Shown here: in pieces, positions 1 to 64,000 of the stretch
Layout: every line of letters starts with the position of its first letter
How positions within the stretch are numbered: the first letter of the stretch is position 1
NCBI GenBank assembly: GCA_016845365.1
Contig: JAERST010000011.1
Location: 65,044 to 129,043 of the forward strand
DNA length: 64,000 bases
Direction of reading: 5' to 3'
From: Methanobacteriota archaeon
GTDB taxonomy: Archaea > Thermoplasmatota > Poseidoniia > Poseidoniales > Thalassarchaeaceae
Made by a program: the position numbers and the translations under genes
The notes under the pieces: generated by a model
What the model was told of the DNA's origin: nothing
The model's database searches: none
What the model saw: the letters and a program-made list of their open reading frames with translations, nothing else

Positions 1-1294
1 TCCCTCCTCCATCTGTGTCAGAATTATTCCATTGGGTGCAAGTGGCATTTTCTTCCCAATTTTGTATGCCATCTCCATCAATATCTCCGGCGTCCTCAAT
101 CCGAGTGGGGTCGGTTTCATTCAAGTCCACGACGCCGTTGAAATTGGTATCTTCTTCACCGTCGTCGAATTGATCTCCGTCGGTGTTGTTATTCCTCGGG
201 TCGGTAGCCTGCGGGGGATTACCATAGGAACCGTTGACCTCGACTCCATCTGAGATACCATCCCCATCCGTATCGACATGGGTTGGGTCCGTAAGCAGAA
301 CCAAGGCCTCGTACGAATCGTTTAGTCCATCGCCGTCGGTGTCGTTATTGTTAGGGTCAGTATAGGTGACTCCATCCACTTCAGCAGTGAAAATCTGACA
401 ACCGCCCGGTCCAAGGTTCTGGACGGGATTACACGGAGATTCCGTACTCGTCCGATTGTCTGGACCAGGGCGCCAATATTGGCGAGGAGGTTGAACCGAG
501 CCATTTCGAGTGCTCCACGCCGGATTCACGTATTCGTAGAGGTTGACCAAACCATCGTTATCAGGGTCTCCGGATGCACCATCATCATTCGAATTCGAAG
601 TTGGGTCGAGATTGTTTGCAACCTCCCAACCGTCTGGCATTCCATCGCCATCGGTATCCCAGCCATCGGGGTCCTCGTCGGTCATATTGTCGCCGTCATC
701 ATCATCGGTGGCGCAATCGGCGTCTCCATCGAAGTCGCCGTCCCAACTATCGACCATTCCATCGTGATCATCGTCGAATGTATTGAAGCAGATATTTCCC
801 ATTGGGTCTTCATCAGCTCCGTCTGAGTTGAGGCCCTGAATGAGTTGCATAGCGCTCTCCTCATCCCAATCGCTGACCGGAACAGTTCCATTCCACCAAA
901 CCCCATTATCGAGTTCGTTTGGAGTTGAGGCCGAATCCCAGTTGGATGGAATCGAATATTGGTATTCGTTCAGATTTGTCAGAGAGTCTCCGTCGGGATC
1001 GCCAGTCGAGCCGTTCTCTCCCGTTGCAGATAGAGGGTCGAGGCCATATTGCCACTCCCATCCATCTGGGAGCCCATCGTTATCGGAATCCCAATCCTGT
1101 GGTTGAGTGCCGATGTAGTATTCCAAACCGTATGGTAGGCCGTCGCCATCCGTATCGGTGGAACCTCGGGCTTCCCAAGATGCGAACTCGATTGCAGAGT
1201 ATGATGTGAGCAGCATTAGCAGGCTGAAGAGCAGGGCGGAACGCTCCTTGCGGCGAGCGACTCTCGCCTGAATACTGCTCGCTGCGACGTACAT
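1..1294 (-). CDS. Secreted protein with thrombospondin type 3 (calcium-binding) repeats, partial
   Basis: The frame is open from an ATG at 1294 to the left edge (about 431 codons), so the C-terminus lies outside the window. The N-terminus has an Arg/Lys-rich start (ARVARRKERS) and then a hydrophobic stretch (ALLFSLLMLL), consistent with a signal peptide. The rest is acidic and repetitive: about eleven DxDGDG-type loops are visible, such as STDTDGDGLPYGLE, DTDGDGMPDGWE and DTDGDGISDGVE, the TSP3 pattern that binds calcium outside the cell. Asn-rich, Cys-poor spacers separate the loops. A purine-rich GAGGGTG sits just before the ATG. It lies downstream of another exported protein on the same strand, so both are probably cell-surface products. 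No enzymatic domain is visible in this part; the function is unknown. Confidence 0.85.
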   Translation of the reverse strand, partial: MYVAASSIQARVARRKERSALLFSLLMLLTSYSAIEFASWEARGSTDTDGDGLPYGLEYYIGTQPQDWDSDNDGLPDGWEWQYGLDPLSATGENGSTGDPDGDSLTNLNEYQYSIPSNWDSASTPNELDNGVWWNGTVPVSDWDEESAMQLIQGLNSDGADEDPMGNICFNTFDDDHDGMVDSWDGDFDGDADCATDDDDGDNMTDEDPDGWDTDGDGMPDGWEVANNLDPTSNSNDDGASGDPDNDGLVNLYEYVNPAWSTRNGSVQPPRQYWRPGPDNRTSTESPCNPVQNLGPGGCQIFTAEVDGVTYTDPNNNDTDGDGLNDSYEALVLLTDPTHVDTDGDGISDGVEVNGSYGNPPQATDPRNNNTDGDQFDDGEEDTNFNGVVDLNETDPTRIEDAGDIDGDGIQNWEENATCTQWNNSDTDGGG

Positions 1295-1346
1295 GATGCA
1301 CACCCTCTACCGCCTACGGCGGTTCATACGGGTCTTAAGCGGAATG

Positions 1347-1368
1347 GAGCGTCGTTCGGACGATGCTC
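1347..1368 (-). terminator. Hairpin after the 980-residue surface protein gene
   Basis: A 9-bp stem (one G-T pair) with a TCGG loop lies in the 96-bp gap between two same-strand genes, about 23 nt after the stop of the upstream gene. A smaller CCGCC-TAC-GGCGG hairpin (1310-1322) follows. It could end or process the upstream transcript. No clear U-run follows, so the terminator role is only suggested. Confidence 0.35.
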
Positions 1369-1390
1369 GCTGATGTTGTTGGCTCGTTCA

Positions 1391-4333
1391 TCAGACTAGT
1401 TCGATGTCATCGTCATCGTAAACCATCTCATCGGGCTCTTCTTCCTCTACGACAGGATCCGGTAGATGGTAATCCTCAACTTCGTCCTCATCTCCCTCAC
1501 CATCGCCATTCATCGCTTCCAAAAGGGCGAGGTGGGCTGCCCATTTCCTTCGGTTCATTCTGCTCTGAATTCCTCCGAATACGAGCAGGATGGCAACGAC
1601 CATTACGATGAGAGTCGATGCTCTCGGATTGGTGATTTCGTTGAGCATCCTGTCGAGAATTCCATCGATTCCAACAACCATCGTCACCTTTTCTTCTGCA
1701 GTGAATTCGTCAGGCCAGCTTTGCTCGGTGTGGTGAGGTTCTGCCGTGACGGTGACGATGACTTGGTCTCCGTTATTTGCGGAGGCTGGAACGGAGACCT
1801 CGAGGATGAAAGTAACCTCCTCGAAGGCGTCCAATTCGATGAGCCGAGAGCCTGTTGGCCCGCCGATATCGACATCCCAGCCCGTAGCGCTACTGGTCTC
1901 GGCATCGAGGAGGACAATCATCGGGCTATTGCCCTTATTTCGAACCTTGAGTTGGAAATCGTAAACTTCGCCTGGAGCCAATTTCCGATTGGCGGTAACT
2001 TGCACAATCTCAAGGTTAGGCTCATCGGCATCGACTTCGAAGACCATTGGAAGGTCGAAGTATCGAGGGTCGGAATCTGATGTCTCCTCGAGTATTCGCA
2101 GATAGACGGTGTGATTACCAACCACAACTTGGTTGGTCAGGGTGACGACAACGAAGACCTCAGTAAAGTCACCCGGACCGAGCGAGACCATTGGAACAGC
2201 AGAACCATTCTCATCGAGAATTCGATATGTCCACTGCCCATAGGCTTGGTTGCGATCGGTGTTTTCTGGGAGGCTGGCTGGATTGATGATCTGCCATTGG
2301 CTTGCAGATTCGCCAGTCGTCATACTGTTGGTAATACGTGCGCGAAGGTTGACCTCTGGATCGCTGTGTGATGAACAAAGCGAGACTTGGATGTGGCCGA
2401 GCGGAGTCCCATCACAATCCTGTGAGACCTCCGCTCGAATCCCGAAGGTTCGCTGAATGGTAAATTCAACAGTGGTCCGCAGTGAAGCGTTTCCTGTACT
2501 AATAACCTCGAGCTCAATCATTCCAATGTCCGGGTCCTCTCGGTCGGCAGAAGGCTTGACGTTGAAGCGCAGAACCTGTGTTGAGTGCCGCTCGAGAGGT
2601 GGTACGTGGAAGGTCCCATCTCCGTCGTCCTCAAGGATTCGCTCCCCCGTGTCATTATCGTAAATCTGGATGATTGACTTTGATCGCTTGAGGACATCAA
2701 CACGGAATGTGTCGGTGTCGAATCCCGTGTTGAAAATTTCCAGCAAGAAGGTAGTGAATTGGTTATCTTCGACATATCGTGGAATTGTTGCATCGATGTC
2801 CCCCGGACGCGTGGAATTAGCGATTGGGACATCGTGGTCTTCATTCCAAACCGAGACATCAGGCGGTTGAAAGACCTCGAGTTTCTCGAGGTCGAGTGAG
2901 AGTAGGTCTTGGTGAACCACAGTCTGCACTCCCTCGATGCTCGCCTCAGCTACAGCACGGATTTCGATCCGGTCAGGAGTGCCGGTGAGGTCGTCTGGGG
3001 CGGTGATAGTCAGAATCGGATTGAGAATGTCTCCGCCGGAGTTGAGAGTGTAACCGCCCGGCGAATCGAACTCTACCAGCCAAGCGCTTCCAAGATTGGT
3101 TAGTAATTCGAGTTCGACCGTCATCGACTTAGTCGAGTCACCGCGATGAACCAATTGCAATGGAACAGGAGTAGTCTCACTTGGAGCGACGTACTCGACG
3201 GTTCGGTCCTCGCGGTGGTTGATCGCGACTCCCCATTGTTTCATCTCGACCGCTTCGTGCTCGACGAGGAAGGCATTGCCTTGCACGTCGGTGATTTCCA
3301 ATTCAACCGTGTATTCACCCGATGGCAATCCGCTCGGATATGTCCACGTGTAGGTTCCGAAGATTCCTTGGCTCGTGTCGCGGATGCCATCGTCATCAGA
3401 AGACACTTCATGATCGATGCGATAATTGCCGTTCGGATCTCGCATCAAGAGGCGTACCGAGTCCATATCATCCCGCCCAAAGGCGCTCTTGACATCGAAT
3501 GAGAACTGCATTGTGCGGTCTGACAAAACATCGTTAGGATACCATTCCAACTCGACGCCGTCGGCCAGTTCTGCCCCATCTCGTTGCAGGAGCACCTCGC
3601 TGTCGGCGATGGCGTTGGTCTCGACTTCCATCTGTGAGTAGCGATTGTTCTCCCCATCGATTTCGTTCCACGCAACCTCGGCTTCACAACTGCTTCCGAA
3701 AGGTCCGCCGCCGCCCTCACAACCGGTCATTTCAGCAGATATTTCGACAGTCATTTCCCTACCGTCGAGCACTGCGAAGCTCTCCTCGTCATCGTCGAGG
3801 ATGACTTCGAAGAGCTCGTGATCATAATTGCAGGAATTTGTGATTCCTGGATTGCACGCATCGGTTTCCCAATCCTCTGAGCCGACGGTGTTCCCATTTG
3901 CCTTGACAACAATACTCCAAGTGACTTGGGAATTGCTCGGGCCTTGAGCTCGTAGGAATAATTGCACAGGGATGTAGAATTGGCCCGAGGATGAACCATG
4001 CTTCGGGCGACCGTGAACCATTAGAGAGCTCATCAGGTCGCCCGTGCTGAATTCAATTGTCGAGTCGAGGGCACTGGTTGAGGATTGACCACCCGACTCG
4101 GGAACCTGAGTTGTGATATGACCATCGCCGCCTGATGAGGAGTTGGCTTCGGCGAAGTACAGGGTGTAGAGTTTGAGATCGACGTCTTCGGAGGCATTCG
4201 ATTTGGTGTCCGACGGAAGACTCTCTGGGTGGCTTGCAACCGCTGCCAAGGGTGCCGTTACCATGAGAAACGCTAGAAACAGCGCAATTCGGGCGATTCC
4301 GTCCCCGTGAAATGCCTTGCTGCTCGCACTCAT
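1391..4333 (-). CDS. Large cell-surface protein, signal peptide plus C-terminal membrane anchor
   Basis: The 980-residue product starts with a signal peptide (hydrophobic IALFLAFLMVTAPLAAVASH, residues about 16-35). It continues as a long beta-rich ectodomain with several Ig-like or CARDB/NEW3-type segments; one near residue 780 reads APGEVYDFQLKVRNKGNSP, the style of extracellular adhesion modules. A single membrane segment (STLIVMVVAILLVFGG, about 905-923) is followed by Arg/Lys residues and a strongly acidic cytoplasmic tail ending in DDDDIELV. This gives a type I topology with most of the protein outside. It is probably an S-layer-associated or adhesion protein. No catalytic motif was seen and the exact family is not recognised. 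The TSP3-repeat gene lies just downstream. Confidence 0.85.
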   Translation of the reverse strand: MSASSKAFHGDGIARIALFLAFLMVTAPLAAVASHPESLPSDTKSNASEDVDLKLYTLYFAEANSSSGGDGHITTQVPESGGQSSTSALDSTIEFSTGDLMSSLMVHGRPKHGSSSGQFYIPVQLFLRAQGPSNSQVTWSIVVKANGNTVGSEDWETDACNPGITNSCNYDHELFEVILDDDEESFAVLDGREMTVEISAEMTGCEGGGGPFGSSCEAEVAWNEIDGENNRYSQMEVETNAIADSEVLLQRDGAELADGVELEWYPNDVLSDRTMQFSFDVKSAFGRDDMDSVRLLMRDPNGNYRIDHEVSSDDDGIRDTSQGIFGTYTWTYPSGLPSGEYTVELEITDVQGNAFLVEHEAVEMKQWGVAINHREDRTVEYVAPSETTPVPLQLVHRGDSTKSMTVELELLTNLGSAWLVEFDSPGGYTLNSGGDILNPILTITAPDDLTGTPDRIEIRAVAEASIEGVQTVVHQDLLSLDLEKLEVFQPPDVSVWNEDHDVPIANSTRPGDIDATIPRYVEDNQFTTFLLEIFNTGFDTDTFRVDVLKRSKSIIQIYDNDTGERILEDDGDGTFHVPPLERHSTQVLRFNVKPSADREDPDIGMIELEVISTGNASLRTTVEFTIQRTFGIRAEVSQDCDGTPLGHIQVSLCSSHSDPEVNLRARITNSMTTGESASQWQIINPASLPENTDRNQAYGQWTYRILDENGSAVPMVSLGPGDFTEVFVVVTLTNQVVVGNHTVYLRILEETSDSDPRYFDLPMVFEVDADEPNLEIVQVTANRKLAPGEVYDFQLKVRNKGNSPMIVLLDAETSSATGWDVDIGGPTGSRLIELDAFEEVTFILEVSVPASANNGDQVIVTVTAEPHHTEQSWPDEFTAEEKVTMVVGIDGILDRMLNEITNPRASTLIVMVVAILLVFGGIQSRMNRRKWAAHLALLEAMNGDGEGDEDEVEDYHLPDPVVEEEEPDEMVYDDDDIELV

Positions 4334-4401
4334 CGGCCTTCGGCTCTCCGCGGGGTGTTAAAGCGTTCGTGAGGTCCGAGCCGCCGATGCATCGTTTTCT
4401 A

Positions 4402-4421
4402 ACGCCCCCAAAAGGGGGCGT
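4402..4421. other. GC-rich hairpin between divergent genes
   Basis: ACGCCCCC and GGGGGCGT form an 8-bp perfect stem around an AAAA loop. It lies between the divergently transcribed surface-protein gene and tRNA-Leu, so it is upstream of both and cannot terminate either. It could be a DNA-level or leader structure. Confidence 0.4.
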
Positions 4422-4464
4422 CGGAGGCGCTCGGTTCAAGGAGTATTGCCGTTTCAGCCGGCCC

Positions 4465-4547
4465 GCAGGGGTACCCGAGCTGGTCAAAGGGGCCGGACTT
4501 AAGCTCCGGTGCTTAGTGCTTCGTGGGTTCGAATCCCATCCCCTGCA
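4465..4547 (+). tRNA. tRNA-Leu (anticodon UAA), CCA encoded at 4548-4550
   Basis: The acceptor arms GCAGGGG and CCCCTGC pair perfectly. U8 and A9 follow, then a D-arm with GAGCTGGTCAAAG. The anticodon stem CCGGA/TCCGG encloses the loop CTTAAGC with anticodon TAA. A long variable arm follows, then the T-arm GTGGG-TTCGAAT-CCCAT. The discriminator base is A and the CCA is encoded. The long variable arm, A73 and anticodon agree on leucine. There is no intron. Sequence from the 3' end of this gene reappears twice in the next 130 bp (see the element at 4566-4674). Confidence 0.95.
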
Positions 4548-4553
4548 CCATCA
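4535..4553 (+). repeat. tRNA 3'-end direct repeat, copy 1 (att-like)
   Basis: A 19-bp stretch covering the T-arm end, acceptor and CCA of tRNA-Leu plus three further bases (cccatcccctgcaccatca) is repeated exactly at 4661-4679, a period of 126 bp. Archaeal integrases commonly use tRNA 3' ends as attachment sites, which leave such direct repeats. Confidence 0.7.
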
Positions 4554-4565
4554 TCGATTTCAAGC

Positions 4566-4674
4566 GTGCAGGGGATGGGATTCGAACCCTAGCCGAATCT
4601 GTGATTCGGCGGTGGGTCAGCGCTGGACCGCCGTAGGCGGGAAGCGCTGGGATTCAATCTCCCATCCCCTGCAC
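4566..4674. repeat. 109-bp inverted-repeat element derived from tRNA-Leu 3' end
   Basis: The ends form a 15-bp perfect inverted repeat (4566-4580 with 4660-4674) that carries the tRNA-Leu acceptor and T-arm sequence. Inside are two further hairpins: CCGAATC-TGT-GATTCGG, and a longer one with outer arms CAGCGCT/AGCGCTG around CCGCC-GTA-GGCGG. As RNA from either strand it would fold as a three-way junction closed by the long stem. It ends in CCA on the plus strand and resembles a tRNA superficially, but it lacks U8, a proper D-arm and a plausible anticodon loop. It could be a non-autonomous mobile element, an integration scar or a tRNA-derived RNA. Confidence 0.6.
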
Positions 4675-4679
4675 CATCA
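4661..4679 (+). repeat. tRNA 3'-end direct repeat, copy 2 (att-like)
   Basis: Exact second copy of the 19-bp repeat at 4535-4553. It forms the right end of the inverted-repeat element and lies 26 bp before the folB stop. The two copies bracket just over 100 bp, far too short for an integrase-bearing element but compatible with a deletion remnant. Confidence 0.7.
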
Positions 4680-4704
4680 CCACTCAAATCTGAATTGAGA
4701 AGTG

Positions 4705-5106
4705 TCACTTCAACCGCGTCATCGAACAACCCAATTGCCCATCACCATCGAGCACATCCAATTTGGTGATGATGACGCTCGCCCCTTCAACCGCGGATGG
4801 GGATAGAATTCGGTCGAGCAATCGGTTGGCGAGCGTCTCCAGCAAAGCCGCGCGTTCCAATTCCAAAGTTTGGTCGAGCGCTCTGATCAGATACTCGTAA
4901 TTTAGCACATCATCAATCTCATCCCCGCTCGGCTCCGCAGCCCCAGCGAGCATCACATAGACATCAAATCGCAGCCGCTGCGGCGCCCCAATTTCGTGCT
5001 CATGAATGCCGATATCGACTTCCCGTACAACGTTTTCAAGGAAGAGTGTGGTCACGCCCTGAGCCTGGGACATGAGTTGCATGAGTGCTTCGGAATGGCC
5101 GCTCAC
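4705..5106 (-). CDS. folB: Dihydroneopterin aldolase (FolB family)
   Basis: This is a folate-pathway enzyme that cleaves dihydroneopterin to 6-hydroxymethyl-dihydropterin and glycolaldehyde. The 133-residue product matches the usual FolB length. Typical segments are VVREVDIGIHEHEIGAPQRL near the N-terminus, the LNYEYLIRAL segment in the middle and LLETLANRLLDRIL with the family Glu. The start is a GTG whose last two bases overlap the TGA of the upstream SDR gene (GTGA), showing translational coupling. FolB is the bacterial-type enzyme; many archaea use an unrelated aldolase instead. The neighbouring SDR resembles pteridine reductases, so the two form a small pterin operon. Confidence 0.85.
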   Translation of the reverse strand: MSGHSEALMQLMSQAQGVTTLFLENVVREVDIGIHEHEIGAPQRLRFDVYVMLAGAAEPSGDEIDDVLNYEYLIRALDQTLELERAALLETLANRLLDRILSPSAVEGASVIITKLDVLDGDGQLGCSMTRLK

Positions 5107-5915
5107 AACCCGCCCTCCGTCTCGAATAATACATCACGACTCCGGGCCAGAAACCTCTCCCCAGAATCGACAAACAAAACCTGTCCGGTCACCGCCCTTG
5201 CGCCTACGAGATAACCAACCGCTTCAGCGATATCTTCGGGCGCCGGCCCGAAGCCGAGCGGGCTCTCTGATTGAGCCCGCTCGAACCCTTCTGCAGTCTG
5301 GTCGTTGCTCGCAAGCGTGTGCCCGGGGGCGACCGCATTGACGCGCAGGCGTGGTGCGAGTCCGCGGGCGAGGGCGTCGGTGAGTCCCAACAGTGCGTAG
5401 CGCGAGGCCGTGTACGAGAGATGGTCCGGATTCGGGTCAGCGATTTTCTGGTCGAGGATGTTGACGACTGATCCTGCCGGGCCGCTTTCTGTGCCGGGCG
5501 TGCTGCCCGCCGCGCCGCCTGCTGCACCGTTCGGCAATTGTTCGAGGAGCGCGCGCGTGAGGAGCATCGGTGCGCGCGCGTTGACATCCATGTGCGAGCC
5601 CCACGACTCATAATTGACGCTCTCGATATCGTCGTGTTCGAATTTTGAGGCATTGTTAACGAGGTGTGTTATCGGTCCAATTTCTTCACTGGCTTTTGCC
5701 AGCAGAGATTCGACCGCGCCAGCATCTGAAAGGTCCGCTTGGATAGCACAGGCTTCGACGCCTAGGCTTCGGATACGTTCGACCAGTGCCTCGGCGTCAT
5801 CACTTGATGAATTGTGGTGAACTGCGACCGAGTGTCCTTTTTCTGCTAGGTGAAGGCAAATTGCAGCGCCGATTCTTCTCGCCCCTCCTGTTACGAGCGC
5901 TGCACTGCGAGCCAT
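5103..5915 (-). CDS. Short-chain dehydrogenase, FolM / pteridine reductase-like
   Basis: The 270-residue SDR has the N-terminal cofactor motif TGGARRIG. That is the TGxxxRxG form seen in pteridine reductase and FolM rather than the common TGxxxGxG, and it implies NADPH use. It also has LVNNAS, the catalytic region LSYTASRYALLGL (Tyr with the R at the usual Lys site of YxxxK) and the C-terminal GQVLFVDSG. With folB directly downstream and overlapping, it likely reduces dihydropterin or dihydrofolate. The ATG at 5915 is preferred over longer in-frame starts because a TATATA-like box (5938-5944) is centred 26 nt upstream. The Lys-to-Arg change in YxxxK should be confirmed before assuming normal catalysis. 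Confidence 0.8.
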   Translation of the reverse strand: MARSAALVTGGARRIGAAICLHLAEKGHSVAVHHNSSSDDAEALVERIRSLGVEACAIQADLSDAGAVESLLAKASEEIGPITHLVNNASKFEHDDIESVNYESWGSHMDVNARAPMLLTRALLEQLPNGAAGGAAGSTPGTESGPAGSVVNILDQKIADPNPDHLSYTASRYALLGLTDALARGLAPRLRVNAVAPGHTLASNDQTAEGFERAQSESPLGFGPAPEDIAEAVGYLVGARAVTGQVLFVDSGERFLARSRDVLFETEGGL

Positions 5916-5937
5916 CGACTCATCCGAGTCTCGTCTC

Positions 5938-5944
5938 GTATATC
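5938..5944 (-). promoter_or_regulatory. TATA-like box of the folM-folB operon
   Basis: On the minus strand the sequence GATATACG is centred about 26 nt before the ATG at 5915. With the usual archaeal TATA-to-start distance of about 27 nt, transcription would begin at the start codon, giving a leaderless mRNA. Confidence 0.4.
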
Positions 5945-6019
5945 GCACCTCGTCCTGAACGACCTCATGTGCGAGTGTGAGGCGAACGATTAACGGTGTA
6001 TGTCCACTCCTCGGCTTCG

Positions 6020-7132
6020 ATGAGTGTGCGGCTGCCGCAGGCTGATGCTGGAGAAGTGTCAGCCGGAGGCTGTGGCGGCGCGGCTCGAATGAGTGCTGAG
6101 GAGCGCCGCAAGTCTGAGCGGAAGCGGCTTCCACCTTGGTTCAGAACCACGCTTCCAACCGGTTCCGCTCAGGCAAAATTCAACGATACAAAATCCAACG
6201 TGCACGAGCATGGATTACACACGGTTTGCGAGGAAGCTCGTTGCCCGAATATCCACGATTGTTGGGGCCGCGGGACTGCGACTTTCATGATCGCAGGAGA
6301 GGTCTGTACCCGCGGCTGCCGCTTCTGTGCTGTCGGCACACAAAAGACTCCACCAGCATTGAATCCTAACGAGCCCGCCGAACTCGCAGAAGCGGCCGAC
6401 CGCATGGGCGTCAGCCATGCGGTCATCACCGTCGTAAACCGAGATGATTTGCCCGACGGTGGAGCCGAGCATTACAGAAAATGTATCGAGGCCGTGCACG
6501 AGCGTCGCCCAGATGTCGGCCTCGAATTGCTCTGCTCAGATTTAGACGGAAATTTCGACGCACTCGCCCACCTACTCACCGACCTTCCGCTGAAGGTATT
6601 CGCCCACAATGTCGAGTGCGTCCCTCGCCTCGACTCGGTCGTGCGCGACCCACGCGCATCATTCGAGCAATCCCTCGAAATTCTGCGCCAAGCCAAGCGC
6701 CTACGCCCCGACCTGAAAATCAAGTCAAGCATCATGGTTGGCGTAGGCGAAACCGACGAAGAAGTCGTCGAGGCGATGCGACTCCTGCGCGAAGCAGGAG
6801 TCGAACTCATCACTCTCGGCCAGTACCTCCAACCGAGTTGGAAGCATCTGGCTATCGATAGATTCCCGGAGCCAGCCACCTTCGCTGCCTGGGACCAGGC
6901 CGCTCGCGAGATGGGCTTTGCAGCAGTCGCAAGCGGCCCACTAGTCCGCTCCTCCTACCGCGCAGGTCTGCTCTGGGAGGAAGCGATGGGCGGCGAGCCG
7001 GTAGTAACCAGAGACTCCACAGGCTCTGCGATCAGCCACCTCAATCCGAGCAAAGATCTGCTCGACGATGGAAGTCAGCAGGCGCTGATGACGAGCGAGG
7101 CACGGCTATCTGCCGAGCATCAAATGATTTGA
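6020..7132 (+). CDS. lipA: Lipoyl synthase (radical SAM)
   Basis: LipA inserts two sulfurs into protein-bound octanoyl groups to form lipoate. Both cluster motifs are present: the auxiliary-cluster motif CEEARCPNIHDCW and the radical-SAM motif CTRGCRFC. The downstream family segments ITVVNRDDLPDGGAEHY and SSIMVGVGET are also clear. The C-terminus continues about 35 residues beyond VASGPLVRSSYRAG. The ATG at 6020 is chosen; an ATG at 6089 would remove 23 weakly conserved residues and is equally possible. It opens the operon for a 2-oxoacid dehydrogenase complex whose E2 carries the lipoyl domain, with lipB at the other end, so the locus makes and modifies its own substrate. Confidence 0.92.
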   Translation: MSVRLPQADAGEVSAGGCGGAARMSAEERRKSERKRLPPWFRTTLPTGSAQAKFNDTKSNVHEHGLHTVCEEARCPNIHDCWGRGTATFMIAGEVCTRGCRFCAVGTQKTPPALNPNEPAELAEAADRMGVSHAVITVVNRDDLPDGGAEHYRKCIEAVHERRPDVGLELLCSDLDGNFDALAHLLTDLPLKVFAHNVECVPRLDSVVRDPRASFEQSLEILRQAKRLRPDLKIKSSIMVGVGETDEEVVEAMRLLREAGVELITLGQYLQPSWKHLAIDRFPEPATFAAWDQAAREMGFAAVASGPLVRSSYRAGLLWEEAMGGEPVVTRDSTGSAISHLNPSKDLLDDGSQQALMTSEARLSAEHQMI

Positions 7133-7154
7133 ACCAGTAACGGGTGAAAGAGAC

Positions 7155-8399
7155 ATGGCGGGCAAGAAAAAGCAAGCGAGCATCACAGTACCCTCCGCGC
7201 CTTTCCGCCCCGGTGACAAGGCCAGTTTCGCCCCCTTCGCCAACGAACCTGGAGACCTCGAACGACCTGACCCCGCAACCTGCACTGCCGCAGAAACCAC
7301 AGACCATGCCTACGGTCTCGTGCGTGTACTAGACTCGGAGGGCAAGGCGAGCGGCCCATGGAATCCTGAACTCTCAGCCGACGACCTCCGCCAAGGCCTC
7401 GAGCACATGGTCCGGATGCGCATTTTCGACGACCGCATGATGAAGATGCAACGCACTGGCAAGCTATCATTCTACATGCGGTCATTCGGAGAAGAGGCGG
7501 TCGCCATCGCCCAGACGATGGCGCTCGAAACCCAAGACTGGATTTTCCCATCCTACAGACAACCGGGTGCCCAATTCGTCCGCGGGCGCGATATGGTGAG
7601 TATGATCAACCACTGCATTGGCAATGAGGAGGACAATATCAAGGGGCGTCAAATGCCGGTTCACTACTCCTACAAAGAAGGCCGATTCATCTCGATTTCA
7701 AGCCCCGTCGGAACCCAATTCAGCCAGGCCGTCGGAGTCGCAATGGCTTCGCAGTACAAGGGTTTGGACGAGTGTTGCATCACTTGGATCGGCGATGGTT
7801 CAAGCGCGGAGGGCGACTATCATTACGCGCTCAATTTCGCCTCCGTCTTCAAGCCTCCAGTCATCCTCAACGTCGTCAACAATCAATGGGCAATCTCAAC
7901 CCACAGGAATATCGCAAGCGGCAACCCAACCTTCGCCGCTCGCGGTCTAGCCTACAACGTCCCTAGCATCCGTGTGGATGGCAATGATTTCCTCGCGCTC
8001 TACGCGGTTACCAAGTGGGCGCGCGAGCGAATTTCTAGCGGCGCGGGTCCAACTCATATCGAGGTCCTGACCTACCGCGCCGGTGCTCATTCTTCCAGCG
8101 ATGACCCGAGCCGATACCGCCCGGGAGACGAGCACGAATGCTGGCCGGGCGGCGACCCAGTCGAGCGGCTGATTCAGCATCTCGTGGCAATCGGCGAGTG
8201 GTCTGATGAGCAACAAAAAGAGATGGAGGAGCGCATCGATGGCGAGGTCATGGCCGCATACAAGGAAGCGGTTACCTACGGTGACCTCGCAAACGGCCCC
8301 TATCCTTCCGCTGACACAATCTTCACCGAAGTCTACGAGGAAGTCCCATGGCATCTGCAGGAACAATGGGACGAGATGAAGCGATGGAGGAGTGATTGA
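7155..8399 (+). CDS. 2-oxoacid dehydrogenase E1 component, alpha subunit (branched-chain type)
   Basis: This is the thiamine-diphosphate subunit that decarboxylates the 2-oxoacid. At 414 residues it has the ThDP-binding segment ITWIGDGSSAEGDYHYALNF (GDG...N pattern), WIFPSYRQPGAQ, GRQMPVHYSYKEGRF and THIEVLTYRAGAHSSSDDPS. These forms resemble branched-chain ketoacid dehydrogenase E1-alpha more than pyruvate dehydrogenase. Substrate cannot be settled from sequence: branched-chain oxoacids or pyruvate are both plausible. GGTGAAAG precedes the ATG. The E1-beta start follows the stop by one base, indicating coupled translation of the heterotetramer. Confidence 0.9.
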   Translation: MAGKKKQASITVPSAPFRPGDKASFAPFANEPGDLERPDPATCTAAETTDHAYGLVRVLDSEGKASGPWNPELSADDLRQGLEHMVRMRIFDDRMMKMQRTGKLSFYMRSFGEEAVAIAQTMALETQDWIFPSYRQPGAQFVRGRDMVSMINHCIGNEEDNIKGRQMPVHYSYKEGRFISISSPVGTQFSQAVGVAMASQYKGLDECCITWIGDGSSAEGDYHYALNFASVFKPPVILNVVNNQWAISTHRNIASGNPTFAARGLAYNVPSIRVDGNDFLALYAVTKWARERISSGAGPTHIEVLTYRAGAHSSSDDPSRYRPGDEHECWPGGDPVERLIQHLVAIGEWSDEQQKEMEERIDGEVMAAYKEAVTYGDLANGPYPSADTIFTEVYEEVPWHLQEQWDEMKRWRSD

Positions 8400-8400
8400 A

Positions 8401-9411
8401 ATGGCTGAGATGAACATCGTTCAAGCGGTCAACTCCGCGCTCGACAATATGCTCGAGCGCGATGAAAATGTCCTCTTCTTCGGCGAGGACGCGGGATATT
8501 TCGGTGGTGTCTTCCGCACATCCGACGGACTGCAAGAAAAGCACGGAAGCCACCGCGTCTTCGATACGCCGCTCTCCGAGGGCGGAATAGCGGCTATCGC
8601 ATTCGGAATGGGAATCAACGGGCTACGCCCGGTCGCGGAAATCCAATTCGCCGACTACATCTTCCCAGCCTACGACCAAATCGTCAATGAAATCGCCAAG
8701 GTCCGCCACCGTTCAGGCGGCGAATTCTGGTGCCCAGTAACAATCCGAACTCCGGCCGGCGGCGGAATCCGCGGCGGCCACCACCATTCCCAAAGTCCGG
8801 AATCCCAATTCACTCACACTTCCGGTCTGAAGGTAGTCTACTCATCGACCCCTTACAATTCCAAAGGACTCCTAATCGCAGCCATCGAATCCAATGACCC
8901 AGTCATCGTCTTCGAACCCAAGCGCTGCTACCGAGGCCCATTCTACGGCGACCCTCACAATGTCCCGACTTGGAAAGACCACCCAGAAGCAGAGGTCCCC
9001 GAATCGCATTACACAGTGCCAATCGGCGAGGCGAGGTTGGCGATGGAGGGTGATGATTGCACCGTCATCGCCTGGGGTGCGATGGTCCATGTCGCCGAGC
9101 AGGCCATCAAAGACTGCGGCGTCAGCTGCGACCTCATCGACCTGCAATCGCTGGTCCCGTGGGACCGCGATGCAGTGGTAAAATCAATCGAAAAAACAGG
9201 GCGGTGTGTTATCGTCCACGAGGCTCCGAAGACCAGTGGTTTTGGAGCAGAGATGGCGGCCAGTGTTCAGGAACGATGTTTCTATCATCTGGAAGCACCA
9301 ATTGAGAGAGTCACGGGATGGGACACCCCATTCCCGCACACAACCGAGTGGGATTACATGCCGAGTCCCGCTAGAATCGCTGAGGCGATCAAGAAAACTA
9401 TGGAGGAATGA
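8401..9411 (+). CDS. 2-oxoacid dehydrogenase E1 component, beta subunit
   Basis: The transketolase-like partner of E1-alpha; together they form the alpha2-beta2 decarboxylase. Clear family segments are LFFGEDAGYFGGVFRTS, DTPLSEGGIAAIAFGMG, EIQFADYIFPAYDQIVNE, RTPAGGGIRGGHHHSQSPE and IDLQSLVPWDRDAV. The ATG at 8401 comes one base after the alpha stop; an in-frame GTG at 8392 would overlap the alpha gene and is less likely because GGAGTG just before it serves as ribosome-binding site for 8401. The stop lies next to the E2 start, so E1-alpha, E1-beta and E2 are translated as one coupled block. Confidence 0.9.
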   Translation: MAEMNIVQAVNSALDNMLERDENVLFFGEDAGYFGGVFRTSDGLQEKHGSHRVFDTPLSEGGIAAIAFGMGINGLRPVAEIQFADYIFPAYDQIVNEIAKVRHRSGGEFWCPVTIRTPAGGGIRGGHHHSQSPESQFTHTSGLKVVYSSTPYNSKGLLIAAIESNDPVIVFEPKRCYRGPFYGDPHNVPTWKDHPEAEVPESHYTVPIGEARLAMEGDDCTVIAWGAMVHVAEQAIKDCGVSCDLIDLQSLVPWDRDAVVKSIEKTGRCVIVHEAPKTSGFGAEMAASVQERCFYHLEAPIERVTGWDTPFPHTTEWDYMPSPARIAEAIKKTMEE

Positions 9412-9413
9412 AG

Positions 9414-10754
9414 ATGTCAAACCGAGTGTTCAAACTGCCGGATATTGGAGAGGGAGTCGTCGAGGGAGAAGTCGTGCAGTGGCACGTTTCTGTGGGCGAT
9501 ACGGTCGCCGAGGACGATGCCCTCGTCGATGTGATGACCGATAAGGCGACGGTGACAATTCCTTCGCCGCACGATGGTGCAATTACTGCTCTGCACGGCG
9601 ATGTTGGCGATATGGTCGCCGTCGGCGCCGCCTTGGTTGAATTCGATGGTGGAGGCGGCGCTGCAGCCGCTGAGCCAAAGGAATCCGCTCCTGAGCCAGC
9701 GGCTGAACCAAAGAAGGAAGCAAAACCTGCTGCTCCGGCACCAGCGCCCGCTGCTCCAGTTGCCCCTCCACCAGCTCCGGCAGCCCCAGCACCTGTGGCT
9801 CCCCCGCCCGTTCCAGCAATTTCCTCACCCGCCCCACTGCCACCAGTTGCCGCACCCGCGGCTAGCGCTGGTGGGGCTGGTGGCAAGGCACTAGCAAGTC
9901 CCGCTGTGCGCCGCCGCGCGCGCGATGCTGGAGTCGATTTGAGCGCGGTTCGCGGCAGCGGACCGGCAGGACGCATCCGCCATGCGGACCTAGACGCATT
10001 CATCGCCGCTGGCGGAATGGTCCAAGGCGCTGCGCCAGTCGCTTATTCGACGCGCCGCACCGATATTGAGGAAATCAAGGTCGTCGGACTGCGCCGCAAG
10101 ATTGCAGAAGCGATGACCATCTCGAAGCGGCATATTCCGCACTTTTCCTACTTCGAGGAGATCGATGTGACCGAGTTGGAGGAATTGCGTCAGATGCTGA
10201 ATGCAACGCGCTCGCCCGAGCAGCCAAAGCTGACCTACTTGCCGTTCATCATGCTCGCACTCTCCAAACTCATGCCGAACCACCCGGAGTGCAATGGTCA
10301 CTACGACGAGGCAAATGGGCTTGTTCGCCGATATGGAGCGGTGAACCTTGGAATCGCTACACAGACCGACCGTGGACTCTTCGTCCCGGTCGTCAAACAC
10401 GCTGAAGCGATGGATGTCTGGCAGGCCGCGGCTGAGATGCAGCGAGTGTCTGGCGCGGCCCGCAACGGCACCGCAACCCTCGATGATTTGACTGGTTCAA
10501 CCTTCACAATCACCAGCCTTGGTCGCGATGGTGGCCTTGGTGCAACCCCAATCATCAACCACCCAGAGGTGGCGATTTTGGGCGTGCACAAAGCTCGCGA
10601 GATGCCTGTTGTACGCAAGGGCGAAGTCGTCGTTCGCCGCATCATGAATGTCTCAAGTTCCTTTGACCACCGAATCGTCGACGGAGCCGATGGAGCGGCT
10701 CTTGTGCAGTCACTCAAGCGTATGCTCGAGCACCCTGCAATGATTTTCATGTGA
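9414..10754 (+). CDS. Dihydrolipoamide acyltransferase (E2)
   Basis: The E2 core transfers the acyl group from lipoate to CoA. Order of parts: one lipoyl domain (residues 1-78) with the modified lysine K44 in the motif TDKAT; a long Pro/Ala-rich flexible linker (about 80-165); a peripheral subunit-binding domain (ASPAVRRRARDAGVDLSAV); and a catalytic domain ending with SSFDHRIVDGADGA, the DHRxxDG active site. The ATG at 9414 is chosen because GGAGG at 9402-9406 is correctly spaced for it; the ATG at 9408 would touch that site. The single lipoyl domain and E1 alpha/beta split suit a branched-chain-type complex. Confidence 0.92.
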   Translation: MSNRVFKLPDIGEGVVEGEVVQWHVSVGDTVAEDDALVDVMTDKATVTIPSPHDGAITALHGDVGDMVAVGAALVEFDGGGGAAAAEPKESAPEPAAEPKKEAKPAAPAPAPAAPVAPPPAPAAPAPVAPPPVPAISSPAPLPPVAAPAASAGGAGGKALASPAVRRRARDAGVDLSAVRGSGPAGRIRHADLDAFIAAGGMVQGAAPVAYSTRRTDIEEIKVVGLRRKIAEAMTISKRHIPHFSYFEEIDVTELEELRQMLNATRSPEQPKLTYLPFIMLALSKLMPNHPECNGHYDEANGLVRRYGAVNLGIATQTDRGLFVPVVKHAEAMDVWQAAAEMQRVSGAARNGTATLDDLTGSTFTITSLGRDGGLGATPIINHPEVAILGVHKAREMPVVRKGEVVVRRIMNVSSSFDHRIVDGADGAALVQSLKRMLEHPAMIFM

Positions 10755-10764
10755 GGTGAGAAAA

Positions 10765-12201
10765 ATGGCAGATACTCGGAAATGTAAGGTGCTCGTTGTT
10801 GGAGCAGGACCGGGCGGCTATGTCGCTGGAATTCGTGCCGCCCAATTGGGATTGGACACAGTTATCGTTGAGGGAGACAAAGCGGGCGGCACTTGCCTGA
10901 TTCGTGGATGTATCCCGAGTAAGGCGATTATTCACGCTGCTGAGCGCTTTGAGGCGCTGCAGCAACACGCTAACGAGGGCGGACACATGGGAATCTCCGT
11001 GAGCGGAGAGGCTCAGGTTGACATGGCTGCTCTAGTTGACTGGAAGGATGCTATCGTCACTCGGCTCAACAAGGGAGTCGAGGCTTTGCTGAAGGGTGCT
11101 GGAGCCGAGCTCATCAAGGGCTGGGCTACTTTTACCGACCCGAAGAAGTGCACTGTTGAGACTGCTGACGGACCGGTTGAAATCGAGGCGGAGAACGTCA
11201 TTATCGCAACTGGCTCCAGTCATATCGACTTGCCATTCATGCCCTGCGACGAGGAATTCATTCTCTCTTCGACAGGCGCGCTCGACCTCGACAAGTTACC
11301 CAAGTCCGCTGCCATCGTCGGTGGCGGTTATATCGGTCTCGAACTCGGGTGTGCACTCGCTAAACTCGGCACCGAAGTGACGGTCGTCGAGGGCATGGAT
11401 TCAATTCTTGGAATCATGGACAAGGAAATCCGCCGACCACTCGAAATCTGGCTCAAGAAGCACAAGGTCATAGTACACACAAATGCCCTCGCCCGCGGAA
11501 CCGAAATCAAGGGCAAGGGCGCCAGTCGCAAGGCTCACCTGACCTTTGAGAAAGACGGAGAAGAGCAGACAATCAAGGTCGACAAGGTGCTCGTAACCGT
11601 TGGACGGCGCCCCAATACCAAGGGTTGGGGACTCGAGAATATGGGCGTGCGAATGGATACGGGCGGTCGCTTCGTGCGAATCGACCGCCAATGCCGAACC
11701 AATGTCCCCGGCGTCTACGCAATCGGCGATGTCGCAGGCGAGCCGATGCTCGCCCACAAGGCATCTGCACAGGGCGAGATGGTAGCAGAAATCCTCTCAG
11801 GCGAAAACCGCGAGTTCGACAAGGTCGCAATTCCAGCGATCGTTTTCACCGAACCTGAAATCGTCTCGGTTGGCCTTTCACCAGACGAAGCGAAGGAGCG
11901 CGGCGAGGAGATAATCACCGGCAAGTTCCCACTCGCCGCCAATGGCCGCGCGCTGACCCTCGAAGCGGAGAAGACAGCCGGATTCATCCGCGTCACAGCG
12001 CGCGAATCCGACCACGTAATCCTCGGAATTCAAGCCGTGGGCAGCCACGTAGCCGAACTCCACGGCGAATTCGTCCTCGCACTCGAAATGGGCGCGCTGC
12101 TGGAAGATATCGCAGACACGGTCCACGCTCATCCAACGATGACCGAAGCCTTCCACGAAGGCGTTCTCAAGACTCTCGGACACGCCATCCACGCAGCCTG
12201 A
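10765..12201 (+). CDS. lpdA: Dihydrolipoamide dehydrogenase (E3)
   Basis: The flavoprotein that reoxidises dihydrolipoamide with NAD+. It shows the FAD motif VLVVGAGPGGY, the redox disulfide C44/C49 in GGTCLIRGCIPSK, the NAD motif AAIVGGGYIGLELG, the second FAD motif YAIGDVAGEPMLAHKA and the C-terminal HAHPTMTEAFHEG carrying the His-Glu pair. Length (478 residues) is normal. GAGGTGAG directly upstream supports the ATG at 10765. A 14-bp near-perfect tandem duplication covers the stop codon (see the repeat at 12191-12218). Confidence 0.94.
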   Translation: MADTRKCKVLVVGAGPGGYVAGIRAAQLGLDTVIVEGDKAGGTCLIRGCIPSKAIIHAAERFEALQQHANEGGHMGISVSGEAQVDMAALVDWKDAIVTRLNKGVEALLKGAGAELIKGWATFTDPKKCTVETADGPVEIEAENVIIATGSSHIDLPFMPCDEEFILSSTGALDLDKLPKSAAIVGGGYIGLELGCALAKLGTEVTVVEGMDSILGIMDKEIRRPLEIWLKKHKVIVHTNALARGTEIKGKGASRKAHLTFEKDGEEQTIKVDKVLVTVGRRPNTKGWGLENMGVRMDTGGRFVRIDRQCRTNVPGVYAIGDVAGEPMLAHKASAQGEMVAEILSGENREFDKVAIPAIVFTEPEIVSVGLSPDEAKERGEEIITGKFPLAANGRALTLEAEKTAGFIRVTARESDHVILGIQAVGSHVAELHGEFVLALEMGALLEDIADTVHAHPTMTEAFHEGVLKTLGHAIHAA

Positions 12202-12218
12202 AGAACGCAGCCTGAGCA
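12191..12218 (+). repeat. 14-bp tandem duplication spanning the E3 stop codon
   Basis: The unit acgcagcctgaaga is followed by acgcagcctgagca, with the first 11 bases identical. The TGA stop lies in the first copy and an equivalent TGA occurs in the second. Similar duplications are found at the ends of three other genes in this window. Confidence 0.7.
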
Positions 12219-12277
12219 AAACGTCGAAAGCCAAACAACAGAACTCAACAAAGACCGCAAAAAAGTGAGGAAATCGA

Positions 12278-12964
12278 ATGCGCCCGCTGCGAATTCTGCG
12301 AGCAGAAATCGAACCTCACGCAGCGGTCGATGAGGCGATGCGCCGCCTGCAACAGCAGCGCATCGAGGACGAGATTCCCGACACGCTAATCCTCGTCCAA
12401 CACCCAGAAGTTGTGACACTAGGCCCGAAAGCGGAGCGCGACGGAGCTTTGGAAGACCCGGCATTGGCGGATTATGCAACGACAATCGTCGACCGAGGTG
12501 GGGGGATGACCTACCACGGACCCGGCCAACTCGTCGGCTACCCGATCATCAAATGGCAACAGGATGAACAGTCAGTTCGCAGCATCATCAACCGAATCGA
12601 AGACTGGGTAATGGCCGCTCTCGCCGACTGCGGAATCGAAGGATACCGCGACGAACGGATGATGGGAGTTTGGCTTGAAAACCACAAGATTTGCTCCATC
12701 GGACTGGCCTTCAAACACTGGGTCAGCCGTCACGGACTCGCCCTCAATTACAACACGAATGGAGGTCGCATCGAGGCACTGACCTGCTGTGGACTCGATG
12801 CGGGAATGACAACTTCACTCGCCGCCCTTGGCCATACCCATGACATCGAAGGGCGGCTTCTCGACCGCGCCCGATTCGAAGAAGCACTGCTGGTTCATGC
12901 TGAGGAATACCTCGGGCGCGTACCGATGATTCCAGAGGATTGGACGCCGGGGTTGGTCGTCTGA
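12278..12964 (+). CDS. lipB: Octanoyltransferase (lipoyl(octanoyl) transferase)
   Basis: LipB transfers octanoate from acyl carrier protein (or another donor) to the lipoyl domain lysine, the substrate of LipA. The 228-residue product has the family segments VQHPEVVTLGPKA, VDRGGGMTYHGPGQLVGYP, the Lys in NHKICSIGLAF and the Cys region EALTCCGLDAGMTTSL, in the right order. GTGAGG lies before the ATG. Archaea often use a split lipoate ligase (LplA) instead, so the bacterial-type LipA/LipB pair beside the complex it modifies suggests acquisition as a unit. The following aminotransferase frame overlaps its 3' end. Confidence 0.92.
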   Translation: MRPLRILRAEIEPHAAVDEAMRRLQQQRIEDEIPDTLILVQHPEVVTLGPKAERDGALEDPALADYATTIVDRGGGMTYHGPGQLVGYPIIKWQQDEQSVRSIINRIEDWVMAALADCGIEGYRDERMMGVWLENHKICSIGLAFKHWVSRHGLALNYNTNGGRIEALTCCGLDAGMTTSLAALGHTHDIEGRLLDRARFEEALLVHAEEYLGRVPMIPEDWTPGLVV

Positions 12965-14145
12965 GACCGCCTCGCAGCGAATTGGCTCACCATTGGTCGC
13001 TAGACCCCGACATTACCTTCCTCAACCACGGCTCATTTGGTGCAACACCGACCGCTGTGCTCGATGAACAATCTCGCATTCGAGCGCAGATGGAATCTGA
13101 CCCTGTTCGTTTCTTTGAGCGCGATGCTGTCGAATTGATGGCTAAGTCGGTCGGATCAATCTCAGAATTCCTCAATGCCGACCGAGATGGAATGACTTTC
13201 TGCCACAACGCTACCGGCGGAATCAACACGGTTCTGCGTAGCCTTGAGCTAAACGCCGGTGACGAAATCATCGTTCCCGACCACGCCTACCAAGCCTGTT
13301 GGAACGCGGTCGAATTCGTTGCACAGCGAGCTGGCGCGAAGGTAGTCGTGGTCGATTTACCATTCCGTTGTGAGTCAGAGGATGAAATCATCGAGCCATT
13401 GCTCACGGCGATTTCGCCGCGTACAGTTCTCGCGATGATCGACACTGTGACCAGCCCGACAGGAATGAGGATGCCATTCGAGAGGCTGGTCGCTGAATTC
13501 CAAGCGCGCGGCGTCGATGTTCTACTCGATGCCGCCCACGGACCGGGTATCGTCCCGTTGGACCTCGACAAACTCGACGTGGCTTGGATTACCGGCAATT
13601 GCCACAAATGGTTGTGCTCGCCGAAGGGGGCTGCTTTCCTGCACATCCGCGAGGATAAGCGAGAATCAACCAAGCCATTGACCATCAGTCACGGCTTCAA
13701 TGCCGAAATGTCAGCGGTGGAAAAATTCCGCTTTGAGTACGATTGGCAGGGGACTAGCGACCCGTCTGCAATCTTCTCAATCCCAAAATCGATTGAGACT
13801 CTCGAATCGATGGTGTCGGGCGGATTTGAAGCCATCATGGAGCGAAATAACAACCTCGCCCGAGCCGGCCGCGACGTGCTCTGCGAGAGCCTTGGAACCG
13901 ATGCACCACACCCCGATTCGATGGTAACTGCAATGGCGACAATCGACCTTCCGGGAACTTATGACGGCCCGCCAGATTTCCGTGGCGACCCACTTCACAA
14001 TGGCCTGCTGGACGACTGGGGAATTCAGGTTCCCGTCTTCCCGTGGCCTCACCACGAAATGCGATATTTCCGCATCTCTTCCTACCTCTACAACTCACTC
14101 GCGGAATACGAATACCTCGCTCAGGCATTGAGCGAATCGATGTGA
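12940..14145 (+). CDS. Class V aminotransferase, isopenicillin N epimerase-like
   Basis: A pyridoxal-phosphate enzyme of the class V (cysteine desulfurase/epimerase) superfamily. The N-terminal LNHGSFGATP is typical of the isopenicillin N epimerase-like group. DAAHGPG carries the cofactor-contacting Asp and His, and GNCHKWLCSPKG holds the Schiff-base lysine (K223 when counted from 12940). No ATG occurs near the N-terminus; TTG codons at 12940 and 12982 are the candidate starts, the first overlapping lipB by 25 bp. The substrate is unknown. By location it could supply sulfur for lipoate as a desulfurase, but the epimerase-like subgroup argues against assuming that. Confidence 0.78.
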   Translation: MDAGVGRLRPPRSELAHHWSLDPDITFLNHGSFGATPTAVLDEQSRIRAQMESDPVRFFERDAVELMAKSVGSISEFLNADRDGMTFCHNATGGINTVLRSLELNAGDEIIVPDHAYQACWNAVEFVAQRAGAKVVVVDLPFRCESEDEIIEPLLTAISPRTVLAMIDTVTSPTGMRMPFERLVAEFQARGVDVLLDAAHGPGIVPLDLDKLDVAWITGNCHKWLCSPKGAAFLHIREDKRESTKPLTISHGFNAEMSAVEKFRFEYDWQGTSDPSAIFSIPKSIETLESMVSGGFEAIMERNNNLARAGRDVLCESLGTDAPHPDSMVTAMATIDLPGTYDGPPDFRGDPLHNGLLDDWGIQVPVFPWPHHEMRYFRISSYLYNSLAEYEYLAQALSESM

Positions 14146-14180
14146 GGCAGGTTCAAGCGCAAAAGGCAGGAGGAGAGATT

Positions 14181-14759
14181 GTGCCAGAAGCAGTAGTCGC
14201 AATCACCGGCGCATCGGGAGCACGATACGGTGTGCGCCTGCTCGAGGCCCTGTGCGAGGTTGGTTGGGCGACGCATCTGATCATCACTCGCGAGGGAGCG
14301 ATTAATCTCGACCTCGAATGTGGAATTACTCCGGCAAAACTCGTCTCAAACCCACTCATCACCCTCGAGAATAACGACAATCTCGCGGCTCGCTCTGCCT
14401 CCGGTTCCGCTCGCTTCGACGCTTACATCGTCTGTCCAGCGAGCGGCACAACAATCGGTAAAATCGCTGCGGGAATCTCAGACAATCTTGCTACCCGCAG
14501 CGCCCTCGTCGCGATGAAAGAGCGACGTAAACTAATACTCGTCCCGCGCGAATCACCCTACGCTACCCCACACCTTCGCGCGATGGCAAATCTCTCAGAA
14601 TGGGGCGTCGTAATTCTACCCGCCAGTCCAGGATTCTACAATAAGCCAGAATCGATTGAAGACTTGGTGGATTTTGTCGTCGCCCGAATTCTCGACCAAT
14701 TGAATATCGACCACGACCTCGGGCGACGCTGGACCGGCGAGGAAATCGGCTCTCAGTGA
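14181..14759 (+). CDS. ubiX: Flavin prenyltransferase, UbiX/Pad1 family
   Basis: UbiX makes prenylated FMN, the cofactor of UbiD-type decarboxylases. The 192-residue product begins PEAVVAITGASGARYGVRLL, the family flavin-binding start, followed by CPASGTTIGKIAAGISDNL and the LVPRESPYATPHL loop that contacts flavin phosphate. The start is the GTG at 14181, strongly supported by AGGAGGAG at 14168-14175; there is no suitable ATG nearby. No ubiD is seen in the window. It lies 35 bp after the aminotransferase on the same strand and may be the last gene of the lipA operon. Confidence 0.9.
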   Translation: MPEAVVAITGASGARYGVRLLEALCEVGWATHLIITREGAINLDLECGITPAKLVSNPLITLENNDNLAARSASGSARFDAYIVCPASGTTIGKIAAGISDNLATRSALVAMKERRKLILVPRESPYATPHLRAMANLSEWGVVILPASPGFYNKPESIEDLVDFVVARILDQLNIDHDLGRRWTGEEIGSQ

Positions 14760-14833
14760 ATCGAATCCTCGCCGGCACTCAAGCAGGTTGGGTTCAATAG
14801 GGGTCCACCAACCGAGCGAGGCGAGGAATCGCC

Positions 14834-16582
14834 ATGACCGACTGGGAATCGCTCACCGTCGCCCAGCTCAAGGAGGAGTGCTCGGCTCGTGGCCTCGCCG
14901 TCGGCGGGCGAAAGGCAGACCTCATCGCCCGCCTCGAAGCAGCATCCAGCAAGACATCCTCACAAGCAGCCGAAGAAGACGCAATCGAGGAAGCGGTAAT
15001 CGACGCAGAATTGGTCGATGAAGCAGAGAAATTCAATCCACAAGAATTGCTAACCCGCGCGAAAGAACTCCCAGTTCCAGTCCTCGCCGTAATCGGAATC
15101 ATGCTGGTCGGAACCATGGGCGGCGCAGTCCTCTACGGCGATGACCTCATCGATTGGATTCAAGGAAGCCCGGATTACGAACTCATCGAGTTCGACCCAG
15201 CATCAGCAAGGGGCTACGCGCAGAGCCTCGTAGACCTCGGACACCCACAATGGGAAGGTCGAATGTCTGGAACTGTCGAAGAACACAATACGGCCGAATT
15301 CATCAAATCCAATTTCACGACGATGGGAATCCCATCAACAATCGAAGATTTCGATGTACCAATGTTCGTCATCGACGATGAACCTGAACTCTCAATCTGT
15401 CACGCGGGAGACGTCGGCCAATCTTTCCCAGCCTTCGCCTGCGGAGCAACCGACATCAACGCGCAGTTCATCGAATTTGAGCACCGCTCAGATTTCGTCC
15501 TGCAAGGATATTCGGGCTCAGCTTTCATCCGATACGTCGACGATATCGAGGTAGTTGACCTTGGAACAGGTAACGAGACCGCGGACTGGTCAAGCGCGGC
15601 CAGCGCAGTCGCCCTCGTCCACATGACCGCCGAAACTGAATCGAATACGGCACTATTCAAGCGCGCATCCGAGAACGATGTATCAGGTCTAATCCTCATC
15701 AACGAGAGGCAGAATTGTGACGAGCTCGTCAGCGGAGACTGTGTCCCGTACTTCAAATCGGTTGGAATCTCAGAGATCGACAACATCCCTACCAATCTCG
15801 GATTCATCATGGTCAGCAAGAGCGTGGGGCAGACCCTCATCGATGAAGTCGTCAACGGGGACGGACGCTTGGAATTCCGCACCTACGTCGAAAACGCTGG
15901 GGAGGCCACCGTCAAAGTTCCCTGTGGCATCATCCAAGGTAAAACCGACCAACTGATCATCATAGGGGCCCATCATGACACCGTTTACATGGGCCAAGGC
16001 GCGGTCGACGATACCTCCGGTACGGCGACCGTGCTCGAGATGGCTCGCCAATTCGGACTTATCGAGAGCCAGCTCGGCACCCCAAAACACACCATCTATT
16101 TCTGCACCTGGGGAGGCGAGGAGGAGGGGCTCTTTGGGTCGTCAGCATGGGTTGACAAGCATCGAAATAACCTCTACGAAAACCTTCGACTCTACATCAA
16201 TCTCGACATGAATCACGTCGACGCCGAGCGCAACACAGGAGTCACACTCTTCGGAAATCACAAGGCCGACGTCGAGCATATTCGCGGCATCACGGACAAG
16301 TTCAAGCAAGAACATCCAGACCTCGCAAACCGCTACAACATCAACGTCCGACACCTCGCAAATACCGACATGCCCTACAACTCCGACCACGCTCCATTCG
16401 TCTACAATATCGATGAAGATGACTCGGATGGGACGAAATATGGTCGAGCCGTAGTCTGCTACGGCTCGGGTTCAACAGAATACCACACATATCTGGATAA
16501 TATGGATCGATTCAATGAGGAGAGCCTTGCTGTATCAGGGATCATTTACGGCTCGCTGGTCTACCATTTGGCCTACAGCTGA
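14834..16582 (+). CDS. Membrane-anchored M28 family peptidase with N-terminal SAP domain
   Basis: Parts in order: a SAP-type helix-hairpin (residues 5-35, LTVAQLKEECSARGL then GGRKADLIARL), an acidic linker, one membrane segment (79-100), an insertion resembling a PA domain, and an M28 zinc aminopeptidase domain. Metal-binding motifs are AHHDT (H380, D382), GAVDDTSGTA, WGGEEEGLFGS, NLDMNHVD and the C-terminal YNSDHAPF. The peptidase should face outward and trim peptides, fitting a protein-degrading heterotroph that also carries an amino-acid transporter in this window. SAP domains normally bind nucleic acid inside the cell, so the combination is odd. Function of the SAP part is unknown. Confidence 0.85.
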   Translation: MTDWESLTVAQLKEECSARGLAVGGRKADLIARLEAASSKTSSQAAEEDAIEEAVIDAELVDEAEKFNPQELLTRAKELPVPVLAVIGIMLVGTMGGAVLYGDDLIDWIQGSPDYELIEFDPASARGYAQSLVDLGHPQWEGRMSGTVEEHNTAEFIKSNFTTMGIPSTIEDFDVPMFVIDDEPELSICHAGDVGQSFPAFACGATDINAQFIEFEHRSDFVLQGYSGSAFIRYVDDIEVVDLGTGNETADWSSAASAVALVHMTAETESNTALFKRASENDVSGLILINERQNCDELVSGDCVPYFKSVGISEIDNIPTNLGFIMVSKSVGQTLIDEVVNGDGRLEFRTYVENAGEATVKVPCGIIQGKTDQLIIIGAHHDTVYMGQGAVDDTSGTATVLEMARQFGLIESQLGTPKHTIYFCTWGGEEEGLFGSSAWVDKHRNNLYENLRLYINLDMNHVDAERNTGVTLFGNHKADVEHIRGITDKFKQEHPDLANRYNINVRHLANTDMPYNSDHAPFVYNIDEDDSDGTKYGRAVVCYGSGSTEYHTYLDNMDRFNEESLAVSGIIYGSLVYHLAYS

Positions 16583-16624
16583 TTGGCGAGTCGACTTGGC
16601 TCGAGTATGACTGACTTGGGGAGA

Positions 16625-17083
16625 TTAGGATTCTAAGTGGGCCAGAACCGCTTCGTAATCAGGCTCGATTCCTGGGCCTTCTGCAACCCAAGCATAACTG
16701 ATTTTGCCGTCAGACTCGACCACGAAAACCGCGCGCTGAGAGGCTGTGTAATCTGGCATAACGAATTGAATGCCGACGCCGTAGGCATCGGTTGCGATTC
16801 GGTTGGTGTCAGAGAGAAGTGGGAAGCCGATTTCATTTGCGTCGGCAAAGGCGGCATTGGCGAAGATCCCGTCTACCGATATGCCGAAAATTTCTGCTTC
16901 AGCCGCTTCAAGGCGGTTCATCGAATCGGTAAAAGTACACATTTCCTTGCTGCACACGCCGGTGAATGCCGCGGGATAGAAGAGCAAGACGACTCGGTTA
17001 CCGATCGATTCCGAGAGTCGTACCATCGTCTTGTCGAAAGCCATCAATTCGAAGTCCGGAGCATAATCGCCTACTGAGACCAT
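16625..17083 (-). CDS. Peroxiredoxin (AhpC/TSA, AhpE/BCP-like)
   Basis: A thiol peroxidase of 152 residues. The active-site motif PAAFTGVCSKEMCTF contains the peroxidatic cysteine in PxxxTxxC and a second cysteine five residues later, as in AhpE/BCP-type enzymes. The conserved FGISVDG and DYTASQRAVFVVESDGKI follow. It reduces peroxides using a thioredoxin-type partner, which is not visible nearby. It lies 40 bp after argS on the same strand and may share its transcript. Confidence 0.9.
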   Translation of the reverse strand: MVSVGDYAPDFELMAFDKTMVRLSESIGNRVVLLFYPAAFTGVCSKEMCTFTDSMNRLEAAEAEIFGISVDGIFANAAFADANEIGFPLLSDTNRIATDAYGVGIQFVMPDYTASQRAVFVVESDGKISYAWVAEGPGIEPDYEAVLAHLES

Positions 17084-17123
17084 GAGGGGGCGAGGGATTG
17101 CCCGTCTTCAAGTTCGCGTGAGG

Positions 17124-18851
17124 TCACATCCGCAGTGGGGCGGCGATTCCGAGCAAGGATAGTCCGGTCTCGAGAGTGCGGGCGGTGAGGTCGCAAAGTG
17201 CCAACCTACTCTGCTTGGTCTGACCCTCTGAAGTGAGGACGGGGCAGGATTCGTAGAAGGAGGCGAAGGCCTGTGCCGTGGCGTGAAGTTGGGTGGCTAA
17301 TTTGTGCGGAGAGTGGATTGCACAGGCCGAGTCGAGCGCTTCTGGGAATGCGATGAGGGCTCGGGCGAGGGCTGCCTCGCGCTCGTGGTCGAGCGAGATT
17401 GATGCGTCGCGGATTGAATCTCGCTCGATTTCTGCCTTGGCGAAAATGCTGCAAATTCGGGCGTGGGCATATTGCAGATACGGGGCAGTATTGCCCTCGA
17501 AGGAGAGCATTTTCTCCCAGTCGAATGTGTAATTATTCGTTCGGTCGGTCGAGAGGTCGGAGTATTTTACCGCGCCGATTCCAAGCATATGGGCTACCTC
17601 GGCGCGCTCATCGGCAGGGAGTGATGGGTTCTTTTCGGCGATTATCGCATCTGCCCTCTCGACCGCTTCTACGAGCAGGTCCTTGAGCCGCACCGCGCCT
17701 CCTGTCCTGCTCGCGAGTTTCTTGCCATCTGTTCCCATGACGAGGCCGAATGGAACGTGAATTGCATTAACGGCCTCGTCCATGAAGCCAGCACTTCGCG
17801 CTACTTGGAAGACCATCGCGAAGTGCTGAGCCTGCTCGGCGCCGACCACATAGAGGAAGTCTCGGCTGCCGACATTCTCGATTCTGTCAATTATGCACGC
17901 GAGGTCGCTGGTTGCGTAATTGAAGCCGCCATCCGCCTTCTGAATAATCAGAGGAAGCGGCTCACCCTCACGATTTGTCCATCCTTCGGGATAGACCACC
18001 TTCGCGCCCTCGCTCTCCTCGAGCAATCCGACCTCGCCCAATTTTTCGACAATACCAGGCAGTGCAGCCTCGTACTTCGATTCGCCTGCCAAGTCATCAT
18101 CGGTCAGCAGCACACCCATCATCTGGTAGACGTCGTTGAAATGCAGCAAAGAGCGGTCGACGAGCATCTGCCAATGTGCAATGGTCTCTGGCTCATTCGC
18201 CTGCATCCGAACAACTCGCTTGCGCGAACGGTCGGCGAATGCCGAGTCGGAATCGAATTTTGCCCGGGCATCGGAATAGAAAGTCCCGAGGTCGATTTCC
18301 TCAGCAGGAGTATCGACCCCGATATCGATCAGATGCTCGATTAGCATACCAAACGGTGTCCCCCAATCGCCCACGTGATTCTCAGCAACGACCGAATGAC
18401 CCTTGAAACTCAGCATCCGGTTCAGAGCATCGCCAATCACCGTCGAGCGCAAATGACCCACGTGCATGTGCTTGGCAACATTAGGCGAGGAATAATCGAT
18501 GACAATTACACGCGATTCCTCAGCCGCAACTCGCAATCTCTCATCGGCCAATGATTCCTCCATCCGCATGGCCAACCACTCTTCATCAGCGGTAAAATTG
18601 AGGAATCCATTGACCGAACTTACCGAGCACAGCCCAGCTGTGCTCGAACCCAACAAATCGACCACATCATCTGCAATCGCCACAGGCGCCTTGCGAAGCA
18701 CCCGCGCAAGCGAGTGGCAAGGCATCGCAACATCGGCAAAAGCAGAGTCGGTCGAGCCTGCCAAGAGCCCTTCCCAATCTTCGCGAGCAAGGCCCAATTC
18801 TGACATGGCAGCATCGAGGTGCGAGCGCAAAGCATCGACCAAATCGCGCAT
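17124..18851 (-). CDS. argS: Arginyl-tRNA synthetase
   Basis: Class I synthetase charging tRNA-Arg. The catalytic signature HVGH appears in SSPNVAKHMHVGHLRSTVIG, preceded by the additional N-terminal domain typical of ArgRS. The C-terminal anticodon-binding domain carries LQYAHARICSIFAKAE and ends ETGLSLLGIAAPLRM. The 575-residue length is usual. The ATG at 18851 is chosen over the GTG at 18860 because GAGGTGA lies right before it. The gene follows prf1 by 10 bp, forming a small translation operon with the release factor. Confidence 0.94.
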   Translation of the reverse strand: MRDLVDALRSHLDAAMSELGLAREDWEGLLAGSTDSAFADVAMPCHSLARVLRKAPVAIADDVVDLLGSSTAGLCSVSSVNGFLNFTADEEWLAMRMEESLADERLRVAAEESRVIVIDYSSPNVAKHMHVGHLRSTVIGDALNRMLSFKGHSVVAENHVGDWGTPFGMLIEHLIDIGVDTPAEEIDLGTFYSDARAKFDSDSAFADRSRKRVVRMQANEPETIAHWQMLVDRSLLHFNDVYQMMGVLLTDDDLAGESKYEAALPGIVEKLGEVGLLEESEGAKVVYPEGWTNREGEPLPLIIQKADGGFNYATSDLACIIDRIENVGSRDFLYVVGAEQAQHFAMVFQVARSAGFMDEAVNAIHVPFGLVMGTDGKKLASRTGGAVRLKDLLVEAVERADAIIAEKNPSLPADERAEVAHMLGIGAVKYSDLSTDRTNNYTFDWEKMLSFEGNTAPYLQYAHARICSIFAKAEIERDSIRDASISLDHEREAALARALIAFPEALDSACAIHSPHKLATQLHATAQAFASFYESCPVLTSEGQTKQSRLALCDLTARTLETGLSLLGIAAPLRM

Positions 18852-18861
18852 ATCATTCACC

Positions 18862-20109
18862 TCAGGTCAAGGAATACCTCAGCAAGGCTGCTATGCCACC
18901 AAAAGAAGTCATCAGCGTTGCACCCTCCTCGGAATCCATCGAAATCAGACTAACCTTGGAAGAAGTATGACCCGCGAGGAGGGTCAATTCATCGATTATA
19001 TCCATGGTTCTATCAGGGTTTTCACGAGCATCTTCCGAGCCGCACTTGGGGCAATCCGGAACATCCGAGCGGCTCGTTTGAGTAGTCTCCCATTGGTGCG
19101 AACAACCCTTACAATCCCAACCAACCCGACGCTTGCGCAAGCCTTCAGACAAAAGGAGGGTGTCGACAGCTCCCTGCTCAAGGGCGGAGCGAATCATCAT
19201 CTCGCCATATGTCGCCTTGGGGTGAGCTTGCATCACCTCGCGCAGGAATCTATCGACCAGAGCGCGCTCCGCATCGAGCTCGATTTGATCCATCAATTTG
19301 CCAGCCCTCTGAACCAATTCGCGTAATCCACTCTCGTTGGAATATCCGACGTCAAAGTGGGGCTCGCGAACCAATTTTTTGATCTCGTGGTGGAAGTAAT
19401 CATTCTTGACGACGAAGTCCTTAGTGTGGCCCGGTCCACCGATTATGATACCCTGAAGGTCGTCCAACATAGGCAGCCAGTAATTGCAAGCATGTTCGGT
19501 CGCCCGCTTGAAGAAATTATGCGCAGCCTCCTCGATTAGTCGCTCGAAACGCTGGGCAGATTGACCTCCCTGACGGTGCTTGCCCATGATATTGCTCTGC
19601 AATTCTTCCTGACAGTGAATTCGCTTTCCACTGGCGATTCCATAGGCTGCTTCACCGCGGTCGACGACGAATAGCCCGTAGGCTGTCTTGTCGATGAGCA
19701 TGTCTTCGAGTTGGGTGAGTTCGAAGGTCGAATCGCAGCGGTAGCGGAACGAGGTGAAGGGTTCTGGTGAGTCATCGATGACGACGGTTACCAAACGCGT
19801 CTTGTTATTGCCCACGATAACGTGCCCAACAAAGATGGCTAGGCCGTTCTCTCCTGCGTTCTTGTAGCGGTTGAGTACAGCGATTCCTGACTCGATTGCG
19901 TCTGCTACGTGCTTTCGAGTCGACTTCGACTTGATGTTTGCAGCCTGTGCCGCCTCCTGTCCGAGTTGACCTCTGACATCGCTTATTAGCCGGTCAGGCG
20001 GGATGATGACGGTGACCAATTCGGTACCCATCCCGCGCATGCCTTGAAGCTCCTCGAGAGTCTTCTTGGTGCGCAATCTGCGTTGCTGCATCTCTAGGTC
20101 GTCAGCCAT
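18862..20109 (-). CDS. prf1: Peptide chain release factor aRF1
   Basis: Archaeal/eukaryotic-type release factor that recognises all three stop codons and triggers peptide release. It has the stop-codon recognition motif NIKS (residues 58-61), the catalytic GGQ (about 181-183) in GKHRQGGQSAQRF, and the C-terminal zinc minidomain with CKGC and CPKC pairs that some archaeal factors have. Length is 415 residues, as usual. The ATG at 20109 with GGAGG upstream is preferred to a TTG two codons earlier. This is one of the firm archaeal markers in the window. Confidence 0.96.
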   Translation of the reverse strand: MADDLEMQQRRLRTKKTLEELQGMRGMGTELVTVIIPPDRLISDVRGQLGQEAAQAANIKSKSTRKHVADAIESGIAVLNRYKNAGENGLAIFVGHVIVGNNKTRLVTVVIDDSPEPFTSFRYRCDSTFELTQLEDMLIDKTAYGLFVVDRGEAAYGIASGKRIHCQEELQSNIMGKHRQGGQSAQRFERLIEEAAHNFFKRATEHACNYWLPMLDDLQGIIIGGPGHTKDFVVKNDYFHHEIKKLVREPHFDVGYSNESGLRELVQRAGKLMDQIELDAERALVDRFLREVMQAHPKATYGEMMIRSALEQGAVDTLLLSEGLRKRRVGWDCKGCSHQWETTQTSRSDVPDCPKCGSEDARENPDRTMDIIDELTLLAGHTSSKVSLISMDSEEGATLMTSFGGIAALLRYSLT

Positions 20110-20209
20110 GGCCAAGCCTCCGTGCTCAAGGCCGCGGTGAGCGGCATTTCAACCCTCTCGCCCGTATCTTGCGAAGGCATTGAAAGGGGCACTCATCCCC
20201 GAATGCACG

Positions 20210-20920
20210 ATGGCGACCATCGTTCTGGCTCTCGGGGGTAGCCTACTGCGGCCTGAGGTTGAGGAGCGGCACGCTTGGTTGGAAGACTTGGTCGGCATCG
20301 TTCGCGACCGCGTAAATGTCGATGACCGAATCGGAATTGTAGTCGGCGGCGGGGCGCCGGCGCGTGAGGGAATCGAGCTTGCTCGTCCTATCGTCGATAG
20401 TGAGGATAGGCTCGATAGGATTGGGATTGCAGCGACTCGCCTGAATGCTACAATGGTGCGCGAGGCGCTGGCCGATGCCGGAGTCTCGGTCTCTGGAACA
20501 ATTCCACATTCGGTGAATGAGGCATCGATGCTTTTCGATGAAAGGCCGGTCGTGGTCATGGGTGGTACAACTCCAGGACACACGACCGATGCGGTCGCCA
20601 TCCGACTGGCAATCGCCAGCGGAGCCGACCGCTGTATAATCGGGACTAATGTCGACCGGGTCTACGATTCAGACCCGCGAACAGATCCGAAGGCCCGCGC
20701 TCACGACGAATTGACTCACGAGGAATTGCAAGCCATCGTCGGCCCTGCCGAACACAAGCGCGCGGGCCCATCCGGCGTCGTCGACCCCATGGGAGTGGCC
20801 GACGCCGCCGAGGCGAGAATGACCCTGTGCATTCTCGATGGACGCGACCCTGCCCTCATCCGATCCGCCATCGAAGGCGAGTCTTTCGAGGGCACCCTTG
20901 TCGAGTCCGAAGAAGAGTAA
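20210..20920 (+). CDS. pyrH: UMP kinase (archaeal PyrH type)
   Basis: Amino-acid-kinase-fold enzyme that phosphorylates UMP to UDP. Seen are VLALGGSLLRPE at the N-terminus, IGIVVGGGAPAREGIELAR, GTTPGHTTDAVAIRLA, and TNVDRVYDSDPRTDPKA, a pattern matching archaeal PyrH. The ATG at 20210 places the beta-strand directly at the N-terminus; a longer frame from 20180 has no homologous content. It is divergent from prf1. Together with carAB it belongs to the pyrimidine genes in the window. Confidence 0.88.
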   Translation: MATIVLALGGSLLRPEVEERHAWLEDLVGIVRDRVNVDDRIGIVVGGGAPAREGIELARPIVDSEDRLDRIGIAATRLNATMVREALADAGVSVSGTIPHSVNEASMLFDERPVVVMGGTTPGHTTDAVAIRLAIASGADRCIIGTNVDRVYDSDPRTDPKARAHDELTHEELQAIVGPAEHKRAGPSGVVDPMGVADAAEARMTLCILDGRDPALIRSAIEGESFEGTLVESEEE

Positions 20921-20941
20921 ACATCTGGAGGATGAATCCGC

Positions 20942-21241
20942 ATGAGCCGCAAAGACCGCATCGCAAAGGCCGCAACACGAACTGCGGCTCAAGCGCGAGA
21001 CACGGCCGCGCGCGAGCGCGGCCGAAGCAAACGCTCAACCAGCGCATCAGGAGTAAGCCCCCACAGACATTGCACGGTCTGCTGGGCTCCAATCCCGCTC
21101 AAGGCAGACCCCCCAGTCTGTTCAAACGAGGAGTGCGAGGCAACGCATGACAAGAGAGAGGGTTCGCGCAAGCGCCTAACGATTATGCTGTACCTTTTCC
21201 CAGCCATAGCCATTTTACTCGCAGTCCTAACCTCCCTGTGA
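20942..21241 (+). CDS. DUF2116-like zinc-ribbon membrane protein
   Basis: A 99-residue protein with a basic N-terminus rich in Ala/Arg, a zinc-ribbon-like CTVCWAPIPLKADPPVCSNE (C-x2-C ... C-x4-C), and a C-terminal membrane helix (IMLYLFPAIAILLAVLTSL). This layout matches the archaeal DUF2116 family, whose function is not known. GGAGG lies ten bases before the ATG. The soluble part should be cytoplasmic because of the positive charges before the helix. It follows pyrH by 21 bp. Confidence 0.75.
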   Translation: MSRKDRIAKAATRTAAQARDTAARERGRSKRSTSASGVSPHRHCTVCWAPIPLKADPPVCSNEECEATHDKREGSRKRLTIMLYLFPAIAILLAVLTSL

Positions 21242-21287
21242 CCCTAACAGCGTCAGGTTCAACACTCACAACAATCGAGGATTCGGC

Positions 21288-21872
21288 ATGAAGATGGTCC
21301 GTGTCCTCGGCGTCCTGCCCGGATTTGTCGGATTCATCTGTCTCCTTTTGGTCGGTGCGAGTCTCTTTGGAATCGATCTGGATTCGACTCGCGTCGACGC
21401 GACAACCGTCCCTTGCCTCGACGATGATGCGGGCGGTTGTCCCGTCGGAATGACCGGCGAGGATTTCTTCGTTCCGTGGGGATTCAGTCTGCTCGATGTG
21501 CAAGTGAATATCGAATGGAGCGAGCCGGGTAAGGCTTGGATTGGTGTGGTTGATGCGGAATATGCCGAAGTCTGTCCGCCGGATTCCAATGGCCTGACCA
21601 CCTGTGAGGCGGACGATTTCGAGTTCGTAGCCGGTGGGCCGGACTACGAAGATGAATTCACTTTCTCACTCGAGCCGGGCGAGTATCGCTTTACCAGCGC
21701 TGGACGCGACGGCTCGAACCTCGATGACCAATTGGTAACGATTAGCTCGACGATTCACATTTCTTGGGTCGGTGAGGTTCTCTTGGGCGCAATCGGAATT
21801 CTGTTGATGATTGGTGCAATCGAGATGATCTATCCAATCAAACTCTTCTGGAAGAAATTCGTTGAGGCTTGA
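21288..21872 (+). CDS. Uncharacterised membrane protein with two transmembrane helices
   Basis: The 194-residue product has an N-terminal helix (VLGVLPGFVGFICLLLVGAS), an acidic outside domain of about 120 residues with cysteines in CLDDDAGGC and VCPPDSNGLTTCE that could form disulfides, and a C-terminal helix (VLLGAIGILLMIGAIEMI) ending in a short basic tail. The outer domain is beta-rich and includes EPGEYRFTSAGRDG, reminiscent of emp24/GOLD-like folds. No family was recognised. An ATG two codons later (21294) is an alternative start. Confidence 0.7.
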   Translation: MKMVRVLGVLPGFVGFICLLLVGASLFGIDLDSTRVDATTVPCLDDDAGGCPVGMTGEDFFVPWGFSLLDVQVNIEWSEPGKAWIGVVDAEYAEVCPPDSNGLTTCEADDFEFVAGGPDYEDEFTFSLEPGEYRFTSAGRDGSNLDDQLVTISSTIHISWVGEVLLGAIGILLMIGAIEMIYPIKLFWKKFVEA

Positions 21873-21939
21873 TTGCCTTCTTGGAATTTTGAACGAAGTA
21901 AGTCGGCGTGTTTTTGTAGCGATTGACGGTGGAAGACAC

Positions 21940-22059
21940 ATGGCAGTAACCGAGTGTCGTTCCTGTGGGGCTGAGATTAGGGGTGAAGGATTGCCACCTT
22001 CCTACGGCGGTTACAATGTCTACTGCGTGACCTGCGGGGCGCAATTTCACGTGGACTGA
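21940..22059 (+). CDS. Small zinc-ribbon protein (39 residues)
   Basis: A very short frame starting with the ATG at 21940, preceded by GGTGGAAG. Two CxxC knuckles, ECRSCGAE and YCVTCGAQ, are separated by about 20 residues containing a GGY turn; this should form one zinc ribbon. It could bind a partner protein or nucleic acid. A longer in-frame extension to 21862 overlaps the previous gene and carries no recognisable content, so it is not used. Confidence 0.6.
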   Translation: MAVTECRSCGAEIRGEGLPPSYGGYNVYCVTCGAQFHVD

Positions 22060-22073
22060 GTGGAAAACTGCTC

Positions 22074-22133
22074 GCTCAGCGCTTGTCTCTTCGGCTCAAC
22101 GCTTGTCCTTAGGGCTCAACGCTTGTCTCTTCG
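22074..22133. repeat. 20-bp tandem repeat, three copies, at the 3' end of the GTPase gene
   Basis: Copies begin at 22074, 22094 and 22114 (first and third differ at one base; the middle one has a few more changes). The third copy encodes the last residues RRDKR and the stop of the minus-strand GTPase gene; the others lie beyond the stop and repeat the same TGA. It appears to be a duplication of the gene end. Confidence 0.8.
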
Positions 22134-23246
22134 GCCACGCTTCGGCCTTGGATTATGTCGCATGGCTTCTTCCCTGCGGGCTAGAATCTCTTCTGGCGAG
22201 CCGACCGGCTCGATTTCCTCCACCTCGCGATGCCAAGTCTCTGGCAGAGCGAGGGGGTCGATGACCTCGTCCGCGGCGATTTCCTCGATGAGAAGTGCGC
22301 GCAACTCCTCGATGCCTTCGCCTGTGTGGGAACTGATACGCATGGCATCGCTATCCTCGATAGGCTCGTAGAGGTCGGATTTTGAATGGACGACGAGGAT
22401 TGTTCGCTCGGCTAGTAATGCTTGGACCTCACCGAGTAAGTGCTCTTGGTCGGCGAGGCTCATCCCACTGCTCTCGGACGGCTCGATGAGGAAGAGTACG
22501 ATATCTCCAACATTCTCGAGAGCGGCGATGGCCTGCATTTCGATTTGATTGCGCTCGGCCATCGGTCGGTCCAAGAGACCGGGAGTATCGACCATCTGGT
22601 AAGTGCGCCTGCGGTGTTCGAAGTGACCGACGTGCAGGCGCTTGGTGGTGAATGGGTAAGCGGCGACCTCTGGCTCGCCGCTGGAAAGTTCTGTGATGAG
22701 AGCCGACTTGCCGACATTTGGAGCACCAGCCACGACGATACACGGCTCGGCGGCATCGATTGATGGTAATTGCCGCAAAATATTGCGCGCCTCGCCCAGC
22801 CACAGAATGTTCTCGCCGATTTGCTCGATAACCGAGGACATTCGACCGTAGGCGTGTCGGCGCTCGGCGTGAAATGGCTCAATCGAACGGAATTTCATCA
22901 TATTCGATTGCGATTCGCCAGCAATCTTGCGAACCCGCTCGGCAGCCCATTGAATGGCCCCGAGATTCTTCCGAAATTCATCCGCCCCAACCGCCGCATC
23001 GACCAGTGCTTGGTCGAATTCAGATTGAGCATTGAGACTCGGCCATTGGTCAATCCACTTGAGAAGGGTCTCAGCAATCGTGTCACTGGCAGCCTGAACC
23101 ATGCGATTCATCTGCTTTCGGACGCGGTGGTACTTGTCTGGGTCCTCGACTAGAAGCGATTGCTTGCTAGCGCGGCGGAAGGCCTTGTCTAGAACCTCTT
23201 GTGGGTACAGGACTGTTGGAATCTTGCGCCACTCCACCGAAGCCAT
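22116..23246 (-). CDS. GTP-binding protein, Obg/Nog1-like
   Basis: The 376-residue product has a helical N-terminal half like Nog1 (PTVLYPQEVLDKAFRRASK) and a GTPase domain with the P-loop GAPNVGKSA, switch II DTPGLLDRP and a base-recognition motif HSKSD in place of NKxD. Nog1-type proteins act in large ribosomal subunit assembly. The C-terminus is basic and low-complexity. The ATG at 23246 follows GGAGGCGAGG; a frame extension to 23288 is not needed. The Ser for Asn change in the NKxD motif may lower guanine selectivity. Confidence 0.85.
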   Translation of the reverse strand: MASVEWRKIPTVLYPQEVLDKAFRRASKQSLLVEDPDKYHRVRKQMNRMVQAASDTIAETLLKWIDQWPSLNAQSEFDQALVDAAVGADEFRKNLGAIQWAAERVRKIAGESQSNMMKFRSIEPFHAERRHAYGRMSSVIEQIGENILWLGEARNILRQLPSIDAAEPCIVVAGAPNVGKSALITELSSGEPEVAAYPFTTKRLHVGHFEHRRRTYQMVDTPGLLDRPMAERNQIEMQAIAALENVGDIVLFLIEPSESSGMSLADQEHLLGEVQALLAERTILVVHSKSDLYEPIEDSDAMRISSHTGEGIEELRALLIEEIAADEVIDPLALPETWHREVEEIEPVGSPEEILARREEAMRHNPRPKRGRRDKR

Positions 23247-23284
23247 GACCTCGCCTCCGTTCAGGCGGCCCCGCTCATCCTTCT

Positions 23285-23341
23285 TCAATCAGCGTGCTTT
23301 TCCAAGGCCGCACAAAGCCTTGCTCAATCAGCGTGCTTTTC
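23285..23341. repeat. 18-bp direct repeat pair in a divergent intergenic region
   Basis: The sequence tcaatcagcgtgcttttc occurs exactly at 23285-23302 and 23324-23341, spaced by 39 bp, between the divergently oriented GTPase gene and the gene at 23365. A related, less similar sequence continues after each copy. It could be a duplicated regulatory site or another local tandem duplication. Confidence 0.65.
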
Positions 23342-23364
23342 TATGGCCACGCGCACCCGACCCC

Positions 23365-23820
23365 ATGACCGGCCAGCGCCGAGGTAACCGAATCGACGAC
23401 CTGCCCGACTGGGCACAGCGTTTGGCAGAGCAATATGGTGCGGGTGAGCTGCAAGGTCGCGGCGACGTTTTCTTCGGGCCGTTGATCGACCGTCGCAGCG
23501 GACTTCGCAAGGATGATTTGATTGAATTATTGATTGATGCCCGCGCACTGCGAGCCGATGACGATCCTTGGGTGCGCGGTATGTTACTCGCCACATCGCG
23601 CAATGCGGTTGAGATGCTGGACGAGCATGGACAATACCGCTCCATCGCGCGCGATGTGATTGTCGAGGTACGGCTAGTCACGCACCTTCGCAAGCCGTAC
23701 ATCGAGGACGATGAATTGCTGACCTTCGAGAAAGAAGACATGCGGCGGCGCTCGAATGTGCACGAACAAGCCGAGCGCCAAGCCGATGGCGGCTCGGATG
23801 ATAGTCACCTCTGGGGTTGA
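23365..23820 (+). CDS. Uncharacterised protein, 151 residues
   Basis: A soluble, charged and mostly helical protein with no transmembrane segment or cysteines. No family recognised. The segments RRSGLRKDDLIELLIDARAL and VIVEVRLVTHLRKPYIEDDE look well ordered and coding-like. The ATG at 23365 is chosen. Its stop overlaps the TTG start of the pterin dehydratase gene (TTGA), which suggests coupled expression, but no pterin-related motif is visible. Confidence 0.65.
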   Translation: MTGQRRGNRIDDLPDWAQRLAEQYGAGELQGRGDVFFGPLIDRRSGLRKDDLIELLIDARALRADDDPWVRGMLLATSRNAVEMLDEHGQYRSIARDVIVEVRLVTHLRKPYIEDDELLTFEKEDMRRRSNVHEQAERQADGGSDDSHLWG

Positions 23821-24152
23821 GGCAATTGTCCGACCTCGCGAGCCGGGAATGCGTTCCCTGCAAGGGCGGTGTGCCTGCGATGACCGCGCAGGAGGCTGAA
23901 GAAATGAAGTCTGAAGTGAACGGAGATTGGGATGTGGTGAATGGCCATCATCTCGAGCGAGTTTGGGCCTTCAGAAACTTCCAATCAGCCCTCAATTTCG
24001 TAAATGCTGCGGGAGCCATTTGCGAGGAGCAAGGACACCACGCGGACTTCGAATTCAGTTGGGGTCGAGTAAAAGCCCTCATCTGGACTCACAAAATCAA
24101 TGGTTTGACCGAATCCGATTTCATTCTAGCTGCGAAATTCGATGAGATTTGA
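23817..24152 (+). CDS. Pterin-4a-carbinolamine dehydratase
   Basis: This enzyme dehydrates 4a-hydroxytetrahydropterin to restore the dihydro form. The family N-terminus with ECVPCKGGVPAMT is present, as are the core motifs VWAFRNFQSALNFVN, GHHADFEFSWGRVKALIWTH and GLTESDFILAAKFD. Because the CVPC segment is conserved in this family, the start must lie before the first ATG; TTG at 23817 (overlapping the previous stop as TTGA) or TTG at 23826 fits. In archaea lacking phenylalanine hydroxylase, such genes may help molybdopterin or folate metabolism; folB, folP and a molybdoenzyme are all in this window. Confidence 0.85.
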   Translation: MRQLSDLASRECVPCKGGVPAMTAQEAEEMKSEVNGDWDVVNGHHLERVWAFRNFQSALNFVNAAGAICEEQGHHADFEFSWGRVKALIWTHKINGLTESDFILAAKFDEI

Positions 24153-24161
24153 GGACGAATC

Positions 24162-24476
24162 ATGACTGAGGAATTCCGCTTACACGCTTTCGTCTGCACC
24201 AATCAACGAGACCCCAGCAAGCCGCGTGAATGCTGTGCTGCGAAGAACTCACTCGACTTGATGGGGCGATTGAAGCGGGCTGCTCGAGCGGCCGGAATCA
24301 AGGATGTTCGAGTCAATAAAGCCGGTTGTTTGGACCGCTGCGAGCAAGGGATTTCTTGCGTGGTGTATCCCCATGGAATCTGGTACACGATTCCCGACGA
24401 CGATGAGGCAATCGCCCGCATCGTCGAGCATTTGGCCGGTGGTGAGCCGGCGAATGAATTTCTGATGGGTGAGTGA
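24162..24476 (+). CDS. Thioredoxin-like [2Fe-2S] ferredoxin
   Basis: The 104-residue protein has the cysteine pattern of the thioredoxin-fold ferredoxins: C12 in HAFVCTNQ, C24 or C25 in PRECCAAKNS, and C56/C60 in AGCLDRCEQG, followed by the family segment SCVVYPHGIWYTIP. It probably carries one 2Fe-2S cluster and passes electrons. It sits nine bases after the pterin dehydratase and directly abuts the MDR reductase gene, so the three are likely co-transcribed, although the partner is unknown. Confidence 0.87.
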   Translation: MTEEFRLHAFVCTNQRDPSKPRECCAAKNSLDLMGRLKRAARAAGIKDVRVNKAGCLDRCEQGISCVVYPHGIWYTIPDDDEAIARIVEHLAGGEPANEFLMGE

Positions 24477-25493
24477 ATGGAACGCGTTGTTTACCACAAG
24501 GCAGGTGGGTTAGATTCGATTACCTTTGAGAATTTTTCAGAGTCCGAACCCGCTCTCGGACGGGTTCGAGTACGAGTTCACCGCTCGGGGATTAATTTCG
24601 CAGACCTGATGATGAGGCAAGGGCTCTACGGCTCTGCCCCCGATTTTCCCTTCACGCCTGGATACGAGGCGAGTGGAGTGGTTTCGGCAATCGGAGAAGG
24701 TGTCGAGGGACTCGAAGTCGGTCAGCGCGTGCTAGCGATGACCGGATTTGGAGGATATTCGCAGTCTGTGGAAATCGAGGCTGGCCGAGCAATTCCAATC
24801 CCCGATGAAATGTCTTTTGATGCCGCTGCCAGCCTCGGAGTCACCTACGGAACTGCTTACCACATGCTGGTTCACTTAGGAGGACTGCGCGCAGGAGAAA
24901 GTGTGTTGATTCATCATGCAGCTGGAGGGGTTGGAACCGCCGCCGCGCAAATCTGCCAAGCCCTCGGAGCGACCAATCTCATTGGAACTGCCAGCGCGGC
25001 CAAGAAAGAATTCGTCGAAGCCCAAGGTATGCGCTTCGTCGACCGCGACTCTGAAGACTTCGTCGCGGTCTGTAAATCGCTCACAGACGGGAAGGGTGTT
25101 CACCAAGCAATCGACCCTGTCGGTGGCTCGCACCTAATGCGCTCCTACCAAGCCTTACGCAACGGCGGAAAGTTGCACTGTTTCGGTGCATCATCCGCAG
25201 TACCAGGATCAAAGCGTTCGATGTTCGCCGCGCTTAAAATGTGGCGCAGTACGCCGAAATTTGACCCTCTCAAGATGATGAATTCGAATAAGGCCGTATT
25301 TGGTGTCCACATGGGTCGCATGGAAGATGAGTCATTATTCACCGGCCATCTTCAGGCTCTCTCAACCATGCTCGAAAGAGGACAAATAAACCCGATTATT
25401 GACAGCGTCTGGCCGTACAAGCAAGTCGCAGATGCCCAAAAGCACATGCACGATCGAAAGAACCGAGGTAAGATCCTACTCGATTTTGAGTGA
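24477..25493 (+). CDS. NADPH-dependent quinone oxidoreductase-like MDR protein (VAT-1-like)
   Basis: A medium-chain dehydrogenase/reductase without the zinc ligands of alcohol dehydrogenases. It shows GYEASGVVSAIGEGVEGL, the cofactor loop HHAAGGVGTAAAQICQALG, and FGASSAVPGSKRSM. Spacing and the RSGINFADLMMRQGLY start resemble the VAT-1/quinone reductase subgroup. It likely reduces quinones or enones with NADPH. The ATG directly follows the ferredoxin stop. The exact substrate is unknown. Confidence 0.85.
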   Translation: MERVVYHKAGGLDSITFENFSESEPALGRVRVRVHRSGINFADLMMRQGLYGSAPDFPFTPGYEASGVVSAIGEGVEGLEVGQRVLAMTGFGGYSQSVEIEAGRAIPIPDEMSFDAAASLGVTYGTAYHMLVHLGGLRAGESVLIHHAAGGVGTAAAQICQALGATNLIGTASAAKKEFVEAQGMRFVDRDSEDFVAVCKSLTDGKGVHQAIDPVGGSHLMRSYQALRNGGKLHCFGASSAVPGSKRSMFAALKMWRSTPKFDPLKMMNSNKAVFGVHMGRMEDESLFTGHLQALSTMLERGQINPIIDSVWPYKQVADAQKHMHDRKNRGKILLDFE

Positions 25494-25826
25494 TTACATA
25501 TCGACGCCGGCGCCGGCAAGTGCTAGTAGCTCGCCGTTAACAACCAAAGTCACATCGTCTGGAATAATGATTCCACCGGCCGCGAAGGCCTCTTGAACTG
25601 CCTTACCAACTTGCCAATAGCCATCAGTATCGATCACCGAGTTCATCGTTTCCATGTCTGGCCAAAGACTGACCGCGATAATCGTATCTTCATCCGCGGC
25701 AAGTGCACCGCGGATGCACCCATTCTCGAGAGCGTAGGCGAGGAAGTTATCCTTCCAAGCCTGCGCCATTTCTGCTGTTACTTCATTTCCTCCGGTGCTG
25801 ACGCACCAGTACCTTGCGATAGGCAT
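25494..25826 (-). CDS. Uncharacterised 110-residue protein
   Basis: A small, acidic soluble protein encoded back to back with the MDR gene: the two stops are adjacent. The N-terminus MPIARYWCVSTGG and the repeated short strands and helices are compatible with a dimeric alpha/beta-barrel (monooxygenase-like) fold, but this is a weak impression. No catalytic motif is visible. The 103-bp stretch upstream (25827-25929) shows no gene. Confidence 0.6.
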   Translation of the reverse strand: MPIARYWCVSTGGNEVTAEMAQAWKDNFLAYALENGCIRGALAADEDTIIAVSLWPDMETMNSVIDTDGYWQVGKAVQEAFAAGGIIIPDDVTLVVNGELLALAGAGVDM

Positions 25827-25929
25827 GAAAATTGATGAGCAAAAGTTGGTATGAATCTATCTCTGCCGAACTGATTCACAAAACCGAAAAATCAGACAGA
25901 TAAGAGAGAAATTGCCGCAGAGCCGCCGC

Positions 25930-26340
25930 TCACATGCGCACTGGGCGCGTGGCTCCGCAGGCCTGACACTTGAGGAGAGTCGTGCGGCCTTCCTTGATGA
26001 ATCGAGTATCTGGAGCGCGGCACTGCTCACAGAGGATGTAGGTCTTGACGTAGCCAACCAATTTCTCTTTGATGCGCTTTGGTGGGATTCGACCCTTGAA
26101 CATCACACGAACTTGCTCTCGCGTACCCGATGTTCCCAATTCGTTGATGAGATATTGGTAGACATGATTCGGGTCGCGGTCCATCGAATCGACGATGGCC
26201 GAGAAATTGCGCAGAATGGTCTGACTTCCTTCGACTAGAATCTCAGGAGTAGGCATGGTCCAACGAGCGCGCTCGCGGATATCCTTCGGGATTCGGTCAC
26301 GCGCGCGCTCAAGCAGAGCGTCGTACTCGAAGTCGGCCAT
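25930..26340 (-). CDS. Translation initiation factor aIF2, beta subunit
   Basis: Subunit of the archaeal heterotrimeric factor that brings initiator tRNA to the ribosome. The 136-residue product contains MPTPEILVEGSQTILRNF, LGTSGTREQVRVMFKGR and the C-terminal zinc ribbon CEQC ... CQAC, ending in RPVRM. This is the normal archaeal length, lacking the N-terminal extension of eukaryotic eIF2-beta. It is divergent from dut. It is a firm archaeal marker. Confidence 0.95.
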   Translation of the reverse strand: MADFEYDALLERARDRIPKDIRERARWTMPTPEILVEGSQTILRNFSAIVDSMDRDPNHVYQYLINELGTSGTREQVRVMFKGRIPPKRIKEKLVGYVKTYILCEQCRAPDTRFIKEGRTTLLKCQACGATRPVRM

Positions 26341-26455
26341 CGACTCGGGCGAGCCATGCCCCCTTTTTCACCCCACCGGGCGGCTTCACCCATCCATTGC
26401 CACCCGAGAAGTTCTGCGCACCAACCGTCAAAGACCAGTAATCCAACCCATCGGC

Positions 26456-26905
26456 ATGGACGAGGTCATCGAGGTCAAGGTGGCTCGAGTCCATGCCGAT
26501 GCACAACTTCCTACTCGCGGCAGCGCCCACGCTGCCGGATGGGACCTCTATGCTCTCGAAGACACAGAGGTCCTCTACAGAAATGCGACCCTCGTGCGCA
26601 CAGGCCTACACGTAGCTATCCCAGTGGGCTACGAGGGTCAAGTCCGCGCCCGTTCTTCACTCGGCAAGCGCGGACTCATCCCGCCGCATGGAATCGGCAC
26701 AATCGATGCCGATTACCGCGGCGAATTATTCGTCATGATGACATGGATTGGCGAAGGCGATTCTTACACCATCGCAAAGGGTGAAAGAATCGCTCAATTA
26801 CTCATCACGCCAATCCCCAAATCCGCCTTCAAAGAAGTCGCCATCGAAGACCTCGGAGAGACCGACCGTGGCACCGGCGGATTTGGCTCTACAGGCCGCT
26901 TCTGA
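26456..26905 (+). CDS. dut: dUTP diphosphatase (trimeric dUTPase)
   Basis: Hydrolyses dUTP to dUMP, keeping uracil out of DNA. All five motifs are present in order: HAAGWDLYA, RARSSLGKRGL, GIGTIDADYRGEL, GERIAQLLI and the C-terminal GTGGFGSTGR. The 149-residue length is usual. The ATG at 26456 starts just before the first beta-strand; an open extension to 26255 runs over the aIF2-beta region on the other strand and is not coding. A hairpin follows the stop. Confidence 0.93.
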   Translation: MDEVIEVKVARVHADAQLPTRGSAHAAGWDLYALEDTEVLYRNATLVRTGLHVAIPVGYEGQVRARSSLGKRGLIPPHGIGTIDADYRGELFVMMTWIGEGDSYTIAKGERIAQLLITPIPKSAFKEVAIEDLGETDRGTGGFGSTGRF

Positions 26906-26939
26906 AAGCCTCCCCAGAGTTCAATCGCGACCAATCTCA

Positions 26940-26958
26940 CACGGTTCGTAGAACCGTG
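26940..26958 (+). terminator. Hairpin downstream of dut
   Basis: CACGGTTC-GTA-GAACCGTG is an 8-bp perfect stem 35 nt after the dut stop, followed by the pyrimidine-rich CTTCTCC. It separates dut from gfcR on the same strand and could terminate or protect the dut transcript. Confidence 0.4.
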
Positions 26959-27014
26959 CTTCTCCATAATCAACATACGAATGCTTGATACGGGCCGGTT
27001 CAGGCCAGTGATTG

Positions 27015-27599
27015 ATGCCACTGAGCATAGACGAGCTTCGCAGCAAGGTCGAGGATTACCGCAACAAGGGCCTGAACAGTCAGCAGATAGCAGACGAACT
27101 CTCGCTCTCACAGACTACCATCCAATGGCTATCCTCCTCCAATGTCCCTATGGACGATGAGGCTCCTCACGACATACGCGTCGGCTGGCGGTCCATCGCT
27201 GTGAAAGCGGCTAGAGTCGAAGCTGTTTCGTACGTTTTCTGCGACATCATTGACGAGGAGATCGGAGATGATGTCGACACCGTGGTTGGTATCTCAATCA
27301 ACGGAATTCCATTTGCTCAAGCTATTGCCGGACAGATGGACCTCGAGTTGTCGGTAAGCCGATCAATTTCCGAATCTAAGGCAGGTCATCTGTCCGAAGT
27401 CTTCGCTAGTGTTGGTGGAAAGCGTGTTGTCGTTGTCGACGATGTTGTGTCGAGCGGTTCAACCATGCGCAAGACCGTTGAGCACCTTCGTGATGCGGGA
27501 GCCGAGGTCAAGTTGTGCTTGGTTTTGGCGAATAAGACCGAGATGAACGAGATCGATGGAGTTCCACTGCGCGGGCTTGTTCGAGTGGTCACAGTCTGA
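27015..27599 (+). CDS. gfcR: PRTase-like transcription regulator (GfcR family)
   Basis: An N-terminal helix-turn-helix (SQQIADELSLSQTTIQWL) is joined to a type I phosphoribosyltransferase domain with the PRPP motif VVVVDDVVSSGSTMRKT. This fusion is annotated in archaea as orotate phosphoribosyltransferase-like or GfcR; in haloarchaea it is a sugar-metabolism regulator. The 194-residue length is typical. The ATG at 27015 is used; a TTG one codon earlier also exists. It lies 11 bp before lysS and may be co-transcribed. The effector is unknown here. Confidence 0.85.
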   Translation: MPLSIDELRSKVEDYRNKGLNSQQIADELSLSQTTIQWLSSSNVPMDDEAPHDIRVGWRSIAVKAARVEAVSYVFCDIIDEEIGDDVDTVVGISINGIPFAQAIAGQMDLELSVSRSISESKAGHLSEVFASVGGKRVVVVDDVVSSGSTMRKTVEHLRDAGAEVKLCLVLANKTEMNEIDGVPLRGLVRVVTV

Positions 27600-27610
27600 G
27601 GTAGAAATCG

Positions 27611-29188
27611 ATGCACTGGGCGGACTTCACCGCTGGACGGTTGCTTGAGGAGCGCGGTGAGCAACAGGTTGCTTGCTCTGGGATTACGCCGTCTGGCGAG
27701 TTCCATATTGGGCATCTGCGGGAGATTCTTTCGGCTGAGATGATTCACCGCGCTTGCTTGGATGCCGGGCTGGATTCGCGCTACATTTTCATCGTTGATT
27801 CGATGGATCCTTTGCGCCGAGTTTACCCCTTCCTTTCTGATGAATATGAGCGGTACATCGGTTGCCCATTGGCTTTCATTCCGGCTCCGGATGCTGATGG
27901 GAATCCCGACCCGGATGCGGGTTCTTATGCCGAGCATTTTCTTGGGCCATTCCTTGATGCGCTCGGCCAAATCGGAGTTTTTCCCGAAGTTATCATGAAC
28001 CATGAGACCTATTCCAGTGGAGGATTCGCTGCCAAGATTCATTCTACGATTGAGCAGGCGGACGCGATTCGCGAAATCATCGAGTCGATCTCTGGTCGGG
28101 AACTCGACGATGATTGGTTCCCGTACAAACCGCTGGGATCGGATGGAAGTATGGATGGGGTCACAGTCACTGGCTACGAGCATCCATTTGTTCACTGGAC
28201 TGACCGCCACGGCGAATCCGGCTCTGCTGACATTCGCAAGGCTGAGGGGAAATTGCCGTGGCGAATCGATTGGGCGGCTCGCTGGGGTATTCATGGAATT
28301 ACTTGCGAGCCGGCTGGAAAGGACCACGGCGCGGCAGGCGGTTCCTTCGATACCGGCCTGCCGATTTGCCGTCTGCTCGGTTCCGAGCCGCCAGGAAAAA
28401 TGGTCTACGAGTGGATTCAAGTCAAGGGTGCGGGACCGATGTCCTCGTCTTCTGGTAATACCATCGGTCCAGTCGAAGCACTCAGCTTGGTTCCGCCGGA
28501 AATCGTTCGCTACCTCATAGCCGGCTCAAAAATGAACAAACATATCGATTTCAACACCGGCTCTGCCCTCTTCCAAATGGCTGACGAGTACGAACGCTTG
28601 GTTGCAGACCCCGTCGACCCTGAGGCAGAAGGTCTGAGCAAGCGACAGCGAGTTGCCGCGGTGACAAATAACGGAGCGATGAGGCTCAGCCAGGTCCTGC
28701 AAGGAGCCGACCCTGCTGATTCTTTGGGTGGCGTATCATTCAGGCACCTTGCCATGCTCGCCCAAATCAAATCCGATGATTCGGATGTCTGGGCATCTAT
28801 GCGAGCCAGCAACCATCTGCAAGGCGAGCCGAGCGATGCCTTGATTCAGCGACTCGAGCGAATGCGAAATTGGATCGGCAGTATTCACTTCCCGGAAGAT
28901 GCGCGCATCCACATCCACGAATCGATTAGCGAGGATGCGCGAGCAAACCTCAGCCCCGAACAGTCGTCATTTTTGTCAGCCTTAGGGGAAACTCTCGCCG
29001 ATTCCGAGTGGTCGGATGAGGCGATTAATCAGAGTATCCGCACGGTCACAAAAGAATCTGAAATCGGCGGACGTCAAGCCTATGTCGCACTCTATTGGGC
29101 CCTTCTCGGGCGCAGTCACGGGCCGAAGGCCTCAGCCCTAATTCTCGAAATCGGCCAAGAGGCCGCAATCGCCTTACTCACTTCGTGA
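27611..29188 (+). CDS. lysS: Lysyl-tRNA synthetase, class I
   Basis: Archaeal-type class I LysRS. The HIGH motif is HIGH itself (residues 32-35) after SGITPSGEF, and the KMSKS site reads MSSSSGN (from about residue 277), which is characteristic of this enzyme. EHPFVHWTDRH, CEPAGKDHGAAGGSFDTG and the helical C-terminal anticodon-binding part are present. Length is 525 residues. The last codons and the stop lie in a perfect 19-bp tandem duplication. Confidence 0.95.
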   Translation: MHWADFTAGRLLEERGEQQVACSGITPSGEFHIGHLREILSAEMIHRACLDAGLDSRYIFIVDSMDPLRRVYPFLSDEYERYIGCPLAFIPAPDADGNPDPDAGSYAEHFLGPFLDALGQIGVFPEVIMNHETYSSGGFAAKIHSTIEQADAIREIIESISGRELDDDWFPYKPLGSDGSMDGVTVTGYEHPFVHWTDRHGESGSADIRKAEGKLPWRIDWAARWGIHGITCEPAGKDHGAAGGSFDTGLPICRLLGSEPPGKMVYEWIQVKGAGPMSSSSGNTIGPVEALSLVPPEIVRYLIAGSKMNKHIDFNTGSALFQMADEYERLVADPVDPEAEGLSKRQRVAAVTNNGAMRLSQVLQGADPADSLGGVSFRHLAMLAQIKSDDSDVWASMRASNHLQGEPSDALIQRLERMRNWIGSIHFPEDARIHIHESISEDARANLSPEQSSFLSALGETLADSEWSDEAINQSIRTVTKESEIGGRQAYVALYWALLGRSHGPKASALILEIGQEAAIALLTS

Positions 29189-29208
29189 AGCCTTACTCAC
29201 TTCGTGAA
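29171..29208 (+). repeat. Perfect 19-bp tandem duplication spanning the lysS stop codon
   Basis: gccttactcacttcgtgaa occurs at 29171-29189 and again immediately at 29190-29208. The first copy contains the last six sense codons and the TGA stop; the second lies outside the gene. Confidence 0.85.
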
Positions 29209-29231
29209 TCCACGGGCCACGCGAGTGAATC

Positions 29232-29558
29232 TCACTCATCGGTCAGCATCGAGATGAGAACTGTCGTCCCGATATATCCGGCCGCAACTCCGGTTCCGAA
29301 AGATCCGAGTTCGAGTATCGAAGAGAATATCGAACTCGCCGCATCAACCAACCAGGCGACAATCCCAGCGATGATGTCGATGAGTCGCCCGAAGTTGATG
29401 TCGATGATTCCGGCAACTGCGAGGAATCCGAGAAATGCCGCCTGGGCGATTACGATGATTCTCATCGCTTGCATTGAGATATTGACGAGGAATGCTGCGA
29501 GGGCTCCGAGAAGAAATCCGAGGACGCCCTTGACCCCGTAATTGGTGATGATTTCCAC
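29232..29558 (-). CDS. FUN14 family membrane protein
   Basis: A small hydrophobic protein of 108 residues with Gly-rich helices (GVLGFLLGALAAFLVN, IIVIAQAAFLGFLAVAG) and the end GFGTGVAAGYI-like stretch FGTGVAAGYIG, matching FUN14 domain proteins of archaea, whose job is unknown. The start is the GTG at 29558; a longer GTG start at 29567 lies inside the sequence GGGGGTGATT, which is the better ribosome-binding site (close to GGAGGTGATC). Confidence 0.75.
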   Translation of the reverse strand: MEIITNYGVKGVLGFLLGALAAFLVNISMQAMRIIVIAQAAFLGFLAVAGIIDINFGRLIDIIAGIVAWLVDAASSIFSSILELGSFGTGVAAGYIGTTVLISMLTDE

Positions 29559-29581
29559 TTCAATCACCCCCCGATTTTCGC

Positions 29582-32500
29582 TCAGCCAAGCACCGCTATG
29601 TCGAGTAGACGGGGTTCTGGCATCCCTTCCTTGGCCTCCGCAATTGCTTGCACTTCCATTCGTGCTCCGGCCATTGTCGTGACGAATGGGATGTTCAGTT
29701 CGACGGCGAGTCTGCGCATCATATTGCCGTCGAGGACCGCCCCGCCCGTGTTCCGGGGCGTGTTGATTATGAGGTGGATTTTGCCCTGACGCATGAGGTC
29801 TAATGCATCCGGCGTCAGGCCCTCAGTAATACGATAACAGGTTTGCACATCGACTCCACCTGAATCGCGCAAGACGTGGGCTGTCCCGCGTGTTGCATAG
29901 ATGGTGAAGCCCATTTCTTCGAGTTCTTGCGCGAGTGGAATTACCTCATGCTTGTCGGCATTCTTGACGGTGATGTAGACGCCACCTTCGGTCGGCACAG
30001 GTAATTCGGTGGCTAAGCGCGCCTTGAGGTAGGCTGCAGCGGCGCGCTTGTGGCTTCCCATCACTTCGCCCGTGCTCTTCATCTCTGGACCGGGCGCGGG
30101 GTCGAGGCCTCGCAATTTGATGAATGGGAAAACAGGTGCCTTGACACAGACGGCCTCGGTCTGTGGCTCTGGGAACTCAAGGTCGGCGAGCTTCTCGCCG
30201 AGCGTCAAACGAGCGGCTATGCGCGCGAGTGGGACACCTGTGGCCTTTGCAACAAAGGGGAATGTGCGGGAGCCTCGGGGGTTCACTTCGAGCACGTAAA
30301 GCGTCTCTCCACGAATCGCGTACTGAATGTTGAAGCAGCCCTTCACACCCAATTCTACGCCGATTTTTCGCGTCCAATCCTCGACCTGCGCTAGAATCTT
30401 CTTCGAGACATTTTGCGGCGGGATGAAGCAGGTCGAATCGCCAGAGTGAATCCCAGCCTCTTCGAGATGTTCCATGATTGCACCGATGAGGACTTCTGAG
30501 CCGTCACAAACAGCGTCGACATCGAGTTCGATCGCGTTACCGAGGTACTCGTCGACGAGCAATGGCCGGTCAGGCGAGAGGAATGCCTCTTCCATGTAGG
30601 CTGCTAATTGGCGGTCGTTCGAGAGAATCTCCATGCCACGACCGCCGAGAACGTATGAGGGTCTAATGAGAACTGGATAGCCGATTTCTTTCACCGCCTC
30701 GCGAACCCCTTCGGGAGTGCTCGCGGTGGTGCCATTTGGCATGCGAAGACCGACTCGCTCAGCGAATTCTTCGAAGCGTTGCCTATCGCTGGCTTCGTCA
30801 ACCGCGTCGGGAGTTGTTCCCTGCATCGCGAGGTCGAGCCCCATCGATTCGAGGTGTGGTAGGCGGCCGGCCAATGGTAAGGCGAGGTTGATTGCGGTCT
30901 GGCCGCCAAATTGCAGCAGGATGCCGTGAGCCTTCTCTCGCAGTAGAATTTCAGCTGAGTGCTCGAGGGTCAGCGGGTCGAAGTAGAGACGGTCGCTAGT
31001 ATCGAAATCGGTCGAGACCGTCTCGGGATTATTGTTGATGATGATCGCTTCGTGGCCCAATTCGCGGATTGCTCCAACTGCGTGCACACAGCCATAATCG
31101 AATTCGATACCTTGACCGATGCGAATTGGACCACTACCGACGACGACGATTCTTTGCTTGGTGAAGTCGTCAATACCCGGAACGTGGTCGATGCCTGTTG
31201 GTGCCGAGCCGCCCTCGTAAGTTGCGTAATAATACGGCGTGACGGCGGCGAATTCTGCCGCGCAGGAGTCTACCATGCGGAAGCGCGGGTGGATGCTGAG
31301 GTCGTGACGCCGTGCCATCACATCGTCCTCGCCGGCACCATCTGGTAGAGTCTTGAAGCCGCTCGCCGGGAAGCCGGCGAGCGCATCAGCGATGTGTAAA
31401 TCTGTGAATCCTGCACCCTTCCAGCGGCGCATCTCAAGAACTGGGATTTCAGACGCACTCATTCCCAATTCACCAGCAGCCCGAATCTCGGTCTCAAGCG
31501 CCGCCATCTTCTCAAATCGGTGCAGGAACCAGCGCGTAATCCCTCCAGACACATCGCGCACATCCTCAATCGTATATCCGCGGCGGAAGGCCTCAAACAA
31601 GGCCCCCATTCGTCGGTCGCTTGGAATCCTCAACCAATCGATGAGCAGTGCCTCAGGCAGCGGCTCACTGGCACGCTCATCCATCGTTTCGCCGCCCGAG
31701 GCATCCGCCATCGTCAGCGGCCTCGGGTGCGGCTGGCCATACTCCAAACTGGCCCAAGCCTTGAGGAAAGCCTCCTCGAAGCAGCGGCCAATCGCCATCA
31801 CTTCTCCAGTCGACTTCATCGAGGTGCCGATCGTGCGGTCGGCGGTTCGGAACTTATCGAATGGCCAGCGTGGAATCTTCACCACACAATAATCGAGGGT
31901 CGGCTCGAAGGCAGCGGTGGTCCCCTCTCCGGTAATCGGATTTGGCAACTCGTCGAGTGTGTAGCCCACCGCGATGAGAGCCGCCATGCGAGCAATCGGA
32001 TAACCGGTAGCCTTGCTCGCCAAGGCCGAGGATCGAGATACACGAGGATTCACCTCGATCACTCGATAATCCCCAGTTGACTGCTCGACGGCAAATTGAA
32101 CATTACATCCACCCTTGATATTCAGCCGTCGAATCAAGCGAAGCGCAGCGTCCCGAAGCATCTGGTGGTCACGGTCGGAGAGGGTTTGTTGTGGAGCGAC
32201 GACGACCGATTCGCCGGTGTGAACTCCCATCGGGTCGATATTTTCCATCGTGCAGACGATAATCGCGTTGTCGGCACCGTCGCGCATGACTTCGTATTCG
32301 TGCTCCTGCCAGCCGAGGATGCTCTCTTCGATGAGAACTTGACCAATCGCAGAATGCAAAATTCCCTGACTCGCAATCTCAACCAACTCACCCATGTTAT
32401 GCGCCGTCCCCCCTCCAAGGCCACCCAAAGTGAAAGCGGGTCGTATGAGCAATGGGAAGCCTCCGAGCGCGTCGGCTGCTTCGATGACCGCTTCGATTGA

Positions 32501-32950
32501 ATCGCAGGCGATTGCCTTGCAGACCGGCAGGTCAATCGATTCGCAGACCTGCTTGAACAGGTCGCGGTCTTCTGCTTCGTCGATTGAGACGAGGTCGCAG
32601 CCGATGAGCTCGACTTCTAATTCATCGAGGCTACCATCGTGGGCCAGTGCCGAGGCGATATTGAGGGCGGTTTGACCGCCCATACCGGCTAGCAGCGCAT
32701 CGGGTTTCTCGATTTCGAGGATGCGCTTGACGACTTCTGGAAGCAGAGGCTCGATGTAGATGCGGTCGGCCATCTCGGGGTCGTTTTGGATGGTCGCTGG
32801 ATTGGAATTGATGAGGATGACCTCGTAGCCGTCGGCGCGTAGGGCGCGGCAGGCTTGGCTGCCTGAGAAGTCGAATTCGGCAGCTTGGCCGATGCGTATT
32901 GGGCCGCTGCCGAGGATGACGATTCGCTCGAGGTCGTTTCGGCGTGGCAT
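29582..32950 (-). CDS. carB: Carbamoyl-phosphate synthase, large subunit
   Basis: Makes carbamoyl phosphate from bicarbonate, ammonia and two ATP, for pyrimidines and arginine. The 1122-residue product has two homologous ATP-grasp halves, each starting with the same signature (ILGSGPIRIGQAAEFDFSG and VVGSGPIRIGQGIEFDYGC), with GGLGGGTAHN and GGRGMEILSN loops. It ends in an allosteric MGS-like domain (EEMGFTIYATRGTAHVL). The carA stop overlaps its ATG by one base (TGATG), the standard coupling. Confidence 0.96.
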   Translation of the reverse strand: MPRRNDLERIVILGSGPIRIGQAAEFDFSGSQACRALRADGYEVILINSNPATIQNDPEMADRIYIEPLLPEVVKRILEIEKPDALLAGMGGQTALNIASALAHDGSLDELEVELIGCDLVSIDEAEDRDLFKQVCESIDLPVCKAIACDSIEAVIEAADALGGFPLLIRPAFTLGGLGGGTAHNMGELVEIASQGILHSAIGQVLIEESILGWQEHEYEVMRDGADNAIIVCTMENIDPMGVHTGESVVVAPQQTLSDRDHQMLRDAALRLIRRLNIKGGCNVQFAVEQSTGDYRVIEVNPRVSRSSALASKATGYPIARMAALIAVGYTLDELPNPITGEGTTAAFEPTLDYCVVKIPRWPFDKFRTADRTIGTSMKSTGEVMAIGRCFEEAFLKAWASLEYGQPHPRPLTMADASGGETMDERASEPLPEALLIDWLRIPSDRRMGALFEAFRRGYTIEDVRDVSGGITRWFLHRFEKMAALETEIRAAGELGMSASEIPVLEMRRWKGAGFTDLHIADALAGFPASGFKTLPDGAGEDDVMARRHDLSIHPRFRMVDSCAAEFAAVTPYYYATYEGGSAPTGIDHVPGIDDFTKQRIVVVGSGPIRIGQGIEFDYGCVHAVGAIRELGHEAIIINNNPETVSTDFDTSDRLYFDPLTLEHSAEILLREKAHGILLQFGGQTAINLALPLAGRLPHLESMGLDLAMQGTTPDAVDEASDRQRFEEFAERVGLRMPNGTTASTPEGVREAVKEIGYPVLIRPSYVLGGRGMEILSNDRQLAAYMEEAFLSPDRPLLVDEYLGNAIELDVDAVCDGSEVLIGAIMEHLEEAGIHSGDSTCFIPPQNVSKKILAQVEDWTRKIGVELGVKGCFNIQYAIRGETLYVLEVNPRGSRTFPFVAKATGVPLARIAARLTLGEKLADLEFPEPQTEAVCVKAPVFPFIKLRGLDPAPGPEMKSTGEVMGSHKRAAAAYLKARLATELPVPTEGGVYITVKNADKHEVIPLAQELEEMGFTIYATRGTAHVLRDSGGVDVQTCYRITEGLTPDALDLMRQGKIHLIINTPRNTGGAVLDGNMMRRLAVELNIPFVTTMAGARMEVQAIAEAKEGMPEPRLLDIAVLG

Positions 32951-34275
32951 CAGTTCTCACCTCCTGCGGTTGGAATTGGTATTCCGGCTAGGTGGTCTGC
33001 CACCATGTCCGCGAATCTGTCGAAGAGTGGGGATGCGTCGTGTGGGCCGGGGCAGGCCTCTGGGTGATATTGGATGGTGAAGGCTCGCTTTCCAATTAGG
33101 TCGAGGCCCTCGACAGTTCGGTCGTTGGCATTGACGTGGCGGACCTTGAATGGGGCCTCGAGTTCGTTGGAGCCTCGCGCCGAGCAGGCTCCGGATGGGT
33201 GCTGCGCGAGCATTCCCTTCTCTGGGTCTTCGACGGCGAAGCCGTGGTTTTGGCTGGTGATGTAGACTCGGCCTGATTCGAGGTCGACGACCGGTTGGTT
33301 GGCTCCGCGGTGGCCGTATCGTAGCTTGTAGGTGCGGAGGCCAGCGGCCAATCCCATCAATTGGTGGCCGAGACAGATGCCCATCACTGGAAGGCCCGCG
33401 CGCACGGCTGAAGCGAGCGAATCGCGCGCGGTTGTTGCAGCGCCTGGATGCGCAGGGTCGCCTGGACCGTTAGAGGCGAAGAAGGCATCTGGCTCCCACT
33501 TGAGAATCTCATCAAAGGTGGTTGTTGCGGGGCACCAAACCACTTCGAAGCGTTGGGATAATTCGCGAAGGATGTTGTATTTGACGCCGCAATCGATTGC
33601 CGCAAGGCGAGGTAGTGGCTTTCCATCTGCGTCGACGGCTCCAGGATTGATGATTACCGCTTCCTCGCAGGTCACCTCGGCGACCAAATCCTCAGCGTCG
33701 GGCGGGGTCATTTCGTCGAGGCGGACGAGCATCTCTCGCTCTGCCTCGACCGGACCGAAAATGCACAGCACAGTTCCGTGTTCGCGCACGCGACGAGTCA
33801 ATTCACGCGTGTCGATATCTTGGATGCCGGGAACCCCGTGCGCGAATAACAAACCGTGAACGCTACCAATCGAATCTCGGTGGTCGGGTATCTCCATCAA
33901 TTGGCAACAAACGACCCCACGCGGCCACACTCCAGCCGATTCAGAAGTGCCCGCGTGAACCCCATAATTACCCAATAATGGCCAGGTAAATGTCAGAACT
34001 TGTCCAGCGAAGGACGGGTCGGTGAGGCTCTCTTGGTAACCGCACATTCCGGTCGTGAAAACCAACTCTCCTTCGGCGATCGTCGGCGCACCGAATAATC
34101 GTCCTCGATACCGTGTTCCATCCGCTAAGAGCAGAAGACCGTCAGCGCCGGAAGGCGGTTCTGGAGTGTCGGAATCCAGCAAGGCATCCGCTGCATCCGT
34201 GAAGGTTGGCGGATTCTTGACACCGGAAACGCCCGCGCCGGGAACGAAGCCCCTGTCGGGACTGTTCCTTGACAT
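32950..34275 (-). CDS. carA: Carbamoyl-phosphate synthase, small (glutaminase) subunit
   Basis: Provides ammonia from glutamine to CarB. The N-terminal CarA domain starts at LLLADGTRYRGRLFGAPT; the class I amidotransferase domain has SNGPGDPAHP, the nucleophile region VMGICLGHQLMG, and the His-Glu region IQYHPEACPGPHD. The ATG at 34275 gives about 35 residues before the domain; earlier in-frame starts run into a palindrome-rich stretch and are unlikely. It is co-transcribed with carB. Confidence 0.93.
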   Translation of the reverse strand: MSRNSPDRGFVPGAGVSGVKNPPTFTDAADALLDSDTPEPPSGADGLLLLADGTRYRGRLFGAPTIAEGELVFTTGMCGYQESLTDPSFAGQVLTFTWPLLGNYGVHAGTSESAGVWPRGVVCCQLMEIPDHRDSIGSVHGLLFAHGVPGIQDIDTRELTRRVREHGTVLCIFGPVEAEREMLVRLDEMTPPDAEDLVAEVTCEEAVIINPGAVDADGKPLPRLAAIDCGVKYNILRELSQRFEVVWCPATTTFDEILKWEPDAFFASNGPGDPAHPGAATTARDSLASAVRAGLPVMGICLGHQLMGLAAGLRTYKLRYGHRGANQPVVDLESGRVYITSQNHGFAVEDPEKGMLAQHPSGACSARGSNELEAPFKVRHVNANDRTVEGLDLIGKRAFTIQYHPEACPGPHDASPLFDRFADMVADHLAGIPIPTAGGEN

Positions 34276-34309
34276 CAGCGATGCTGCCCGAATAAGCCTC
34301 TTAATCATT

Positions 34310-34419
34310 CGCTGAGAGACTGATGTGTCGCGCTCCCTCGAGCGCGACATCGCTCATCCAGAGCCGCAAGCGGCTGATTGAATTCAATCCCGCTCGGCTC
34401 TGATGTCAGTCTCTCAGCG
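34310..34419. repeat. 110-bp nested inverted-repeat element upstream of carA
   Basis: Outer arms CGCTGAGAGACTGA (34310-34323) and its exact complement (34406-34419) form a 14-bp stem. Inside are hairpin I (TGTCGCGCTC/GAGCGCGACA, 34326-34349) and hairpin II (CAGAGCCG/CGGCTCTG with AGCGG/CCGCT and the 14-bp palindrome GATTGAATTCAATC, 34359-34402). The architecture, a long closing stem and two inner hairpins over 110 bp, parallels the element at 4566-4674. It starts 35 bp before carA and could be an mRNA leader structure or a small mobile repeat. Confidence 0.6.
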
Positions 34420-34434
34420 GGCATCAAAATAAAA

Positions 34435-34459
34435 TCAATATCAATTGCTTGATTATTGA
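34435..34459. other. AT-rich hairpin upstream of carA
   Basis: TCAATA-TCAA-TTGC-TTGA-T-TATTGA folds into a 10-bp stem with one bulge, in an A/T-rich stretch (34421-34465) that is the likeliest place for the carAB promoter. The palindrome could be an operator or a coincidence of AT-rich sequence. Confidence 0.35.
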
Positions 34460-34470
34460 ATAAGAAACGT

Positions 34471-34490
34471 CAGCGGTTTCCAAACCGCTG
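34471..34490 (-). terminator. Hairpin downstream of trm56
   Basis: CAGCGGTTT-CC-AAACCGCTG is a perfect 9-bp stem 12 bases after the trm56 stop, followed on the minus strand by a T-rich stretch (acgtttcttattc). It fits a terminator separating trm56 from carAB. Confidence 0.5.
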
Positions 34491-34501
34491 CCGTGAGAAA
34501 A

Positions 34502-35059
34502 TCACTCATCAGCTGTGATCACTTTCTTGCGGTCGGCGCTGGGAATGACTTTGATTTCCCCGCCGGCGAAGTGGTCTTCTGGCAACTCGCCGACAAATGA
34601 ATCGAGGAAGATGCCGAGCGCGGCGACCTCAGAATGCGGTTGATTGCCGACCGATACATTGTGAGTCGCCAGTTTGAACAATTCTCCCGGAACTTTGGTC
34701 CCACCAACCACCACAACGGTCGGCCGGTCGCGCTCGATTTTGGAGGTAACATCCTTCCACGGCTCGCCATACATCGTCAGATGAATGATTACGCCCGCCT
34801 GACCATCTCCTGCATCGCGGGCGAATTTTCGAAGCCAAGACAAGGGCTTGGCTTCGTAGCGGCACTCGAATTCACCACCGAATCGCTCACTCACAGACCT
34901 CCAAGTCTCGAGTGCCGATTCATCCTCTTCTCCCGCGAGGATGACCTCATCGGCCCCAAATGCCCTCGCGGTCAAACCAAGATGACTCGTGATGCGCTTG
35001 TCACGCTCGCGACGATGCCCGAGCCTAAGCACAGAGAGGTTCGCTGAATCGCTGCTCAC
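34502..35059 (-). CDS. trm56: tRNA (cytidine(56)-2'-O)-methyltransferase
   Basis: SPOUT-family enzyme found only in archaea, methylating C56 in the T-loop of tRNAs. The N-terminus VLRLGHRRERDKRITSH is the family signature; later segments are IIHLTMYGEPWKDV, VVVVGGTKVPGELF and NVSVGNQPHSEVAALGIFLD, the SAM knot region. The frame is open to 35104, but the GTG at 35059 places the signature about a dozen residues in, as in relatives, and falls just beyond the upstream stop; ATG at 35086 is an alternative. The upstream gene is the membrane protein at 35064. Confidence 0.88.
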   Translation of the reverse strand: MSSDSANLSVLRLGHRRERDKRITSHLGLTARAFGADEVILAGEEDESALETWRSVSERFGGEFECRYEAKPLSWLRKFARDAGDGQAGVIIHLTMYGEPWKDVTSKIERDRPTVVVVGGTKVPGELFKLATHNVSVGNQPHSEVAALGIFLDSFVGELPEDHFAGGEIKVIPSADRKKVITADE

Positions 35060-35063
35060 AGCA

Positions 35064-35732
35064 TCACGCGGCCGGCCCGACTTCATCAGCCTGACCCTCG
35101 TCATTTGAGCCGTTGAAGGCCGGCATCAATTCCACCGGCATGTGAATCATCTGAGTTCGAACCCACTGCAATAGAATCGAATCGATGAATAATTTAGCAG
35201 AATAATGAATCATCGCAGCCAGCGCAAATAATCGCAGACTACCAAAGAACGCAGTCTGCATCACCACGTGGTCAGTCAGTAAGGCGAACCCGAGCGGTTC
35301 GAGAATGTAATACAGAGCGAGGACGACCAAAAGCCCACCAATATTCGACATAGAAGCATGTCCTCGCTCCCTTCCAACACTCCACACGACGGTAGCGAGG
35401 AAGACCAGTCCGGGGACGACCAAAGCGAGTGTGGCAAAGTCGAACGTGCCCAAGAGCGAGAGAGGGATGTCATCGTTGTTTAGCGCGGTTGCACCCTTTC
35501 CAACAGCTATCCACCAGAATAGTCCTGCCATCATTAGCAATACGCCCGAAAGCCAGCCTCGATTGGTGATCATATCGCGGATTTCGTGTCTATCTGAAGG
35601 CTGAAGTCGTTGCAAAATCGACTCCATCAATTCGAGGGCATCATTCGTCGGAAGATCCTCTTTTGCTGCAGCAGCGATACCCTGTTGAGGGCTGTTATCA
35701 CCTGAATCTGCAGGCTCGTCGCCCAGAACCAT
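35064..35732 (-). CDS. Uncharacterised four-helix membrane protein
   Basis: The first 60 residues are soluble and acidic; four membrane helices follow (WLSGVLLMMAGLFWWIAV, FATLALVVPGLVFLATVVW, IGGLLVVLALYYILEPLGF, LFALAAMIHYSAKLFI), then a short acidic C-terminus. No family is recognised. It is divergent from folP with only 55 bp between the two ATGs and lies just upstream of trm56 on the same strand. Confidence 0.7.
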   Translation of the reverse strand: MVLGDEPADSGDNSPQQGIAAAAKEDLPTNDALELMESILQRLQPSDRHEIRDMITNRGWLSGVLLMMAGLFWWIAVGKGATALNNDDIPLSLLGTFDFATLALVVPGLVFLATVVWSVGRERGHASMSNIGGLLVVLALYYILEPLGFALLTDHVVMQTAFFGSLRLFALAAMIHYSAKLFIDSILLQWVRTQMIHMPVELMPAFNGSNDEGQADEVGPAA

Positions 35733-35756
35733 TGCCGGATTGCCGCTCCGTCACAT

Positions 35757-35763
35757 CATAAAG
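35757..35763. promoter_or_regulatory. Shared TATA-like box between divergent genes
   Basis: CATAAAG is the only A/T-rich patch in the 55-bp divergent gap. Its centre (35760) is 28 bases from the ATG at 35732 on the minus strand and 28 bases from the ATG at 35788 on the plus strand. That is the archaeal TATA-to-start distance in both directions, implying two leaderless transcripts. Confidence 0.45.
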
Positions 35764-35787
35764 GGTGCGTCGAATCCAAGGCGCGAA

Positions 35788-36621
35788 ATGGCCGACTGGA
35801 GACGAATTCTAAATCGCCGAGAGGACGGTTTTCCAAGAATTATGGGCATTCTCAACGTCACTCCGGACTCATTCCATGCTGATTCAAGGGTAGATTCGGT
35901 CGCGGACGTACTTGCTCGTGCTCAGCGGATGGTAGAAGATGGGGCTGAATGGTTGGATATCGGCGGGGAGTCGACTCGGCCTGGGGCTGAGGAGGTTGCT
36001 CCCGCCGACGAATTGCAGCGCGTTTTGCCGGTTGTTGAGGCTGTACGCGCTGCGCTTCCAGATGTCGGCATTTCGATTGATACGCGGCGCGCGCTTGTTG
36101 CGCGTGCGGCGTTGGAGGCTGGTGCCGACATGGTCAACGATGTCAGCGCGCTTTCTGATTCTGAGATGGGCGATGTCATCGTTGGGGCCGGCTGCCCTGT
36201 GTGTTTGATGCACATGCAGGGCTTGCCGGCTGATATGCAGAACGACCCGACCTACGGCGACGTGGTCGGGGAGGTAAGGCAGAGCCTTGCGCAGTCTGCA
36301 CAGGCTCTGTTGGATGCCGGTATTCCGGCTGAACATATCATTGCGGACCCCGGCATCGGTTTCGGTAAGTTACTCGAACATAATACGGCTCTATTGGCGG
36401 CTGGACGAGATATCGTTCCAGACGTGCGGATGCCGTTGATGTGGGGGGTCAGCCGAAAGAGAATGTTCGCACACCTGCTAGGCAGGGACGAAACAAAACA
36501 ACGGCTAGCTGGCACCCTTGGCGTCGCCGCGATGGCTCCCGCCAAAGGCGTCGACATCATCAGGGTGCACGATGTGCGCGAGCATGCTGACCTTTTCGCG
36601 GCGATGCGAGCGGTCGAGTAA
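35788..36621 (+). CDS. folP: Dihydropteroate synthase
   Basis: Condenses hydroxymethyl-dihydropterin pyrophosphate with p-aminobenzoate to give dihydropteroate. The two pterin-binding signatures are clear, IMGILNVTPDSFHAD and LDIGGESTRPGAEEV, followed by ISIDTRRA, MVNDVSAL, LMHMQGLP and IIADPGIGFGK. The C-terminal RVHDVREH is typical. The ATG at 35788 gives 277 residues, the usual length. It adds to folB and the FolM-like SDR as evidence of a bacterial-type folate pathway. Confidence 0.94.
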   Translation: MADWRRILNRREDGFPRIMGILNVTPDSFHADSRVDSVADVLARAQRMVEDGAEWLDIGGESTRPGAEEVAPADELQRVLPVVEAVRAALPDVGISIDTRRALVARAALEAGADMVNDVSALSDSEMGDVIVGAGCPVCLMHMQGLPADMQNDPTYGDVVGEVRQSLAQSAQALLDAGIPAEHIIADPGIGFGKLLEHNTALLAAGRDIVPDVRMPLMWGVSRKRMFAHLLGRDETKQRLAGTLGVAAMAPAKGVDIIRVHDVREHADLFAAMRAVE

Positions 36622-36644
36622 ATTGGACGGACGGAGGTACTGGC

Positions 36645-37817
36645 ATGGGGCAGAATATCGTCGATATTGATGAGAATCTGCGTATCATCGGCACGGCTCA
36701 CGTCAGCAGTGCCTCGGTCGCTCTCGTCAAGGAGCAAATCAAGGAATGGGGGCCTGATTTGGTCGCGGTCGAATTGTGTGAGTCTCGCCTGCGCTCTCTC
36801 AAACAACCCGATGAGCTCGACAATGATGACCTTCTGAAGATCATTGGCGAGGGGCGAGCCTCGATGATTCTCTTGCAATCTGCTTTGGCCGCTCAGCAGC
36901 GCCGTATGGGGATGGAGACCGGAGAGAAGCCCGGAGCGGAATTGCTCGCTGCGATCGAAGCGGCCGAGGATGCAGATGTCGAACACGCGCTGATCGACCG
37001 CGATGTGGTCATCACTCTTCGGCGGGCTTGGCGAAAGATGGGACTGCGCGAGAAGTTGCGAGTCCTCGATGCTCTCCTCTGGGAGGAGGAGGATGAGGAA
37101 TTCGACCTCGATGAGCTCGTCGAAGATTCGGATATGTTGACCAATTTGATGGAAGAGGCGCGCGAGGCTGCACCGCGCGCTGGCGAGGTGCTAATCGACG
37201 AGCGCGACGCCTATCTCGCGGGCCGAATTCAGCAAGTCCGCGGTAAGGGGAAGGTGCTCGCGGTGGTCGGTGCGGGTCATATCAACGGAATCATCGAGCA
37301 CCTTGAGAAGCCGCCAATGGAGACAACTTCGCGGCTTGCTGAACTCAGGACCGAGCCACCCAAACCAATCTGGCCCAAGGTCCTGATGTGGGCGATACCG
37401 CTCTTCCTTGCAACGGTGATCGGTTACCTCGTTTACAATGGTGAAATCGACGCACTGAAAGACACTCTCTGGTATTGGCTGGCGGCTAATGCTGCCTTCG
37501 CGGGCATCGGTGTAGCCCTCGCCCGCGGCCACCCTCTATCCGTACTTGTCGGCGCGGTAGCAAGCCCGATTACCAGCCTCAACCCAACCCTCGCAGCAGG
37601 CTGGTTCGCCGGCTATACTCAGCTCAAAGTCGCCGCGCCAACCGGCGCGGATGCCGCTGATTTCTTGGCCATGCGCGATTACGATGTGTTCTACAAAAAT
37701 CGAGTCGGACGAGTCCTCCTCGTCACCTTCCTCGGCAATCTGGGATCTGCCATAGGAGCATGGCTAGTAGGAGCATGGCTAGCGGGCGGTGCAATAGTCG
37801 GATTGTTATTCGGCTGA
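36645..37817 (+). CDS. TraB family membrane protein
   Basis: The 390-residue product begins with the TraB/GumN-like motif LRIIGTAHVSSASVALV, has VAVELCESR, and ends its soluble part with VVGAGHINGIIEHL. The C-terminal third carries several membrane helices (VLMWAIPLFLATVIGYLV, LAANAAFAGIGVALA, LVTFLGNLGSAIGAWLVGAW). Archaeal TraB proteins may be membrane proteases or folding factors, but their role is not settled. A 15-bp in-frame tandem duplication lies near the C-terminus. Confidence 0.87.
   Translation: MGQNIVDIDENLRIIGTAHVSSASVALVKEQIKEWGPDLVAVELCESRLRSLKQPDELDNDDLLKIIGEGRASMILLQSALAAQQRRMGMETGEKPGAELLAAIEAAEDADVEHALIDRDVVITLRRAWRKMGLREKLRVLDALLWEEEDEEFDLDELVEDSDMLTNLMEEAREAAPRAGEVLIDERDAYLAGRIQQVRGKGKVLAVVGAGHINGIIEHLEKPPMETTSRLAELRTEPPKPIWPKVLMWAIPLFLATVIGYLVYNGEIDALKDTLWYWLAANAAFAGIGVALARGHPLSVLVGAVASPITSLNPTLAAGWFAGYTQLKVAAPTGADAADFLAMRDYDVFYKNRVGRVLLVTFLGNLGSAIGAWLVGAWLAGGAIVGLLFG
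37753..37782 (+). repeat. 15-bp perfect tandem duplication inside the traB 3' end
   Basis: taggagcatggctag occurs twice in a row, 35 bp before the stop. It is in frame and duplicates five residues within a transmembrane helix (GAWLV/GAWLA). Confidence 0.8.
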
Positions 37818-37821
37818 GCGG

Positions 37822-38679
37822 TTAGAGCAAAAGACTGCTGAAATCGTAGATGTACCGAAGTAGGCCAACGGATACTATCAGCACAAATGATGTATTGATT
37901 AGCCTCGAGGGCACCAATTTGATCGCGGTCGTAGCTCCAGTCCAAGCGACCGCGGCCACCGAAGCACAGACCAATGCCACGGCGAACGGCGAGGCAAGAT
38001 GCGAAATTGTGGAAAAGCCACCATTTGTCCACAGATGGACCGCGAGTGCAGCAGGAACTCCAATGAATTCTACAGAATAACTCGTTCCAGCAGCCGTATG
38101 TGAACCAAGCCCAGCATACGAACGGCCAAGCATTACCATTACCGCGCCACCTCCTATTCCTAGAATCCCAGCAGAAAGTCCACCGATACCGCAGCCAACC
38201 TCGTATCGAGCGAGGGGGTGATTTTCGGTGGTGTCAGTCTCTAAGTTGCCCTTCTGCGCCTTTGATTCCATCTGGGTCGAATTGATATGTGTTTTTTCCA
38301 TCTTCATCTGCTCGAGAGTATTAAGTAGAACAAATGACATTAGAAAAATAACACTAGCTTTGACGAACAATTCCGAGACATTTTCCAGTAGGAAATATCC
38401 AATCATTGAACCGAGAACAGCCGCTGGTACGTAAACTGATAGTCCAACCTTAGCAGCTCTGGCATCCTCCTTTCCTTGCTGATGATGTGCAACCATCGAC
38501 CCGAGTGAGACCATCCAAACGAGACTCAATGAACCAATCATCGCTTCTTCAAGAGTCCAACCCAATACATAATGCAGGATCGGTACAAACAGAATACCTC
38601 CGCCCAATCCAATTGGAGAAAAAAGAAGGGCTACTGTAAATATCAATAATAATGCGATTATAGTTTCTACCAGCATCAT
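37822..38679 (-). CDS. TauE/SafE family sulfite exporter (first copy)
   Basis: An eight-or-so-helix permease of 285 residues with the duplicated family pattern: FSPIGLGGGILFVPILHYVLGW in the first half and GILGIGGGAVMVMLG plus HTAAGTSY in the second. Family members export sulfite or sulfoacetate. The central loop (about residues 125-160) is soluble and charged. It is encoded divergently from the ArsR regulator, with a TATA box and a palindrome between TATA and ATG. Codon use is clearly more A/T-rich than in the genes to its left. Confidence 0.88.
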   Translation of the reverse strand: MMLVETIIALLLIFTVALLFSPIGLGGGILFVPILHYVLGWTLEEAMIGSLSLVWMVSLGSMVAHHQQGKEDARAAKVGLSVYVPAAVLGSMIGYFLLENVSELFVKASVIFLMSFVLLNTLEQMKMEKTHINSTQMESKAQKGNLETDTTENHPLARYEVGCGIGGLSAGILGIGGGAVMVMLGRSYAGLGSHTAAGTSYSVEFIGVPAALAVHLWTNGGFSTISHLASPFAVALVCASVAAVAWTGATTAIKLVPSRLINTSFVLIVSVGLLRYIYDFSSLLL

Positions 38680-38684
38680 CCAAA

Positions 38685-38723
38685 GTCCTTCTGAAGGACC
38701 GCCGATGGCCGTGCGTATATAAT
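38685..38723 (-). promoter_or_regulatory. TATA box and operator-like palindrome of the tauE gene
   Basis: On the minus strand ATTATATA (38716-38723) lies 40 bases before the ATG, predicting transcription start near 38692. The perfect palindrome GTCCTTC-T-GAAGGAC (38685-38699) covers that position and contains a possible AAGGA ribosome-binding site. An ArsR repressor gene is transcribed away from the other side, so this is a good operator candidate. Confidence 0.55.
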
Positions 38724-38800
38724 CATTTTCTTATATTCTTTTTTTTTAATATGACAATAGTTTTATGTTCCTAGTTACGCCCGCGATTGTTGGTGAGAGC

Positions 38801-39187
38801 ATGATGGAGAGTGCCTCAGATTCCGAATTTTCTCGTGAAGAGCGATTCGGTGCAGCTGCAGCAATAATGCTACGAACTCTCGGGCATCCAGATAGATTGA
38901 GAATTCTTGAGTTTCTGATGGATGGGGAAAGAACGGCAGGTCAAATTCAGAAGCATCTGGATATTGGCCAACCAAGATCCTCGCAACACCTCTCAAGAAT
39001 GAACGATAGAGGCATTCTGGAATGCAGAAAGGAAGGAACGAAGAGATTCTATTCGATCTCAAATCCCTTTGTTCTGAAGCTTTTTGGATGTTTCACTGAA
39101 TGTAGAACCAAAGTAGGTTCAGGAGAATGGGCTCATTTGCTCGAAGCGTTCATGGAGGCGAATGGAAATGACACAACAGACATATGA
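38801..39187 (+). CDS. ArsR family transcription regulator
   Basis: A winged-helix regulator of 128 residues with RTLGHPDRLRILEFLMDGE, the recognition region GQPRSSQHLSRMNDRGILE and the wing CRKEGTKRFYSI. Cysteines occur in ILECRK and twice in LFGCFTECR. These could form a thiol or persulfide switch, as in BigR/SqrR-type ArsR proteins, though positions differ. GGTGAG four bases before 38801 supports this start; an ATG at 38765 is possible. It probably controls the tauE and tusA-side genes. Its last 26 bp overlap tusA. Confidence 0.87.
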   Translation: MMESASDSEFSREERFGAAAAIMLRTLGHPDRLRILEFLMDGERTAGQIQKHLDIGQPRSSQHLSRMNDRGILECRKEGTKRFYSISNPFVLKLFGCFTECRTKVGSGEWAHLLEAFMEANGNDTTDI

Positions 39188-39407
39188 CGATGAATTGGAT
39201 TGCTCAGGGATGAATTGTCCCTTGCCAGTATTGAAGACAAAAATGAAGATTGACGAAATGACGAAGGGCGCTGTGCTTTTAGTGAGTACAACCGACCCTG
39301 GTTCCTGCAAAGATATGCCAGCTTGGGCATCTAGGGTCGGACACAAAATTGTTGATTCAGGTGAAGTGGATGGCCGATTTTTGTTCTACGTTCAGAAAGG
39401 TGAATGA
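39162..39407 (+). CDS. tusA: TusA family sulfur carrier
   Basis: The 81-residue protein has the TusA signature DCSGMNCPLPVLKTK with the persulfide-carrying Cys19 in CPLP. TusA-type proteins accept sulfane sulfur from rhodaneses or desulfurases and pass it on to DsrE-type proteins or to cofactor synthesis. It overlaps the arsR end and directly abuts the dsrE2 gene, so all three are co-translated. The company of DsrE2, rhodanese and a molybdoenzyme suggests a role in dissimilatory or detoxifying sulfur transfer rather than tRNA thiolation. Confidence 0.92.
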   Translation: MEMTQQTYDDELDCSGMNCPLPVLKTKMKIDEMTKGAVLLVSTTDPGSCKDMPAWASRVGHKIVDSGEVDGRFLFYVQKGE

Positions 39408-39920
39408 ATGACCGACGAACCGAAGAAGATGGCGATCATCGCTTCGCAAGGATCCTTGGACTGGGCTTATCCACCCTTTATTCTCGCCTCGACCGCCGCA
39501 GCGATGGGAATAGAAACCAAGGTCTTCTTTACTTTCTATGGACTCCCATTATTGAAGCCGGAAATAAAAGCCAAGGTCACCCCGGCAGCCAATCCAGCTA
39601 TGCCGATGAAGATGCCATTCGGACCAAAGGGATTCCAAAGCATCAATTGGCCGATACCCCACGCAGTCAGTGGAGTTATGCCGGGTTTCGACACTGTTGC
39701 AACATCCTTGATGAAAAAGACATTTGCGAACAAAGGTGTCGCAACCATCACCGAACTTCGTGATATGTGCTTAATGCTCGGAGTTGATCTTATTGCGTGC
39801 CAGATGACGATGGATGTCTTCGGATTCGAAGAGAAGGATTTCATCGAAGGAATCAGTTATGCTGGAGCGGCAGCATTTCTTGACTTCGCAGTTGACGCCG
39901 ACATACAATTGTTCATCTGA
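39408..39920 (+). CDS. DsrE/DsrF-like sulfur transfer protein (DsrE2 type)
   Basis: A 170-residue protein starting KKMAIIASQGSLDWAYPPFI, with FFTFYGLPLL and the conserved cysteines in RDMCLMLGVDLIACQMTMDVFG. This is the DsrE2/DrsE-like pattern (the bacterial counterparts carry sulfur in an exchange with TusA and are often membrane-linked). There is no clear transmembrane helix, though AAAFLDFAVDADIQLFI closes the fold. tusA ends at the base before its ATG. Confidence 0.87.
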   Translation: MTDEPKKMAIIASQGSLDWAYPPFILASTAAAMGIETKVFFTFYGLPLLKPEIKAKVTPAANPAMPMKMPFGPKGFQSINWPIPHAVSGVMPGFDTVATSLMKKTFANKGVATITELRDMCLMLGVDLIACQMTMDVFGFEEKDFIEGISYAGAAAFLDFAVDADIQLFI

Positions 39921-39933
39921 AAGGAGTGGTCCC

Positions 39934-41082
39934 ATGGCTCAGAGTTATTCTGCTGCAGAACTCTATGAGTGGATTGAGAATGGTGCATCTCACATCTACC
40001 TCGATGTACGAAATGAGGAGGACCATTCTCGATTCGCGGTCGAGGGGCCCCACAATATCGAAATGCGGAACATCCCCTACTTTGATTTCATTGAGGCGCC
40101 TGAACAAGCTTCATCTCATCTAGATCCTGAGTCGTCGGTGAGGGTTATTTGTGCGAAGGAAGGGTCGGCTCAATTCGTTGCGGAAGTTCTAGAATCTCTT
40201 GGATTCATCGATGTTTCTTGGTTGGAAAAAGGAATCATATCTTGGGGGAACTTACTGATTCCAAAGCGTATTCCTTCCCCAGATAATTACCAATTATGGC
40301 AGTTCAATCGGCCAGGTAAGGCCTCTTGCTCCTACGGACTCATCCATGCCGATGAAATGATGGTTTTCGACCCAAGTCGAAACATCGGGTTTTACAGTGA
40401 TTTTGCCACACAAAGGGATTTGACAATTACTCACGTCTTTGACACTCATCTACAAGCTGATTATATCTCTGGAGGCCCAAACCTTGCCAAGATTTCGCAA
40501 GCTGAATATATTGTCCATGAGGGAGACTTTTCTGGTAGTGATATTGAATTTCGACCAATAGTTGACGGCGAGCGTATTCAATTCAATAATTCATCAGGGC
40601 CAGATATTCTTTGCACTCATTCACCAGGGCACACACCCGGCTCGACTACATTTGTAATCGACGAACGATTCATGATATCTGGAGATACAGTGTTTATCGT
40701 CTCGGTCGGAAGACCTGACCTCGGCCGAAAAGTCGTGGAATGGGCTAAAGAACTCTATCGAACTCTAAAGACACGTATCTGCACATTACCAGAGAATTTG
40801 ATTGTCTTACCTGGACATTATACTGATTGGGATTTAGAGTCGACTGATGATTATCTGATTCTAAATGACTTCGGAACCGTAAAGAGAATGAATGAGGATA
40901 TTTATGAAATCGATGATGAAGACCAATTCGTTGAATATATCATTGAAAATATGAGAGAACAACCCGAAGTGTATGATGAAATTCGGAAGGTAAACGCTGG
41001 ATTCATCGATCCTGATGAAGACGAACAAGACATCATGGACCTGGGGAAGAATGAGTGTGCAGCTAGCCACATGGTCTCTTGA
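39934..41082 (+). CDS. Rhodanese-metallo-beta-lactamase fusion (persulfide dioxygenase-like)
   Basis: Residues 1-110 form a rhodanese-like domain (HIYLDVRNEEDHSRF, Cys73 in RVICAKEGS). Residues about 120-340 form a metallo-beta-lactamase fold with THSPGHTPGSTTF, ISGDTVFIVSVGRPDL and LPGHYTDW. The order is the reverse of most ETHE1-rhodanese fusions. The first metal motif reads DTHLQADY: H172 is kept, but the positions usually occupied by the next two His are Q174 and Y177. The protein may act on persulfides to give sulfite, or may bind metal differently. AAAGGAGTGG supports the ATG at 39934. The last 50 residues form an acidic tail. Confidence 0.85.
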   Translation: MAQSYSAAELYEWIENGASHIYLDVRNEEDHSRFAVEGPHNIEMRNIPYFDFIEAPEQASSHLDPESSVRVICAKEGSAQFVAEVLESLGFIDVSWLEKGIISWGNLLIPKRIPSPDNYQLWQFNRPGKASCSYGLIHADEMMVFDPSRNIGFYSDFATQRDLTITHVFDTHLQADYISGGPNLAKISQAEYIVHEGDFSGSDIEFRPIVDGERIQFNNSSGPDILCTHSPGHTPGSTTFVIDERFMISGDTVFIVSVGRPDLGRKVVEWAKELYRTLKTRICTLPENLIVLPGHYTDWDLESTDDYLILNDFGTVKRMNEDIYEIDDEDQFVEYIIENMREQPEVYDEIRKVNAGFIDPDEDEQDIMDLGKNECAASHMVS

Positions 41083-41106
41083 CCTAATGAGGGGGGGGAA
41101 TATAGA

Positions 41107-42519
41107 ATGGTCAATTTCGGCTTCGTCATCGACAACAGAAAGTGCATCGGCTGCCACGCCTGCACGGTCGCCTGCAAGTCCGAACACGACGTTCCTATCG
41201 GGGTCAACCGCACCCACGTCAAATACATCGAGAAGGGCGAATATCCAGATGTTACACGCGAGTTCTCGGTACATCGCTGCAATCATTGCGAGGACTCGCC
41301 GTGTACGACGATTTGTCCGACGACTGCGCTTTTCACTCGAGAGGACGGCATCGTCGACTTCGATGATGACCGTTGTATCGGCTGTAAATCCTGTATGCAA
41401 GCCTGTCCTTACGATGCTTTGTACATCGACCCGAACAAGGGCACTGCGGCCAAGTGTAACTACTGTGCGCACCGGATTGAGCATTCTTACGAGCCCGCGT
41501 GCGTGATCGTTTGTCCTGTTGAGGCGATTGTCTCTGGGGACTTGGATGATGAGAATTCCTCGATTTCGAATTATGTGCGCGAGCACGATGTGACGGTGCG
41601 TAAGCCCGAATCTGGGGCTAAGCCGAATGTGTACTATGTCGAGACGAGCGAGGATATGCTCGACCCTCACGCAACCGAGCGTTCGGGTGAGTATCTCTGG
41701 ACTGACCAAGCCGCTGGTGTTGGGCATTTTGCCAAATACGCTGATTCGCGGCTTGGGGCTGCTAATACCAATTCGATGATTGTGCAATTGGCGCTTGAGA
41801 AGAAGGCGCGGGCTGCTAATCCACGGGATAGGGCGGTCATTCGCGATGTGATGGAGCGCTTGGATGAACAGGCTCAACGGCCCAAGCGCAGTTATGACCA
41901 GCCCGCCAAAGGTGTGCTCTGGGGCTGGGAAGTTTCGGCTTATATCGTCACCAAGGCGGTGGCTGCTGGAACCTATCTGATGGCGATGCTGGCGATGTTC
42001 GCTGGCTTGCTCGAGATGACGGATGAGTTGTGGTGGGAATTGGTCATCGGTTGCACCGCCTTCCTCGGTCTGACCGGATTATTACTGGTCAAAGACCTCG
42101 ACCGGCCTGAGCGCTTTCTCTATGTCATGCTCAGGCCGAATTGGGATTCTTGGTTGGTCAAGGGCGCCTATATTTTGGGCGCTTTCGGCGGCGTTCTGGC
42201 GCTCAGTGGCGCGGTTTTATTCTTCGACCTCGACCGCGCCTATCTCGAATATCTAGCAATCGCTGGAATGCCACTGGCCTTGTTGACTGGAATCTACACA
42301 GCTTGGCTCTTCGGCCAAGCCAAGGGACGAGCCTGGTCCAAGGACCGATTTCTCGCGCCCAAGATGTTCGTCGAGATGGCGATTCTTGGCGGGGCTTCAC
42401 TGATTCTTCTCACATCTGAGGCATTCCTGGACTGGATGGGAGCTGGACTGCTTATCTTCCTCGTTTGCCACCATGCCCACCGAGTGGTCCTCGAGCCACA
42501 ATTGGAGACCCTACACTGA
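41107..42519 (+). CDS. Fused four-cluster ferredoxin and NrfD/PsrC-like membrane subunit
   Basis: Residues 1-150 hold four 4Fe-4S motifs: CIGCHACTVACK (C13, C16, C19, C23), CNHCEDSPCTTICP, CIGCKSCMQACP, and CNYC with CVIVCP. After a linker, residues about 280-465 form five or six membrane helices beginning GWEVSAYIVTKAVAAGTYL, as in NrfD/PsrC-type quinone-binding subunits, but only about half the usual length. In relatives these two parts are separate proteins. The subunit should pass electrons between the molybdoenzyme encoded next door and the quinone pool. No signal peptide, so the iron-sulfur part is cytoplasmic. Confidence 0.9.
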   Translation: MVNFGFVIDNRKCIGCHACTVACKSEHDVPIGVNRTHVKYIEKGEYPDVTREFSVHRCNHCEDSPCTTICPTTALFTREDGIVDFDDDRCIGCKSCMQACPYDALYIDPNKGTAAKCNYCAHRIEHSYEPACVIVCPVEAIVSGDLDDENSSISNYVREHDVTVRKPESGAKPNVYYVETSEDMLDPHATERSGEYLWTDQAAGVGHFAKYADSRLGAANTNSMIVQLALEKKARAANPRDRAVIRDVMERLDEQAQRPKRSYDQPAKGVLWGWEVSAYIVTKAVAAGTYLMAMLAMFAGLLEMTDELWWELVIGCTAFLGLTGLLLVKDLDRPERFLYVMLRPNWDSWLVKGAYILGAFGGVLALSGAVLFFDLDRAYLEYLAIAGMPLALLTGIYTAWLFGQAKGRAWSKDRFLAPKMFVEMAILGGASLILLTSEAFLDWMGAGLLIFLVCHHAHRVVLEPQLETLH

Positions 42520-42525
42520 GGCGAG

Positions 42526-45315
42526 ATGATGGCACGTACATTCATTGAAGATATCGCGCAGAAATTGCGCATTATTCCGAACCTCGACCGAGAGCACGCA
42601 CAAGGCAACCAACAAAGCCTGCGCAAGTTCCCCTCTCCTGACGAGTGGCACAATTTCACCGAACTCGACGCAAATGCCTGGCCGCTTCGCCTTGAGCGAA
42701 ATTACTCGCTAGTCCCGACGACCTGCTTCAATTGCGAATCGGCATGTGGACTCCTCGCCTATGTCGACAAAGACTCCGGACAGGTCTCCAAGTTCGAGGG
42801 TAACCCGCACCACCCCGGTTCGCGTGGCCGAAATTGTGCAAAAGGTCCGGCCACGATCAATCAGATTCAGGATACCGAGCGCATAATGCATCCACTGCGC
42901 CGCACTGGAAAGCGTGGAGAAGGCGGCTGGGAGCGTATCTCTTGGGACGAGGCGCTTGACGAAATCGCCGAAAAAATTCGCGCCTCGCTAAAACGCGGCG
43001 GCGTCGACAAAGTCGTCTATCACGTTGGAAGGCCCGGCCACGAAGGCTATGCCAATCGAGTGCTAAAGGCATGGGGTGTCGACGGTCACAATTCTCACAC
43101 CAATATCTGCTCAGCGGGCGCTCGCACCGGCTACGCACTTTGGCATCAACACGACAGGCCGAGCCCCGACCATACCAATGCCAAAGTCATCCTGCTGACC
43201 TCTTCGCACCTTGAAACTGGACATTACTTCAATCCGCACGCACAGCGTATTCTAGAGGGTATGATGGATGGAGCCAAACTCATCGTCATCGACCCTCGAC
43301 TCTCGAATACTGCGGCCATGGCTGACCATTGGCTTCCGACATGGCCAGGAAGCGAGCCCGCGCTCTTCCTCGCGTGGGCGAAGATGATTCTCGAGCGCGG
43401 GCTATTCGACCGCGAATTCATGGAAACTCAAGTCAACTGGGAGATGTGGATGAACGCGGTCCACCCCGACGAGCCATGCGAGTTTGAGAGATTCATCGAA
43501 TTGCTCGTCGAAGAATACACAGAATACACCCCCGAATTCGCCGCCGCCGAGTGCAGAATCCCCGTCGAACAGGTCATCGAGGCAGGCGAAGTCGTAGCCA
43601 GCGCCGGCAGTCAATTATGCACACATGTGTGGCGCAGTGCAGCGATTGGAAACTTAGGCGGCTGGCAAGTCAGCAGAACTCTCCACTTCCTCAATGTTCT
43701 GACCGGCTCGGTCGGAACAGTAGGTGGCACGAGCCCCAACTCTTGGTCAAAATTCAAGCCGTCTCTCTTCGATGTACCACCAGACCCCGGCGGCTGGAAC
43801 GAACTCCATTTCCCACCAGAGTACACTCTTTCTCACTTCGAGATGAGCCATATCCTGCCGCACCTCGTCAAGGACGGCCGCGGCACAATGGACGTCTACT
43901 TCACTCGAGTTTTCAACCCGGTTTGGACTTACCCTGACGGATTCTCATGGATTGAGATGCTGGAAAACGAAGAGGCAGTCGGCTGCCACATCGCGCTAAC
44001 CCCCACTTGGAACGAGACGGCATTCTTCGCCGACTACGTCCTGCCGATGGGACACGCAAGCGAGCGGCACGACGTCAACTCATACGCTACATCCTCAGGC
44101 AAGTGGGTCGCATTCCGCCAACCCGTTTTGCGCGAGTACGCACGGCGCGAGGGGCGCGAGGTCGAGTTTACCCACGAGGTCAATCCGGGCGAGGTCTGGG
44201 AAGAGGACGAGTTCTGGATCGAGCTTTCTTGGCGCATCGACGATGGCACAATGGGCATCCGCGAGCACTTCATGAGCCCCTATCGCGAGGGCGAGAAAAT
44301 CTCCGTCGATGAGTACTATCAGTATCTTTTCGAGCGCGTCCCGGGACTACCAGAAGCGGCTGCAGCAGAGGATACCGACGCGCTCGGTTACATGCGTCGA
44401 CACGGGGCTTTCTTGATTGAAGAAGCGACCTATGAGAAGCATAAGGAGGAGGGTTGGCCGACGCCGAGCGGGAAGCAGGAATTTTACTCGGAGACGATGA
44501 TTGAGTTCGGTTATCCCGAGCATTCGATTCCGCATTATCGCCAGAAATCTCACGTTCATCCTGACAATTTGAGTGGCGATGACGAGTACTGTCTACTGCC
44601 TAACTTCCGCCTGCCTCAACACATCCACTCTCGCTCTGCCAATGCAAAATGGTTGGTTGAAATCGCTCATCGGAATCCGATTTGGATTCATCCGAAGGAC
44701 GCAAGGAAACTGGGCGTCGCTGAGGGTGACCTGTTGAAAATCGAAACTGAAATCGGTTGGTTCGTCGACAAGGTTTGGGTGACGGAGGGAATCAAACCTG
44801 GCGTCGTTGGATGTTCGCATCATATTGGGCGATGGCGACGAAGTCAAGACCGTGGTAATCGCTTCTTGACGAATGAGGTCGCCATCGAAGATATGGGTGA
44901 AGGCAAGATGAGAATGCGCACTATTAGCGGGGTCGAGCCTTGGAAATCAGACGACCCTGATACTAATCGTATCTGGTGGCGCGATGGGGGAGTTCACCAG
45001 AATATCACCCACGCGGTTCAGCCTGACCCAATTTCTGGCGCCCACTGCTGGCTGCAAAAGGTCAGGCTGTCACGCCCTGCTGAGGGTGAAGAATACGGCG
45101 ATATCGAGGTCGACCGTACGAAGTCATTCGAGTATTACAAGCGCTGGAATGAGTGGGCAAAGGAACGAGAAACTCATCCACGGGGCGAGCGTAGACCCCT
45201 GTGGATGAAGCGTCCATTGGCTCCTCGGAGGGAACATTTCTTCATGCCCGGCTACGGCCCCGACGCCTCAGATTCTCACGAGGCAGAGAGCCAAGATTCA
45301 GAGGAGGTGGAGTGA
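42526..45315 (+). CDS. Molybdopterin oxidoreductase, catalytic subunit (sulfur compound type)
   Basis: DMSO-reductase-superfamily enzyme, 929 residues. The N-terminal 4Fe-4S motif is C67-x2-C70-x3-C74-x29-C104 (TTCFNCESACG ... GRNCAKG). The probable molybdenum ligand is C195 in NICSAGARTGYALW. The C-terminal molydopterin-binding domain has HIHSRSANAKW and HPKDARKLGVAEGDLL. There is no twin-arginine signal, so it works in the cytoplasm, as in SoeABC-type sulfite:quinone oxidoreductases; polysulfide, thiosulfate and tetrathionate reductases usually are exported. It forms a unit with the FeS-NrfD gene seven bases upstream. Substrate by context: sulfite or another sulfur oxyanion; unproven. Confidence 0.9.
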   Translation: MMARTFIEDIAQKLRIIPNLDREHAQGNQQSLRKFPSPDEWHNFTELDANAWPLRLERNYSLVPTTCFNCESACGLLAYVDKDSGQVSKFEGNPHHPGSRGRNCAKGPATINQIQDTERIMHPLRRTGKRGEGGWERISWDEALDEIAEKIRASLKRGGVDKVVYHVGRPGHEGYANRVLKAWGVDGHNSHTNICSAGARTGYALWHQHDRPSPDHTNAKVILLTSSHLETGHYFNPHAQRILEGMMDGAKLIVIDPRLSNTAAMADHWLPTWPGSEPALFLAWAKMILERGLFDREFMETQVNWEMWMNAVHPDEPCEFERFIELLVEEYTEYTPEFAAAECRIPVEQVIEAGEVVASAGSQLCTHVWRSAAIGNLGGWQVSRTLHFLNVLTGSVGTVGGTSPNSWSKFKPSLFDVPPDPGGWNELHFPPEYTLSHFEMSHILPHLVKDGRGTMDVYFTRVFNPVWTYPDGFSWIEMLENEEAVGCHIALTPTWNETAFFADYVLPMGHASERHDVNSYATSSGKWVAFRQPVLREYARREGREVEFTHEVNPGEVWEEDEFWIELSWRIDDGTMGIREHFMSPYREGEKISVDEYYQYLFERVPGLPEAAAAEDTDALGYMRRHGAFLIEEATYEKHKEEGWPTPSGKQEFYSETMIEFGYPEHSIPHYRQKSHVHPDNLSGDDEYCLLPNFRLPQHIHSRSANAKWLVEIAHRNPIWIHPKDARKLGVAEGDLLKIETEIGWFVDKVWVTEGIKPGVVGCSHHIGRWRRSQDRGNRFLTNEVAIEDMGEGKMRMRTISGVEPWKSDDPDTNRIWWRDGGVHQNITHAVQPDPISGAHCWLQKVRLSRPAEGEEYGDIEVDRTKSFEYYKRWNEWAKERETHPRGERRPLWMKRPLAPRREHFFMPGYGPDASDSHEAESQDSEEVE

Positions 45316-45339
45316 ACGGAGGAATTCTACGCCCTGGCT

Positions 45340-46137
45340 GTGATTCTCATCACCGCCTTCATGTTCGCTCCATTGGGGCTGGGCGGTGGCGTCCTCTTTG
45401 TGCCAACACTCCACTTCATCCTCGGTTGGGATTTGCACCTATCCATCGTTGCTTCACTAATCCTCGTCTGGTTCGTCAGCATCGGTAGTCGACAGGCGCA
45501 CGATGAGGGTGGTTACACCGTTGCTGATGTTGGCCGCAAGGGTCGATTGGTGGCGATTGGAGGGGCTGTAATTGGTGCGCTTGCGGCCGATTTGATCTTC
45601 GCTGAGTTCGGAGATGATGTGGTCAAATTCCTAGCTACGATTCTGCTCGCCTGGGTGATTTATCGAGGAATTCAGAAATTGATGGAGGAGCAGCACACCG
45701 ATGTTCACGACGAAAATACCGACCCACAGGTTGAGGGGGCTCTGCTCTATACCTACAAACTCGGTTGTCTGGGTGGTGGGACCGCTTCTGGTCTGATCGG
45801 AGTTGGCGGCGGTGTGATTTTCACCATGCTGAATCGCACGATTCTCGGTCTCGAACCGCATCGTGCGGCAGGAACTTCCTATCTAATCGTCATGCGGGTT
45901 GTTCCGGTTGCAATCGGTGCTCACTTGCTCTTCGAGCCCTCATTGATTGACGATTTGCTCGCGTTGGATTTGACGGTTCTTGCGATTCCACTCGTGGTTT
46001 TGGGAACTTCTTGGGCTGGGGCAAAAACCGCGATTAAGATGTTGCCACAGCGAGTATTGACCTATCCCTATCTAATCGCGGTCTCAGTATCTTTGATTCG
46101 ATATCTGATGGATGTAGCAGAGACACTCGGGCTTTGA
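45340..46137 (+). CDS. TauE/SafE family sulfite exporter (second copy)
   Basis: Same family as the copy at 37822-38679: FAPLGLGGGVLFVPTLHFILGW in the first half, GLIGVGGGVIFTML and HRAAGTSYLI in the second. Codon use is like the surrounding genome, unlike copy one. The start is a problem. The GTG at 45340 cuts the first helix short, while homologous sequence continues upstream to the ACG at 45316 (TEEFYALAVIL), directly after the molybdoenzyme stop and six bases after GGAGGTG. Either ACG is used, or one extra A at 45315-45316 hides a GTG start overlapping the stop (GTGA), as is common in this genome. Confidence 0.85.
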   Translation: MILITAFMFAPLGLGGGVLFVPTLHFILGWDLHLSIVASLILVWFVSIGSRQAHDEGGYTVADVGRKGRLVAIGGAVIGALAADLIFAEFGDDVVKFLATILLAWVIYRGIQKLMEEQHTDVHDENTDPQVEGALLYTYKLGCLGGGTASGLIGVGGGVIFTMLNRTILGLEPHRAAGTSYLIVMRVVPVAIGAHLLFEPSLIDDLLALDLTVLAIPLVVLGTSWAGAKTAIKMLPQRVLTYPYLIAVSVSLIRYLMDVAETLGL

Positions 46138-46159
46138 TTAACCGGCCCACGGCGAAAAC

Positions 46160-46387
46160 TCAGGCCGCAGGAACGACGTCGTTTTTGCCCCAACCGATCG
46201 TGTTCCAGCCCCTCTCATGCAGGTAATAGAGAATCATCTTGGTGACGACTTCGACGCCTGCAATCGATACTGCAATAGTCGCACTCGAGGTGAAAAAATA
46301 CCCAATCAGGAAGGTATCTGTCGAGGCGATTACTCTCCAGGTCAGCGTTTTGACTAGGCTTCTCTCTCTCGAAACTTGCAGGCTCAT
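46160..46387 (-). CDS. DUF2061 family membrane protein
   Basis: A 75-residue protein with RSLVKTLTWRVIASTDTFLIGYFFTSS, the DUF2061 signature, a second helix and the closing MILYYLHERGWNTIGWG. The family has no assigned function but is often found near sulfate-assimilation genes, which is noteworthy beside this sulfur island. The ATG at 46387 starts just before the conserved part; a longer start at 46456 is not needed. Confidence 0.8.
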   Translation of the reverse strand: MSLQVSRERSLVKTLTWRVIASTDTFLIGYFFTSSATIAVSIAGVEVVTKMILYYLHERGWNTIGWGKNDVVPAA

Positions 46388-46482
46388 CGTTTTCTGAGAG
46401 CGAGCATCTGCGATAACACCTGCGCCGTACAGCCACTGGCCAAAAATGAGGACCACAAGGGTGGCTTAGCAACCGTACAGGC

Positions 46483-47715
46483 TCACAGTGCTTCGATAAT
46501 CATCGCGATTCCTTGGCCACCACCGATGCAGGCGGTGGCGATACCGAATCGCTTGTTCTCGCGCTTGAGAGTGTGTGCAAGTGTCAGTGCGAGCCGGCTA
46601 CCCGTTGCTGCCAATGGGTGGCCGAGTCCTACTGCTCCGCCGTTGATGTTGACGATCTCGGAGCTGATTCCTAGGTCCTTCATGCAGGCAACCGCTTGGC
46701 CTGCGAATGCTTCGTTGATTTCCCACAGGTCGATGTCCTCGACTGCCATGCCTGCGCGCTCGAGGGCGAGCCGGCTGGCTGGTACTGGGCCGTAGGCCAT
46801 GATTGCCGGCTCGAGGCCGACGATGCCCCAATCGACGATTCGTGCGAGGGGTTCGTCGCCGTCGGCAGCCGCTTGACTGGCCGATTTTACGACTACCGCG
46901 GCTGCCCCATCGACTACACCTGAGGCGTTTCCTGCGGTGACGAGTGAGGTTGGACCGAAGTGGGTTCGTAGGCCTGCAAGACTCTCCTCGCTGGTTCCGC
47001 GAACGAAGTGGTCCTCCTCGGTTGAGGTGACGGTTCCTTCTGGGGTTTCGACGTTGACAATCTCGTTGGCCCAGACGCCATTGTCGACGCTATTCTCTGT
47101 GCGGGTGTGGCTGATGACTGCGAATGCGTCGGCTTCCTCGCGGGTGACTCCGACTCTGCGGCATATCTCATCGCTGGTTTGTGCCATGAATGAGTCACAA
47201 GTTGTGTCGAGTAGATTTGTGAAGAGGTAATCTTCCATATTCTTCTCGAGTTCGTAGCCGGCTTGCGGTGGGCGTCCGAGCTTGAATGTAGAGCGCATGT
47301 CGCGTAGGACGTGAGGGGCTTGGCTGAGATTTTCCATTCCGCCGGCGACGACTGTATTGGCTTCGCCGAGTTTGATCATCTGTGCGGCTGAGATGATCGA
47401 TTGGACGCCTGAGCCGCACAATCTGTTGAGTGTGAGCATTGGAACCTCTTGTGGAATTCCTGCGTTCAAACCGGCGTGACGCGCTCCGAAAATCGCTTGG
47501 TCGCTGGTCTGGAGCGCGTGTCCCATCACCACGTGGTCAACTGATTCCGGGCTCGTCCCCGTCTTCTCGAGGGCGCCTCGGATTGCGATGGTGCCGAGTT
47601 CTTCCGCGCTAACCGAAGCCAGTCTTCCACCGGCTTCTCCGTCGCCTCGCTTACCTCCAAGCCATTCACAGAATGGGGTTCGGGCGCCTCCGATAATCAC
47701 GACGTCTTCGGTCAT
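46483..47715 (-). CDS. Acetyl-CoA acetyltransferase (thiolase)
   Basis: Condenses or cleaves acyl-CoAs. Typical bacterial-type thiolase of 410 residues: IIGGARTPFCEWLGG start, nucleophilic C100 in LNRLCGSG, NINGGAVGLGHPLAATGSR with the His, WEINEAFA, and the C-terminal CIGGGQGIA with the second catalytic Cys. Direction (fatty-acid oxidation or isoprenoid/acetoacetyl-CoA synthesis) cannot be told. It is not of the archaeal HMG-CoA-linked two-gene type with an OB-fold partner, since no such gene adjoins it. Confidence 0.93.
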   Translation of the reverse strand: MTEDVVIIGGARTPFCEWLGGKRGDGEAGGRLASVSAEELGTIAIRGALEKTGTSPESVDHVVMGHALQTSDQAIFGARHAGLNAGIPQEVPMLTLNRLCGSGVQSIISAAQMIKLGEANTVVAGGMENLSQAPHVLRDMRSTFKLGRPPQAGYELEKNMEDYLFTNLLDTTCDSFMAQTSDEICRRVGVTREEADAFAVISHTRTENSVDNGVWANEIVNVETPEGTVTSTEEDHFVRGTSEESLAGLRTHFGPTSLVTAGNASGVVDGAAAVVVKSASQAAADGDEPLARIVDWGIVGLEPAIMAYGPVPASRLALERAGMAVEDIDLWEINEAFAGQAVACMKDLGISSEIVNINGGAVGLGHPLAATGSRLALTLAHTLKRENKRFGIATACIGGGQGIAMIIEAL

Positions 47716-47786
47716 CGAACCACGCGAGCCACCCGCCGTTCAAGAGTCTGACTATCCCAAAGGGAAAGTGCATTACTCCAGCGCGT

Positions 47787-49181
47787 TCAGTCTTCGTCCG
47801 ACATTGAGCCCAAGTAATCGGGGAGGTCGACGCCAGCATTCGATGCGATATCGTGCAGCGGCGGCAATGACTTGACGAGGTTGGAGATGAAGTTCGAGGT
47901 CGAACTTCCGTCTCCATCGCCGCCGGAATCCCATACGGTGATGCTGTCGATCTTCAGGTTGCGAATCGCCTCAACTTGAGCCGCAACCATTTGGTCGATC
48001 TTCTCAACCATCAGAAGGGTTGCAGCTGCCTTGGCATCTCCACCAGCGCTTACAACGAGTCCTTCGTAACCGGCAGCCTTGGCTTCCAGAACCTTCTGAA
48101 CACCAGCCGCTTCGGCTTCGTAGCGAGCTAGAATCGCATCTGCCTCACCCCGAGCGACACGGCGTTGGCGCTCGGCCTCTGCCTCTGCTGCAATCTCAAT
48201 TTGCTGCTTCTGAATCTGCTCGCGAACGATGTCGCTAGCGCGCAAGCGCTCTTCCTCTTCGGTATAGCGAGCGCGCTCGATAGCGGCTTGAGATTGCGCG
48301 GTCGCAACATCGGCTCGCTGCTTTGCAGCGGCCTCGGCCTCAGCGAGGTCAGCATCGGATTGAGCGACCTCGGCCTTTGCTGCGTTCTCACCAGAAATCG
48401 CAAGAGCTTCTTGTTGACCGACGTAAACACGCTGGTCGGCCTCGGCGGTCTTGCGACCCTTCTCAGCCTCAGCAAGATTCTCGGCAACCTCAATCTCTCG
48501 TGCCCTGTCTGCCTTAGCAGCACCAACCGCACCGTCTCTCTCAGCATTTGCAACGTCGACGCGGGCGTTCTCGACCGCGGTCGCTGCTGCCTTCTTACCG
48601 ATGCTCTCGATATAATCGGACTCATCGGTAATATCGACCAAGTTAACGTTGATTAGATAGAGTCCAATCTTTTGCAATTCTGTGTCGACATTCGTCCTGG
48701 TTAATTCGAGGAAAGCATCTCGATCTTGGTTGATTTGCTCGATTGTTAGAGAAGCAACGGTCAGACGTAGTTGACCGAAGATAATCTCCTTTGCCATCTC
48801 TTCAATCTCAGGCTGCTTCAGGCCGAGCAGACGCTCGGCCGCATTAGCCATGATGTGCGACTCCGTCGAGACACCGATGGTGAAAGTCGAAGGAACGTTG
48901 ATTCGAATATTCTGAAGAGAAAGAGCGTTTCGAAGGTCAATGTTGATGGTAATCGGATTTAGTGAAAGGAAGGCATAATCCTGAATCAACGGCCAAACTA
49001 AGGCGGCACCACCATGTATCGTCCGACTGGCCTTGCCCTTGTCGGTACGACCGTAAACAACCATGACCTTGTCAGGCGGACAGCGCTTGTACCGTTGAGC
49101 GAAGAATATCACAATCGCAACCAAGAAAAGCAGGGTCGCGAACATCATTATCGTCAGGAAAACTCCGCCATGTTCACTCAT
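47787..49181 (-). CDS. Flotillin-like SPFH/band 7 protein
   Basis: An N-terminal membrane helix (FLTIMMFATLLFLVAIVIFFA) precedes an SPFH domain (about residues 30-200: ALVWPLIQDYAFLSLNPITIN). A long charged coiled coil with many EAEA and AEAERQRR repeats (about 200-390) follows, as in flotillins, which scaffold membrane microdomains as large oligomers. The NfeD-like gene directly upstream on the same strand is its usual partner. Flotillins are mostly bacterial and eukaryotic, so this pair is of interest in an archaeon. Confidence 0.92.
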   Translation of the reverse strand: MSEHGGVFLTIMMFATLLFLVAIVIFFAQRYKRCPPDKVMVVYGRTDKGKASRTIHGGAALVWPLIQDYAFLSLNPITINIDLRNALSLQNIRINVPSTFTIGVSTESHIMANAAERLLGLKQPEIEEMAKEIIFGQLRLTVASLTIEQINQDRDAFLELTRTNVDTELQKIGLYLINVNLVDITDESDYIESIGKKAAATAVENARVDVANAERDGAVGAAKADRAREIEVAENLAEAEKGRKTAEADQRVYVGQQEALAISGENAAKAEVAQSDADLAEAEAAAKQRADVATAQSQAAIERARYTEEEERLRASDIVREQIQKQQIEIAAEAEAERQRRVARGEADAILARYEAEAAGVQKVLEAKAAGYEGLVVSAGGDAKAAATLLMVEKIDQMVAAQVEAIRNLKIDSITVWDSGGDGDGSSTSNFISNLVKSLPPLHDIASNAGVDLPDYLGSMSDED

Positions 49182-49265
49182 ACGTAATCACTTCAACACG
49201 CACACCACGTGCTGACTGATTAAGGCTATCCCGGCACAATGCAGGTTTTGCTAGCGCTGAGCCGA

Positions 49266-49865
49266 CTAAACTCGCTTGACTACGAGGGTAGAAGTAATCG
49301 TGTCGACAACCTCGATGAAATCGCCTGTAGCAATGCCTTGTCCATCCTCTGACTTCGCGTTGTAGGTCTTCAATGCCCCACCCAATTCGAGTTGAACTTG
49401 ACCAACGCCACCTTCAGGAATGCGAAGGTAAACCGTGCCCTTCACTCCTACTGCCTCGGAAATTTCGATATTACCACTCGCCTCGAGGGCGAAGAAGACT
49501 TGGAAGATTTTCCCAGTTCCGTACATCGAGGCGGCGCCGGCGATACCGCCGGCGGCAATGGCGAGCGAGTCGCTACCATCTGAATTGAGAGTATAGAGTC
49601 CCGCGAGCCCGAAGAACATCATGAAAGCCATGACACCTTGGAAGGTCATTGCGTCGAAGGAGCCGTCGGAACTCATTGCATCGAATTCGAGACCGAAGAG
49701 GCCTTCGAAGACGCCTTCAGCGACTCCTCCGAGAAGCATCAAACAGAACCAGAGGAGGAACAGAACTCCACCGATGAGGGCTGAGGCGGAGAAAATCAAT
49801 TCCAGAGTTGAGGAGGATTCTCCGAAAACCAGCGCAATCAAATCAAAGTCGCTTAGACTGACCAT
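49266..49865 (-). CDS. NfeD-like membrane protein (flotillin partner)
   Basis: The 199-residue protein has three or four membrane helices (STLELIFSASALIGGVLFLLWF, FQGVMAFMMFFGLAGLYT, LAIAAGGIAGAASMYGTG) and a C-terminal beta-rich OB-fold domain starting GVKGTVYLRIPEGGVGQV and ending DTITSTLVVKRV. This is the YuaF/NfeD1b layout, which binds and organises flotillin. The ATG at 49865 is used; a GTG at 49877 follows a run of seven C. It is 84 bp upstream of the flotillin gene. Confidence 0.85.
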   Translation of the reverse strand: MVSLSDFDLIALVFGESSSTLELIFSASALIGGVLFLLWFCLMLLGGVAEGVFEGLFGLEFDAMSSDGSFDAMTFQGVMAFMMFFGLAGLYTLNSDGSDSLAIAAGGIAGAASMYGTGKIFQVFFALEASGNIEISEAVGVKGTVYLRIPEGGVGQVQLELGGALKTYNAKSEDGQGIATGDFIEVVDTITSTLVVKRV

Positions 49866-50009
49866 CGATTGATTCACGCGGGGGGGTTGCTATCAGTCCT
49901 TCGCCGGATGAGTTGTTTGCGGCGGGGTTCGCTGTGGGACGGTTTGAGGCGGCGTCCTGTGCGCGAGGGTTTGAGGCGGCTTTGGCCGCTCGGGCTGTTT
50001 CCACCGAGT

Positions 50010-50192
50010 TCACCGTCGCCGCAGCCATTCAGCGAACGCCCTATCGAGATTGAATGCAGGGCCGGCAGCCAATCCGGTGAGGACTGCTGTGACCAATTTG
50101 TGTTCGGTGACCGTCCAGACTAGGAGTCCGAATATCAGCAAGAATGTGGGAATTGCCATGCGGCGAATGAAAATCTGGTAGCCGCCGAGCAT
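50010..50192 (-). CDS. Small membrane protein (60 residues or slightly longer)
   Basis: Two hydrophobic stretches (MAIPTFLLIFGLLVWTV and LVTAVLTGLAAGPAF) flank a short turn; the end is basic. The ATG at 50192 is the first in frame. About 20 further in-frame codons upstream (reading KRDLSDTVDDIINNPAYE) look coding, yet have no normal start before the previous stop. A non-ATG start or a one-base error near 50255 are possible. No family recognised. Confidence 0.5.
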   Translation of the reverse strand: MLGGYQIFIRRMAIPTFLLIFGLLVWTVTEHKLVTAVLTGLAAGPAFNLDRAFAEWLRRR

Positions 50193-50264
50193 TTCGTATG
50201 CGGGATTGTTGATGATGTCATCAACCGTGTCTGACAGATCCCGCTTGCTTCCCAGCGTCTCACC

Positions 50265-50636
50265 TCATCCGGACATCCAGACGAGGGCGCTGAGCAATGT
50301 AAGTCCTACTGGACCTGCGTACCAAAGCAACTTGCTTGCTGTGGGGGTGGCATCTCTCACAGTCAACTCACCGGTTACTGGGTCGCGAACGATAGTTGTC
50401 TTCTCGAGTTTTGAATAAGTGTCCTCGAATTCCTTCTGGTGCCGAGCGATGAAGAGCAAAAAGTACAGCCCCAATACAACCGAGCTCCCTCCGGTGCCTT
50501 GGAGAATGGTTCCCAAGATTGCGAAAACTGGGTCGCTGGCGATTGCGCCTCCGAGGATTAATTGGGCGAATCCGAGGAGGAAGAAGATGAGTGAATCTAC
50601 TCGCGCCATCGTATGCTCGTGCGAATGGTTCGCCAT
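50265..50636 (-). CDS. Uncharacterised membrane protein, three helices
   Basis: The 123-residue product begins with a His-rich stretch (MANHSHEHTMARVD), has two helices (LIFFLLGFAQLILGGAIA, ILGTILQGTGGSSVVLGLYFLLFIA), a charged loop (about residues 68-100) and a C-terminal helix. No family recognised. The ATG at 50636 is used; a TTG one codon earlier is the only alternative. It lies between the ABC exporter and the flotillin/NfeD genes, all on the minus strand. Confidence 0.65.
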   Translation of the reverse strand: MANHSHEHTMARVDSLIFFLLGFAQLILGGAIASDPVFAILGTILQGTGGSSVVLGLYFLLFIARHQKEFEDTYSKLEKTTIVRDPVTGELTVRDATPTASKLLWYAGPVGLTLLSALVWMSG

Positions 50637-50695
50637 CAATCCTTTGCCGGCGTGGCGGGTGATTGAGCCCCCCCCTTAGGGTTGGTTTGGCTCGC

Positions 50696-52471
50696 TCAGT
50701 CGCTTATTGCGGCGACTCCAGTCTGCACCGACCAGAGCCGCGAGTAGAGGCCTTCTGCTTCGACTAATTCCTCGTGGGTTCCTTCTTCGGTTATCTGGCC
50801 GGATTCGAGGACGGCTATCTTGTCGGCGTTGCGGACCGTCGATAGCCGGTGAGCGATGATAATCGTCGTGCGGTCGGCTGAGATTCGGTCTATCGACCGT
50901 TGTAGAGCCGCCTCGGTCTCGTTGTCCACGTTGCTGGTCGCTTCATCGAGGACGAGGATTGGTGCGTCTTTGAGGACGGCGCGGGCGATTGCAAGTCGTT
51001 GGCGTTGCCCGCCGGAGAGCCTGTGTCCATCCTCGCCGATATCGGTCTCCCAACCGCGTGGCAGATTGTCGATGAACGCGGTTGCCTCGGCGATTCTCGC
51101 GGCTTCGAGGACCTCTTCCTCGCTCGCCTCAGGCCGGCCATAGAGGATATTGTCGCGCACGGTTCCCGGGAATAGAGTCGTATTTTGCGAGACCAGCGAG
51201 ATTGAACCGCGCAGTGAGGCGAGGCGAAGGTCTTGCACTTCGTGACCGTCGAGAGTTACCGTGCCTGCGAGTGGGTCGTGGAAGCGTAGCAGAAGGCCGA
51301 CTAGGGTGGTTTTGCCCGAACCGGTCGAGCCGACCAATCCTACTGTTTCGCCGGCTTTGATGTCGAGCGAGATACCCGAGAGGACCGACTCTCGCTCGGG
51401 ATAAGAAAAATCGATTGAATCGAATGAAATCGCCCCCTTTGTCCCATTGAGCTCAATCTCGCCTTCGACCAAGCCAATCGGAGTATCGAGTAAATCCAAA
51501 ACTCGCGAAGTCGAAGCCATGGCGCGCTGGTACAAATCGAAGGTCTGTCCCAAGCGTGTCAGCGGCCACAATAACCTCTGCGTGATGAAGACGATAACCG
51601 AGTATGCCCCAACAGAGAGTTCCCCCTCCAGGGCCAACCAACCACCAACCAGCATATTCGCTGTGAAGGCGAATAGAATCGCCATGCGGATTAGCGGGAC
51701 GAATGAGGCGGAGAGACGAATCGCATCGCGATTCGCGTCCCGATACGAGCGCGAGGCCACGCCCACGCGCTCGACCTCCAAATCCTCAGCGGTGAACGAC
51801 TTGATCGTCGTGATACCGCTCAAATTATTATTCAACAGCGCATTTAGGTCGCCAACTTCCTTGCGTACCTTGGCGTAGCGAACACCGATTCTGCGCTGGA
51901 AAACGAAGGACCCAGCAACGATAATCGGAATCGGCAAAACAGCCAGAATCGCCACCTCAGGCGCCAGAGCAAACATCACTGCGCCGACGACGATAACCGT
52001 CGTCGCGACCTGAAGTAAGTCGTTGGCACCTTGGTCGAGAAATCGTTCTAATTGGTTGACATCATCATTCATGATGGCCATCAGGCCACCTGTGGTTTGC
52101 TCCGAAAACCACTGCATCTCGAGGTTCTGAATGTGCGAATAAGCATCCATGCGTAACTCGTGCTGTGCGCTCTGAGCCAAGTTCCGCCACAACACACCGA
52201 ACCAATATTCGAAGAGGGATTCGAGAATCCAAATTATGACGGTCAGCCCGACAAGAATGAGGAATTGGTCGTGAGGGTCTGGATAGCCGAGGCCTGCCAA
52301 CATGGAATCCTCTTTGTAGGCGACAACATCGATTGCCATTCCGATCAGAATCGGCGGTGCGAGGTCCCAGAATTTGTTCATCACCGAGCAGAACGAGGCC
52401 AGCCAAACCTGGCCTCGATATTCCTTGAGATGAGTTAGTAGGCGCATCAGCGGATGTGAAGCGCCAGCCAT
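50696..52471 (-). CDS. ABC exporter, fused permease and ATPase (MsbA/MDR-like)
   Basis: A half-transporter that should dimerise. The first 310 residues form six membrane helices (start [16 protein letters not shown] region, with [17 protein letters not shown]). The ATPase has the Walker [10 protein letters not shown], the signature [14 protein letters not shown], the Walker [13 protein letters not shown] and the switch His in [10 protein letters not shown]. The substrate may be a lipid or drug; not decided by sequence. It is complete at 591 residues. Confidence 0.92.
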
Positions 52472-52608
52472 GAGCCGGACTGAGGCTTGGACGGTGTTTG
52501 AATCTCACCTATACAGAACGCGTTAGATTTGAGCAGAAACTCAACCCAACGAAACTGTACCAAACAATTTGTCGAAGTGCCGAGGGCACATTCGGGCGAT
52601 GAGCGACT

Positions 52609-54063
52609 TCAATCGGCAATTGGTGCAGCTGCCGAGGATAAATCGAGATTCGAATTCTCCTCGATTATCTCCTGTTTGCGAACCTCGGCTTGCAGAGTCA
52701 ACAGCTCAAGATAGGCATTCTTCGCCTCGGTGTATCGGGTCATCGCCTCTTGATACGCTACCTTTTCCATGTGGTAGGTCTGTCCGTCGCGCGCGGCAGC
52801 GTCCATTTTGTAGAGCAAGAAGAAAAAGAAGGCGGTGGGAGCCCAAGCGCCGATTAGAAGAAGCCAATTATCATCGAAATTGAACGGTCCCATTCCCATA
52901 AATTCCGTATTCGCTCCAACGACCATCGTCGACAAAATCGAGATTGGCCAAAGCACCAAATTGACGAGCAGCAGCACCCACTCGTACATTTCATACTCCG
53001 ATCGTCCGCGTGGCCTCTTCGGTCGTGGTAGGGTTTCTGTAGGGTCCGTCATATCCGAATCGAACCACAAGAATTCCATCGTCTGCTTTGAGGGTTCGCC
53101 CGACGCCGAGGCTTCAGATTGCAATATCTCGGGGTCGATATCGAAGCCGGTCGAGGCTTGCTCGGAAGGCTTCGACTTGAATTTAGGCAGAAACAGGAGG
53201 AAGCAGAAAAGAGCCGTGAATAGGATGATTGTGAGAGATTCAAAGATTGCGAATTCGCTCAATTGCGCGCCGGATTGGAAGGGAATTACTAGGCGCGCGA
53301 TGAGTGAGATGGCGAATCCGCTGGCTGCGAGGGCGCGTGATGCGCGGATTCGCAGAAAGAATCCAGCGGCACTGAATAGCAATAACACGCTGACTAAATC
53401 GAGAACCGGAACAAGCTCTGTTGCTGTACTCGCGTGAAATGGAAAGGAGATTATTCTCCCCGGAACTAACCCACCTAAGAATAGCAGAGCCATTGCTCTA
53501 GATGAGATTCCGGTGAGTGAAGTGAAAGCGTCGAGGAATTCGTTGGCGAGGCTGCCTTCAACAAAATATCCAATCCAGATGACTGTACTGAACAGAATGA
53601 TTGCGGGCAATGTGTATTGCATGTGATTGAGGATTGCAGTTGAAATCTTGCTCAGAATCCCCACCTTCGGTTCTTCCCAAACTACCAATCCGGTCGAAAC
53701 CGGATTGATTGCCTGCTGACCCGCTTGTGAGGGGGAGCCTACGATTGGCGGTGCTGTATCGCGTACCACTCGGACCTCCCTGGGCCGATTAGCGAACTCG
53801 CTAGCACGTTCTCGCGCATTTGTCGTGCTGGACTTGACCGACTCTGCGAACTTGGTCTTCTTCGCTTCAGCGCTCGACTGCAATTCATCGTGGCGCGTCT
53901 TTAGATTGTCACCGAGTTCTTCCATCTGTCCAGTAAATCGCCCGGCCATTCTGTTGAAACGGTCAGAAGCAATCGCCGATGCCTCATGCGACATATCGTC
54001 GATTTTTCTGAGCAATTTGTTCAATCTCTCTTCTAGCGGCTCGTCCTTTGGGAACTCGGCCAT
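52609..54063 (-). CDS. Uncharacterised membrane protein with N-terminal coiled coil
   Basis: Residues 1-95 are charged and helical, without membrane segments, and resemble coiled-coil or tail-like sequence (NKLLRKIDDMSHEASAIASD). Five or six helices follow up to about residue 290, then a soluble loop (295-345), two more helices (LLLVNLVLWPISILSTMVVG, LLLIGAWAPTAFFFFLLYK) and a C-terminal coiled coil (AYQEAMTRYTEAKNAYLELL). No family recognised. The overall shape suggests a scaffold or a mechanically coupled membrane protein. Confidence 0.65.
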   Translation of the reverse strand: MAEFPKDEPLEERLNKLLRKIDDMSHEASAIASDRFNRMAGRFTGQMEELGDNLKTRHDELQSSAEAKKTKFAESVKSSTTNARERASEFANRPREVRVVRDTAPPIVGSPSQAGQQAINPVSTGLVVWEEPKVGILSKISTAILNHMQYTLPAIILFSTVIWIGYFVEGSLANEFLDAFTSLTGISSRAMALLFLGGLVPGRIISFPFHASTATELVPVLDLVSVLLLFSAAGFFLRIRASRALAASGFAISLIARLVIPFQSGAQLSEFAIFESLTIILFTALFCFLLFLPKFKSKPSEQASTGFDIDPEILQSEASASGEPSKQTMEFLWFDSDMTDPTETLPRPKRPRGRSEYEMYEWVLLLVNLVLWPISILSTMVVGANTEFMGMGPFNFDDNWLLLIGAWAPTAFFFFLLYKMDAAARDGQTYHMEKVAYQEAMTRYTEAKNAYLELLTLQAEVRKQEIIEENSNLDLSSAAAPIAD

Positions 54064-54117
54064 CGAGGGCAGGAATTACTCCGACCGTCTTCAACCCTTA
54101 GCAGGCGAGCCGCGAAT

Positions 54118-55191
54118 TCAGACATTTGGTAGCGAACGATCATCGGTCCAAGATTCCGCCCAAAGGTCGTAAACGGAAATTTCGACTTCAGCTGTCGAAT
54201 TGGTTCGAATTTCGTACAAATCTCCAGCAGAGAACCATCCGTCTGCATTGTAATCCATCCAAGTGAATGCCCACCAATCACCGTTCGCATCGGTCATATT
54301 TGCCTGACCGTCACCTAGATTCATCGAGGCGAGGCTGACTTCAGTAGCATCTTCGCCAGCCTCACGCGCGTGGAATTCAATCTCGGCGGGGTCAACCTCG
54401 GAGGTGAATCCACTAGGCACTACCCCGCCCCAGAGCGTTACACCATCGGAGACTTGCAATGCCTCTCCGACAACGAATTCAATCGGACTTCGGGGAAGGT
54501 CAGGCTGCAATTCTAGTTCAACCTCGTCCCCGGTGCTGATGCTCATCACGAATGCCGAGTCATCGTCGCCATACAATTCGACGCCAACGATTGCCGGCGG
54601 CATACCCTTGAGAACGAGAACAATCGAGTGCGTCGCATTCCTTCCCGTTGCAATTTGTTCTAAGGCCTCAAGGTCATGAGTAATCGTCCACTCGAGTCCC
54701 GAAATAGCAGTCGTATCGAATCCGAAAGTCGGCCACAACCCTTCGGGATTTGCAGTGGCCTGTTGAGCGATGTCGTGGAATGGGTCCTTGTATTCGGGAA
54801 CGGCATCGCGCCCCTCATACCAAACGTTCCCGAGTCTGATATTCGTTGTCTCGCCGCCCTCGATGACCTCGGTATCGATTGAAGTCGTCCCGAGGGCGAA
54901 TCGCATTGCAATCGAACGAAGCCCTGCTTCGTCGTCTTTTGCAACGCTCCAGTGAATCTCGCCTTCTTGCGTCTCGGTATAGTACGTCGTCGAGGATTCA
55001 ACTTGCAATTTCGAGTTATGAGTTGCTAGTAGTAAGACGTCGAGTGATTCCGGGTCTGAGAGTAATTCATTCAGCACTTCACTTCCGAATGGGAAGCACT
55101 CGGTGCCCTCGCAGGGTTCCAAAGGCACTTCCAGACACCCTGCGAGTGCAGGCGCGAGCAGAATCAAGCCCAATAGCGCCGCTCTCATCAT
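54118..55191 (-). CDS. Lipoprotein of unknown function
   Basis: The N-terminus is a signal peptide with the lipobox LAGC (ALLGLILLAPALAGCLEV), so it should be lipid-anchored outside the cell. The rest is acidic and beta-rich, with Trp-rich strands. The final part contains DYNADGWFSAGDLYEI, a dockerin/EF-hand-like DxNxDG loop that may bind calcium. No family recognised. The ATG at 55191 is preferred over GTG at 55206 because that GTG lies in the GAGGTG that likely serves as ribosome-binding site. Confidence 0.75.
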   Translation of the reverse strand: MMRAALLGLILLAPALAGCLEVPLEPCEGTECFPFGSEVLNELLSDPESLDVLLLATHNSKLQVESSTTYYTETQEGEIHWSVAKDDEAGLRSIAMRFALGTTSIDTEVIEGGETTNIRLGNVWYEGRDAVPEYKDPFHDIAQQATANPEGLWPTFGFDTTAISGLEWTITHDLEALEQIATGRNATHSIVLVLKGMPPAIVGVELYGDDDSAFVMSISTGDEVELELQPDLPRSPIEFVVGEALQVSDGVTLWGGVVPSGFTSEVDPAEIEFHAREAGEDATEVSLASMNLGDGQANMTDANGDWWAFTWMDYNADGWFSAGDLYEIRTNSTAEVEISVYDLWAESWTDDRSLPNV

Positions 55192-55330
55192 TTCTGATGG
55201 CGACACCTCTCGCTGATGAGACTATGCTTCAGGTGTCGCCATCAAATCCCGCTTCGCGAGATAAAATCGAGTCTCTCGCGCCTGCGTTGTTGCTATATGG
55301 AACCGGCTTGACGGGGGAGCAAGACGGGGT

Positions 55331-56212
55331 GTGTTCGTGGTTCAGGATGTGCTGGTTGTCTACAAGAAGAACTTCGAGGAGGTCCACGATAAGGCGTTGG
55401 ACGCGGTCCGGGCCGAACTCGATGCTTTGGTCGTTGAGCGCGGTTTGCGTGTGGATTATTCCGCGCGGGAGACGGTTCGTCGTGCGGATTTCATCGATCG
55501 TGACCTGATTATCGTGCTCGGTGGTGACGGAACCCTGACTTCGATTGCTCACTCGGTGGATTCCGAAACGCTGGTCATGGGGGTAAATTCTCACCCTCGC
55601 GAGACCGATGGTGATGGGTCCTACGGATTCTACATGGGGAGTGACCCGAATAATTTCGGCGCGGATGTGCGCGCCGCGATTGCCGGTGAGGCAATCGTCA
55701 ACCACTTGCCGCGATTGCAAGCTGAGATTGTTACTACGAGCGGGAATCGCATTCGATGTGATCCCGCTCTGAATGATTTGTTGATTGCTAATACGCATCA
55801 GTATCAACCGTCGAAATATCATCTGATGCGAGGCGATTCTGTCGATTGTCGTCAGTATTCTTCGGGATTGCTTTTCTCGACATTCCTTGGGCAGGGTGCT
55901 TGGTTCAGGAATGTCGCGAATATCGAGGGGACAACATTCCCCTCGTCTGAGGTTGATGATCACTATTTGTTTGTCGCGCGGGATTTGCCTCGGGCGGAGC
56001 GGCGCGACGACGGCTCGTACTGGGATTGGACTGGGGAGCCGACCGTGCTGGTCAGCGATATGCATCGAGGATACGTGGTCAGCGATGGGTGGGATGAGAC
56101 GCACTTTACTCGTGGCTCGACTCTGACTGTTGATATCGAGGGACCAATTCTGCAATTGCTTACTTTCCGAGGAACAATGCTCTACCGCGTCTCGCATTGG
56201 ATAGACGGCTGA
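55331..56212 (+). CDS. nadK: NAD kinase
   Basis: Phosphorylates NAD to NADP. The catalytic GGDGT appears in IIVLGGDGTLTSIAH; the second motif LNDLLIANTH replaces the usual NE pattern. The later region LLFSTFLGQGAWFRN contains the substrate-binding turn. At 293 residues it is near normal. The start is a GTG (55331), reading FVVQDVLVVYKK. The altered second motif (LND in place of NE) makes it a divergent member. Confidence 0.82.
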   Translation: MFVVQDVLVVYKKNFEEVHDKALDAVRAELDALVVERGLRVDYSARETVRRADFIDRDLIIVLGGDGTLTSIAHSVDSETLVMGVNSHPRETDGDGSYGFYMGSDPNNFGADVRAAIAGEAIVNHLPRLQAEIVTTSGNRIRCDPALNDLLIANTHQYQPSKYHLMRGDSVDCRQYSSGLLFSTFLGQGAWFRNVANIEGTTFPSSEVDDHYLFVARDLPRAERRDDGSYWDWTGEPTVLVSDMHRGYVVSDGWDETHFTRGSTLTVDIEGPILQLLTFRGTMLYRVSHWIDG

Positions 56213-56283
56213 GTATAACGAACGACAAGGGCTCAGCCAGCCCATCCACGAACTCCATAATCTGCGGCACACCTCGTCACTGC

Positions 56284-56709
56284 ATGGAAGGCTTCCCCGT
56301 CGTGCGCGAATTCGTTGTTCATTGGGGCGATATGGACGCGCTCGGTCATGTCAACAACACGCGCCACCTTCGCTGGATGGAGACCGTGCGCGTCGACTTA
56401 TTCCAGATGATTGAACTAAGGACGGCCCATTCGCAGGCTCACGGCCCGATTTTGGCCAACCTGAGCGTCGATTACCACAAGCCAATCCACTATCCGGACA
56501 CTGTGACCGTGGGAACAAAGGTGGCGAAGTTAGGGAATTCGAGTTTCAAGTTGGAGAATGTGGTGTACGATGGCGCAGGCGATTTGTGCGCGACTGGTGA
56601 GTGCACGATTGTACTCTACGATTTCAAGAATCAATGCTCGGTTCAACTTAGCCAAGAATTGCGCGCTGCAATCGATGAAATCCATCTGAGTGCCGCCGAA
56701 TTAGTTTGA
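56284..56709 (+). CDS. Acyl-CoA thioesterase, 4-hydroxybenzoyl-CoA type hotdog
   Basis: A 141-residue hotdog-fold enzyme. The motif VHWGDMDALGHVNNTRHLRWME includes the catalytic Asp of the 4HBT family; VDYHKPIHYPDTVTVGTKV follows. It hydrolyses acyl-CoAs of unknown chain type. The ATG at 56284 is in frame with an earlier reading frame to 56197, but the conserved part starts close to it. Confidence 0.87.
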   Translation: MEGFPVVREFVVHWGDMDALGHVNNTRHLRWMETVRVDLFQMIELRTAHSQAHGPILANLSVDYHKPIHYPDTVTVGTKVAKLGNSSFKLENVVYDGAGDLCATGECTIVLYDFKNQCSVQLSQELRAAIDEIHLSAAELV

Positions 56710-56710
56710 C

Positions 56711-57781
56711 TCAATCTTCCTTTTTCACCGTCAGATGTGGGAAGGGGACTGTGACTCCTTGAGCCTTGAATTGTCGAAGAATTTCGATAAGAATCCAATC
56801 CTTTGCCTTGCGCTCTTGATTGTAATCTTTCACCCAACAGTCTAGACGGAAGACGAGAGCTGTCTCTGATATATCGTAAAGCAGCACCTCGGTTTTACGG
56901 TAATCGACAGTGTATTCACAATCTGTTATCGCTTTCAACATGATACTTTTGACGAGTTCAGGGTCTTCATCAAGAGTCGTCTGAACTCGAAATCTCAAAT
57001 TCATCGAATCGGGGTTTTCCAAGGTACTTCCTTGGGCGTAATTCTCGACCAGTTCGCCGGAAAGCGAGGTGTTCGGAATGATGACCAATCGCTCATTGCC
57101 TGTTCGGATTTTTGTGGTCATGATACCTACATCGACGACCTTTCCTTTGACTCCCTTGACGATGACTTTGTCTCCCTTCGCGAATGGCTTGTCGATGAGC
57201 ATCAGCATTCCTGAGACGAGGTTTCCTGCGGTTTCTTGCAGGGCGAGACCGACAACGAGAGTGAGAATGGTTGCCGATGCGAGAATTGGTGTGATGTCGA
57301 TATTCATCTGGTCGAGGGCGAGCAGGATTGCTGCCAACCAAGCGACGACCTTCGCTGCACTGACCGAGATTGTTTGCATTGTCGAGAGGTCGAGATGAGT
57401 CCGGTCGTCGATTTCTTGGAAAATCGGCGGAATGAATTCGTCGACTAATGCAGTCATGAATTGCGCCAACATGACTAGCAGTATGGCAATCGAGCCGCCG
57501 GCAAATGCTGACCGCTCGAAGGAATCTGCCTCGTAAGACCATTGGAAGGTGAGCCAGATACCAGTCAGGAAGACACCGATGTTCAGTAGTGGGGTTGCGA
57601 GAACAAAGACCCGGTCATCGTAGAGATTCTCGCTCTTCTCGATGCGGCGAAGTATCGGCCCGTTGATTAAGGCTCGAAAGAGGAAGGTAGCGAGTAAACT
57701 GGCACCAAGCCCAACACCCAATTGAGCAAGTGTGCCCGCCTCTTCCACTCGGTCCAGATATGGAGTCAAGGCCTCTATCAT
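56711..57781 (-). CDS. MscS family mechanosensitive channel
   Basis: A small-conductance channel that vents solutes after osmotic downshock. Three or more N-terminal helices lead to the pore helix and the beta-domain (LALQETAGNLVSGMLMLIDKPF, GDKVIVKGVKGKVVDVGIMTT, IPNTSLSGELVENYAQG). The C-terminal alpha/beta domain ends in FPHLTVKKED. The 356-residue length is common. It is convergent with the thioesterase: one base separates their stops. Confidence 0.93.
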   Translation of the reverse strand: MIEALTPYLDRVEEAGTLAQLGVGLGASLLATFLFRALINGPILRRIEKSENLYDDRVFVLATPLLNIGVFLTGIWLTFQWSYEADSFERSAFAGGSIAILLVMLAQFMTALVDEFIPPIFQEIDDRTHLDLSTMQTISVSAAKVVAWLAAILLALDQMNIDITPILASATILTLVVGLALQETAGNLVSGMLMLIDKPFAKGDKVIVKGVKGKVVDVGIMTTKIRTGNERLVIIPNTSLSGELVENYAQGSTLENPDSMNLRFRVQTTLDEDPELVKSIMLKAITDCEYTVDYRKTEVLLYDISETALVFRLDCWVKDYNQERKAKDWILIEILRQFKAQGVTVPFPHLTVKKED

Positions 57782-57859
57782 CGATTTGCGAGAACCCTGC
57801 GGGGTTATCGTGATTCCCCCGGCACGGGAAATGCGATTCCGGCCAATTCGAGTTCTGTG

Positions 57860-58663
57860 TCAGAGAATCTGCTCAAGGAAGAGCTTCGTTCTGTCGTGCT
57901 TCGGGTTCGAGAAGAATTCCTCCGGCGCTGCTTCTTCGATTAGGTGTCCTTCGTCGAAGAGAATGCATCGGTCGCCGACTTCCTTTGCGAAGCCCATCTC
58001 GTGAGTAACGACAATCATCGTAATGTCACGCTTGGCAAGGTCAACCATCACATCCAGAACCTCCTTGATCATCTCTGGGTCGAGCGCACTCGTTGGTTCG
58101 TCGAATAGCATAATCTTGGGGTCCATCGCTAGTGCTCGGGCGATTGCTACACGTTGTTGCTGACCGCCCGACAAACCACTTGGATACTTGTAGGCCTGCT
58201 CGGGGATTCCCACTCTCTCGAGCAGTTCCATCGCCTTCTCCTCAGCCTCTCGCTTCGGCATTCCCTTGACCTTCATCGGAGCGAGGGTGATATTCTCCAT
58301 AATTGTCAGATGTGGGAAGAGATTGAATTGCTGGAATACGAAGCCGACTTCTGAGCGAATATACTTCAAATCCTTCACAGAAGTATCTTCATCGATTGTT
58401 ATTCCATCGATTTCGATTGAACCGCCACTGTGTGGCTGGAGTCGGTTCAGAGTCCGAATAAATGTCGATTTACCTGAACCGGAGGGTCCCAAAACCACGA
58501 CGATTTCACCTCGTCGAATTTCCATATCAATGCCTTTCAGCGCCCAGAAATCGCCAAAATTGACCTTTACGCCCTCCGTTTTGATGATGACTTCCTCGCA
58601 ACACTTCCCGTTGCAGCAGTCATCACCACACTCCTCACACACATCGCTCTTATTTTCACTCAT
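57860..58663 (-). CDS. aapP: Polar amino-acid ABC transporter, ATPase with Cys-rich N-terminus
   Basis: The ATPase is of GlnQ/AapP type: Walker [12 protein letters not shown]-loop [13 protein letters not shown], signature [15 protein letters not shown], Walker [12 protein letters not shown] and [13 protein letters not shown]. Unusually, 22 residues precede the domain with six cysteines (C9, C12, C16, C17, C21, C22), suggesting a metal or disulfide site. It overlaps the permease gene upstream by four bases (ATGA) and ends the four-gene operon. Confidence 0.93.
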
Positions 58664-60399
58664 GCTAATTCTCCACCACCTTCTTTGACCAATCCGAGGC
58701 TCTTCTCAATCTTCATCGAGACTCTAGACAGATAGAATGCGAATACCCAGAATACTAGGGCAGTGACGTAAAGTGGCTCTAGGAAGTTTCCTAAGAAGCG
58801 CAGGTCGGTGGCAGGGAGGTCCTTTGCCAGCTTGAAGAAGTCGAGAATGTTGATGATGAAAAGTAGTGTAGTGTCCTTCCATAGGCCAATGAAGACGCTG
58901 ACGATCGAAGGCAGTGTAGTTCGGACTGCATTGGGCAATTCGACGGTCAACTTGGTTTGGAATGGTGAAAGACCGAGTGCGATTGCCGCCTCTTTTTGTC
59001 CACTGTCGACTGCTTGTAGACCACCTCTGAGTACCTCTGCGATGTAACATCCTCCGAAGATTCCGAACATCAGAAGCATGCGAATAATGTCCTCTGCATT
59101 ATAGAACGGATCCATCATATCTGGCATCAAGAATACTGCGAACCAAAGCCAACAAATTAACGGGCCAGAGCGAACAAGCTCGATTAGAATGACCGAAGGT
59201 ACGCTGAAGAATGGTTGATTGCTCTGGCGACCAAATGCCAGAATAACACCGATTCCGAATCCGATTACACAACCTGCTGTTGCTACAATGAGATTCACGA
59301 AAAGTCCGCCCCATTGAGAGGCTTCGATGCCATCTCCGGATAGCTTGTCCAGAGTGCTCGGAACTACTGCGCCAGAGGTGATTTCATCACTGCCTGCTAC
59401 AGCAGGTGTGCCACCTAGAAGTGCAGCGAAATCCTTCACAAACTCTGGAGGATTCATGATCATAATTGCGAAGAAGAATGTTGCAACGGCCGCGATCGCG
59501 ATATTGCGCCTTAGGCGATTGGCTTTGTATTCCTCAGAAATAGAGCAGTAGTAGAATGAAGCGCCATATGCAATGTAGCCGATGATCATGGCCTTGGCGA
59601 GATTCAACAGAGGAACCTCCTCGTAGTAGTTGATTTCTGCCGGAACCCATGCAATTCCCATCAAGAATAGGGAAAGGAATGTGAATGGAATTAGGAATCT
59701 AGCTGGCTTGTCTGCAGTGGTTCCGTAGGCGCTTGCGATGACGGCGAAGGTTGGATACAATATCCACCACAAGCGCCAGTTCTGGTTGATACCATAACAA
59801 TTCAAGACATCAATACAAGACTGTGAGCCGGGTGATTGTGTCATCTGCTCGGTCATTTGTTGGCCGACTACCAATAGAACTCGGTTGGCCCAGACGACAT
59901 CCCAATCTGCTTCGACTAGAACGAAGTGGCTAAGCCCTCGAACTGCAACAACGACAATCCAAGCGGTGGTGATTCCCAGTAATGCGGTGGTGAGGGTCTT
60001 TCCAGGCGTCCACTTGATTAGCGCTGTGAGAGTAACCCACCAAGCGAATATAATCGCAGCAGCAGAAAGAATTCCGTAAATCTGAGCTTGAGGAATTGAG
60101 AGGTGAATGAACGAAGTCGAGATGATCATATTTCCTGCGCCTTCGGCCTCAGCTTTGGCTACCAATTCGAAGTAACCATTCAACAAGAATTCCTCAAACA
60201 TTCCTCCGAAAATTCCGAAGCAGAGCGCCAGAGTCATCGCAATGGCGGAGAGAATTGAGCTGTTACCCTCAGTAACCCATTTGATTCTACTTCGCAATAA
60301 TCCCTCATGGTGGTCCGTAGGGAAACCACCAGGCTTACCTACAATCGACTCCTCTAATTCGAGAATCGATTTGATGGAGAGTCCTCCTCTAGAATTCAT
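58660..60399 (-). CDS. aapM: Polar amino-acid ABC transporter permease (AapM-like, extended)
   Basis: The C-terminal 200 residues are a HisM/GlnP-type permease with the EAA motif [20 protein letters not shown] and the family start [19 protein letters not shown]. The first 350 residues contain six or more extra helices ([39 protein letters not shown]), making it about 200 residues longer than usual AapM. It overlaps aapQ by four bases and aapP by four. It should form a heterodimeric channel with AapQ. Confidence 0.88.
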
Positions 60400-62513
60400 A
60401 TCTTCACCTTCGTAACTCTAGAGTTGTACCAGTTCATTACCGCCGAAATCGCAAGGCTACCTACTTGGTACGTGATGAGGAGAAGAATGAACAGTGGAAT
60501 CAGTTTACCCACGTTATTCATCATCACTAGAATAACGTAGAATATGTCGCTATAGGCGACGATTACCGCTAGACTGGAGTTCTTCCAGACATTCATGAAT
60601 TGGTTATTGAACAGAGGCACCATGCTCCTCAATGCCTGAGGGAGAATCACCAACCTGAGCCTCTGGAAAGGACTCAGTGAGAGCGATATTGCTGCCTCCA
60701 CCTGACCCCGAGGTAGAGACTGAATACTCCCTCGCACAATCTCTGCCACGGTTGATGCAGTAAACAACGTGAGACCGAGCATCATTGCGAGGAAGAACGG
60801 AGTTATCTCGAAGCCAGTGCCTTCTGCGATATGCCAAGAACCAGGGGAGTCGATAACTCCGTCTCCATTCCAATCCTTGACGTATTCCGGCCAAGATAGG
60901 CCCTTGGAAAGTGCAATCCCCGCTGCAACAGCGAAACCCCCCACCCAGATAGTGAATCTCTTCCTTAGCCCTTCTTCCGAATCATCGATTTCCATTGAGT
61001 TGATGCCATCGTCATCAACAGCACTCGTAATCGCAAAGGAATAGACGAGTAGAGCGATTCCGGTTGCTGCTCCGAATCCCCCTCCGTGAGTTGAGGCGAA
61101 TGGTACGAAGAGGTCTACGAAGATCACCGCAGCAGCGACGAGGAAGAGGTCTGAAACCAGAGCCTCAAGTTTCCATCCAAGTGTACTGAAGGGTCTTTTC
61201 AGATGGCCAATTGGGGTGCTCGGATTGACAATCACTCGCGGTTCGATTCTATCCATATGTCGTAGCGTTACTCTAAGTAAAGCAAGAGCGATGATTCCAA
61301 TCATCAGCCTTTGGTAAGAGGCAACAGTGACGAACCAAATTCCTTGATTGCTGAAGAAGACCGCACCTCCAAACAAGAATACCTCCTCGCTAAATAATGG
61401 GGCCTGCATGCCAAACTGAGTAGCTATCAGGAATAGTAGAACCGCTAGTGGGAGGTTCCTGAATACCTCGACGTAAACAGTAGCCATTGTCGAAGCCAAC
61501 TTGTTGTTGGATAGTCGAGTTACTCCGACCAAAGTACCGAGGATTACACACAATACAATACTCAGCAAGGTAACCCGAGCGGAATTAATTATGGCCGCTT
61601 TGAGGAATAACCACCTTGAATCGATATTTGGCTCAACTTCCATCGGCCAAGGATTGATCTTGAAGGTGTTCACACTTTCCATGAAGTCGAATTTAATCTC
61701 CCACCGATTAGCCATCACCGGATCAGGGTCATGCTGTAGGTAAATTACCCTGAGAAGTAGATACATGATGAAGGGTAAGAGTGCCAAGTATGCGAGCGCA
61801 GCCGTCCTTCTCTCCTGCACAGAGGGTTTCATGCCTTCCTGAGATAATCTCCAAGCCCAATAGAAGACAGTAATCAGAGTGACGACTGAGAGGAAAAATG
61901 GGATATCTTGGGAAATGGCTGGAATCATCGAAATATTCAGAGTGAGAATAACGAAGACAAGAATCGAGCCAATCGTGACAAGAATTGCAGGCTCGCGGAG
62001 AGTCGATTGAATATTGGAGGGCCTGATGGCGAAAACCTCTGGAATGTTGTCCTGTAGAAGGATGATGCCTGCTACTACGGCACCTCCAAAGAAAAGGAAC
62101 GGCACTTGAGAACCAGGCGTTAACTCGAGGAAAACCAGTAATACGAACGATATCGCGAAGCTAGCGATTGCAAAGAAGGTAGTTGAGCATTCCAATACCG
62201 CATTCATATCGCCCCGGCGGAGCCCTCCCAAGATAGTCCGCAACTCATTCTTGACCAGTAAGAAACAGAGGAGAATAAGTCCACCGACAATTAGAGCCAA
62301 GGTGCTCATCGGAACAAATGAGGGGTTCATTTGTGTGTCATTGATGGTGATATCCCTGGACATCGCCGATAGATATTCGACAGACATTCCGAGGAACTTA
62401 TTCGAATATATCCAGAATAGATAGACACCCATGATTGGTACTACGTATCCTGTCAAGAAGTCTCGAGGAGAATTGACCCGAGGCAGGGATGATGTGAAGC
62501 CCCGGAAGTCCAT
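60396..62513 (-). CDS. aapQ: Polar amino-acid ABC transporter permease (AapQ-like, extended)
   Basis: The product of 705 residues is much longer than usual AapQ (about 400). The N-terminal 270 residues are a bundle of extra helices. The permease core starts at IINSARVTLLSIVLCVILGT and resumes after a further insert with the EAA motif EAAISLSLSPFQRLRLVILPQ. One outside loop contains DWNGDGVID, a DxNxDGxxD calcium-type loop. The ATG at 62513 sits in the 3' arm of a GC-rich hairpin (62510-62534), so translation may depend on opening it. Confidence 0.88.
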   Translation of the reverse strand: MDFRGFTSSLPRVNSPRDFLTGYVVPIMGVYLFWIYSNKFLGMSVEYLSAMSRDITINDTQMNPSFVPMSTLALIVGGLILLCFLLVKNELRTILGGLRRGDMNAVLECSTTFFAIASFAISFVLLVFLELTPGSQVPFLFFGGAVVAGIILLQDNIPEVFAIRPSNIQSTLREPAILVTIGSILVFVILTLNISMIPAISQDIPFFLSVVTLITVFYWAWRLSQEGMKPSVQERRTAALAYLALLPFIMYLLLRVIYLQHDPDPVMANRWEIKFDFMESVNTFKINPWPMEVEPNIDSRWLFLKAAIINSARVTLLSIVLCVILGTLVGVTRLSNNKLASTMATVYVEVFRNLPLAVLLFLIATQFGMQAPLFSEEVFLFGGAVFFSNQGIWFVTVASYQRLMIGIIALALLRVTLRHMDRIEPRVIVNPSTPIGHLKRPFSTLGWKLEALVSDLFLVAAAVIFVDLFVPFASTHGGGFGAATGIALLVYSFAITSAVDDDGINSMEIDDSEEGLRKRFTIWVGGFAVAAGIALSKGLSWPEYVKDWNGDGVIDSPGSWHIAEGTGFEITPFFLAMMLGLTLFTASTVAEIVRGSIQSLPRGQVEAAISLSLSPFQRLRLVILPQALRSMVPLFNNQFMNVWKNSSLAVIVAYSDIFYVILVMMNNVGKLIPLFILLLITYQVGSLAISAVMNWYNSRVTKVKI

Positions 62514-62534
62514 GCTCCCCTACGGGGAGCATGG
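62510..62534 (-). promoter_or_regulatory. Hairpin sequestering the aapQ start codon
   Basis: CCATGCTCCCC-TAC-GGGGAGCATGG forms an 11-bp perfect stem. On the transcribed strand the aapQ ATG and the GGGGAG just before it lie within the 3' arm. It could lower aapQ translation relative to the binding-protein gene upstream. Confidence 0.5.
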
Positions 62535-62553
62535 GGTGTAAAAGCATAATGTG

Positions 62554-62584
62554 GCCTCTGGGGGAGAAAATCCCCCCCAGAGGC
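62554..62584 (-). terminator. Strong hairpin between aapJ and aapQ
   Basis: GCCTCTGGGGG (62554-62564) and its complement (62574-62584) form an 11-bp stem with a 9-base loop 36 nt after the aapJ stop. A short T-run follows. In binding-protein operons such structures act as partial terminators or 3' stabilisers, so that the binding protein is made in excess. Confidence 0.6.
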
Positions 62585-62619
62585 TTACGTAATTCCGATT
62601 TCAGTGCTAATTAGTGTAA

Positions 62620-63831
62620 TCAGCGCATTGGCGGAGCGTACTGGATTCCACCCTCTGAGACCAGAGCGTTGAGAGTTCCAGCGCGCGAGATTAGGCAGCC
62701 GGTCATTGCATCCGAGCCACTGGTACCGTCGTAGGTACCGTCACAGAATGCATCATCGTATGCCTCACCGTAGTTGCCTGCAGCTCCAAGAACTGCCTGC
62801 ATCCAGGTGTCCGCAAGTGGGTTGTCGGAGGTGCCGAGACCTAGGTTAGAGGTCAATAGGCGGCACATACCAGGGTCGGTTGCCGATCCAGCAGTGTTCT
62901 CAGCGCATGCGGAAGCGGCCATGTCAGCTGCGTTAGCAGCGGTCACGCCCATTTCCTCAGCGGTAACCATTCCGTACCAGACCCATGCGACGACGTCCTT
63001 GAAGTCGGAATCCATGTCACGGGTTGCGGCGCCTAGAGGCTCCTTGGACATCAGTTCTTGAGCGATCCAGATGTCTACTGTGTTTCCTTGGTCATCCTGA
63101 ACGGTGCCGTCGTTGTCGAGCTGCCACTTCTTGGCGACCATTGCCGACATGTCTCCGGTGAATGCATCGCACGAACCATCGATGAACTTGGCAGTTGCCT
63201 CAGCAGCGTCAGCCACAGGGACCGACGTGAAGGAGATTGCCCTTGAGGAGAACCAGTCTTGCAGGTTGCCCTCTGTGGTGGTTCCTATTCCAACGCAGAT
63301 TTCAGCGTTCTCAAGCTGATCAGCCGAGCCTGTTCCGTATGGGAAAGCATCGGAGCGGACTAGGATTCCTTGTCCATCGAAGAAGTTCATTCCAGCGAAG
63401 TCAGCGTTCAAGTCAGCGTCACGGCTGGTTGTCCAGGTCGTGGTGCGGATTAGAACGTCGATAGTACCAGAGGCTAGCTTGTCGAAGCGGTCTGAGCCCG
63501 AGGCCGGGATATACTCGACATCGGTATCAGGGTTCAGTCCTAGAGCAGCTGCAACAGCGCGGCAGTAGGAGATGTCGAGACCGGAGCGAACTCCAGTTCC
63601 AGCATCAAGGTAGCCCATTCCATATTGGGACTCCTTTACTCCACACTTCATTGAACCGCGATCGATGATCGTGTCCAGCGTGCTCACAGGCGTAGCTTCT
63701 GCAATTCCAGCAGCTCTACCTTCCTCTCTCGCGGCATCTACGTCCTCTTGGGTGACGTCAGATCCCGCACAGCCCGCTAGGGCTGCAGTCATCATTAACA
63801 GCATCAATGTTGTAGCGAGCAATCGTCGCAT
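62620..63831 (-). CDS. aapJ: Amino-acid ABC transporter substrate-binding lipoprotein (AapJ-like)
   Basis: The binding protein of an L-amino-acid importer. It starts with a signal peptide and the lipobox LAGC (LLATTLMLLMMTAALAGCAG), so it is lipid-anchored outside. The domain begins TLDTIIDRGSMKCGVKESQYG, with GLDISYCRAVAAALGLNPD and DGSCDAFTGDMSAM, the AapJ pattern. Length is 403 residues. The ATG at 63831 lies 28 bases after a TATA box; a longer start at 63900 would include that promoter and is rejected. Four cysteine-containing loops near the C-terminus could form disulfides. Confidence 0.92.
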   Translation of the reverse strand: MRRLLATTLMLLMMTAALAGCAGSDVTQEDVDAAREEGRAAGIAEATPVSTLDTIIDRGSMKCGVKESQYGMGYLDAGTGVRSGLDISYCRAVAAALGLNPDTDVEYIPASGSDRFDKLASGTIDVLIRTTTWTTSRDADLNADFAGMNFFDGQGILVRSDAFPYGTGSADQLENAEICVGIGTTTEGNLQDWFSSRAISFTSVPVADAAEATAKFIDGSCDAFTGDMSAMVAKKWQLDNDGTVQDDQGNTVDIWIAQELMSKEPLGAATRDMDSDFKDVVAWVWYGMVTAEEMGVTAANAADMAASACAENTAGSATDPGMCRLLTSNLGLGTSDNPLADTWMQAVLGAAGNYGEAYDDAFCDGTYDGTSGSDAMTGCLISRAGTLNALVSEGGIQYAPPMR

Positions 63832-63853
63832 GGCGTCACTTAGGTCGTGTATT

Positions 63854-63865
63854 AGGTATATACCT
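63854..63865 (-). promoter_or_regulatory. Palindromic TATA box of the aap operon
   Basis: AGGTATATACCT is a perfect 12-bp palindrome centred 28 bases before the aapJ ATG. At the archaeal spacing transcription would start at the ATG, so the mRNA is probably leaderless. It is the best TATA box seen in the window. Confidence 0.6.
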
Positions 63866-63984
63866 TCGGTATGTTGATTGAAGACAGTGTAATTCGGCAC
63901 ACCGAGTGTGTTTGTGAAAAATCAAATCATGACTCTTGCTTTCGCTGAATCTTGTCAAATATTGTTAGAAAAGGTGGAAGAGCG

Positions 63985-64000
63985 GGGCGCCGAAGCGCCC
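63985..64000. terminator. Hairpin at the right edge
   Basis: GGGCGC-CGAA-GCGCCC is a 6-bp stem with a CGAA tetraloop at the very end of the window; it may continue beyond the edge. The stretch 63866-63984 carries no gene. Which gene, if any, the hairpin belongs to cannot be told. Confidence 0.35.

Follow-up and report, generated by a model that had tools for sequence, protein, structure and literature searches.

A putative cytoplasm-facing sulfite:quinone oxidoreductase with an exchangeable upstream sulfur gene cassette in planktonic archaea of the order Poseidoniales

The window, a 64,000-nucleotide stretch of contig JAERST010000011.1 from an archaeon of the Thalassarchaeaceae (Poseidoniales), contains a sulfur gene locus built around a molybdopterin oxidoreductase (MoOR) and a membrane partner in which an iron-sulfur part is fused to NrfD (FeS-NrfD). 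The locus is real, conserved and meaningful, and as a whole it is probably best explained as a sulfite:quinone oxidoreductase preceded by an exchangeable cassette that produces sulfite. Planktonic Euryarchaeota such as these are usually seen as aerobic photoheterotrophs that feed on proteins and lipids, and two large genome studies of Marine Group II describe no dissimilatory sulfur oxidation in their main text. A Marine Group II molybdoenzyme together with a ferredoxin and TraB was noted earlier, with DMSO respiration as the suggested role (PMC6741140, citing Martin-Cuadrado 2008). If the present explanation is true, sulfite would serve many of these archaea as an electron source, and persulfide or sulfur at the thiosulfate level would do so for a few, which would link them to the marine sulfur cycle and make sulfur an extra fuel for some, and one operon slot would hold two unrelated sulfite-producing systems that replace each other.

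Organisation of the locus

The eight genes (Table 1) lie nearly back to back, as the sequence-only reading had described them, and all pass the Pfam gathering scores that were used as threshold. The genes from arsR to the second permease gene are located on one strand with gaps of, in gene order, -26, 0, 13, 24, 6 and 24 bases and are therefore read as a single operon, and the first permease gene (TauE1) is divergent from arsR at a distance of 85 bases. The second permease gene (TauE2) has no ATG, and the GTG at 45340 is the first ATG, GTG or TTG past the MoOR stop codon, in the frame of MoOR. For the rhodanese-metallo-beta-lactamase (rhodanese-MBL) gene the start is most likely the ATG at 39934, behind a GGAG, and not 39814.

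Table 1. Genes of the sulfur locus, with positions in the window and the domain scores of their products
Feature	Position	Strand	Evidence
TauE/SafE permease 1, 285 aa (possible sulfite/anion exporter)	37822..38679	-	Pfam TauE 85.5 bits; divergent
ArsR/SmtB-type regulator, 140 aa	38765..39187	+	HTH_5 42.4 bits; HTH_metalloreg 70.4 bits, over cut-off
TusA sulfur carrier, 81 aa	39162..39407	+	Pfam TusA 79.0 bits; 26-base overlap with ArsR
DsrE2-type sulfur carrier, 170 aa	39408..39920	+	PF13686 162.4 bits
Rhodanese-metallo-beta-lactamase (MBL) fusion, 382 aa	39934..41082	+	Rhodanese 38.7 bits; Lactamase_B 28.6 bits
Fused four-cluster ferredoxin and NrfD membrane subunit, 470 aa	41107..42519	+	Fer4_11 78.7 bits; NrfD 51.4 bits
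Mo/W-bisPGD catalytic subunit (MoOR), 929 aa	42526..45315	+	Molybdopterin 65.8 bits; Molydop_binding 61.0 bits; Fe4S4 45.1 bits
TauE/SafE permease 2, 265 aa, start codon uncertain (candidate sulfite/anion exporter)	45340..46137	+	Pfam TauE 75.6 bits

When analysing the smaller proteins, ArsR was found to contain a cysteine at position 86 and another in the C-terminal helix, the latter common to the aligned archaeal homologs, and its scores against the BigR and TsoR models are well under the model cut-offs. The CP motif of TusA is present in all rows of the alignment, and DsrE2 reaches 204.5 bits against the NCBIfam DsrE2 model (cut-off 210).

The catalytic subunit and its FeS-NrfD partner

MoOR carries the 4Fe-4S cysteines Cys67, Cys70, Cys74 and Cys104, and its Cys195 aligns with Cys173 of PsrA, the metal-ligand position, which is occupied by cysteine in all of 122 relatives and by serine in DmsA and YnfF of E. 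coli. Neither a twin-arginine (Tat) motif nor a hydrophobic segment was found at the N-terminus, and from the missing Tat signal the catalytic subunit is predicted to be cytoplasmic. The best HMM and PDB similarities are to enzymes of PhsA/PsrA type, with the curated PhsA model giving 192.9 bits, which does not pass its cut-off of 694. The FeS-NrfD protein contains four ferredoxin-type cysteine groups and about 6–7 hydrophobic segments and lacks a signal peptide; the nearest solved relative of its FeS part is PsrB/NrfC (2vpw_B, 163 bits).

The same two-gene architecture, a fused 4Fe-4S/NrfD protein and a molybdopterin subunit, is found in PSRLC3 of green sulfur bacteria, regarded as an alternative sulfite-oxidising system although the sulfite role is itself a proposal. 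PSRLC3 consists of two genes (PMC5473276), and PSRLC3-like Chlorobium pairs (Chlorobium sp. N1 and two Chlorobium-type MAG loci), here equated with PSRLC3 from their architecture and not from locus tags, are ~55% identical to the pair in the window and have TauE, DsrE2 and TusA near. What separates the archaeal locus from PSRLC3 is its host and its front end, which is either ArsR-TusA-DsrE2-rhodanese-MBL or sHdr. SoeABC of Allochromatium vinosum and Aquifex aeolicus likewise has a cytoplasm-facing Mo-bisPGD subunit with a cysteine ligand and no Tat signal, a four-cluster FeS protein and an NrfD-type anchor, but SoeB and SoeC are separate subunits (PMC8076601) whereas FeS and NrfD are fused in the 470-residue protein of the window. 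Published SoeC sets comprise Proteobacteria, Clostridia and Aquificae only, without the phyla of the present family, and a review classes SoeA and bacterial SreA together as cysteine-ligated cytoplasmic enzymes. The likeness to SoeABC is proposed as one of mode of action, with MoOR set beside SoeA by description, and it is in this sense (no Tat signal, cysteine ligand) that the earlier label "SoeABC-type" can be kept.

Distribution and modularity in Poseidoniales

Orthologs of MoOR were found in 82 of the 293 genomes of the order, in 15 of its 22 genera, the 82 including one genome (G225) that is counted only by way of a probable contaminant contig. Within this ortholog set the core pair is 76–95% identical, and FeS-NrfD is the constant partner of MoOR wherever the contig reaches (40 loci). 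Outside the order, the sampled part of the phylum gave a match of 73% in a single genome from a different family of the class, and otherwise only a distant match of 33%. The sequence-only reading would have been given up if no related genome showed the same gene order; the order recurs in tens of Poseidoniales genomes and is therefore not a product of chance. A MoOR-ferredoxin-TraB neighbourhood resembling that described for Marine Group II, and an archaeal tRNA C56 methyltransferase, agree with the placement in Poseidoniales.

In both families certain lineages carry the cassette ArsR-TusA-DsrE2-rhodanese-MBL and others lack it, and where it is missing TraB or another gene directly adjoins FeS-NrfD. 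Neither this cassette nor the sHdr front end described below was found in 61 of the 82 MoOR genomes, some of which are incomplete, but many of the loci have TraB directly beside FeS-NrfD, and the substrate of the enzyme therefore need not come from the cassette. TauE1 is missing in most relatives, and TauE2 follows MoOR in many of them, though not in every one. The island first seen in the window is thus real in its genes and their order but modular, and the two exporters taken as its borders are not fixed, since both are missing in many relatives.

In the MoOR tree (37 archaeal rows) the state of the front end needs 7 changes, and that of rhodanese-MBL at least 5 by well-supported branches. 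DsrE2 was found in 20 of the 293 genomes, 19 of which contain MoOR (Fisher p = 9e-11, uncorrected for kinship); 17 of the DsrE2 genomes harbour rhodanese-MBL, 3 harbour sHdr and none both. The front end is an optional, replaceable module.

Replacement of rhodanese-MBL by sHdr in three relatives

In three relatives (G046, G116 and G221, representing three genera and two families) rhodanese-MBL is replaced by a complete type II sHdr-LbpA cluster located directly upstream of FeS-NrfD and MoOR. The order, with the parts identified by Pfam and NCBIfam, is ArsR-TusA-DsrE2-DsrE3-LbpA-HdrC1-HdrB1-HdrA-hyp-HdrB3-EtfB-EtfA-Fe/S membrane protein-FeSNrfD-MoOR, in which the Fe/S membrane protein is of CCG/4Fe-4S type. 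DsrE2 lies about 11–12 kb upstream of MoOR in G046 and G116, and in G221 the cluster is split over two contigs, each ending in LbpA. A search for HdrB1 across the order gave matches in these three genomes only. Divergent sLpl(AB)-LipS1-LipS2 lipoylation genes are present in G116 and G221 only, and the scores for LbpA and its lipoylation parts are 115.6 bits for GCV_H, 148.8 bits for LplA-B and 205.7 bits for LipS1 (cut-off 230). Since the flanks of the cluster in G046, FolP and TraB to the left and thiolase and SPFH to the right, are the usual neighbours in the order, the cluster does not represent a stray contig.

Type II sHdr has been defined as shdrC1B1AHB3 plus etfAB (PMC11582611), and all three relatives have these genes in one syntenic cluster. 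The relatives, as distinct from the window, share with the type II sHdr-LbpA system shdrC1B1AHB3 with etfBA, LbpA, LipS1, LipS2, sLpl(AB), TusA and DsrE2, and differ from its occurrences elsewhere in being planktonic archaea of this order and in having FeSNrfD-MoOR immediately after the cluster. The literature searched does not mention sHdr in Poseidoniales, and surveys of sHdr across all of GTDB may silently include these archaea. According to the published sHdr literature the system produces sulfite in the cytoplasm, and a survey of sulfur oxidisers reported soeABC in every sHdr genome (PMC6397845). Two non-homologous systems, both taken to make sulfite in the cytoplasm, thus replace each other ahead of one and the same oxidoreductase, which is the strongest argument for sulfite as the substrate of MoOR. 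G221 also keeps a relative of rhodanese-MBL that lacks the metal-binding residues.

The wider family in bacteria and haloarchaea

A genome scan gave at least 567 genomic relatives of MoOR, the best 80 of which come from Chloroflexota, Bacteroidota, Chlorobiota, Calditrichota, KSB1, Acidobacteriota, Planctomycetota, Rokubacteria and others, and a tblastn search of plasmids added relatives of 47–55% in haloarchaea, Rhodococcus jostii RHA1 and Thermomicrobium roseum. In the records read, members of the family are annotated only as "molybdopterin-dependent oxidoreductase", and the proposed function, if true, would give them a testable name.

The set is not confined to planktonic archaea: its five core genes also occur together in a Bacteroidetes MAG (CsoR-RhdMBL-TusA-DsrE2-FeSNrfD-MoOR-SulP), a Chloroflexota MAG (TusA-DsrE2-RhdMBL-FeSNrfD-MoOR-SulP) and R. 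jostii RHA1, where ArsR, MBL, DsrE2, TusA, FeS-NrfD and MoOR occur together. Chlorobium sp. N1 has a near-complete set with TauE, and in haloarchaea rhodanese-TauE-FeSNrfD-MoOR is accompanied by a MobA-type gene and a PHO4/PiT-type permease. Among the best 80 relatives a FeS-NrfD match is located beside MoOR in 72. When comparing neighbours within 5 kb of MoOR with those farther away in the 80 named bacterial loci, the counts were 17 and 2 for SulP, 8 and 0 for TauE, 9 and 0 for DsrE2, 10 and 0 for TusA and 22 and 8 for PDO; at least one of these is present in 39 of the 80 loci. The pooled binomial p for the enrichment is 7e-7, uncorrected for kinship, and PDO alone showed no significant nearness to MoOR in the same loci (p = 0.11). 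The association with sulfur genes and sulfate/sulfite transporters hence extends to unrelated phyla. The catalytic subunit falls into a family whose neighbours are sulfur genes; a placement in a clade acting on non-sulfur substrates, which had been named as the outcome that would speak against the proposal, was not seen.

In a phylogenetic tree a group of 57 rows containing both MoOR of the window and the Chlorobium enzyme is set apart from Psr, Arr, Dms and Nap with an SH-aLRT of 99, a result of moderate weight as this is a quick tree in which the deep branch lengths are saturated. MoOR of the window is closest to copies in Bacteroidota (59–62%), and the position of the archaeal clade among bacterial ones therefore suggests a transfer from bacteria. 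The nearest outgroup found, a frameshifted copy (~41%) on a Sulfurovum plasmid, resembles a periplasmic Psr; a Tat signal, RRSFLKG, lies upstream of it. Sulfurovum mangrovi had been considered as a proxy for SoeA but was dropped on account of the Tat signal and the frameshift.

The rhodanese-MBL protein

Rhodanese-MBL contains the rhodanese cysteine Cys73 and keeps His172, His233 and Asp251, presumably the iron ligands as judged from ETHE1 and PRF. The motif HxHxDH reads HLQADY in the window, with the second His replaced by Gln and the last by Tyr, and the alignment shows HLQADY in every archaeal copy that retains the triad; the same motif is HIHADF in the PDB rhodanese-MBL proteins 3r2u and 3tp9 and HAHADH in bacterial homologs. 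The closest proteins by sequence and fold are the persulfide-dioxygenase/rhodanese proteins 3r2u, 3tp9, 5ve3-5 and 4chl, where the fold search, made with a low-confidence AlphaFold model whose active site is poorly predicted (mean pLDDT 55), confirms the superfamily only. The protein resembles ETHE1 and the persulfide dioxygenases with rhodanese (BpPRF, CstB-type) in its MBL and rhodanese domains and in the positions of the His-His-Asp triad, but differs in having the rhodanese N-terminally and in the loss of the second His of HxHxDH. It is predicted to be a variant persulfide dioxygenase, an activity that is not certain because the second and the last His of the motif are replaced, and the dioxygenase step is the weakest of the proposed mechanism.

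Proposed pathway and alternatives

In the pathway that we infer, the core at 41107-45315 would be a two-gene cytoplasm-facing sulfite:quinone oxidoreductase, SoeABC-like in action, whose 929-residue subunit would oxidise sulfite to sulfate at a cysteine-ligated Mo/W-bisPGD centre. Electrons would pass from the 4Fe-4S cluster of MoOR through the four clusters of the ferredoxin domain to quinone at the NrfD part and further to a terminal oxidase reducing O2, and the genome of the window contains two COX1 genes for haem-copper oxidases. TusA and DsrE2 would hand sulfane sulfur to rhodanese-MBL, which may convert persulfide and O2 to sulfite, while ArsR would probably be a repressor that senses reactive sulfur and the TauE permeases may export excess sulfite or sulfate. 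The type II sHdr-LbpA complex would take the place of rhodanese-MBL as sulfite source in three relatives, and in most others the enzyme would work alone on sulfite of other origin. No sulfite reductase (PF01077) or sulfite oxidase (PF00174) was detected in the genome's own, 84%-complete assembly. The route from sulfane sulfur to sulfite and on to oxidation or export, proposed from the window alone, is strengthened by the neighbours in unrelated phyla and by sHdr in the same slot and weakened by the optional front end. We give roughly even credence to the wider proposal that some lineages of the abundant Poseidoniales are facultative sulfur oxidisers, forming sulfite from sulfane sulfur either through complete type II sHdr-LbpA-ETF or through a persulfide dioxygenase whose metal site is remodelled, and sulfate from sulfite by a PSRLC3-type enzyme, and that the enzyme family is a widespread sulfite oxidase of aerobes in a dozen phyla, missed by surveys based on SoeABC.

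The direction of MoOR had been left open, and a reductive one is now disfavoured. As a polysulfide, sulfur or thiosulfate reductase of the cytoplasm, Psr/Sre-like and supplied by TusA and DsrE2 with sulfane sulfur as acceptor, it would agree with the PhsA/PsrA-type similarity, with the Tat-bearing Sulfurovum outgroup and with the cytoplasmic Psr-like enzymes of Campylobacterota, which have been proposed as sulfur reducers (PMC10045233). This is nevertheless unlikely, since the enzyme is found beside systems that oxidise sulfur or consume O2 (persulfide dioxygenase; sHdr-LbpA-ETF) and beside sulfate/sulfite transporters, and since the genome has its own haem-copper oxidases. Carriers of the family, moreover, include T. 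roseum, R. jostii RHA1, Flavilitoribacter and Ktedonosporobacter, which we take to be aerobes. An Arr/Arx-like enzyme for oxyanions of arsenic or selenium, in which case ArsR would sense arsenic, could be read from the ArsR-family gene heading the operon, from the ArrA structure 6cz7 among the nearest solved structures (122.5 bits) and from a 29–33% relative in Azoarcus that adjoins arsA/arsB; it was rejected as very improbable, as the NCBIfam ArrA model, whose cut-off is 1600 bits, gives only 122.9 bits, no ars genes were seen near the family members read, and TusA, DsrE2, PDO, sHdr, SulP and TauE are sulfur-specific neighbours. The DMSO or S-oxide reductase for anaerobic respiration suggested for Marine Group II (PMC6741140, citing Martin-Cuadrado 2008) has in its favour a subfamily-level HMM match to dmsA_ynfE, at 182.8 bits much below the cut-off of 777.7, but with Cys195 in place of the serine, the missing Tat export and the sulfur-oxidation neighbours it was likewise rejected, as extremely unlikely.

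A different matter is whether the same biochemistry yields energy from inorganic sulfur or serves to detoxify, and keep in redox order, the sulfite and persulfides that arise when amino acids and organosulfur compounds are broken down. The latter is quite possible, if short of probable: most genomes keep the oxidoreductase without the front end for sulfane sulfur, TauE exporters adjoin it, sets of PDO and ArsR are typical of sulfide/persulfide stress, and the gene neighbourhoods read contained no Sox genes. Against a role in detoxification only stands the complete type II sHdr-LbpA-ETF system upstream in three relatives, which elsewhere serves dissimilatory sulfur oxidation, and an NrfD-linked enzyme gives electrons to quinone in any case.

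A divergent MoOR copy in G225 was considered as an archaeal paralog and rejected, the contig (L065) being high in GC, with bacterial genes, and probably an actinobacterial contaminant. This contig represents an independent PDO/YeeE neighbourhood.

Sulfur-oxidation clusters and altered genes in related genomes

Three genomes of planktonic archaea from the order of the window (G046, G116 and G221) harbour complete type II sHdr-LbpA-ETF sulfur-oxidation clusters, and in these the fused ferredoxin/NrfD gene and the molybdoenzyme gene (FeSNrfD-MoOR) are located directly downstream of the cluster. LipS1/LipS2/sLpl(AB) accompany the clusters in two of the three. G221, which carries sHdr instead of the rhodanese-MBL gene, also contains a rhodanese-MBL relative (35%) in which the metal-binding residues are lost. 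In G034 an intact rhodanese-MBL gene is preceded by a truncated TusA match and a DsrE2 remnant.

At the loci of G005, G171, G234, G249 and G270, frameshifts or stop codons break the MoOR gene into two or three fragments, representing either assembly errors or decaying genes. In the window, MoOR and the second TauE/SafE gene (TauE2) share the same frame, separated by TGA and 24 bases, and TauE2 has no ATG start.

Features of the window and of related loci

Feature	Genome (contig)	Locus	Position
SufS/PvdN-like PLP protein	window		12940-14145
MoOR/TauE2 junction	window		45313-45345
DUF2061 membrane protein	window		46160-46456
Polar amino-acid ABC permease-type protein	window		60396-62513
sHdr-LbpA-ETF	G046	L096, L038	
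sHdr-LbpA-ETF	G116	L095, L055	
sHdr-LbpA-ETF	G221	L099, L190	
Rhodanese-MBL relative	G221 (C111)	L099	2131-2862
TusA match, DsrE2 remnant	G034	L053	~5487-5760 (MoOR orientation)
Molybdoenzyme gene	Sulfurovum mangrovi plasmid	L089	8781-12166
FeSNrfD-MoOR-PDO-YeeE/YedE	G225 (C94)	L065	
Molybdoenzyme operon	Azoarcus sp. KH32C pAZKH	L090	

Molybdoenzyme loci of bacterial or probably bacterial origin

The G225 contig, which includes a persulfide dioxygenase (PDO) gene, is binned with an archaeal MAG yet is high in GC and bacterial in gene content, and is probably Acidimicrobiia-like contamination. The related gene in Sulfurovum mangrovi encodes a Tat signal, shows apparent frameshifts and lacks annotation in the database record. 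In Azoarcus the Tat-bearing operon adjoins arsA/arsB and is accompanied by genes for a sensor kinase, a PhnD-like binding protein and a regulator of the sigma-54 type, a gene set resembling that of arsenite-oxidation regulation.

Other genes in the window

The DUF2061 gene adjoins the island and is kept at the same place, in one or two copies, in many relatives from which the entire cassette (ArsR-TusA-DsrE2-rhodanese-MBL) and TauE are missing. The SufS/PvdN-like protein scores below every curated cut-off. The ABC permease-type protein is an unusually long form (705 residues), and genes for a binding protein and an ABC ATPase are found nearby.
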